A DNA stretch of 35,641 bases from Pseudomonadota bacterium (GTDB lineage Bacteria; Pseudomonadota; Gammaproteobacteria; CALCKW01). Position 1 is the stretch's first letter. Each line of letters opens with the position of its first letter. The notes under the pieces are model-generated. The model did no database searches and had not been told where the DNA came from. It was given only the letters and a program-made list of their open reading frames with translations. The translations under genes and the position numbers were made by a program. Below are positions 1 to 35,641 of this stretch, piece by piece. The DNA is taken from NCBI GenBank assembly GCA_039196715.1, contig JBCCUP010000047.1, positions 1 to 35,641 of the forward strand, written 5' to 3'.

Positions 1-328
1 CTCGGCGTTCAACGAAGGCGAGGCTGGAAAGCTCCTGGATCTTCGCTTTGGGCAATCCTGGCGCAGCCTCGTAGTCGAGTTCCTCAAGGGTCTTGACCGT
101 TGGCAAGGTGGCGAGTTTGAGCATCATCTGCCGACTGCGTTCCTGGCGCATTGCGTACTCCGCCTCGAGCAATGCCGAGAGGTAGTCCGTGAACGCGTGC
201 TTGTGTCGCGCGGCGTCGTCAGCCAACGTCACGAACTGATCGCCTACAGCATTGAGTGACAAGGCGGCACAAAGCTCAGCGACCCGCTCCAGGCTCTGGG
301 TGTTAGAGGCCGCTGCACGGGCGCTCAT
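1..328 (-). CDS. istB: IstB-like ATP-binding transposition helper (partial)
   Basis: The reading frame runs from the ATG at 328 off the left edge, giving about 109 residues beginning MSARAAASNTQSLERVAEL. The helical N-terminal part (LSALLEAEYAMRQERSRQMM and LEELDYEAAPGLPKAKIQEL) matches the start of IstB, the AAA+ ATPase that regulates target selection by IstA. The Walker A motif would come just beyond the window. The start overlaps the istA stop in an ATGA, indicating translational coupling. The product acts together with IstA in cut-and-paste transposition. Whether the gene is intact cannot be seen here. Confidence 0.85.
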   Translation of the reverse strand, partial: MSARAAASNTQSLERVAELCAALSLNAVGDQFVTLADDAARHKHAFTDYLSALLEAEYAMRQERSRQMMLKLATLPTVKTLEELDYEAAPGLPKAKIQELSSLAFVERR

Positions 329-1368
329 GACAAGGCCTCGCTTAACACGGTGTCGTAGTATTTTGGCGAACGCTGGATGCGTTCGCGTGGCCATCGACGC
401 ACCGGCGACCCGTCAGCTGAGTGGACAGTCAACACTGGGGGCTGAGCCCCCAGTGAGCTGAGGTGTGCGCGCTCTTCGAGCAAGCGCATGGCCGGCACTT
501 CGCCGGTTGTGCCGTGGATGCGTCGGTTGGCAACGGCATCACACCAGTGGCGTGCCTCGGCGTTGAGTCGCTGCAGATCCGGTGTGATGCCATCCAGCGC
601 CAAGCGGGTCATCAAAGGCACAAAGAAGCTGTGGCGGATGTAGTGGACTGAGCGCTCCACTTTGCCTTTGGTCTGTGGTCGGTAAGGACGACACAGCCTC
701 GGCAAGAACCCGTGCCGCTTTGCCAACTCATAAAGATCGTTCTGGAATCGGTGCTTGGTGCGCCCGTAGGCATCTCGCGCACACACGACCGTCTTCATGT
801 TGTCGTAGAGGATCTCGTTCGGCGCGCCGCCAAAGGCGATCAACATGCGTTCATGGCAAGCGATCAGCACGCTGCTCTTCATCGAGTCGACGTACTCGAC
901 GTACAGCGCCCGGCTGTAGCCGAGTAGCCCGATGAAGCAATAGACTTTGCGGCCATCGAGGCGCTCCTCTGCCCAGTCCATCTGGATCTGTTGGCCTGGC
1001 AGGGTCTCGAAGCGTTCGACCGGTGTGGGTTCGGGCTGCGCGTCCTGATACAGCGCTGCGACAAAGCGGCGCACCGTGCGCTCGCTGCCCGTGTAACCCA
1101 TGGCTGCAACCTCGCGGGTCAGCACCGTGGCAGGCACGCGGTGTGGGGCGGCCTTGGTCACGCGTTCGGTGAGGTAGGCCTCGTAGCGCTCAAGTGATCG
1201 AGGGCGTCCCGGTCCGCGCCCACTGGGTCTTGCCGTCGGCCCTTCGCCCCTCAGATACCGTCTGACGGTGTTACGGGATATCCCCAGCTCGGCAGCGATG
1301 GCACGAATGCTCTTGCCATAGCGCTGCGACAGAATTTTGATCTCTAAAATATGCTCCTCTGAAAGCAT
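325..1368 (-). CDS. istA: IS21-family transposase IstA
   Basis: This 347-residue DDE transposase has an N-terminal helix-turn-helix (about residues 10-40, SIRAIAAELGISRNTVRRYL) for binding the IS ends. An rve/integrase catalytic core follows, with the acidic triad visible as D131 (QMDWAEE), D189 (LYDNMK) and E238 (KGKVERS). The spacing and the KGKVER signature are typical of IstA. The length is within the family range. No frameshift or internal stop is seen, so the gene could be active. It lies between the putative terminal repeats and the overlapping istB start, and is most likely expressed from within the IS end. Confidence 0.93.
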   Translation of the reverse strand: MLSEEHILEIKILSQRYGKSIRAIAAELGISRNTVRRYLRGEGPTARPSGRGPGRPRSLERYEAYLTERVTKAAPHRVPATVLTREVAAMGYTGSERTVRRFVAALYQDAQPEPTPVERFETLPGQQIQMDWAEERLDGRKVYCFIGLLGYSRALYVEYVDSMKSSVLIACHERMLIAFGGAPNEILYDNMKTVVCARDAYGRTKHRFQNDLYELAKRHGFLPRLCRPYRPQTKGKVERSVHYIRHSFFVPLMTRLALDGITPDLQRLNAEARHWCDAVANRRIHGTTGEVPAMRLLEERAHLSSLGAQPPVLTVHSADGSPVRRWPRERIQRSPKYYDTVLSEALS

Positions 1369-1406
1369 CGATGGGCTCCTCCTCGCGGAGCCCTACGGTT
1401 ACAGAG

Positions 1407-1439
1407 GTGGGTCAGTATTTTTGTCCGAAGTGGGTCAGT
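1407..1439. repeat. IS21 terminal repeats (two copies)
   Basis: GTGGGTCAGT occurs at 1407-1416 and again at 1430-1439, 23 bases apart, between the istA start and the outer end of the element. On the istA strand this is ACTGACCCAC, a common sequence of IS21-family ends. These are the expected IstA binding sites. Confidence 0.7.
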
Positions 1440-1459
1440 TTCTGATGTCCGGCGACACA

Positions 1460-1758
1460 GTGATGCGCGAGCGCGGCGAAAGCCACTCAATCCACTCTCG
1501 GCACACGCCGCAGCGTGGACAACGCAGGCGTCGCACGGGCACATCGAGCCAAAAACAGACCTCGAAAAGACCGCGGTCTCTGATGCGCCTGATGGCGATG
1601 TCGTGCACACGAGCACACCGCTGTGAGCAGCCAGCACACCGGGGCGTGCAGGCTGGGTCGGGTTGTAGCTCGATCACACAGCACTGCTCGGCAAGCGATG
1701 TCGCGGAACGGGGCACAAGGCCTACCCAGCTCAGGCCGGCGAACGTAGTATCGAGCAT
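1460..1758 (-). pseudogene. ISL3-type transposase, N-terminal fragment
   Basis: About 100 residues remain, starting from the ATG at 1758. The fragment has the zinc-ribbon style N-terminus of ISL3-family transposases: cysteines at 37, 41 and 44, then 80, 83 and 86 (RCPRCGVCRE), followed by WIEWLSPRSRIT. The catalytic domain is missing. From residue 101 the frame continues only seven codons (to a stop at 1435), and this tail is IS21 terminal sequence, so the gene was broken by IS21 insertion. The start codon is uncertain. No clear inverted repeat of the ISL3 element was found in 1759-1910. Confidence 0.75.
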
Positions 1759-1910
1759 GGCGGCGGTCTTTTGGTTGGCTGTTTGGTTGCGCTTACAACC
1801 TTATGCCAATCGATCGCCTGCTTCTCACTTCGCGCTAATAGGACTTGAACCAAAAAGCGCTTTTTTTACTCTATTTTTGGTAGTTTGGACGCAAAGTATA
1901 AATGCAACTC
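1759..1910. other. AT-rich spacer between MCP gene and ISL3 remnant
   Basis: No gene is seen. A 14-base palindrome (AAAAAGCGCTTTTT, 1852-1865) lies about 45 bases past the MCP stop. It could fold into a short hairpin ending in a T run on either strand and may serve as a weak terminator, or it may be an IS boundary. Neither is established. Confidence 0.35.
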
Positions 1911-3860
1911 TCATCCAAATTCCACTGAGCCTCGCGGGTCAGGTGGCACTAAAAAACACTGCAGTGATTTCTTTAACGCGGATGAGTTCCTGCACAAACG
2001 TGTGCTTGCTTCCGCTACTTCATCTACCATGGAATTGTTGCAAAATGTTACACGATCAATCTCTTGAACCATAAAGTAAATTTCTCGTATCTCTCCTTCC
2101 TGGGTATCACTGTACGCGGCAAGCTCAGCCACTACATCCGCGACAGACTGCATAGCGTTACGCACCTCTGCTAGGGATTCCCTCGCACTTGCGGCGAGCT
2201 TTCCTCCAGTCGTTACCTTGTCCACGCTCGTATCGACCAATACACCAATCTCACTTGCAGCGCTGCTACTTCGTTGAGAAAGTTGGCGGACCTCCGATGC
2301 TACAACCGCAAAAACTTTTCCAGTTTCTCCGGCACGGGCTGCTTCTACGGCAGCATTTAAAGAAAGGAGATTCGTTTGAAAAGCAATTTCATCAATAACA
2401 GATGTTATGGTCTTAACATCCTTACTTGAACTTTCAATGTCCCCCATGGTGGTAAAGAGTATCTCGACCATCTCGCCGCAGTCGCCCGCCAAGCTAAGCG
2501 CACGCTGAGCTAGACTGTCGCCATCTCTTTGTCGTGATGTGGAATTTGAAACTGCCGATGACAACAGACCAATTTCGCGTCTAATCGATTCCAGCTGCCG
2601 CCCTTGTGACAAGGTCCGCTCACTCAAGCTTAAGTTTCCCGATTCAATTTCTTGAGCATCGCTATTTAGTTCATTCGCGGTTTTTTCTATCGATCTAAAT
2701 ACCTCGATAAGGCTTATTCTTGCGCTTTCCAGAGCACGTAACAGATTTCCTATATCATCGTGCCTAGCGGTAAAAAATGAACCGGACAAATCGCCTTTTC
2801 CAAGTTTCTGCGCACTCTCTGTAGCTGTATGAATCGCTCCCAATATAGAACGAACAATTAAAGTTACTATGGCTACAGTTGTAGACAATACAAACAAGGC
2901 CTCCGCTACGGCAATCCAGAGCAGCCTGATGCTCTCGTCGTACTGCGTTTGCGCGATATTTTCCATATCATATCTGATTCGCTGCTCTACCTCTGAAAGG
3001 CCACTAATTTTATTGGCGTGAGAATTAAAAACTTCTAAAGGATGAATATTTAGCTCGTCCTTACTAATTTCTCCAGATGCAACGCCAAGAGCTAGATCGC
3101 GCATCGCCAAAGCGTCTGCGTAAGAGGGTGATGAAATTACTTTTTCGAATAGAATACGAATAGGTGCTGGCGCGGTTGCCACGAAGTGATCATTATTGGA
3201 TTCTTGTTTAGCTACTGCGCTCACGATTCGCTTAAAATCAGTGTGTGAGACTACTTGCCTCGCGAACACCTCCACAAGAGCCGCCCGCTCCAAACTCGCG
3301 GCTTCCGCGGTTTTTAGTACATCAAGGAATGCGACGACATCGGTTGCAGTCTTTCCAGATTCAACAATTTTGGTCATCGCACCGATTCTATGTAGTAAAC
3401 CATCGATAACGACGGCGTAGGAGTCAACTGTGGCCTTTAGGTTCAATCCAACCGCTTCGCTACTCTGCCTTACATTTGCTAACTCGCCGAGCAGTAATAA
3501 GGCATCATCCGTAGTCTTTGCTACTTCATCTAGCGTGCCTCCACTTTGCCTCTCATGCAACCGCTTTAGTGAAAGAACTGCATCATCGGTCTTAGCCTGT
3601 TGTGGTTGTATCTTCGATAGAAAATCACTTCCACTTGTACTTAGATAACCGACTGTTAATTCCCTCTCATTTTGTACTTCATGAATGACATCTGCATAAG
3701 CCGAGAAATAGTAAGGTAAGGTGAGATGCCTTTCAGCTATGGAAATTGAATCAAGATCTTGGCGAATTTCTAATACGACAAGATGAAGAAAAGCTATTGT
3801 TGGAGCTAGAAGCAAGAGTGTGAGGCACTGCTTCAGTGAGAGCTTATCTATGAATTCCAT
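1911..3860 (-). CDS. Methyl-accepting chemotaxis protein with NIT-like sensor domain
   Basis: This 649-residue inner-membrane chemoreceptor has a first membrane segment at about residues 10-31. A long periplasmic helical region (about 40-305) has a QNERELTVGYLS stretch near residue 63, typical of the NIT (nitrate/nitrite-sensing type) domain. The second membrane segment is at about 313-337, then HAMP (about 338-390) and the signalling coiled coil. The kinase-binding hairpin tip is near residues 489-530 (DEIAFQTNLLSLNAAVEAARA). The tip departs slightly from the usual form (GETGKVF for GEQGRGF). There is no C-terminal CheR-tethering pentapeptide. A good ribosome site (AAAGGA, 7 bases before ATG) fixes the start. 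The gene is much richer in AT than the flagellar genes beside it, suggesting horizontal acquisition. The ligand cannot be told from sequence. Confidence 0.93.
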   Translation of the reverse strand: MEFIDKLSLKQCLTLLLLAPTIAFLHLVVLEIRQDLDSISIAERHLTLPYYFSAYADVIHEVQNERELTVGYLSTSGSDFLSKIQPQQAKTDDAVLSLKRLHERQSGGTLDEVAKTTDDALLLLGELANVRQSSEAVGLNLKATVDSYAVVIDGLLHRIGAMTKIVESGKTATDVVAFLDVLKTAEAASLERAALVEVFARQVVSHTDFKRIVSAVAKQESNNDHFVATAPAPIRILFEKVISSPSYADALAMRDLALGVASGEISKDELNIHPLEVFNSHANKISGLSEVEQRIRYDMENIAQTQYDESIRLLWIAVAEALFVLSTTVAIVTLIVRSILGAIHTATESAQKLGKGDLSGSFFTARHDDIGNLLRALESARISLIEVFRSIEKTANELNSDAQEIESGNLSLSERTLSQGRQLESIRREIGLLSSAVSNSTSRQRDGDSLAQRALSLAGDCGEMVEILFTTMGDIESSSKDVKTITSVIDEIAFQTNLLSLNAAVEAARAGETGKVFAVVASEVRQLSQRSSSAASEIGVLVDTSVDKVTTGGKLAASARESLAEVRNAMQSVADVVAELAAYSDTQEGEIREIYFMVQEIDRVTFCNNSMVDEVAEASTRLCRNSSALKKSLQCFLVPPDPRGSVEFG

Positions 3861-4261
3861 TTCGACATCCTTTAACGTACCGAAGCAGGCGGCTTCGCAA
3901 CATCCCTAAATCTCGGCTGACACAGCTAGATTCCTTTCTACTCTTCCTATCTATCCTTGATTCGCTCACAATAAGACCATACTAGGCCGGACGGTGAGGC
4001 ACAAACGACTATTGGCCAGCTTTCTTTGTCTAAACTAATGCTGATAAGCAGACCGTTAGTTCACGCCGCCCTTTTAATTTCGACCACTCGATTTTTGCTT
4101 TTCTGGACTGATTTATATTTCTCTAGATTTAGTATTTTATGGGATCTACAGAAGTACTTCGGGAAGTATCCGCTGAGTGAAGATATATCCACTGATCATT
4201 TCGGCAGAGTTTCTGACTAAAGCTGAAACCTTACTATATGCGCAATCCATTGAACACTGGT
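3861..4261. other. AT-rich intergenic region between fliD and MCP gene
   Basis: About 400 bases without a convincing gene. A short open frame at 4026-4220 (plus) shows no family features and no clear ribosome site. The region must hold the MCP promoter. A GCCGAGAT on the minus strand near 3910 resembles a sigma-28 -10, but its possible -35 is spaced too far away. At 4151-4168 there is a small repeat cluster (GAAGTACTTC followed by GGGAAGTA). No intrinsic terminator for fliD is evident. fliS and fliT, which commonly follow fliD, are absent. Confidence 0.5.
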
Positions 4262-5662
4262 TTAGTTATCGTTGTTAGTCGAGAAAGTCTGGGTAAGGAA
4301 GTTGCCCGTCTGGGTCAGCGTCGACATCAGTTGATCCAAGGATTCGAACTGCGCCCGATAACGCAATTCAGCAGCGTCCAAACGCGTCTGCAGATTGATG
4401 CGTTCGTCCGAAATGGCGTCAACGCGTGTTTCCAACCCGTCCAGACGGGTCGAGAAAACACCGTCGAAGCGAGAATAATTGTTTGCCAAATCATCGAGTT
4501 GGATTGCAACGCCGACGTCCTCCCGCGTGAACAGGTTCAACACGTCTTCGCGGTTCGTGCTCAGTGCCCGCTCGAGCGCGGCGCTGTCCAGCGAGAGGCT
4601 GCCGTCCTCGTTCGTGGTGATGCCAATTGCCGGCAATGAGCTGAAGGACGACTCCGCCTGGCGATCAATGGTCCCCATGATGCGGCTGAGCGCGAGTTTG
4701 AACGACCGCACGCTCGCGTCGCCCAACAAGGCGCCGGCCGTGTCGGTGTCCGAGTCGAAACTGTCCGACCCCGCGATGCTGGTGATCAGCGCGTTGTAGC
4801 CCTCGACAAACTGGCTCACGGCTTCGGTCACTTCCGAGTGATCCTCGGCGATCGTGATCTCGATGTCGGTGTCCGGGTCTGCCTTGGTCAGTTCGATCGT
4901 GACGCCGTCGATCACGTTTTCCAGTTTGTTGGTGGCAGACGTTACGGTGAGTCCCTCGATCTCGACCACGGCGTCCTTGGCCTCGCTGAGCACCTCGAGG
5001 TTCTCGGTGGCCAACGCCGACAGGCCCGCGGCGTCCGTGTTGTTGCCATCGTCGTCAGCCACACTGATGGTGATCGCCTGATCCGAACCCGACTTTTCAC
5101 TGGTGATGAGCATGCGGGTGTGGATACCGCCGTCGGGGTCGTCCGGGTCGTCGACATTGAGCAATGTCGCTGAAACCCCCTGACTCGCGAGCGTGTCATT
5201 GATCGCGTCGCGCAGTCCGGCGAGCGTGTTGTTGCTCGCATCCACTTCGATGTCGAAGGTCTCGTCCCCGATGGCAACCGTGAGCGTACCGGTGCCCACC
5301 TCGACACCTTCGGACAGAAAACCCGCGGTTGCCGATTTCTGGGCTTGCGCAAGTTCCAGCACTTTCATGTTGTAGCTGCCCGGGACGGCCGCCGTGCCGG
5401 CATCGAGCGACACCAGGCCCTCCTGGTTGGCGGTGATCGAGCGGGTGTTGAAGGTTGTTGTGGTCTTGAGTGAGGACAGGGATGAGCGAAACTCACTCGC
5501 CGCCGACTTCAAGGCACCCAGCGCACTGATCTGCACTTGCAGCCTCGCCTCGCGGCTGTCGAGTCGCTGGCGGGCGGGTGCGCCCTCGGCCTCGACGAGG
5601 GATTCGACAATGTTGTTGACATCCAGCCCCGACCCGATACCCGGACTCTGAATTGTTGCCAT
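4262..5662 (-). CDS. fliD: Flagellar filament cap protein FliD
   Basis: The product is 466 residues. FliD forms the pentameric cap at the growing filament tip and helps flagellin subunits fold into place. The N-terminal FliD_N domain begins MATIQSPGIGSGLDVNNIVE, and a FliD_C domain follows, ending in a helix-rich tail (residues about 390-460) that matches the coiled terminal domain. The ATG at 5662 is chosen over an upstream start at 5710 because the conserved N-terminus begins there and AGGA lies about 9 bases upstream. A sigma-28-like promoter lies 68 bases upstream, so fliD is probably transcribed separately from the flagellin gene before it, which has its own terminator. No flaG or fliS neighbour is present. 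Confidence 0.95.
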   Translation of the reverse strand: MATIQSPGIGSGLDVNNIVESLVEAEGAPARQRLDSREARLQVQISALGALKSAASEFRSSLSSLKTTTTFNTRSITANQEGLVSLDAGTAAVPGSYNMKVLELAQAQKSATAGFLSEGVEVGTGTLTVAIGDETFDIEVDASNNTLAGLRDAINDTLASQGVSATLLNVDDPDDPDGGIHTRMLITSEKSGSDQAITISVADDDGNNTDAAGLSALATENLEVLSEAKDAVVEIEGLTVTSATNKLENVIDGVTIELTKADPDTDIEITIAEDHSEVTEAVSQFVEGYNALITSIAGSDSFDSDTDTAGALLGDASVRSFKLALSRIMGTIDRQAESSFSSLPAIGITTNEDGSLSLDSAALERALSTNREDVLNLFTREDVGVAIQLDDLANNYSRFDGVFSTRLDGLETRVDAISDERINLQTRLDAAELRYRAQFESLDQLMSTLTQTGNFLTQTFSTNNDN

Positions 5663-5729
5663 CTCTGTATTCCTCGGCACGCGCGGCCAAACGCCAGCGC
5701 CCGCCCGCAAGCCTATCCTGGTGAGATAC

Positions 5730-5757
5730 CTATCGGCCGACGGATGCGCCGCCTTCA
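5730..5757 (-). promoter_or_regulatory. Putative sigma-28 promoter of fliD
   Basis: Read on the minus strand, TGAA (5757-5754), a 16-base spacer, then GCCGATAG (5737-5730). The -10 matches the FliA consensus GCCGATAA at seven of eight positions. The -10 edge is 67 bases before the fliD ATG and downstream of the first flagellin terminator. Confidence 0.65.
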
Positions 5758-5790
5758 GCGGTGCACATTACGATCCACGGTCTCATGCAT

Positions 5791-5817
5791 TAAAAAGGCC
5801 GACCCGAAGGTCGGCCT
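5791..5817 (-). terminator. Intrinsic terminator of first flagellin gene
   Basis: A perfect 9-bp stem (5796-5804 with 5809-5817) carries a TTCG tetraloop on the minus strand, followed by a run of five T. It lies 23 bases past the flagellin stop and separates the flagellin transcript from fliD. Confidence 0.92.
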
Positions 5818-5840
5818 GTGGTGCGCCAGGCGCGTGTAGT

Positions 5841-7331
5841 TTACCGAAGCAGTGACAGCACCTGCTGGGGCTGCTGGTTGGCCTGGGCCAACATCGCCAT
5901 ACTCGCCTGCTGGAGTACCTGTGCCCGGGACAATGCGGCAGTCTCCTTGGCGAAATCCGCGTCGGTGATGCGTGAACGCGCTGCCGTGGTGTTCTCGACC
6001 ACGTTGTTCAGGTTGTTCATCGTGGACTCGAAGCGGTTCATGATCGCACCGAGGTCAGCGCGGATGTCGGAGACGAAAGCGAGGCCGCCATCGAGCACGT
6101 TCAAGGCGGCGTTCGCCCCGGCCTGTGTGCTGATGTCAACCGAGCCGACGTCGTTGAGCGATGACACGGTCGCCACACCGGCCGCACCGAGTGACGCATC
6201 GCTCGCCGTGACCGTGAAGGACTTGGGCGAGTCGAACGCAACGGTTCCCGCCACGGTACCCACGCCAGTCCCGGCCGCCATCGTGATTGTCGCACCCGCT
6301 GCCGAACCGGCAGCAAACGCGTCCTCACCCACCGCGCGGTCACTCGGGGCCTCGACACCGGTCAGGTCCAGCGCCGTCACACCGATGTTGGCAATCGAGA
6401 TGTCGTAGCCTTCCTGGTTCTCGAGCAGGATCTGGCTGCCGTCGTCACTCAGGGATGCCGTAATGCCGGTTTTACCCGCGACGTCGTTGATCGCTTTCGC
6501 GAGGTCACTGATGTCCGTGGCCGCGGCAAGAGTCGCCGCCACCCGGATACCGTCACCCTCGTTCTGACCTTCAAGGTCGAATGCCACCGCACCGGCCGCA
6601 CCGACTTCGAGAATCGCGTAGGACGCGGCAGAAGCTGTGACACCCGTTGTATCCGCCTCACCATTGACGGCGGCAGCGATGTCGCGGGCGCTGTCGGCCG
6701 CAGCCACAGTGACCGTGGCACTGCCGAGCGAGCCATCAACTGCAACGGTGCCGGCGGCAACGCCGTTCACGGCAGCGGCCGCCGCCGCGTTTGCGGTTCC
6801 GGCCGTGGTAGACAAGTAGTTTGTGCCGATGCTCGTGCCGCGTGCATCACCGATGTTGATGTTGATGGTCTGGTTGGCCTCGAACCCCACGTGGAATTTC
6901 GCGTTGGTGAAGGAACCGTCGAGCAGGTTCTTGGTGTTGAACGTGGTCGTGTTCGCGATGCGGTTCAACTCGGTCTGCAGCTGCGACACTTCTTTCTGCA
7001 GGTTCACCCGGTCCGAGGCCGAGTTGGTTTCGTTGGCAGACTGCACGGCCAGCTCACGCATCCGTTGCATGATCGCACCGGACTCCTGCAACGCACCCTC
7101 GGCAGTTTGAGCGAGGGACACGCCGTCGTTAGCGTTCCGCACAGCTTGCGTCAAACCGCGCACCTGTGAAGACATGCGGTCGGAAATGGCGAGGCCCGCA
7201 GCGTCATCCCGGGCGCTGTTGATGCGCAACCCGGAAGACAGGCGCTCCATCGCCATTGCCAATGTTCCCTCTGCCGAGCCCACTTTGCCTTGGGCATTCA
7301 GCGAGAACATATTGGTGTTAATCATCGTCAT
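5841..7331 (-). CDS. fliC: Flagellin, paralogue 1
   Basis: This 496-residue filament subunit is exported by the flagellar type III system. The D0/D1 N-terminal helices are conserved (about 1-150; [20 protein letters not shown]), as is the C-terminal D1/D0 (about 400-496; ending [10 protein letters not shown]). The variable middle contains flagellin IN-type motifs (for example [20 protein letters not shown]). The ATG at 7331 follows GGGGAG by 7 bases. A TTG five codons earlier is possible but overlaps the ribosome site. It is the first of three tandem copies of nearly equal length (496, 496, 494 residues), each with its own promoter, and the best terminators bracket copies 1 and 3. It differs from copies 2 and 3 mainly in the middle domain. 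Confidence 0.96.
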
Positions 7332-7493
7332 TTCATTACTCCCCAAATTGTGTAATTATCCAACCATCTGACGAAGTTCAGGCGTATGCCGGGAGATTCC
7401 GTTAAACCCGACTGAGCCCGTTTGACACTACGTTTTCGAATAATTGAACTCGCACCAAGGCAACGCGGACTGAGATGCGTCCCCTTGCACTTG

Positions 7494-7520
7494 ATAGCGG
7501 CGCACATTTCAATTCCTTAA
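7494..7520 (-). promoter_or_regulatory. Putative sigma-28 promoter of flagellin 1
   Basis: On the minus strand: TTAA (7520-7517), 15 bases, GCCGCTAT (7501-7494). The sequence around the -35, TTAAGGAAT, resembles TAAAGGAAT of the flagellin 2 promoter. The -10 edge is 162 bases from the ATG. Confidence 0.6.
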
Positions 7521-7635
7521 TAATCAGCGCACAGTGTCCCAGCGAGGTCACAAGGCACTGATTTACTTCGGGATGCGAGAATACTGACAATCTGCTAATG
7601 CGTTCAGACGTTGATTGAACCCGGTCGCAAGAGAT

Positions 7636-7667
7636 GCCCTGACACGAATTCGGTCAGGGCCTTTTTT
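7636..7667 (+). terminator. Plus-strand intrinsic terminator (antisense to flagellins)
   Basis: An 8-bp stem (7636-7643 with 7653-7660) with a short inner CG pairing is followed by six T (7662-7667) on the plus strand. On the minus strand the hairpin is preceded by A and not followed by a T run, so it is oriented against the flagellin genes. No plus-strand gene is recognised upstream. Confidence 0.75.
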
Positions 7668-7677
7668 ATGTGGGAGT

Positions 7678-7699
7678 GGCCGGCCCCGAAAGGCCGGCC
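7678..7699 (-). terminator. Hairpin after flagellin 2, no T run
   Basis: GGCCGGCC arms (7678-7685 and 7692-7699) flank a 6-base loop, 22 bases past the flagellin 2 stop. The stem is very stable but lacks a T run on the minus strand. It may protect the mRNA 3' end or act with Rho; calling it an intrinsic terminator is uncertain. Confidence 0.45.
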
Positions 7700-7721
7700 G
7701 GTGGGTCATCCGCTCGGACCC

Positions 7722-9212
7722 TTATCTCAGGAGGGACAGCACCTGCTGGGGCTGCTGATTCGCTTGTGCAAGCATGGCCATACTGGCCTGTTGCAACACC
7801 TGCGCCCTGGACAGCGCCGCCGTTTCGGCAGCGAAATCCGCGTCGGTGATGCGAGAGCGCGCTGCGGTGGTGTTTTCCACGACGTTGTTGAGGTTGTTCA
7901 TCGTGGACTCAAAGCGGTTCATCGTGGCACCGAGCTCGGCACGGGAATCCGAGATGGTCGCGAGGCCACCATCGAGGATGTTCAGGGCCGCGTTGGCGCC
8001 CTCCGCCGTGCTGATGTCGATCGAGCCCACGTCGTCCAGCGCGGAGACCGTGGCCACGCCCGCAGCGCCGAGCGAGGCGGTGTCCGATGTCACCGAGAAA
8101 GACTTGGACGAGTTGTAGGTGATCGTCCCCGCAACCGTACCGAGGCCCGTCGTTGCTGCAATGGTGGCTGCCGCGCCAACCAGTGAGCCGGCCGCGAAGG
8201 CATCCTCACCCACCGCGCGGTCACCCACGGCTTCGACGCCCTGAATGTCCAGGGCCGTCGCACCAGCGTTGGCGATCGAAATATCGTACCCCTCGCTGTT
8301 CTCGAGCAGGATCTGGCTCTTGTCGTCACTCAGCGTGGCGGTGATGCCCGTCTTGCCCGACACATCGTTGATGGCGGTGGCGAGGTCCGTGAGATCGGTA
8401 GTCGCCGCCAGGGTCGCCGCGACGCGGATGCCGTCACCCTCGTTCTGGCCCTCGAGATCAAACGCCACCGCGCCGGCGGCACCGGCGGTCAGCATGGCGT
8501 AGGTGTGTGCGTTCGCCTCGACACCGGTGGCGTCCGTGTTCGCGTTGATGTTGTCGGCGATCGACTTGGCAGATTCACCAGCCGCGGCGTTCACGGTCGC
8601 ACTGCCCAGCGCACCGTCCAGGTTCAATACAGTGGCCGCTATTCCGTTGGCCGCTGTCGCGACGGCAACCGTGCTGGTGCCCGCCGCGGTCGACAGCGAG
8701 TTCGTGCCGATACTGGTGCCGCGCGCATCGCCGATGTTGATGTTGATCGACTGGTCCGCCTGAAAGCCCACGTGGAACTTGGCATTGGTGAAACTGCCGT
8801 CGAGCAGGTTCTTGCCGTTGAAGGAGGTGGTGTTGGCGATCCGGTTCAACTCTGTCTGCAACTGCGACACTTCTTTTTGCAGGTTGACGCGATCAGACGC
8901 GGAGTTGGTGTCATTTGCAGACTGTACGGCCAGCTCACGCATACGCTGCATGATGTTGCCCGACTCCTGCAGCGCGCCCTCGGCGGTCTGTGCCAACGAG
9001 ACGCCATCATTAGCATTGCGTACTGCCTGAGACAATCCACGGATCTGCGAACTCATGCGATCCGAAATGGCAAGGCCGGCCGCGTCGTCCCGCGCGCTGT
9101 TGATACGCAATCCAGACGACAGCCTCTCCATCGAGGTGGCCAAACTGAACCCGGCTTTGCTCACACTTCCCTGTGCATTCAGGGACAGCAGATTGCTACT
9201 GATTGAGGTCAT
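7722..9212 (-). CDS. fliC: Flagellin, paralogue 2
   Basis: This 496-residue filament subunit begins [20 protein letters not shown]. It has the conserved flagellin N-terminal domain ([18 protein letters not shown], residues about 32-49) and a C-terminal domain ending [11 protein letters not shown]. The middle region (about 175-400) holds IN-type motifs and a stretch closely shared with paralogue 1 ([19 protein letters not shown]). The ATG at 9212 follows GGAG by 6 bases. A sigma-28-like promoter lies 168 bases upstream and a hairpin follows the stop. The near-equal lengths and shared middle indicate tandem duplication with later divergence; copies of this kind often occupy different filament zones, but that is not shown here. 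Confidence 0.96.
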
Positions 9213-9380
9213 CTTACTCTCCAGTTGATTGAGCGTACGGCCGTGGCGCCTGCAATACGCAAACGCGAGTGCACAACAGGGAGCTAGGAAAATGACTGAG
9301 TATCAATCCACTGTGCAGGACGCACGCTTTTATTATGTCAATCCGAGGAGAGGCTGGGCGCCAGGACTGATTTAGTTACT

Positions 9381-9407
9381 ACTTCGGCGGCGGTTACCAT
9401 TCCTTTA
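9381..9407 (-). promoter_or_regulatory. Putative sigma-28 promoter of flagellin 2
   Basis: On the minus strand: TAAA (9407-9404), 15 bases, GCCGAAGT (9388-9381). The -35 is perfect and the first five bases of the -10 match. The -10 edge is 168 bases before the ATG. A TTGACA nearer the gene (about 9340) lacks a proper -10. Confidence 0.65.
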
Positions 9408-9416
9408 CACACAAAC

Positions 9417-9442
9417 AAAAAAGGCCCGTCCGAAGACGGGCC
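9417..9442 (-). terminator. Intrinsic terminator of flagellin 3
   Basis: An 8-bp GC-rich stem (9423-9430 with 9435-9442) carries a TTCG loop on the minus strand and is followed by six T. It starts 28 bases after the flagellin 3 stop and lies upstream of the flagellin 2 promoter, so the transcripts are separate. Confidence 0.92.
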
Positions 9443-9469
9443 CTGAGGCGGTCTGATGCCCTGCCCGGT

Positions 9470-10954
9470 TTACCGGAGCAGCGTCAGAACCTGTTGCGGT
9501 TGCTGGTTGGCCTGCGCCAGCATGGCCATGCTCGCTTGTTGCAGCACCTGAGCTTTTGACAGCTTCGCCGTTTCGGCGGCAAAGTCCGCGTCGACGATGC
9601 GGGAACGCGCCGCTGAGGTGTTCTCAACCACATTGTTGAGATTGTTCATGGTGTTCTCGAACCGGCTCATGATCGCACCGAGGTCGGCCCGCACATCGGA
9701 GATGGCCGCCAGGCCGCCGTCCAGCACATTCAGCGCCGCGTTGGCCCCATCTTGTGTGCCGATGTCGATCGAGCCAACGTCGATGAGTGACGATACGGTG
9801 GCCACACCGGCCGCACCGAGCGACGCATCGCTCGCCGTGACCGAGTACGACTTGGCAGAGTCAAAGGTCACGGTGCCCGCCACGGTGCCGGTGCCCGTGC
9901 CGGCGGCAACCGCCAGGACAGCACCTGCACCGGAATCAAAGGCGGAATCGCCGACTGCACGGTCGTTCACGGCCTCGACACCCTGAAGCGTCAAAGCCGA
10001 TGCGCCCACGTTCGCCAGGGTGACGTCGTAGCCTTCGCTGTTTTCCAACAGTATCTGCGCGCGGTCGTCGCTCAAGGTGGCGGTGACACCGGTTTTGCCC
10101 TGCACGTCGTTGATCGCCTTGGCGAGGTCGGTCAGGTTGGTTGCATCCGACAGCGTGGCAGCAACCCGGATGGCCGCATCTTCATTCTGGCCCTGCAGGT
10201 CGAAAGCCACCGCGCCCGCGGCAGACACACCGAGCAGTGCACTCGTGGACGCCCCAGCCTGCACGCCTGTGCCGTCTGATTCCGCATTGATCGCCTGTGC
10301 AATGTCGCGAGCGGAATCACCCGCCGCAACCGTGACGGTGGCACTGCCCTGTGAACCGTCAACAGCGACGGTGCCCGCCGCAATGCCGTTGGCCAGGGCA
10401 CCCACGGCCGCCGTGCCCGTGCCAGCGCCGGTGGACGCGTAGTGCGTGCCGATGCTGGTGGCGCGTGCGTCACCGACATTCACGTTGATGGTCTGGTTCG
10501 CCTCAAAGCCCACCTGGAATTTCGCGTTAGCGAAGGTGCCATCGAGCAGGTTGCGACCGTTGAAGGTCGTGGTGTTGGCAATGCGGTTCAACTCGGTCTG
10601 CAGCTGCGCAGCTTCCTTTTGCAGGTTGGCGCGGTCACTCGCGGAGTTGGTGTCGTTCGCCGCCTGCACCGCCAGCTCGCGCATACGCTGCATGATGTTG
10701 CCGGATTCCTGCAACGCGCCTTCTGCGGTCTGGGCCAGCGACACGCCATCGTTCGCGTTCCGCACGGCCTGTGACAGGCCGCGGATCTGAGAGGTCATGC
10801 GGTCCGAGATCGCAAGACCCGCCGCGTCGTCTTTCGCACTGTTGATACGCAGACCAGACGAGAGACGTTCCATCGCCGTGGCCAACGAGCTGCCAGCGTC
10901 GCCAACGCGCCCGAGCGCGTTCATCGACATCATATTGGTATTGATTACCGTCAT
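9470..10954 (-). CDS. fliC: Flagellin, paralogue 3
   Basis: This 494-residue filament subunit begins [20 protein letters not shown]. The conserved N-terminal D0/D1 ([18 protein letters not shown]) and C-terminal D1/D0 (ending [10 protein letters not shown]) flank a variable middle with an IN-type motif (about 190-225). The ATG at 10954 has GGAG 6 bases upstream. A TTG four codons before it overlaps the ribosome site and is less likely. It is nearest the hook-junction genes and has the best sigma-28-like promoter of the three. Its conserved domains differ from the other two at scattered positions (SAKDD for SARDD, AAQLQTE for VSQLQTE), so it is the most diverged by eye. Confidence 0.96.
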
Positions 10955-11122
10955 TGTTTTCTCCAAGACTCTTTGGTGAGCAAGTTACTTTGAGCCTCTG
11001 GCAAACGATTGTCGGGTGACTGTCCGGAGCGGGGTTGAACTGCACAGCAGTGCTCGACAACCACGGCAACTCGGTGACACATGAATACTCTCGCGCCAGC
11101 GATATCATTTCTCTCGGTATGT

Positions 11123-11149
11123 GTGACGGCGTTCACACCTGTTTCTTTA
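11123..11149 (-). promoter_or_regulatory. Putative sigma-28 promoter of flagellin 3
   Basis: On the minus strand: CTAAAG with TAAA at 11149-11146, 15 bases, GCCGTCAC (11130-11123). The -35 is perfect and the -10 has the GCCG core. The -10 edge is 168 bases from the ATG, the same as for flagellin 2. Confidence 0.7.
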
Positions 11150-11232
11150 GTGCCGTACACAAATGCTGTGCGTCTTTTCTCTGACACGACACCATTGCGT
11201 CGACGCCCTACGCGTGCGTTCAGGGCGCGGCC

Positions 11233-11250
11233 AACGTGTCAGGACACGTT
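11233..11250. repeat. 18-base dyad upstream of flagellin 3 promoter
   Basis: AACGTGTC, two bases, GACACGTT: a perfect 8-2-8 inverted repeat about 85-100 bases upstream of the sigma-28-like -35. The symmetry suits a dimeric regulator site, but no known consensus is recognised. Confidence 0.5.
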
Positions 11251-11389
11251 CGGACGCACACGCAGCCCGTCACGGCCAACGCGGCAACAGACACAGCGCA
11301 CACGCGCGCTGTGCGCAGACGTTCAGTGAAGGAGAGACGGGGCCGGGACACGCACCACGCACCGGAACGGTGCGGTTGCGCGCGCGCCG

Positions 11390-12580
11390 TCAGAGGAAGT
11401 TGAACAGGCTGTTACGCTGCATCAACGACAGAGTCTGCTGTGCGGCCTGCAGTATGGCCAATTCGCGTTGCAGGTTGGACGCCGCTTCCGCGTAGTTGGT
11501 GTCACGCAGCGAAGAGATCGTCTTGCTCGTGCGCAAGGAGTAGTCGCTCAGGCTGTCGCTCTGCGATTCGAGCGAGTTCAGCCGCGCGCCGAGGCTTGCC
11601 GTCGCTGTGGACACCGTGCTCATCAACCCGTCGAAATCGGTCAGGGTGCGGTCGACGGCTTCGGTCAGTTGCTCGTCGGTGCCGCCGCGCAAGGCGTCGA
11701 TCATCTGATTGAACACCCCGAAGGCGTCCTTGCGCAGCCCGGGCTCGATGGTGAAGGTGTCGCCCACTGCGGGCGAGCCGTCGAAGGTGGTTGTGACACC
11801 GGCAAAGTCGATGCGCTCGCCAGTGACAACGGTCAAACCCGCCGCCACCACGGTGCCACCGCTGTCGCGCACGTCGATGGTGTTCGCACCGACGAATTCG
11901 ACCGTCAGCGTGTCACCGGCAAAGGCGGTTTCGTCGGAGACAAAGGCCGGCAGCATCAGCCCGGTGCCGGTGTTGGTGACATCCGCGCGTGTGCGCAGCG
12001 CTGTGGCACTGTCGGTGCGCAGCACGTTTTTCGCCGAATGATCACCGACGATGACGTCGCGGGCCTCGCCGACTTCCACCCGGTGTTCGACCTCTCCGCC
12101 GCGCATCTCCACCCGCCCGAGGCCGTCGGTCAGGGTCATCTCGACCGGTTTGGTTCTCCCATCGTAGCCGGCGAACACGTAGTTGCCAAGCGAGTCCTTG
12201 GTGTTGATCAGGTCCACGAGCTCCGACATGCGCGACTCGAGTTCGGTTGCTATCGCCTCGCGCGACTCCGTCGGCAAGGACGTGTTACCGGCCTGAATGG
12301 TGAGCTCGCGGGCGCGCTGGTAGAGGGTCGTGATGTTGCGCAGCGAACTCTCCTCCACGCCCAGGCGGTGGTTCACCAGGTTGATGTTCTCCTGGTACTG
12401 CTCCATCCGCGCGTTGAGGCTGTTCAAGCGGCTGACCCGCACCGCATCGACGGGTGCCTGGTCGGGCGATTGCAGCCGCACGCCGCTCGACAACTGACCT
12501 TGGAGGTCGTAGATCCGGCTGTTCTGTTGGTTGAACGAAGACAGCGCCCGATCGAAGGTGAGATTGTGGGTTATGCGCAT
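11390..12580 (-). CDS. flgL: Flagellar hook-filament junction protein FlgL (HAP3)
   Basis: This 396-residue secreted axial protein joins the hook-FlgK zone to the filament. The N-terminal flagellin-like helix region (MRITHNLTFDRALSSFNQQN, then SSGVRLQSPDQAPVDAVRV at about 32-50) and the C-terminal helix (ASNLQRELAILQAAQQTLSL near 365-384) are typical of FlgL. GGGGA about 9 bases upstream supports the ATG. The gene follows flgK by 88 bases and is probably cotranscribed with it. FlgN, encoded at 23643-24107, is the expected export chaperone for both. Confidence 0.95.
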   Translation of the reverse strand: MRITHNLTFDRALSSFNQQNSRIYDLQGQLSSGVRLQSPDQAPVDAVRVSRLNSLNARMEQYQENINLVNHRLGVEESSLRNITTLYQRARELTIQAGNTSLPTESREAIATELESRMSELVDLINTKDSLGNYVFAGYDGRTKPVEMTLTDGLGRVEMRGGEVEHRVEVGEARDVIVGDHSAKNVLRTDSATALRTRADVTNTGTGLMLPAFVSDETAFAGDTLTVEFVGANTIDVRDSGGTVVAAGLTVVTGERIDFAGVTTTFDGSPAVGDTFTIEPGLRKDAFGVFNQMIDALRGGTDEQLTEAVDRTLTDFDGLMSTVSTATASLGARLNSLESQSDSLSDYSLRTSKTISSLRDTNYAEAASNLQRELAILQAAQQTLSLMQRNSLFNFL

Positions 12581-12668
12581 TGTGGGCGTCCCCTGCTCAA
12601 GGCCCCGACGCGCGCGCCGGGTGCGACACCCGTCCCGTCAGCGGCCGTGCCCGCGCGGTTCGAGAGGC

Positions 12669-14561
12669 TCACCGCATGGCTCCGAGGATGGTGTTGAAGA
12701 GGTCCTGCGCCACGGTGAGCACCCGGGCGTTCGCCTGGTAGTGTTGCTGGAAACGCAGCAGATCGGCCGCCTCCTGGTCGAGGTCCACGCCGACCTCGGA
12801 CTCCAGGCGCTCGCTCAGGTTCTCGTGCAACGCACGCTGGCTCTCGACGCCGAGCTGGGACGCTGCGGCGACCCCGGCCGCTTCGCCCAGGGCATTCTGA
12901 AACAGGTCCTCGACCGAAGCGGTCCCGTTCTCGAAATAGTCCTTGACCTGCAGATCCGAGATCTCGCGCAGGTTGTGGAAGGCCGTGCCGCCCGCGTTGT
13001 CCTCGACAACGAACCGGTCACCTGCCTGCGGCGTGGCGTCGATGCGCACCCGCCACCCGTTGAGGTCGATCGGGTCGCCGGGTGTGTACGGTTGCGCGGC
13101 AGCCACGGTCGTGCCGGTCGAGGTGTCAATCAGGTCGAAGCTGGTCGCCGGGTTGTTGAAGACGATGTCGATTGGCGTGCGCAAGCCAGGGTCCGTGACA
13201 TCGAGCAACTCGGGTCCGGTCAACCGGCCGTTGCCGACGTTTTCGCTGTCGACGACAGCGCGCACCGGCAGGCTCGCCGCAAGCTCGGAGGCGTCGTTCA
13301 AGCCCAGTGTCAGCCGCGCTGCGGCGCCGTTGGTGGGCTGCACCAGGTAGGTGTCGCCAGCGACGGCGGTGCCGCCAAGCGTGAGCTCCAGGCCATCGAG
13401 CGTCAACGTCGGCCCGGCGCCCGAGACGCTGCTGGTGCCGTCTTCCGAGGCGAAGGTCCAGTTGGCGCCGTCGTAGGAGAGCGTGTAGTCGCCGCCGCGC
13501 AACGCAGTTGCATCGACGTAGGCGACGTCGATGGTAGCCAGGCCTGTGTTGTTGAGGTTGCTGACGATGTTGGGTTCACCCACGTCGAAGAAGTTGCCAC
13601 CGAAATCACCCGCCGGTGTCACACCAATGCGGTGCTGCGCATTCAGCATTTCGCTCAGGCCAACCGCCAGGCGCCCGATGTTGTCACGCGCCTCGTCGAT
13701 CACGTCGCGGCTCTCGTGCAACAGCGCGCCGAGCGTGCCACCCTGCAGCATCTCGGTGATCACCGGCTGGCCGCCGTCCGACGCACGCAGGTCGAAGCGA
13801 TCGTGGCGGTCCGAGGCCACCTCGAGCTGGAGCGGGTAGCCGCCTTCCTTGTTGACCAGCGTGTGACCGCTCTGCACTGTTACGTTCACCGCGCCGTCGT
13901 CGTAAAACCGGGTGTGGATGTTCACCCGCTCGCTGATCTGGTGCAGCAACCGATCGCGCTCGTCGAGCAGGTCCGGTGACACGTTTTTCGCCGTCGTCCC
14001 AGACACCGCGTGGATGCGTTGGTTGATCTTGCCGAGTTCATCAGTGAGGCGATTCAGCTCGCTGGTCTGCTGTCTGATTTCACTCTCGACGTTGTTGGAC
14101 ACGGCTTTGAGCTCGTTGTCCATGCCCTGAAACTTGTGGGCCAACGACCGCGCACTCTCGAGCACCACGGTGCGCAGGGGCACGGAGCTCGGGTCGTTAG
14201 TCGCGTCGCGGATGTCGTTGAAGAACTTGCTCAGGCCCTCGTCAAGCCCGTAGCCCTCCTCGCCAAAGAGATCCGACACCTGACGCGACACCTCGGCGAG
14301 CTGCTCGTGGCGTGACAGGTCGGAGGTCGCGACGCGGAGCTGCTTGGACACGATTTCGTTGTGCGCCCGGACCAGCGCGTCGATCTGCACACCGGTGCCG
14401 TAGCGGAAGCTGCCGAACTGCACCGAGATGGATTCGGTTTTCTCGACCCGCTGTCGGTGGTAGCCGTCGGTGTTCGCGTTGGCGATGTTGTTGCCAACCG
14501 TGCTGAGCGAGGACTGCGTGGCGCGCAGACCGCTGGTGGCGATGCCATACAAATCAGGCAT
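12669..14561 (-). CDS. flgK: Flagellar hook-associated protein FlgK (HAP1)
   Basis: This 630-residue protein is the first junction zone at the end of the hook. Its N-terminus has the flagellar rod/hook signature (MPDLYGIATSGLRATQSSLSTVGNNIANANTDGY). A helical FlgK region (about 90-330) and a C-terminal domain with the conserved VDLDQEAADLLRFQQHYQAN follow. Two large beta-rich inserts (about 340-540) make it somewhat longer than enterobacterial FlgK (about 547). AGGAAGGG lies upstream of the ATG. A sigma-28-like promoter at 14660-14686 and the 138-base gap after flgJ suggest flgK-flgL can be transcribed apart from the rod/ring genes. Confidence 0.96.
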   Translation of the reverse strand: MPDLYGIATSGLRATQSSLSTVGNNIANANTDGYHRQRVEKTESISVQFGSFRYGTGVQIDALVRAHNEIVSKQLRVATSDLSRHEQLAEVSRQVSDLFGEEGYGLDEGLSKFFNDIRDATNDPSSVPLRTVVLESARSLAHKFQGMDNELKAVSNNVESEIRQQTSELNRLTDELGKINQRIHAVSGTTAKNVSPDLLDERDRLLHQISERVNIHTRFYDDGAVNVTVQSGHTLVNKEGGYPLQLEVASDRHDRFDLRASDGGQPVITEMLQGGTLGALLHESRDVIDEARDNIGRLAVGLSEMLNAQHRIGVTPAGDFGGNFFDVGEPNIVSNLNNTGLATIDVAYVDATALRGGDYTLSYDGANWTFASEDGTSSVSGAGPTLTLDGLELTLGGTAVAGDTYLVQPTNGAAARLTLGLNDASELAASLPVRAVVDSENVGNGRLTGPELLDVTDPGLRTPIDIVFNNPATSFDLIDTSTGTTVAAAQPYTPGDPIDLNGWRVRIDATPQAGDRFVVEDNAGGTAFHNLREISDLQVKDYFENGTASVEDLFQNALGEAAGVAAASQLGVESQRALHENLSERLESEVGVDLDQEAADLLRFQQHYQANARVLTVAQDLFNTILGAMR

Positions 14562-14659
14562 GAGACCCTTCCTGGCGCGCGTGATGCCCGGTGATCACAC
14601 CGCCCTTCGGTGGCCGTGTTCGCGTCGACAGACGCGCATCATGCATCACATTAACAGCG

Positions 14660-14686
14660 GTAGCGGCCCGATGTGGCCGAACTGTA
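14660..14686 (-). promoter_or_regulatory. Putative sigma-28 promoter of flgK-flgL
   Basis: On the minus strand: TACA (14686-14683), 15 bases, GCCGCTAC (14667-14660). The -10 is almost the same as that of flagellin 1 (GCCGCTAT). It lies in the flgJ-flgK gap, 98 bases before the ATG. Confidence 0.5.
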
Positions 14687-14699
14687 GGCGCCATCGTGG

Positions 14700-15884
14700 T
14701 CAGCCCTCCGCCGTCGCCACGGCCTGGTTCAGCCGATTGCCGTGCAGGATGGACAAGACCTTGTCGGCGTAGTCCGGGTCTGTGGCGTAACCCGCCGCGT
14801 GCAAGGCCTCGACGTACGCGTCGGCGTCCTCCGCGCGGGCCAGGGCCGGTTCGTAACGCGGATTGTCACGCAGGAAGTCCACGTAGTCGTTCACAGCCTG
14901 TTCAACGCCCGCGTAGGCGCGGAACTGGGCACGCGTTGGCCGAAACTCGACGCCGTCGTGCTCAAGCGTGTTCCAGGCCACGCGCTCGCCCTGCCAGCGC
15001 GCGTCGGCCTTGATGCCGAACAGGTTGAAACCCGCTGTCCGGGCATCGTGCGGCACGTGTTGGCCCCAACCGGTTTCCAGCGCCGCCTGGGCGACCAGCA
15101 CCCGCGGGTCGACGCCGATCGCCTGCGCCGCGCTGCGGGCGTGCGGCATCACCGCGTGCACGAACTGCTCGGGCGAGGACCAGGCAGGTGCATCGGCCGG
15201 TGAACCGGACCGAGCAGGCTCGACACGGTAGCTCAGGTGCGAAGAGACGGCCAGCGGGATACCCCGAAGCGGCTCAAGTGGCGCAGCGCCGGTCTGTACG
15301 GCAACCGGCTCAACCGGCTTGTGCGGGGCCAGGGCTGCGTCGCGCGCGCCTGGCGTCACGGTGTCCAGCGCAACACCCGGCCAATCAGACGGGTCGAACC
15401 CGAGTGCCGACGCGGCCGTCTCGACCGTCGGCCTCAGTGCAGGCTGGGCGTCCGACCCGACCTCGCGGTTCAGCGTGACCGGCGGTGTGAAGCGCAGCGC
15501 CGTCTCGCTGACGCCCCCGGCACCGGCACCCGTATCGACGCTGGCGTCGGCGGCTTCAGCCTCGGCGGGCTGGCCGACGTTGTGGAACTTGCCCAGCTGT
15601 TGTACCAGCACATCGGCAAGCCCGAAACCGCCACGGCGCGCGAGTTCAAGCGCCATCTGCTGGTCCTGCATGTCGCGGTAGGTGTCGAGCGCGTTGCTGT
15701 CGAACAGCGGATCGCCGAAGGTCGCTGCACGCTGTGACTTCAGCACCATGTGCACGAACAGACTCTCGAACTGTTCTGCGACCTGGCGCAGGGTTGCGTC
15801 GGCTTCAGGGGTCTGGCGTGCCTGGTGACGCAGTTGCGCCAGGCCGCGCAAGTCGAGGTACTGTCCCGCGTCGATGGTGTTCAC
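14700..15884 (-). CDS. flgJ: Bifunctional FlgJ: rod cap and peptidoglycan hydrolase
   Basis: This 394-residue periplasmic protein has two domains. The N-terminal rod-binding domain (about 30-98; AEQFESLFVHMVLKSQR and DMQDQQMALELA) caps the growing rod. The C-terminal glucosaminidase domain (about 238-388) cuts peptidoglycan for rod passage, with the probable catalytic glutamate at 270 in AALETGWGQH. The linker of about 125 Ala/Pro-rich residues is long; enterobacterial FlgJ is about 313 in total. The start is a GTG two bases after the flgI stop, so the two genes are tightly coupled. The two-domain form is typical of beta- and gammaproteobacteria. Confidence 0.95.
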   Translation of the reverse strand: MNTIDAGQYLDLRGLAQLRHQARQTPEADATLRQVAEQFESLFVHMVLKSQRAATFGDPLFDSNALDTYRDMQDQQMALELARRGGFGLADVLVQQLGKFHNVGQPAEAEAADASVDTGAGAGGVSETALRFTPPVTLNREVGSDAQPALRPTVETAASALGFDPSDWPGVALDTVTPGARDAALAPHKPVEPVAVQTGAAPLEPLRGIPLAVSSHLSYRVEPARSGSPADAPAWSSPEQFVHAVMPHARSAAQAIGVDPRVLVAQAALETGWGQHVPHDARTAGFNLFGIKADARWQGERVAWNTLEHDGVEFRPTRAQFRAYAGVEQAVNDYVDFLRDNPRYEPALARAEDADAYVEALHAAGYATDPDYADKVLSILHGNRLNQAVATAEG

Positions 15885-15886
15885 AG

Positions 15887-16981
15887 CTAAATGACAATCA
15901 ACTGCGCCTGGAGTGCACCCGCTTCCTTGAGCGCCTCCAGAATGGCAACCAGATCACTCGGCGCCGCACCCACCTGGTTGACGGCCCGCACGATCTCCGA
16001 GAGCGACGTCTCGCCCCGGAACAGGAACATGCGGTTGTTCTCCTCGTCGATATCGATGGCGGTGTCTTCGACCTGAGCCGTCTGCCCGCCAGCGAGCGCG
16101 TTCGGTTGCGACACCTCGGGATTCTCGTTGACCGACACGGTCAAGCTGCCGTGGGTGACCGCCGCGGGGCCGACGCGCACGTGACTGCCGATCACGATCG
16201 TGCCGGTGCGCGAGTTGACAATCACCCGGGCCGCCGCCTCGCCGGGCTCGATCTCGAGTTCTTCGAGGTAGGCCAGAAAGCCGACGCGTTGGTCCACGGT
16301 TGGGGGCGCGAGCACCCGTACGGTCACAGCATCCTGGGCCGAAGCGCTGCCCGGGCCGAGGGCCGTGTTGAACTTGTCGGCGAGCCGCTTGGCGGTGGTG
16401 AAGTCGGGCGTGTGGAGATTGAAGTACAGCGCGTCCGCCGCACCAAAGGGCGTGGGTACGCTGCGCTCCACGGTCGCCCCGTTCGGCACCCGTGCGCTGC
16501 TCGGCACGTTCACCGTGACCTTTGAACCGTCAGCACCCTCGATACCAAACCCGCTGACAGTCAGGTTGCCCTGCGCCAGGGCATAGATCGCACCGTCGGC
16601 GCCCTTCAACGGTGTCATCAACAGGCTCCCACCGCGCAGGTTCTTTGCATCTCCGAGCGAGGACACGGTCACGTCGATGCGCTGACCCGGCTTCGAGAAC
16701 GGCGGCAAGGTCGCGCTGACCATCACGGCCGCGATGTTCTTGGAATCGGGTGTCACCCCTTCGGGCAGGGTAATGCCGTAGCGGTTGAGCAACGCCGAGA
16801 GGCTGTGCGCGGTAAAGCGGGTGCGTGTAAGCGAGTCGCCGCTGCCGTCGAGACCGACCACCAGGCCATAGCCGAGCAACTGGTTCTCACGCACGCCTGC
16901 GACACTGGCAATGTCCTTGACGCGCTCGGCGTAGGTCGGCGTGGCCATCAACGCCAGCAGCACCACGAGAACGCGGATCAT
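15887..16981 (-). CDS. flgI: Flagellar P-ring protein FlgI
   Basis: This 364-residue periplasmic protein forms the P ring, the bushing around the rod in the peptidoglycan layer. A Sec signal peptide is seen at residues 1-18 ([18 protein letters not shown]), followed by the family start [33 protein letters not shown] and the C-terminal [19 protein letters not shown] agree with FlgI. The ATG at 16981 shares one base with the flgH stop (TGATG) and gives the signal peptide directly; a start at 17023 would bury it. FlgA, encoded divergently, is the expected periplasmic chaperone for P-ring assembly. Confidence 0.96.
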
Positions 16982-17655
16982 CAGAACGGCCACCACGGGC
17001 TGTTGAAGATGCGCGAGGCCCAACCGGCGGTGTTGGAATCACCGACGATACCGCGGCTGCTGTAGGTGATCTGCGTGTCGGCGATGCGCACCGAACTCAC
17101 CTGGTTCTGCGCGTTCACATCCTCTGGCCGGACGATGCCGCTGAGTTGCAGGAACTCGATGCCGCGGTTGATCGTGACGCGTTTTTCGCCACGGATCAGC
17201 AGATTGCCGTTTGGCAGGACATCGTGCACGGTCACGGTGATCTGGCCGTCGAGACTGTTGCTCTGGCTGCTGTTGCCGGTGCCGGAAAACGACCGCGAGT
17301 TGTCACTTTGCACCCCGAGCGGGCTGTCGAGCGGCGCGTACTGGCTGCCGAGCAGGCTGGTGATACCGAGCGACGTGTTGTCGTCTTTCTTGGTCGTGGT
17401 CGTCGAACGCATCTCGGCCGAGGTGTCCTCGGAGAGCACGACGGTGAGGACATCACCAATGCGGTAGGCTTTGAGGTCGCGGAACAGTTCGTTTGCGCGA
17501 CCGGCCTGGTAGATGCTGCCAGTCGGCGCTGTTTCGATGACCGGCGCGCTGGCGCCGATCACCGGAACAAATTCCGGTGTGGGCGGGTTCTTCAGTTCCG
17601 TGTGAAGACAACCGCTCATCATGAGCAGCGGGAACAGGACTACAAGTCTACGCAC
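16981..17655 (-). CDS. flgH: Flagellar L-ring lipoprotein FlgH
   Basis: The product is 224 residues. FlgH forms the outer-membrane L ring. A lipoprotein signal is visible with lipobox LMMSGC, the acylated cysteine being residue 16. [19 protein letters not shown] (about 65-83), [20 protein letters not shown] and the C-terminal [21 protein letters not shown] match FlgH. I choose the GTG at 17655, about 10 bases after AGAGAGGG. An earlier in-frame GTG at 17676 has no ribosome site. The stop overlaps the flgI start by one base and flgG ends 24 bases upstream, consistent with one operon. Confidence 0.95.
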
Positions 17656-17679
17656 CGGAATCAGACCCTCTCTCACCTA

Positions 17680-18465
17680 TCAGGCGTTGTTATTCAAGTA
17701 CTGCAACATCTGATCCGTTGTGGAGATGGCTTTCGAGTTGATCTCGTAAGCCCGCTGCGTTTCGATCATGTTGACCATCTCCTCAACGATGTTCACGTTC
17801 GAGGTCTCGAGAAACCCCTGGCGCAGGGTGCCGATGCCGGCGAGGCCAGGCGCCCCCACGATCGGGTTGCCGCTCGAACCGGTCTCCTCGAAGAGGTTCT
17901 CCCCGACCGGGCGCAAGCCCATGGGGTTGACGAAATCGGTCAGTGTGATCTGCCCGATGACCACGTCCGACACCGCGCCTTGCAGGCTCACGGACAAGGT
18001 GCCGTCGTCGCCGATGTTGATGCTCTGGGTGTTGTTCGGCAGCGTGATGCCCGGGTTCACGGTGTAGCCGCTCGACGTCACCAAGGTGCCGGTCGAATCC
18101 AGTTTGAAGCTGCCATCGCGCGTGTACGATGTGGACCCGTCTGGCATGACAATGGAGAAAAACCCACGGCCGTTGATCGCGACATCGAGCGAAGCCCCGG
18201 TCTGGGACATGTTGCCTTGGGTGTGCAACTTGTCGGTGCTGACCACGCGCACACCGGTACCGCGGTTCAATCCGCTCGGGATCGTGGTGTTGTTTCCGGA
18301 CAAACCTCCCGCAGCGCGTTCAGTCTGGTAGAACAGATCTTCAAAGCTGGCGCGGTCGCGTTTGAAGCCGGTGGTGGCCACGTTGGCGAGGTTGTTCGAC
18401 ACCACCGACATGCGCATCTGCTGCGCGTCGAGGCCGGTTTTCGATATCCACAAAGCGGAGTTCAT
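17680..18465 (-). CDS. flgG: Flagellar distal rod protein FlgG
   Basis: The product is 261 residues, the usual FlgG length. It builds the distal rod that crosses the P and L rings. The N-terminal rod signature ([37 protein letters not shown]), the central [11 protein letters not shown] block and the C-terminal [19 protein letters not shown] helix are complete. It is the most strongly conserved of the axial proteins here and leaves little doubt about identity. It follows flgF by 18 bases in the same operon. Confidence 0.97.
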
Positions 18466-18483
18466 AGGTGTTCTTCTCGATTA

Positions 18484-19221
18484 TCAGTTGGTGCCGAGCA
18501 GTCGTGCGCTGGCTGAATCCATGCGCTCCACTTCGCGAAAGAACCCGACCTGGGCTTCGTAGTTGCGGGCAAACTCGATCATCTTGACCATCGCCTCCAC
18601 CGCATTGACGTTGCTCGACTCGAGCATCCCGGAAAACACCTGGACGTTGCCGTCCGGTGGCAGGAGATCGCCCGTCGTGGTTCGGAACAGACCGTCTTCC
18701 CCTTTCTCGAGCTCGAAGCCGTCGTCGCTGACCAGCCGAATGCGGTCGATCACCGCCTGCTCGATGCCGCCACCGAGGGGCTTGACCGTGATCGTGCCGT
18801 CGGTGCCGATGATCAACTCTTCGTTAGGCGGAATCGAAATCGGACCGTTGTCCCCAAGCACCAACTCGCCCGCCCCGTTCACCAAAAGTCCGTCGGCCTG
18901 AATCTGCAAGTCGCCACGGCGGGTGTAGGCTTCGTCGCCATCCGCGGTCTGCACTGCGAGCCATCCCTCGTTGGCAATGCCGATGTCGAGGGTCCGGCCG
19001 GTTTGCTGCAGGGTGCCGCTGCTGCGGTTGTACCCCGCCGTCTCGCCTTCGCTGTACACCCGGGTCGGGTGTCCCGGGCCGTACACGGGCTCGCTGGTGA
19101 AGCGGTCGATGTCAGCGCGGAACCCCGTGGTGTTCACGTTGGCCAGGTTGTGCGAATTGTTCGCCTGCGCAAGCATGTTTGCTTTTGCACCCGTCATCGC
19201 AACGTAAATTGCCTTATCCAT
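18484..19221 (-). CDS. flgF: Flagellar proximal rod protein FlgF
   Basis: This 245-residue proximal rod subunit is exported by the flagellar type III system. The N-terminus MDKAIYVAMTGAKANMLAQANNSHNLANVNTTGF has the rod motif with the FlgF form, the centre has the GNEGWLAVQ-like block (GIANEGWLAV), and the C-terminus has MVKMIEFARNYEAQVGFFREVE. The ribosome site is weak, as expected inside a coupled operon. It lies 32 bases after flgE and 18 before flgG. Confidence 0.96.
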   Translation of the reverse strand: MDKAIYVAMTGAKANMLAQANNSHNLANVNTTGFRADIDRFTSEPVYGPGHPTRVYSEGETAGYNRSSGTLQQTGRTLDIGIANEGWLAVQTADGDEAYTRRGDLQIQADGLLVNGAGELVLGDNGPISIPPNEELIIGTDGTITVKPLGGGIEQAVIDRIRLVSDDGFELEKGEDGLFRTTTGDLLPPDGNVQVFSGMLESSNVNAVEAMVKMIEFARNYEAQVGFFREVERMDSASARLLGTN

Positions 19222-19253
19222 GGTGTGGCTCGGTCAGTCTCACACCCGACTCA

Positions 19254-20519
19254 TCAGATGTTGATGATCGTCTGGGTGATGGTGTTGGAGGTTTCGATGG
19301 TCTTGGCATTGGCCTGAAAATTCCGCTGCGCCGTGATCAGGTTGACCAACTGCGCGGTCAGGTCGACATTAGACGTCTCTAACGCACCGCCCTGAATCGT
19401 GCCCACACTGCCTGACCCTGGCTCACTCACAATCGCAGCGCCGGATTCAAGTGTCTCGTTCCAAGATGAGTAGCCAATTTGCCGTAATCCGTTGATGTTC
19501 TGGAAGTCAGCTAGGATTACCTTCCCCAGTGAGACTGTTCTACCGTTGCTGTACTTCGCAATCACACTGCCATCTGTTTCGACAGATAGCCCACTAAGTC
19601 TGCCAACAGTAGCACCATCTTGTGAAACGTAAGGAACGTTAAAGGCTGATGAAAACTGTGTCGTCAGCTCCGCGGGTGTGGGAGTCAAGTCGACGTTTAT
19701 TGTCAACGGATCCGAACCGGCAGCCAGCGGTTCAGGGTCATATTGGATATCGCCGTTGGCCGGTGCGATCAACGCACCACCGCCGTCGAATTGGAGCGTC
19801 GTGGATTCACCAGGAGCTGGCGTCAAGGCAGTGTCATTGACATAGGTTCGCACCTCCCATTCGTTAGCAGCAGAGTCTGTGTGAATGAAGTAAGTGAAAA
19901 GGCTGTGGCTCTCCCCGAGAGAATCGTAGATAACTGCTTTGGTAGCAGCGGAGTAGGTGTTTATGTCGGTGGGATCAAATCCAGCGATAGGCAACTCCGC
20001 CGCTCCAGCTGGCAGATTCGCAGCTATGCCGACATTGCTGGTCTGAACTGCAGCCCCGTACTGATCTGCGAGTTGTACTGGTTGCGCAGCAGTGATGCTG
20101 TTGGACGTTACTAACCCAGTATCGGGATCAGTTGGAAACGTCTGAAGGTATTGTCCTTCTCCGTCGACGATGAAACCTTCAGCATCCAAGCGAAAATATC
20201 CGTCACGAGTGAACTGCGGATCGAGAACGTCCTCAGTGGGAGACACCATGAAGAAGCCGGGGCCGTTGATGGCGAGATCTAGGGCATTCTCGGTATAGTC
20301 AAGGTTACCCTGGCCAAAGACTTGGCGCACATTGCTAACAATCGCACCGTCGCCAATGCTGGTCCTGGCTGCAGAGAATACGTTGTTTGAGAACACATCG
20401 GCGAACTCAGCTCGCTGGTATTTGAACCCTGTCGTCCCCACGTTCGCAATGTTGTGACTGGCAGTAGATAGACTTGAACTTGCGGCGTTGATACCACTGA
20501 GTCCGATTTCAAAAGACAT
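19254..20519 (-). CDS. flgE: Flagellar hook protein FlgE
   Basis: This 421-residue subunit forms the curved hook joining the rod to the filament. It begins MSFEIGLSGINAASSSLSTASHNIANVGTTGFK, has the LDLAINGPGFFMVSP block at about 82-96, a FlgE D2-type middle, and ends with the LVNLITAQRNFQANAKTIE helix. A ribosome site (AGAGGA) is 6 bases from the ATG. The base composition drops clearly in this gene: bases 19921-19980 are about 45 percent GC by hand count against about 65 percent at 18901-18960 in flgF. This suggests the hook gene was replaced by recombination from another lineage. Confidence 0.96.
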   Translation of the reverse strand: MSFEIGLSGINAASSSLSTASHNIANVGTTGFKYQRAEFADVFSNNVFSAARTSIGDGAIVSNVRQVFGQGNLDYTENALDLAINGPGFFMVSPTEDVLDPQFTRDGYFRLDAEGFIVDGEGQYLQTFPTDPDTGLVTSNSITAAQPVQLADQYGAAVQTSNVGIAANLPAGAAELPIAGFDPTDINTYSAATKAVIYDSLGESHSLFTYFIHTDSAANEWEVRTYVNDTALTPAPGESTTLQFDGGGALIAPANGDIQYDPEPLAAGSDPLTINVDLTPTPAELTTQFSSAFNVPYVSQDGATVGRLSGLSVETDGSVIAKYSNGRTVSLGKVILADFQNINGLRQIGYSSWNETLESGAAIVSEPGSGSVGTIQGGALETSNVDLTAQLVNLITAQRNFQANAKTIETSNTITQTIINI

Positions 20520-20557
20520 TGAATTTCCTCTAGATTATTCTATTCAGCTACTGACGT

Positions 20558-21268
20558 TTATATTGCAGCTTTGGCAATTTCAACCACGTCGTCCATTGTC
20601 TTTGCACCCACTCCTGATACGTGCAAGACCATTTCTGATTGGTCTCCTCCCAATGAAACGCTCTCAACTTCTCCATACACATAGGGAGACAATCCTTGCG
20701 TCTCGCCGCGTAAACTGCCTGTCACATTCAGCGTGTAGGTTCCTTCGGGGACACGCACCCCGTCATCGTTCAAACCGTCCCAACTGAACTCGACGTCGCC
20801 CGCGTCCTGATCGCTCAGGCGAATGGTGCGCACCAGCGCACCCGATTCGTTCTCAATGTTGATGGTGACACTGTCCACATCCGAAACCAGCTTCAGCATG
20901 CCCCGTGCATCGCCTTCGGCGGGCAGGTCAATCGCGTCACCTTGTGTCAACACAGACTTGCCGACGATGTTCGAGGCATCGACGAGCATCTGGGATTTCA
21001 TGGTGTTGGTGAAGGCCGCGAACTCGGCCTGCAGATCACCGATGCCCGAGACCGTGCCGAACTGCGCCATCTGGCCGATGAAGTCGGCGTTCTCCATCGG
21101 CGAGAACGGATCCTGGTTCTGCAGCTGCGCCGTCATGAGTTCGAGAAACTCTTCCTGTCCAAGGCTGTTGTTCGGGTTCTCCGACGCTGGCGGGGCCGCG
21201 TCCGCTTGTGTCGGGTTCCACTGAAGGCTGTTGATGAACGGATTGACCGTTTGATTCACAGTACTCAA
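20558..21268 (-). CDS. flgD: Hook capping / assembly protein FlgD
   Basis: This 236-residue temporary scaffold at the hook tip is needed for FlgE polymerisation. The conserved N-terminal part (LGQEEFLELMTAQLQNQDPFSPMENADFIGQMAQF, about 36-70) and the FLIK-like/Ig-fold C-terminal part (FSWDGLNDDGVRVPEGTYTL, about 160-179) identify it. No ATG is available: the likely start is TTG at 21268 (GAGG 10 bases upstream), with GTG at 21259 as the alternative. The last third of the gene shares the lower GC of flgE, while the first two thirds match the rest of the operon. Confidence 0.95.
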   Translation of the reverse strand: MSTVNQTVNPFINSLQWNPTQADAAPPASENPNNSLGQEEFLELMTAQLQNQDPFSPMENADFIGQMAQFGTVSGIGDLQAEFAAFTNTMKSQMLVDASNIVGKSVLTQGDAIDLPAEGDARGMLKLVSDVDSVTINIENESGALVRTIRLSDQDAGDVEFSWDGLNDDGVRVPEGTYTLNVTGSLRGETQGLSPYVYGEVESVSLGGDQSEMVLHVSGVGAKTMDDVVEIAKAAI

Positions 21269-21287
21269 TGCTCTGCTACCTCTGACC

Positions 21288-21698
21288 TTATTCGCCCATC
21301 GTCAGCGTGCGTTGCAGCATCTGACGCGTGGTGTTCACAATCTCGACATTGGATTGAAAGCTGCGCGAGGCAGACATCATGTTGACCATCTCTTCAACCA
21401 CATTGACGTTCGGCGCGTAGACAAATCCCTGCTCATCTGCCAGTGGGTGACCGGGCTGAAACTGCGCGAGCGGCTGCCGTTGGTCTTCGACAACCCCGAT
21501 CATCTGAACCGACACCGCCGAGCCGTTGGTCGCCTCGTCGTAGATCGATTGAAACACCGGGTGTCGAGACCGGTAGGCTTCGTCCGGGCTGCCCGCGATG
21601 GTGGTGGCGTTGGCCATGTTCGATGCCGTGAGGTTCAGCCGCGCCGACTGGGCGCTCATGGCAGAACCGGCGACATCGAAGTTCTTGAACAGAGACAT
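21288..21698 (-). CDS. flgC: Flagellar proximal rod protein FlgC
   Basis: The product is 136 residues, normal for FlgC. The N-terminal rod motif (MSLFKNFDVAGSAMSAQSARLNLTASNMANA) and the C-terminal NVNVVEEMVNMMSASRSFQSNVEIV are typical. It starts two bases after the flgB stop and ends 19 bases before the flgD start, so flgB-flgC-flgD are read together. It forms part of the proximal rod with FlgB and FlgF. Confidence 0.96.
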   Translation of the reverse strand: MSLFKNFDVAGSAMSAQSARLNLTASNMANATTIAGSPDEAYRSRHPVFQSIYDEATNGSAVSVQMIGVVEDQRQPLAQFQPGHPLADEQGFVYAPNVNVVEEMVNMMSASRSFQSNVEIVNTTRQMLQRTLTMGE

Positions 21699-21700
21699 GC

Positions 21701-22102
21701 TTACTGACCTTTGATGGCAAACCGCAACGAGCGGAATTTGCTGCTGAGGAACTGGAGGCTCGCCTGGTACTGCAGGGTGTTCTGTGCAAACAAGGCGTTT
21801 TCGGTCTGCGAATCGACCGTGTTGCCGTCGAGCGTGGGCTGATTCGGGACACGGTAGAGCGGGTCGGTGTCGAGCACATCGTGGCTCACACCCATGTGCT
21901 GGTCGTCGGTGCCGACCATCTTCAATGCCGCCGTGCTGCGCTGGGTCGCGGCAGACAGGGCCGCCTTGAAATCGACGTCGCGCGCCTTGTAGCCCGGCAC
22001 GTCGGCGTTGGCAATGTTGGATGCAATCACGTTCGCACGCTGCGCACGCAGTCGGAGAGCATCGTCGTGAATGCCCAATGTGCGCTCAAGTCTGCCTTCC
22101 AT
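21701..22102 (-). CDS. flgB: Flagellar proximal rod protein FlgB
   Basis: This 133-residue rod protein lies nearest to the MS ring and export gate. The conserved N-terminal QRANVIASNIANADVPGYKARDVDF is present, with the C-terminal QASLQFLSSKFRSLRFAIKGQ. The ATG at 22102 has AGGAG 10 bases upstream and gives the normal FlgB length; a longer frame from 22249 is not needed. It is the first gene of the minus-strand flg operon and has a sigma-54 promoter 35 bases upstream. Confidence 0.96.
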   Translation of the reverse strand: MEGRLERTLGIHDDALRLRAQRANVIASNIANADVPGYKARDVDFKAALSAATQRSTAALKMVGTDDQHMGVSHDVLDTDPLYRVPNQPTLDGNTVDSQTENALFAQNTLQYQASLQFLSSKFRSLRFAIKGQ

Positions 22103-22137
22103 CTGCCGCTGTCTCCTGTACGGGTCTAAGGCAACAA

Positions 22138-22153
22138 TGCAGTTGATATGCCA
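22138..22153 (-). promoter_or_regulatory. Sigma-54 promoter of the flgB operon
   Basis: On the minus strand: TGGCATATCAACTGCA, matching TGGCAC-N5-TTGCA with the invariant GG and GC at the right distance. Transcription would start near 22127, giving a leader of about 25 bases. This implies an enhancer-binding activator of the FleQ/FlrA/FlrC kind elsewhere. Confidence 0.75.
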
Positions 22154-22448
22154 AATAAATGACGGATTGCGCGCAGGCCGCTGAGCCTCGCACGAGAATC
22201 GCGGTCCATGACCCGGAAACCCTTCTGAATTCAATCGCCTAGCACACACGGCAACCCCGGTACTTTTTCACTGCTCGGCGATTCAGACACGGCGAAACGG
22301 CCGCCGACACCCCGATTTGCGCGGCCATCCACTGCCCGTTGCACCGTGTGCACGTGGCAGTAACTGCCTACACAGTCCCCCCACTGCCGATCCGGCAGCG
22401 GCGCAACACAAGTGCGGCATCTGGCGCGCTGGTTGCATCTGCGATCGC
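22154..22448. other. flgB-flgA divergent intergenic region with two small hairpins
   Basis: There is no gene. The flgB activator sites are expected here but none is recognised. In the flgA leader two adjacent inverted repeats share the same arms: GGCAG-TAA-CTGCC (22356-22368) and CTGCCG-ATC-CGGCAG (22384-22398). They could be operator half-sites or alternative RNA hairpins. I see no clear flgA promoter. Confidence 0.45.
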
Positions 22449-23168
22449 ATGGCTATTCGCTCTCTCCTACAGGGATTCGCACGGGGTGTGCCGCTCGCGC
22501 TGGCGGCGTTGTTCGCGGCGCAGCTGAATGCGGCACCGACCCGCCCGGTCGACGTGACACAGGCAGTCGAGGCCTTCCTCACCGCCCACGAGTTCGAGAC
22601 ACGCTACCCGGTCGAATACGACATCAAACCGCTGGACCGCCGCCTCAGACTCAAGCCCTGCGACGCGGCGCTCACCGCAGACTTCCGCGACGCACGCCGA
22701 ACCGAGGGGTCGACCCACGTCGAGGTCCGCTGCGACGACAGCGTCGCGCCGTGGCGCCTGCACGTGTCGGTCGTGGTGCGGGTGTGGGTCGACGCGGTGG
22801 CAGCCACGTCACCCATCGCACGCGGCGCCACGGTCACGGCCGCCGACCTCCAGCTGGTCAAGTCCGAACGGGCACGCTTGTACCAGGGCTACTTCGAGCG
22901 CGTTGAGGATGTGGTCGGTCTCTCGACGGCCATGCCGCTTCGCAACAACCAGATTCTCAATGCACGCCACCTGCGGGCGCCCTTCCTGGTCAACAAGGGG
23001 CAACGCGTGACGATCCTGGCCCGTGGGGGCCAGATCGAGATCCGGGCTCAGGGCCAGGCGCTGGACAACGCCTCACAGGGGCAGCGCGTCACCGTGCGCA
23101 ACCTGACGTCCGGGCGTGTGGTGGACGGTGTGGCTGTGAAACGCGGCACAGTTCAGGTGCCGTTGTGA
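22449..23168 (+). CDS. flgA: Flagellar P-ring assembly chaperone FlgA
   Basis: The product is 239 residues. A signal peptide (about 1-26, to QLNAAP) directs it to the periplasm, where FlgA assists FlgI polymerisation. The C-terminal SAF/ChapFlgA domain (about 118-239) includes SPIARGATVTAADLQLVKSE, PLRNNQILNARHLRAP and the final VKRGTVQVPL. I choose the ATG at 22449 because it starts the signal peptide; upstream in-frame starts give a long unrelated extension. The ribosome site is poor. The gene is divergent from flgB and followed by flgM after 148 bases. Confidence 0.93.
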   Translation: MAIRSLLQGFARGVPLALAALFAAQLNAAPTRPVDVTQAVEAFLTAHEFETRYPVEYDIKPLDRRLRLKPCDAALTADFRDARRTEGSTHVEVRCDDSVAPWRLHVSVVVRVWVDAVAATSPIARGATVTAADLQLVKSERARLYQGYFERVEDVVGLSTAMPLRNNQILNARHLRAPFLVNKGQRVTILARGGQIEIRAQGQALDNASQGQRVTVRNLTSGRVVDGVAVKRGTVQVPL

Positions 23169-23198
23169 TAGCTGGATCACAGATTGCTAGTCAATCAG

Positions 23199-23225
23199 TT
23201 CAGGTACGGTGTGCGTGGCCGTCAG
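23199..23225 (+). promoter_or_regulatory. Possible sigma-28 promoter of flgM
   Basis: TTCA (23199-23202), 15 bases, GCCGTCAG (23218-23225). The -10 resembles that of flagellin 3 (GCCGTCAC) but the -35 is poor. A sigma-28 promoter is common before flgM and makes a feedback loop; the evidence here is only moderate. Confidence 0.4.
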
Positions 23226-23316
23226 CGGGAGTAACACAATGCTACTTCCTCTCGCACAAACGCGAACGGATCGCAGACAGAAGCCACCTACAATCAAGTG
23301 ACAACCACGGAGTAGA

Positions 23317-23646
23317 ATGATGGTCGGTTCAATCGAAGGCCTCACCGGAGGCCGCACCATCGCCATGCAGGACACCGCCAAGAGCGCGGTCATCGAGCAG
23401 GACAACAAAGCCGCCAACAGCCCGGCGAGCAGCGGTGTTGCCTCGACCACCGACACGGTGTCACTGAGCGCGGGCGTCGAGCGCCTGCAGCAGATCGAGC
23501 TGGCCATGGCGTCCGAGAACGCGCCCTTCGACAAAGCGAAGGTGGACAGCATCAAGGCCCGCATCGCCGCCGGCGAATACACCATCGACGCCGACCGCAT
23601 CGCCGAGAAATTCCTCGAGACCGAACAGCTGCTCGACAGCTTGTGA
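23317..23646 (+). CDS. flgM: Anti-sigma-28 factor FlgM
   Basis: The product is 109 residues. FlgM binds sigma-28 (FliA) until the hook is complete and is then exported, which frees sigma-28. The C-terminal half (about 45-105) carries the sigma-binding pattern: DTVSLSAGVERLQQIELAM, then DKAKVDSIKARIAAGEYTID and ADRIAEKFLETE. The N-terminal half is low in complexity and probably disordered, as needed for export. Two ATG codons are adjacent (23317 and 23320); the second has the better distance to GGAG. The stop overlaps the flgN start by four bases. Confidence 0.93.
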   Translation: MMVGSIEGLTGGRTIAMQDTAKSAVIEQDNKAANSPASSGVASTTDTVSLSAGVERLQQIELAMASENAPFDKAKVDSIKARIAAGEYTIDADRIAEKFLETEQLLDSL

Positions 23647-24107
23647 GTTCAGTCATGAGCACATCACTTTCGCAGACACTGGACGTCTACGAGGCCGCTG
23701 TGGCGGCGCTTGATGCCGCAATTGACAACAGTGTGTCGGCCCTTGACCGACAAGACAGCGACGCCCTGCCCGGCGCCATAGACGCACAACAGCAGCGCGC
23801 AGAGTCCTTGCAGACCGTGCAGGCCGAACTCAAACGCATCAGCGTGTCGCTCGGCTACGCAACCCTCCGCGAGGCGGTGTTGCAGCACGCAGACAGCCCA
23901 AGCCTGAACCCGCGCTACCAGAGCGTGCAGCAACAGCTCCGCATCATCCAGCAGAAGCTGGTGTCACAAGCCGAGGCCATCTCACGCGCCATGGCCAACA
24001 ACGCCGAGTTGATCGCGTTGCTGACAAACGCCCAACCGTCCGGTGCCTACGAGGAGAACGGTCAGACCAGCACCACGGCCAACAACACCCTGTCAGCGCG
24101 CGCCTGA
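23643..24107 (+). CDS. flgN: FlgN-like export chaperone for FlgK/FlgL
   Basis: This 154-residue, almost wholly helical protein (coiled-coil heptads at about 10-130; RYQSVQQQLRIIQQKLVSQAE) has a low-complexity tail. FlgN binds the C-termini of FlgK and FlgL in the cytoplasm and brings them to the export gate. Sequence conservation in this family is low, so the call rests on length, helical pattern and position directly after flgM, the standard order. The first start is a GTG overlapping the flgM stop (GTGA); an ATG four codons later (23655) is also possible. Confidence 0.8.
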   Translation: MSSVMSTSLSQTLDVYEAAVAALDAAIDNSVSALDRQDSDALPGAIDAQQQRAESLQTVQAELKRISVSLGYATLREAVLQHADSPSLNPRYQSVQQQLRIIQQKLVSQAEAISRAMANNAELIALLTNAQPSGAYEENGQTSTTANNTLSARA

Positions 24108-24493
24108 TCACGACCATCCCGGACGGGTGAGTCACGCCCGTCTGCTCTCCGCCGCGCACCGCGACGTCCAACAACGCAAGCCCACCCCCGACACGACCAC
24201 GCCGGAGCGACCCGTGGGTGCGGCGCTGTGCACGACGTTCGCGTGGCACGCCGTCCGCATTCGCCCCTCCCCACCCGCACACAGCGCGCGCTCGGGACAA
24301 CCGAGATCCGCTCAACCGGCATTCACCGCGCAGCCTGCGCGTGCTGACAACAGCGGCGAGACAAAGAGGCCGAAGCTAACAGTCGGATGTGGGCCCGGCC
24401 GTCCAGCGGGCTGGCACTGGTGTGCCGGACCATCGGCGTCGACCCTGAGGTCGGCGCGCAATGTCTGAAAAAGACAGCGAGCGAGGGGGGGTC
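24108..24493. other. GC-rich intergenic region between flgN and tRNA-Ala
   Basis: There is no convincing gene in about 385 bases. Just after flgN an imperfect hairpin (24122-24127 with 24137-24142) lacks a T run. Past the tRNA 3' end, on the minus strand, a five-T run lies within a weak TGTCT/AGACA stem near 24467-24481, a poor terminator candidate. Confidence 0.4.
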
Positions 24494-24569
<76 letters not shown>

Positions 24570-24607
24570 ACGCAAGACTGGAAATTTAAGCCGTCTTGGT
24601 GAAAAGG

Positions 24608-26020
24608 TCAATCCCCCGACGCGGCTTCACGCGCCTCGATGAACACCAGGGCCCGTTCGAGGCGGGCGAGCGTCCGCGATTTTCCGATCAGGGCAAGCGT
24701 GTTGTCGAGCGACGGTGACGCGCCCTGCCCTGTGACCGCCACGCGCAGCGGTTGGCCAACCTTGCCGAATCCCACCTCGAGCGACTCTGCGGTCCGGTTG
24801 AGCCGCGCCTGAATGGCCTCGGGCTGCCAGTCATCAAGCGCAACCAGCCCGTCCTGCACCGATTGCAGCACCGCTTTGGCCACCGGGCGCAGGTGTTTCT
24901 TCGCCGCAACCGGGTCGAAGGCGTCAAAATCGGCGTAGAAGTAACGGCACTGGTCGAGCAGGGCATCGAGTGTGGACACCCGATCGACCAGCAAGGCTGC
25001 CACCGACGCGACGGGCGGACCGGCGGAGAGGTCGAGCCCCGCCTGCTCAGCCCGCTCGGCGAGACGGGCTGCAAGCGTCTCGCCCGGCAGCGCCTTGAGG
25101 TAGTGCGCGTTCAGCCAGTCGAGTTTGACCGGGTCGAAGGTTGCGCCCTTGCGGTTGACCGCGTCGAGCGTGAACAACTCGGTCATCTCGTCCCGAGAGA
25201 AGACCTCCTGGTCACCGTGGGCCCAACCCAGCCGGGCCAGGTAGTTGAGCAACGCGTCGGGCAGGTAGCCCGCGTCGCGGTAGGCCAACACGCTGACGGC
25301 ACCGTGCCGTTTCGACAGCCGCTTGCCGTCGGCGCCGAGAATCATCGGCAAGTGGCCAAAGACCGGCAGGCTCGCTTCGAGCGCCCGGTACAGGTTGATC
25401 TGCCGCGGTGTGTTGTTGATGTGGTCGTCGCCGCGAATCACGTGCGAAATGGCCATGTCGCTGTCGTCGACAACAACGCAGAAGTTGTAGGTCGGGTTGC
25501 CATCCGATCGCAGGATCACGAAGTCATCGAGCTCGGCGTTGGCCACGGTGATGGCGCCGTAGACCGCGTCGTCCCAGGTGACAGACCCCTCGTCGGGATT
25601 GCGGAAGCGAACCACACCGGCCCCGGGGGCCAGAGCGCGATCGCGGCAATGGCCGTCGTAACGCGGCTTTTCACCCCGGGCCATCTGCTCTGAGCGCACG
25701 CGGTCCAGCCGCTCGGGCGAGCAATCGCACACGTAGGCATGCCCGGATTCGAGCAGCTGTGCCACCACGTCCCGGTAGCGATCGTAGCGTCCCGTCTGGA
25801 ATACCGGGCCCTCGTCAGCGTCGAGTCCCAGCCACGCCATGCCGTCGAGAATGGCCTGCACAGAGGCATCGGTTGACCGCTCGCGGTCAGTATCTTCCAC
25901 CCGGAGGACAAATTGGCCGCCCCTTTGCTTTGCATATAGCCATGCAAACAGCGCTGTTCGCGCGCCACCGACGTGCAGGTACCCGGTGGGGCTCGGTGCG
26001 AAACGGGTTCTGACGCTCAT
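24608..26020 (-). CDS. gltX: Glutamyl-tRNA synthetase
   Basis: This 470-residue cytoplasmic enzyme joins glutamate to tRNA-Glu using ATP. The class I motifs are present: HIGH-type HVGG at residues 16-19 in FAPSPTGYLHVGGARTALFA, and KMSKS-type KRLSKRHG near 240. A zinc-type segment starts CDCSPERLDRVRSEQM and ends at GHCRDR; the fourth ligand position has no histidine. The anticodon-binding C-terminal domain is complete. The ATG at 26020 gives the family N-terminus MSVRTRFAPSPTG; earlier in-frame starts only add unrelated residues. A plausible sigma-70 promoter lies upstream, and tRNA-Ala follows. Confidence 0.97.
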   Translation of the reverse strand: MSVRTRFAPSPTGYLHVGGARTALFAWLYAKQRGGQFVLRVEDTDRERSTDASVQAILDGMAWLGLDADEGPVFQTGRYDRYRDVVAQLLESGHAYVCDCSPERLDRVRSEQMARGEKPRYDGHCRDRALAPGAGVVRFRNPDEGSVTWDDAVYGAITVANAELDDFVILRSDGNPTYNFCVVVDDSDMAISHVIRGDDHINNTPRQINLYRALEASLPVFGHLPMILGADGKRLSKRHGAVSVLAYRDAGYLPDALLNYLARLGWAHGDQEVFSRDEMTELFTLDAVNRKGATFDPVKLDWLNAHYLKALPGETLAARLAERAEQAGLDLSAGPPVASVAALLVDRVSTLDALLDQCRYFYADFDAFDPVAAKKHLRPVAKAVLQSVQDGLVALDDWQPEAIQARLNRTAESLEVGFGKVGQPLRVAVTGQGASPSLDNTLALIGKSRTLARLERALVFIEAREAASGD

Positions 26021-26088
26021 GTCGTTGGTTCTCAACAGTGTCTGTGCTGGGCGGGCACTGGCGGGGTATGGCCAGCAGGCAGCCCGCA

Positions 26089-26116
26089 AGTTTAACCTGC
26101 AACAGCGCGCTGGCAA
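26089..26116 (-). promoter_or_regulatory. Possible sigma-70 promoter of gltX
   Basis: On the minus strand: TTGCCA (26116-26111), 16 bases, TAAACT (26094-26089). This matches the -35 at five of six and the -10 at four of six positions. The -10 lies about 68 bases before the ATG. It overlaps the large inverted repeat at 26099-26129. Confidence 0.45.
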
Positions 26117-26129
26117 CGCGCGCTGTTGC
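26099..26129. repeat. 12-bp perfect inverted repeat between gltX and PP2C gene
   Basis: Arms at 26099-26110 and 26118-26129 (left arm GCAACAGCGCGC) enclose a 7-base loop. It covers the putative gltX -35 and lies in the leader side of the divergent phosphatase gene. There is no T run on either strand, so it is more likely an operator or leader structure than a terminator. Confidence 0.7.
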
Positions 26130-26185
26130 GCATCCCGACCATCGGGCCACGAGCGGTCCACACAGAACCCGGAGCAGGCGTCCGC

Positions 26186-27055
26186 ATGAACACCGACCTC
26201 AACGTCCGACAGCTCACCACACCCGCTGACCAGCGCAACACGGCTACCCCCATGACTGCAGACCAATCCCCCGCCGACAAACTTTCGGCGCTGTTGAGCG
26301 CGTCATCCCTGTCCACGGGCGCCGAACCCCTGGCAGACGCCATCCGCTGGACATCGGCGGGTCTCACGCACACCGGCTACGTGCGCCAAGCCAACGAGGA
26401 CGCGTTCCTGGACCACCGGGAGCAAGGCGTGTGGGCCGTTGCGGACGGCATGGGCGGACACTGGGGCGGATCGCTCGCAAGCCAGACCGTCATCGACAAC
26501 CTCGTGGATTTCGTGCGCGCAGACGACCTCGCGGAAAATGTCGCCAGTCTGGAGCAACGCCTGCACCACGCACACCGTCAATGCACGGAGCGCGCGGGCC
26601 CCAAACGCAGCATGGGCAGCACCGCAGCGGTGGTGTTTGCGCACGACCCCTTCTGCTTCTTCCTCTGGGTCGGCGACAGCCGCATCTACCGCGTCAGGGA
26701 CGGCGAGATCGAGCGTATTTCGCGCGATCACAGCGTGGTCGAGCAGTTGGTCCGCGACGGCAAGATCACCGAGATGGAGGCCCGCCACCACCCGTCGGGC
26801 AACGTCATCACACGCGCTGTCGGCGTGAGCTCACAGCTCGATGTCGAAGTTGAATTCGCCACAACGCGCCCGGGTGACACTTTCCTGATCTGCAGCGATG
26901 GCCTCTACCGTCACGTCGAGGACGCCGAGATGGCGCGGGCGCTGGCCGACGGCGACCTCGACCACGCGCTGTCCGAGCTGCTGCGCCTCGCGCTCACGCG
27001 CGGTGGCACGGACAACATCAGCATGGTCGCGACGCGGGCCGAGTACTACCACTGA
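26186..27055 (+). CDS. PP2C-family Ser/Thr protein phosphatase
   Basis: This 289-residue soluble enzyme is of the bacterial Stp/PppA type. The metal-binding and catalytic motifs are intact: GYVRQANEDAF (about 64-74), VADGMGGHWGG (85-95), WVGDSRIYR (161-169), SDGLYRHV (237-244) and GGTDNIS (273-279). It would dephosphorylate phospho-Ser/Thr proteins with Mn/Mg. About 53 N-terminal residues before the catalytic domain are unlike the family core and look disordered. The ATG at 26186 has GGAG 11 bases upstream; an ATG at 26252 would remove part of the extension. No partner kinase is nearby. It is divergent from gltX and convergent with clpB. Confidence 0.92.
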   Translation: MNTDLNVRQLTTPADQRNTATPMTADQSPADKLSALLSASSLSTGAEPLADAIRWTSAGLTHTGYVRQANEDAFLDHREQGVWAVADGMGGHWGGSLASQTVIDNLVDFVRADDLAENVASLEQRLHHAHRQCTERAGPKRSMGSTAAVVFAHDPFCFFLWVGDSRIYRVRDGEIERISRDHSVVEQLVRDGKITEMEARHHPSGNVITRAVGVSSQLDVEVEFATTRPGDTFLICSDGLYRHVEDAEMARALADGDLDHALSELLRLALTRGGTDNISMVATRAEYYH

Positions 27056-27098
27056 CACCGAGCCGAGGCGCGCCGCCGCCGACGCACCTCGCCCTCGC

Positions 27099-29699
27099 CT
27101 AAGCCGCGACCTCGTCCGCGCGGGCACGCGTGAAGACGATACCGCTCTCGTCCGCCGACACGGTCACCGAGTCGCCGCTGGCGAAGTCCGATGCGAGCAA
27201 GCGCTCGGCCAGTTCGTTCTCGATGTGCGTCTGGATCGCCCGACGCAACGGCCGCGCACCGTAGACGGGGTCAAAGCCGGCTTCGGCGAGCAGGTCCAGC
27301 GCTTCGTCCTCGAACACCAAGGTGATCTGTTGCTCCGCCAGGCGGTCCACCAGCACCTGCAATTGCAAGGTCGCAATGGCCTTGAGTGCACTGCGGCCCA
27401 AGCCGTGAAACACCACCAGATCGTCGATCCGGTTGATGAACTCGGGCCTGAACACCCCCTGCACCTCCCGCAACACCGCCGCCTTCATGCCGTCGTGGTT
27501 GAGTTCGTCGGCTCGTGCCTGAATGACATCGCTGCCGATGTTGGAGGTCATCACGATGACGGTGTTGGCAAAGTCGACAGTGCGCCCGTGGCTGTCGGTC
27601 AGCCGGCCGTCGTCCAACACCTGTAGCAGCACGTTGAACACATCCGGGTGTGCTTTCTCCACCTCGTCGAGCAACACCACGGAATAGGGTTTGCGCCGAA
27701 CCGCTTCAGTCAACTGGCCGCCAGTCTCGTAGCCGACATAGCCCGGCGGCGCGCCGATCAACCTCGCCACGGCGTGTTTCTCCATGTACTCCGACATGTC
27801 GATCCGAACCAGTGCGTCAGCGCTGTCGAACAGGAAGGCCGCGAGCTGCTTGCAGAGCTCCGTCTTGCCGACACCGGTCGGCCCGAGGAACAGGAAACTG
27901 CCGTTCGGCCGCGACGGGTCGGACAGGCCTGCCCGGGCACGCCGGATGGCGTTCGACACCGAAACCACCGCTTCCTGTTGACCGATCACGGCCTCACCGA
28001 GCACGGACTCCATACGCAGCAGTTTGTCCCGCTCGCCCTCGAGCATGCGGGACACCGGCACACCGGTCCAGCGGGAGATCACCTCGGCGATCTCCTCGTC
28101 GCCCACTTGGTTTCGAAGCAGCGTGAAGGTCTGCGTGTCCGCATTCTCGCTGGCCTTGAGCTGTTGCTCGAGTTCCGGAATCGTACCGTATTGCAACTCT
28201 GACATTCGTTGAAGGTCGCTGGCTCGCCGTGCCGCGTCGAACTCCAGTCGCGCCGCTTCGAGTTGTTCCTTGATCTGGCTAGCGCCCTGCACCGCGGCTT
28301 TCTCGCTGCGCCAGGTTTCCTCGAGGTCAGCGAAGGCCCGTTCCTGCTCACCGAGCTCCGTTTCGAGTTCGTCGAGCCGGCGCTTGGTGGCGTCGTCTTC
28401 CTCGCGCTTGAGCGCCTCGCGCTGCATCTGCAACTGAATGATGCGGCGTTGCAAGCGGTCCATCGATTCGGGCATGGAGTCGATCTCCATGCGGATCCGA
28501 CTGGCGGCCTCGTCCACGAGGTCGATCGCCTTGTCAGGGAGCTGGCGGCCGCTGATGTAGCGGTGTGAGAGCGTCGCCGCTGCAACCAGTGCGGGGTCGG
28601 TGATGGTCACACCGTGGTGCAACTCGTAGCGTTCCTTCAAGCCGCGCAGGATGGCAATGGTGTCCTCAACGGAGGGCTGGTCAACCAGCACGGTTTGGAA
28701 GCGCCGTTCGAGTGCCGCGTCCTTTTCAATGTGTTCCCGGTACTCGTCCAGCGTCGTCGCACCGATACAGCGCAGCTCACCGCGCGCCAGCGCCGGTTTC
28801 AGCATGTTGCCCGCATCGAGCGAGCCCTCGGCCTTGCCCGCGCCCACCAGCGTGTGCAGTTCGTCGACAAAGAGCACGATCTGACCGTCCTGACTGGACA
28901 GGTCCTTCAGCACGGCCTTCAGGCGCTCCTCGAAATCGCCGCGGAATTTTGCCCCGGCGAGCAGTGCACCGAGGTCGAGCGACAACACACGCTTGCCTGC
29001 CAGGCCCTCGGGCACCTCGCCGTTGACAATCCGTTGTGCGAGCCCTTCGACGATGGCGGTTTTACCCACACCGGGCTCACCAATGAACACCGGGTTGTTC
29101 TTGGTTCGGCGCTGCAAGACCTGAATCGCCCGACGGATTTCCTCGTCGCGACCGATCACGGGGTCGAGCTTGCCTTCCTCCGCCTGCGCCGTGAGGTCCA
29201 CGGTGTACTTGTCGAGTGCCTGGCGCGTGTCTTCAGCGTTCGCGTCGGACACGGCTTCGCCGCCACGCAGGCGCGAGACCACCTGTTCGACGGTCTCGAG
29301 CTTGGCGCCGTGCGCGAGCAGCACCTCAGCAGCGGGGTCACGGGCGATCTTCAACAGTGCCAAGAGGAACAATTCACTGGCAATGAACTGATCACCGTTC
29401 TCCTGGGCCAACTTGTCTGCGCCGTTGAGCACCCTGCCGAGCGCCTGTGAGGCACGGATATCAACCCCGTCCCCCGAGACACTGGCGAGTCGCGCCAGTC
29501 GTTGATCGACGTCGCGCTGAAGTGCGACCACGTCGACGCCGGATTGCAACAGCACCTGACGCACACCACCGTCTGACTGCGACAGGAAGGCCGCCAGCAC
29601 ATGCAGGGGTTCAATGAACTGGTGATCCCGGCCCACCGCGAGCGACTGGGCGTCCGACAACGCGCCTTGGAACCGGGCCGTCAATTTGTCTATTCGCAT
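27099..29699 (-). CDS. clpB: Protein disaggregase ClpB (Hsp100)
   Basis: This 866-residue cytoplasmic AAA+ hexamer works with DnaK to rescue aggregated proteins. The Clp N-domain is at about 1-145. NBD1 has Walker A GEPGVGKT (about 207-214) and the Walker B region [13 protein letters not shown]. The long coiled-coil M domain (about 395-520, [20 protein letters not shown]) separates ClpB from ClpA. NBD2 has GPTGVGKT (about 606-613) and [14 protein letters not shown]. The ATG at 29699 follows GAGG by 9 bases. A sigma-32 promoter lies upstream. Its neighbours pgeF and rluD give the order seen in E. coli and Pseudomonas. Confidence 0.98.
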
Positions 29700-29738
29700 C
29701 GAAGCTGACCTCGTTTTACGCGATTCTGATGACGACAG

Positions 29739-29766
29739 ATATGGGGTCGACCGCCCCCCCTTCAAG
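29739..29766 (-). promoter_or_regulatory. Sigma-32 heat-shock promoter of clpB
   Basis: On the minus strand: CTTGAAG (29766-29760), 13 bases, CCCCATAT (29746-29739). The E. coli consensus is CTTGAAA-N11-16-CCCCATNT, so 14 of 15 bases fit. The site lies between the pgeF stop and the clpB ATG, with a leader of about 32 bases. Confidence 0.85.
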
Positions 29767-29778
29767 CCCGTTGCGAAC

Positions 29779-30513
29779 TCAGTCCAACCAGATCAGCGCC
29801 GCCATCCGACCGGTCTCACCGCGGTCTCGCCGGTGTGAGAAAAAGTGCTCCGGCTCGGCGACCGTGCAGCGGTCGCCGCCGCTCACCTGGGCGACACCGG
29901 CGCGCACCAGGCGTGCACGTGCCAGCCCTGCGAGATCGGCAAACCACCGCTCCGGACGCTCACCCGGGCGAAAGTGCGCGGCATCCGCCGGCATGGCGTC
30001 GCAGAACACCTCGCGCACCTCCGACCCGACTTCGAAGGCGTTCGGCCCTATTGCAGGCCCGAGCCAGGCGATGACACCGTCGGTGTCGACCGGCATCGAA
30101 TTCAACGTGCGCTCGAGTACACCGGCTGCGAGCCCGCGCCAACCCGCGTGCGCCGCGGCCACACAGTCGCCGCCTTGCGACGCAAACAACACCGGCAGAC
30201 AGTCGGCAGCGAGTGCCGCCAACACCACACGGTCGTCGGCCGTCCAGCTTGCGTCGGCGTCGGTCTCGGCCACGGTATCACCCGCGTTCACGCAGCGGGT
30301 GCCGTGAACCTGGTGCAGCCAGACGGGCTCGGCCGGCAGGCCGGCGAGATCGCGCAACCGTGCCCGGTTTGCGCTCGCTGCGGGGTCGCCGACGTAGATG
30401 CCCAGGTTGAACGAGTCGAACGGCGCGGCACTGAGCCCCCCGTGTCGTGTGGTCATGATCGCCTTGACGCGCGACGGGGCCAACCATGTCGGCGTGAAAA
30501 AACCCGAAGTCAC
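29779..30513 (-). CDS. pgeF: Purine nucleoside phosphorylase / peptidoglycan editing factor (YfiH, laccase-like fold)
   Basis: The product is 244 residues. The family signature is clear: [20 protein letters not shown] (about 19-38), WLHQVHGT (65-72), AADCLPVLF (103-111), [13 protein letters not shown] (119-131) and the C-terminal [19 protein letters not shown]. The metal-site residues His70, Cys106 and His121 are present. Members have been described as Zn/Cu-dependent phenol oxidases, purine nucleoside phosphorylases and as PgeF, which edits peptidoglycan composition; the role here cannot be told apart. The ATG overlaps the rluD stop by four bases (ATGA). Confidence 0.95.
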
Positions 30514-31481
30514 CGGTGCACCGCCGTGTCCGCCGCGAGGGCGTCGACCAGCCGCCGCATGTCATCCGGCAGTGCGCTCTGCCAGCTGTGGGTTGCTGCG
30601 TCAGCCGGGTGCACCAGGCTCAGCTCCACCGCATGCAGTGCCTGGCGCGGGAAATCACGCAGGCGGTCGATCAACTCGGTCGACGCCCCGGCCGGCACAC
30701 GCAATCGACCGCCATAGACGGGGTCGCCAACGAGCGGCAACCGCTGGTGCGCCATGTGCACGCGTATCTGGTGGGTGCGACCGGTTTCCAGGCTTACGTC
30801 GAGCACGGTGTGGGCGCGAAAGCGCTCAGCCACGCGGTAGTGCGTCACCGCAGGGCGCCCACCCGCCCGCACGGCCATGCGTTTGCGGTCGACAGGGTGA
30901 CGCCCGATGGGCGCATCCACCGTACCGCCGGCCACCGGCGTGCCGACGACGACAGCCTGGTAGCGACGCCGGACGGTGCGCGCCTGGAGCTGCTCGGTCA
31001 GGCTGGCAAAGGCACGCGCGGAGCGCGCCACAACGAAGAGACCCGTGGTGTCCTTGTCCAGGCGGTGGACGATGCCGGCGCGCGGCAGCGTGCGCAACGC
31101 CGGGTCGAGCGCAAGCAGGCCGTTGAGCACCGTGCCTCGAGGCGCACCGGGTGCAGGGTGCATCACCAGGCCCGCCGGTTTGTCGATGACAAAGAGGTCC
31201 GCATCCTGGTGGACAACCTGGAGCTTTACCGCGGCATCGGCCTCCTCGTCCAGGGCGACGTCGGAACCCACGGGCAATTCGACGCGCTCGCCGCCCAGCA
31301 CGCGCACCTTGCGGTCGGCCACCACACCGTCAAGGATGACCTCACCCTGACGAATCAACCGCTGAACCTGGCTACGCGACAGCCCGGATAGGCCAGCGAG
31401 TACCACGTCGAGCCGCTCCCCGGATGCCGTGTCGGGCAGGCTGACGCACAGGCGGTCGGGTGTCGACTTGGGAGCGGACAT
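30510..31481 (-). CDS. rluD: 23S rRNA pseudouridine synthase RluD
   Basis: The product is 323 residues (E. coli RluD is 326). It modifies uridines of the 23S rRNA helix 69 region (1911/1915/1917 in E. coli numbering). An N-terminal S4 RNA-binding domain (about 20-75; SRSQVQRLIRQGEVILDG) precedes the catalytic domain with GIVHRLDKDTTGLFVVARS (about 136-154), including the essential aspartate. GRTHQIRVHMAHQRLPLVGDPVYGG follows. The start at 31481 gives the usual N-terminus; an upstream start at 31514 adds eleven residues. It is divergent from bamD with a 56-base gap and coupled to pgeF. Confidence 0.96.
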   Translation of the reverse strand: MSAPKSTPDRLCVSLPDTASGERLDVVLAGLSGLSRSQVQRLIRQGEVILDGVVADRKVRVLGGERVELPVGSDVALDEEADAAVKLQVVHQDADLFVIDKPAGLVMHPAPGAPRGTVLNGLLALDPALRTLPRAGIVHRLDKDTTGLFVVARSARAFASLTEQLQARTVRRRYQAVVVGTPVAGGTVDAPIGRHPVDRKRMAVRAGGRPAVTHYRVAERFRAHTVLDVSLETGRTHQIRVHMAHQRLPLVGDPVYGGRLRVPAGASTELIDRLRDFPRQALHAVELSLVHPADAATHSWQSALPDDMRRLVDALAADTAVHR

Positions 31482-31537
31482 GGGTGCGGCGCGGTGGCAT
31501 ATACTTGGCTGCATTGTATCTGCCAGCGGTCCTTTCT

Positions 31538-32296
31538 ATGCAACGCTCAACACTCGGTGTGTGGCTCGCCGCCGTGGTCCTGCTCAGCGCGTGCGCGTCC
31601 TCGCCCGACTCGACCGAACCGGATCGCTCGCTCAGTGCAGACGCGTTGTACGAGGCCGCCCGCGACGCACTCAAGCGCGGCGACACGGCGGCCGCACTGG
31701 TGTCGCTGGAAACCCTGCAGGTGCGGTACCCGCAGGACCCGCACGCGGTGCAAGCGCAGCTCGACATCATCCTGGCCTACTACCAACGCGAAGACTACGA
31801 CTTCGCGATCACGGCGGCGGAGCAGTTTCGGAAGTTCAACCCGGGCAGCCCGCACGGGGCGTACGCACTCTACATGGTGGGTCGCAGTGAGGCCGCCAAA
31901 CTCGACGGTCTGTTCGACCTTTACGTCCCGCGCGACTTCGCCGACTACGATCAGCGCGTCCAGACGGCGGCACTGCAAGCGTTCCAGGGCGTGTTTCGTC
32001 AGTACCCGAATAGCCCCTGGGCCGACGACGCGCGCGACCGCAGCAACGAAATTGTCGAAACCAGCGCGCGCCACGAGCTCAAAACCGCGCAGTACTACTT
32101 CGACCGCGGTGCCTACGTCGGCGCCGTGAATCGGGTCAGTGCGCTGCTCTCGCTCTACCCGGATTCCGCCTACACGGTCGACGGTCTGGTCATTCTGCAC
32201 GACAGCTACCGGGCCCAGGGCCTCGGCGAGCAGGCCGACGCCGTGCGTGCGCTGATCGCGACCGCCGACCCCGATCACTCACTCGCCAGCGACTGA
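31538..32296 (+). CDS. bamD: Outer membrane assembly lipoprotein BamD
   Basis: The product is 252 residues. The lipoprotein signal peptide ends at lipobox LSAC (Cys19), so it is anchored in the outer membrane facing the periplasm. Tetratricopeptide-like repeats follow (about 35-245), with YEAARDALKRGDTAAALVSLETLQVRYP, QLDIILAYYQREDYDFAI and HELKTAQYYFDRGAYVGAVNR. BamD is an essential part of the BAM complex that inserts beta-barrel proteins. The ATG at 31538 starts the signal peptide; a longer frame from 31460 overlaps rluD and is unlikely. The order bamD next to rluD is conserved in gammaproteobacteria. Confidence 0.96.
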   Translation: MQRSTLGVWLAAVVLLSACASSPDSTEPDRSLSADALYEAARDALKRGDTAAALVSLETLQVRYPQDPHAVQAQLDIILAYYQREDYDFAITAAEQFRKFNPGSPHGAYALYMVGRSEAAKLDGLFDLYVPRDFADYDQRVQTAALQAFQGVFRQYPNSPWADDARDRSNEIVETSARHELKTAQYYFDRGAYVGAVNRVSALLSLYPDSAYTVDGLVILHDSYRAQGLGEQADAVRALIATADPDHSLASD

Positions 32297-32404
32297 GCGC
32301 GCCAGCACCCGGCCTTCGCCACCAGCCGGCCTGCCGGGTGTCACGGGGCAACCGAGACCTGAGCCGCCTGGCAGCCGCGGGCACCGGATTTGCACCCACA
32401 GGGA

Positions 32405-33985
32405 ATGCCCCCGTCCACGCCGCCCCCGTCGCATTCGAGTCCGGCTCAGTCGCCAACGCCGCAGGACTGGCAGGTGCTGCGGACGCTCTGCTGGTTCCGG
32501 CTGCTGCTCTGCGTCGCCCTGTTTTACGCGTTGCCGCAGCCCGACCTGTTCACCCTGTTCAGCACCCCATCGGGCACCCCGTTCCTTGCGATCAACTCGC
32601 TCTATATCGTGATCAGCCTGGTGCTGCCGGTGCTGCTGTGGCGCCGGTGGCCGGGTTTCTCGACACAGGTCAGCGCGCACGTGTTCAGCGACCTGCTGGT
32701 GATCGGGCTGCTGGTGCTTTCGGTCGAAGGTCTGACCCAGACGGTCGCCAGCCTGCTCTGCATCCCGGTTGCCGAAGCCGTGTTGTTGCGGCGCAGTCGG
32801 CTGCTCTACCCGGTCGCGGGTGTCGCAACCGCACTGGTCGTGACAACCGACGTCGTGCACGGTCAGCTGCTGACCAAATACCCTGCCACGTTTGCGCTGT
32901 CCCTGGCCTTCGTTGCCGTGGCCTACCTCGGCACCGTGCACCTGCGTCGCATCGGCCAGGCGGACGACGCCCTGCGCGCCCAGCACCGCGAACTGTCGTC
33001 GATGACCCACCTTGCCGAGGAAATACTCGACGCCTCGACACAGGGCATGGTGGTGCTCGACAACCGGGATCGCGTGCGCTTCGTCAACGCGACCGCGATG
33101 ATGTTGCTCGAACGCCACCACGTCGACCTGCCCATCGAGCTCACGCAGTTCGACAGCCGTTTGCACGACGCCATCAGCACCCGTGCGGATGTCGTGAACG
33201 ACGAGAGCCGATCGCTGAGCCTGCGACTGCACACCAGCCCGCTGCGCGATGGCAACACCCTGGTGGCGTTGATGGACATGCGCGAGATCGAGGCCATGAC
33301 CGAGCAAAGCCGCCTGGCCTCACTCGGCCGTTGGAGCGCCAGTGTGGCGCACGAGATACGCAACCCGTTGAGCGCGATATCGCAAGCCGTGCAGCTGCTG
33401 CGGGACGACGACTGCGCGCTGCCGCGCGCGCAGATCGTCGAGATCATGGAGCGCAACACCCTGCGCATCGATGCGGTGGTGCGCGACGTGCTGACGCTCA
33501 GCCGCCCGGTCGCGGCGGACCGCTACGCGCATTTCGACACCTGGGTCGCTGAGTTCCATTCCGAGTTTCAGGCGACGCACCCCGAGGCAGCGTTGACGGT
33601 GACGGGGCAGTTCGATGCACCCGCGCTGATCGCGGGCGACGAAAAACGCCTTTTTCACATCGTGAACAACCTGTGCGAAAACGCGCTGATACACGGTGCC
33701 GACAACACCGTGCACCTGGCGCTGTCGAGCGCGACCGACGCCGTGGGCGTGATGCACACGCTCACGGTGTCCAACCGGGGAGCGCCGCTGGATCCCGCAC
33801 AAACGTCACGCATGTTCGAGCCGTTCTTCACCACCGCGGTGGGCGGCAGTGGCCTTGGCCTGTATGTGGTGCGCGAATTGTGTGACCAACTGGGCTTCTC
33901 GCTGGCCTACGACTACCGCGACGGGGTGCACCACCTGAGCGTGCTCGCCCCGGACGCCCAACACGCCACAGGCATCGCCGCATGA
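32405..33985 (+). CDS. pilS: Type IV pilus sensor histidine kinase PilS
   Basis: The product is 526 residues. About six membrane segments (about 25-180) form the sensor input, a PAS-like domain (about 200-295) follows, then HisKA with the phosphorylated histidine near 316 in SVAHEIRNPLSAISQAV. The HATPase part has N box NNLCENALIHG (about 421-431) and G box GGSGLGLYVV (about 480-489). It lies between bamD and the regulator gene in the same order as Pseudomonas bamD-pilS-pilR. The start is uncertain: the ATG at 32405 has AGGGA directly against it, and a TTG five codons upstream (32390) is the alternative. It overlaps the next gene by four bases (ATGA). Confidence 0.93.
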   Translation: MPPSTPPPSHSSPAQSPTPQDWQVLRTLCWFRLLLCVALFYALPQPDLFTLFSTPSGTPFLAINSLYIVISLVLPVLLWRRWPGFSTQVSAHVFSDLLVIGLLVLSVEGLTQTVASLLCIPVAEAVLLRRSRLLYPVAGVATALVVTTDVVHGQLLTKYPATFALSLAFVAVAYLGTVHLRRIGQADDALRAQHRELSSMTHLAEEILDASTQGMVVLDNRDRVRFVNATAMMLLERHHVDLPIELTQFDSRLHDAISTRADVVNDESRSLSLRLHTSPLRDGNTLVALMDMREIEAMTEQSRLASLGRWSASVAHEIRNPLSAISQAVQLLRDDDCALPRAQIVEIMERNTLRIDAVVRDVLTLSRPVAADRYAHFDTWVAEFHSEFQATHPEAALTVTGQFDAPALIAGDEKRLFHIVNNLCENALIHGADNTVHLALSSATDAVGVMHTLTVSNRGAPLDPAQTSRMFEPFFTTAVGGSGLGLYVVRELCDQLGFSLAYDYRDGVHHLSVLAPDAQHATGIAA

Positions 33986-34548
33986 GCAAGACCCTGTTGA
34001 TCCTCGAAGACGAGCCGGACATCCGCGAACTGCTGGCCATCGCGCTGGAGAGCGCGGAGCTGCACTGTGAGCTGGCGAGTCACCTGTCAGACGCCAAGTC
34101 GCTGGTTACCCGCTTGAAACCCGATTTCATCCTGACCGACATCCGGCTGCCCGACGGCAGCGGGCTCGATCTGTTGAGTTTTGCCCGCGAACACGCTCCG
34201 AACACCCCGTGTGCCGTGTTGACCGCCTACGGTGACATGGAGAGCGCTGTCACAGCCTTGCGTGCGGGCGCGGTGGACTACCTCACCAAACCGGTGGACA
34301 TGCGCGCACTGAAGCGCCTGTTGAAAGAGACGTTGGCCGAGTCGCCACGCACTCCCGAGCGCCCTGCACCCGCTGCGGCGCCGACACCGCCATGCGACGC
34401 CGCCAACGGCGATGTGCTGACCGAGGACAAACTGCCCTTGCTCGAAGCACTGGAAGCCACTCGCTGGAACAAACGCGCCGCGGCCGAACGGCTCGGCCTG
34501 AGCTACCGCCAGTTCCGCTACCGTCTGCAGAAGCACAACATTCAGTGA
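33982..34548 (+). CDS. pilR: PilR-like response regulator lacking the AAA+ domain
   Basis: The product is only 188 residues; PilR is normally about 445. The receiver domain (1-120) is intact with E9/D10, phosphoacceptor D53 (LTDIRLPDGSG), T81 and K103. A Pro/Ala-rich linker (about 121-145) leads straight to a Fis-type helix-turn-helix (about 150-188, RWNKRAAAERLGLSYRQFRYRL), which closely resembles the PilR/NtrC C-terminus. The central ATPase with the Walker A and GAFTGA motifs is absent, and no frameshift or leftover sequence is seen. The layout is like RegA/PrrA regulators. It is coupled to pilS and followed by the pilin gene, so PilS is the likely partner. It could bind the pilA upstream sites but could not itself activate sigma-54. 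Confidence 0.9.
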   Translation: MSKTLLILEDEPDIRELLAIALESAELHCELASHLSDAKSLVTRLKPDFILTDIRLPDGSGLDLLSFAREHAPNTPCAVLTAYGDMESAVTALRAGAVDYLTKPVDMRALKRLLKETLAESPRTPERPAPAAAPTPPCDAANGDVLTEDKLPLLEALEATRWNKRAAAERLGLSYRQFRYRLQKHNIQ

Positions 34549-34605
34549 GACCCATCGGCCGACCAGGCAAAAGTTGCAGGATGTGACCACGAATTGCCGA
34601 GCTTT

Positions 34606-34666
34606 TTGTCACATGTTGACAATCGCGCCGTAAAAAAAGTGTCCATCGGACCCAATGCGCCGGACA
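34606..34666 (+). promoter_or_regulatory. TGTC-type upstream repeats, candidate PilR sites
   Basis: A dyad TTGTCAcatgtTGACAA (34606-34622) is followed by GTGTCC (34639-34644) with GGAC (34647-34650) and GGACA (34662-34666). Known PilR sites in Pseudomonas contain repeated C/GTGTC. The cluster starts about 100 bases upstream of the sigma-54 element, a normal enhancer distance. Confidence 0.5.
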
Positions 34667-34718
34667 GCAATCCGATAACATATTGTTTTTATTGTACAAA
34701 TATCACGATACCCCATTG

Positions 34719-34734
34719 TGGCACATGGGCTGCT
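34719..34734 (+). promoter_or_regulatory. Sigma-54 promoter of pilA
   Basis: TGGCACATGGGCTGCT: a perfect TGGCAC -24 element and TGC at -12, with the invariant GG and GC at the right spacing. Transcription would start near 34745, about 80 bases before the pilin ATG. Confidence 0.82.
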
Positions 34735-34826
34735 GATTCAGAGGCAATCGGATTCAAAGAATTTCATTTGGACCGATAACCTGAGTGTGCAACAGCACTC
34801 AACCCCAACTATCAGGAATCGTGAAC

Positions 34827-35300
34827 ATGAAACTCAACAAAGGTTTTACCCTTATCGAACTGATGATCGTCATCGCGATCATCGGCATCCTCGCCGCCAT
34901 CGCTGTGCCCCAGTACGCACAGTACACGCGCCGTGCGGCTTACTCTGAGATCAAGCTCGCCTCAACACCGATCAAGTCGGCTGTTGAGGTCTGCTACCAG
35001 CGTCACGGTAGTGCCGCGCCTGGCTTCTGTAACGCTGCGGTCGCAGCAGCTGCACAGCCGGCCCAGATCACTGAGACCATGGAAACTCGTGCTGCTACAG
35101 GTGCTCGTGTCGGTGCAGTCGCGCTGGACAACGCTGGTGGCAACCCGCAGATCACTGTCACGCCCGCAGGCGGTGAAGGCATCGTGGCCGGTGACGTGTT
35201 CATCCTGACCGGTCAAGCCACCGTTGATGCGGCCACGGGTGATGCGTTCATCACCAACTGGGTTGAGAGCGGCCAGGGCTGCGACCAAGGCTACTGCTAA
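34827..35300 (+). CDS. pilA: Type IV major pilin (PilA-like)
   Basis: The product is 157 residues. A short 6-residue leader (MKLNKG) ends at the prepilin peptidase site; the mature protein begins [20 protein letters not shown] with Glu at +5, the type IVa hallmark. The hydrophobic helix is followed by an alpha-beta head. Four cysteines are at 56, 68, 152 and 157 (the last residue), allowing one loop near the helix end and a short C-terminal loop. AGGA lies 9 bases before the ATG. It has its own sigma-54 promoter and is followed by a strong terminator, so it is probably made at a high level as the main subunit. Confidence 0.95.
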
Positions 35301-35350
35301 GTCGCAAGAGCGTGCTTGGGAACCCGTGTTCTCATAGCGCTCCTTTCAAG

Positions 35351-35377
35351 AGCCGGAGGGACTACCCTCCGGCTTTT
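35351..35377 (+). terminator. Intrinsic terminator of pilA
   Basis: A perfect 10-bp stem (AGCCGGAGGG at 35351-35360 with 35365-35374), ACTA loop and four T. It starts 51 bases after the pilA stop and 53 bases before the next pilin start. Confidence 0.92.
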
Positions 35378-35403
35378 CTCTCATTCAACGGCTCCGTACC
35401 TCT

Positions 35404-35641
35404 ATGAGACAGCTCAAAGAAAGGCCAGGAAGGGTTCAAACGGGATTTACGCTGATTGAACTGATGATTGTGATTGCCATCATTGGCATCCTTGCTGCCG
35501 TTGCGACACCGATGTATCTCACACATCTGCGGCAGTCAATCTACGTCGAAGTTACCCAGGGTGCGAAGTTGGCAAAGTCGGCGCTGGAGACCTGCGTGTA
35601 TTTCGAAAACGACTTGGACCGGTGTGTCACAACGGTCCAAG
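35404..35641 (+). CDS. Second type IV pilin (partial)
   Basis: The frame runs off the right edge after 79 codons. A 14-residue leader (MRQLKERPGRVQTG) is followed by the mature start [20 protein letters not shown] with Glu +5. The head begins with cysteines 9 residues apart (CVYFENDLDRC), matching in position the 11-residue spacing in the first pilin. The ribosome site before the ATG is poor, and only 26 bases separate it from the upstream terminator stem and T run, so expression may depend on read-through. It may be a minor or alternative pilin subunit. Confidence 0.9.
   Translation, partial: MRQLKERPGRVQTGFTLIELMIVIAIIGILAAVATPMYLTHLRQSIYVEVTQGAKLAKSALETCVYFENDLDRCVTTVQ

Follow-up and report, generated by a model that had tools for sequence, protein, structure and literature searches.

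The regulator gene behind pilS in the window (the whole stretch of 35,641 nucleotides that was analysed) encodes a short PilR from which the entire AAA+ domain has been lost. This form is conserved in an uncultured marine genus of the Granulosicoccaceae, and PilS, the PilR-type operator, the sigma-54 promoter of the pilin gene pilA and RpoN have all been retained. We tentatively favour, at somewhat short of an even chance, a reading in which the short PilR would be a subunit that binds the enhancer under PilS control, and an FlrC- or FleQ-like activator (the likeliest partners) or an NtrC-like one would provide the ATPase in trans. Feature positions are given in the table.

Features of the pilS–pilR–pilA locus (positions in the window)
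Feature	Position	Strand	Remarks
pilS	32390..33985	+	sensor kinase; Pfam 6TM_PilS, HisKA (SVAHEIRNPLS), HATPase_c
short pilR without AAA+ domain, 188 aa	33982..34548	+	
receiver domain, residues 1-119	33982..34338	+	Pfam PF00072; D10, D53, T81, K103 kept
linker, residues 120-148	34339..34425	+	position of the AAA+ domain in full-length PilRs (alignment)
Fis-type HTH of the PilR kind, residues 149-188	34426..34545	+	PF02954; aligned with PilR C-termini
PilR-type operator (UAS) TTGTCACATGTTGACAA	34606..34622	.	predicted; TTGTCA-N5-TGACAA, perfect match
sigma-54 (-24/-12) promoter TGGCACATGGGCTGC of pilA	34719..34733	+	predicted; shuffle test
pilA, major type IV pilin, 157 aa	34827..35300	+	

The original prediction had placed this gene in the pilR position with an ATGA overlap and had described a complete receiver and a PilR-type Fis helix-turn-helix (HTH) with no ATPase between them, all of which was borne out. 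The open reading frame shares 4 nt (ATGA) with pilS, whose product is complete, with the 6TM domain, H-box and ATPase domain detected using Pfam. In the short PilR, Pfam recognised Response_reg at residues 6–114 (E = 1e-25) and HTH_8/Fis at residues 153–185 (E = 7e-11) but no AAA+ domain between them, and the Walker motifs and the GSFTGA loop were absent. When aligned with full-length PilRs, the gap opened where the receiver ends and closed at the first DNA-binding helix, and thus took in all of the AAA+ domain. The AlphaFold model likewise comprised two folded domains and a disordered linker (residues 120–146, pLDDT <50), and the solved structures nearest to the HTH included chains of the NtrC family and NifA. 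A short linker does replace the ATPase, as predicted, but it spans ~29 residues rather than ~27 and is Pro/Ala-rich only in this species. PilR orthologues are recognised by a position directly downstream of a pilS with the 6TM_PilS sensor and by a pilA gene whose sigma-54 promoter is preceded by a PilR-type operator, and we found both here; enhancer-binding proteins are recognised by an AAA+ domain with GAFTGA (GSFTGA in most PilRs), which the short PilR lacks. Judged by sequence, it is a PilR by descent and by locus, without the enhancer-binding ATPase.

Two other congeneric species, G001 (62% identity; also overlapping pilS by 4 nt) and G002 (55% identity), have the same short gene behind pilS. 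Identity to the window's protein was high in the receiver (77/119 and 65/118 in the two congeneric genomes) and the HTH (31/40 and 26/40) but just 5/22 and 8/23 in the linker, and residues D10, D53, T81 and K103 were invariant across the three species. Moreover, PilS was less well conserved than the short PilR itself, at 54% identity in G001 and 33% in G002. Since the receiver and HTH are kept while the linker is not, and PilR is better kept than PilS, the pattern is, on sequence grounds, what selection on a functioning protein of two domains would leave. The clean frame and stable whole-domain loss claimed for the window were thus confirmed in both congeners. An assembly error or recent frameshift was ruled out, as the same deletion occurred in three species and three separate assemblies. 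All genomes considered are incomplete assemblies, those with the short pilR being 96, 93 and 79% complete (G001 being the last). A fourth species, G003, possesses type IV pilus genes, and no match to pilS or pilR was obtained in its assembly, in which the contig stops inside bamD, the gene preceding pilS; the absence may therefore be an assembly gap, which is indistinguishable from loss. In G001 and G002 the contig breaks off shortly after pilR, and that of the window ends inside a second pilin gene, probably due to repeats or strain variation at pilA. Of its order, this genus alone was represented among the genomes compared.

Of 369 gammaproteobacterial genomes, 219 contained a PilR-like match with an E-value of at most 1e-30, and matches extended over all 188 positions in the three congeners only. 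The other matches listed covered mainly the receiver and nearly all lay inside frames of 400–520 residues; two of the few shorter frames were full-length genes cut by contig ends. An ordinary PilR measures 440–520 residues. Nearly all full-length PilRs examined carried GSFTGA or GAFTGA (mostly GSFTGA), and most of their genes adjoined an upstream histidine kinase gene. Relatives encoding a full-length PilR with this loop at the same locus would have spoken against a stable loss, and PilRs with GSFTGA were seen only outside the genus. In a tree of receiver and HTH, the short PilRs formed one clade (support 98/88) that joined the PilRs (96/95) apart from six other activators of the same genome, the outgroup branches being long and the short clade falling either within the sampled PilRs or next to them. 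A search of open-access papers yielded no account of a truncated PilR.

The downstream pilin promoter had been described as sigma-54-type, and the -24/-12 element TGGCACATGGGCTGC agrees with this: its score was reached in 6 of 2000 dinucleotide shuffles of the intergenic region (1 of 2000 for its G002 counterpart, TGGCATGGCCTCTGC). A chance match was ruled out for this site, which was by far the best of the intergenic region and rare in shuffles. The operator TTGTCACATGTTGACAA, 106 bp further upstream, is an exact TTGTCA-N5-TGACAA, which occurs nowhere else in the 4.95-Mb assembly, and its score was reached in none of 2000 dinucleotide shuffles (3 of 2000 for G002). The operator counterpart in G002, TTGTCAACAGTTGCCAA, matches at 11 of 12 positions, distances are nearly equal, and the gene order is certain in that species, as an overlap of 141 identical bases joins the pilR contig to the pilA contig. 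In an ungapped comparison of the window and G002 intergenic regions, which have few other blocks in common, the operator was the second-best conserved block. The G001 sequence ends in TTGTCAAC at the place corresponding to the control region, and the pilA side of that locus was looked for and not found. Among 44 loci with full-length PilR, pilR was followed by a strong -24/-12 element in 17; an operator match of at least 10/12 was present upstream of this element in 8 of the 17 (11/12 or 12/12 in four), and in none of the 17 when the sequences were reversed as a control. TTGTCA-N5-TGACAA is thus, by sequence comparison, a general PilR operator. The strongest point of the analysis is that, as far as can be read from these predicted sites, the PilR motor was lost yet the operator and sigma-54 promoter were kept, even between genomes in which PilS is only 33% identical.

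Other features were observed around pilA. The best conserved block of the pilR–pilA intergenic region (34773–34799, CCGATAACNNGAGTGTGCNANAGCNCT), common to the window and G002, lies in the presumed pilA leader and could be a leader hairpin (z of -2.4 in the window, unsupported in G002), a further operator or a sigma-70 -10 element. Two type IV pilin genes stand in tandem at 34827–35641, the second running off the contig end, and the genome holds 14 pilin-like matches in total.

Transcription from a -24/-12 promoter is established to depend on an AAA+ activator (PMC7175178); since the short PilR has no such domain, the ATPase would have to come from the FleQ-, FlrC- or NtrC-like activator if the promoter is used. 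The search for RpoN was positive in the window's genome, G002 and G003, and negative in the 79% complete assembly of G001. The window's genome encodes eight AAA+ proteins of sigma-54-activator type, of which just three keep the sigma-54 loop: a FleQ-like (GAFTGA) and an FlrC-like protein (GAYTGA), both on contig C37, and an NtrC-like protein (GAFTGA) on contig C39. The same three loop-keeping activators are present in G002. By eye, the HTH of the FlrC-like protein (AAAEALGISPRTLRYKL) was the most PilR-like of the three. In G001, two NtrC-like frames (L050 on contig C94 and L053 on C145) look chimeric near the Walker B region, a hint of one more GAFTGA activator in that genome or of contamination.

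Under the reading that we favour, PilS would phosphorylate the short PilR at D53, and the phosphorylated protein would bind the TTGTCA-N5-TGACAA enhancer ~106 bp upstream of the pilA promoter. Alone, it cannot open a sigma-54 promoter; it may instead act as an enhancer-bound tether or gate for the ATPase of a FleQ-, FlrC- or NtrC-like partner, FlrC or FleQ being the most plausible, with both the choice of partner and the direction of the effect presumed. A more specific form, a two-part activator in which the short PilR senses and binds the enhancer and borrows the ATPase of a flagellar activator, is possible though on the doubtful side; if it held, pilin transcription would answer to the flagellar programme as well as to PilS. 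As a precedent for the favoured reading, ATPase-dead NtrC bound to DNA can reportedly recruit NtrC that is unable to bind DNA, according to work from the Kustu laboratory. A second precedent comes from Pseudomonas, in which PilSR and FleSR affect each other's targets (PMC6058289). Assembly of NtrC-type activators normally relies on the AAA+ domain, and the loss of this usual assembly surface counts against an ATPase in trans. The GAFTGA loop has been lost in the remaining five of the eight activators (L004–L008; contigs C19, C69, C34 and C10), a state shared with relatives of the genus. The lineage thus seems inclined to leave sigma-54 control, which also counts against the trans-ATPase model.

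That two species retain both the operator and the sigma-54 promoter speaks against a mere change to sigma-70 and in favour of either an ATPase in trans or antagonism. In the latter case, the short PilR would block another sigma-54 activator at the enhancer, such that PilS lowers or times pilA expression. This would require no contact with an ATPase, accounts for the retained operator and promoter, and fits a DNA-binding protein without a motor, by default a passive occupant of its site. We regard it as rather unlikely, as the other activator would have to reach the same enhancer, the window's genome encodes no protein combining a PilR-type HTH with GSFTGA, and the PilS–PilR circuit would have to flip its sign.

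Activation of pilA from a sigma-70 promoter in the manner of RegA, with the -24/-12 element a relic, would agree with the layout of receiver and Fis HTH, which is that of RegA/PrrA/ActR, and with the -10-like GATAAC in the conserved leader block at 34773–34799. The best precedent is pathogenic Neisseria, in which pilE moved to sigma-70 and a dead sigma-54 promoter was retained (PMC6528607, PMC6755734). However, rpoN is defective in those bacteria and intact here, the operator and -24/-12 element persist in two species with few other common intergenic blocks, the operator precedes the candidate sigma-70 start by ~170 bp, a long distance for class I or II activation, and the short PilR, at 92.9, stays well under the 250 required for ActR/PrrA. 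In view of these points, we consider such a switch unlikely. Finally, a complete PilR or split-off PilR ATPase could be encoded in the missing few percent of the genomes (96, 93 and 79% complete) and be modulated by the short PilR, but this is very improbable: neither a second full-length PilR, for which a search had been proposed, nor a detached PilR-type ATPase was found in the window's own assembly, absence by chance from three assemblies would be needed, and no GSFTGA protein was seen in that genome or G001, the one in G002 being NtrC-like.

Among known enhancer-binding proteins, some have no receiver or no DNA-binding domain, the AAA+ domain being their constant part (reviewed in PMC7175178). 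A short PilR with a conserved enhancer and -24/-12 promoter would represent either a natural split of enhancer binding and ATPase between proteins or a sigma-54 activator turning into a plain switch or antagonist, and either outcome is directly testable with a pilA reporter.

Compared to PilR of the PilS–PilR systems of Pseudomonas and most Gammaproteobacteria, the short PilR has the same linkage to pilS, a receiver with ~40–50% identity, the same kind of HTH, the TTGTCA-N5-TGACAA operator and a downstream sigma-54 pilA promoter, but lacks the AAA+ domain with its Walker motifs and GSFTGA loop. With RegA/PrrA/ActR it shares a receiver, a short linker and a Fis-type HTH within ~180–190 residues, whereas its HTH is of the PilR kind and its gene follows pilS and is found next to a sigma-54 promoter. 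Membership of that family was rejected, as the match to NCBIfam NF033791 (92.9 bits; cut-off 250 bits) covered residues 3–131, the receiver, only. The Npa/PilR remnants of pathogenic Neisseria are similar in that a PilR orthologue decays while the pilin gene keeps its -24/-12 element (PMC6528607, PMC6755734); there, however, the ATPase and DNA-binding regions were lost or the gene was fused, and rpoN is defective, whereas the species described here keeps the DNA-binding domain, the operator and rpoN. NtrC-family proteins without GAFTGA (NtrX-like and others) likewise descend from activators and have lost the sigma-54-activating loop, but they keep a degenerate AAA+ domain, which in the short PilR has been excised.
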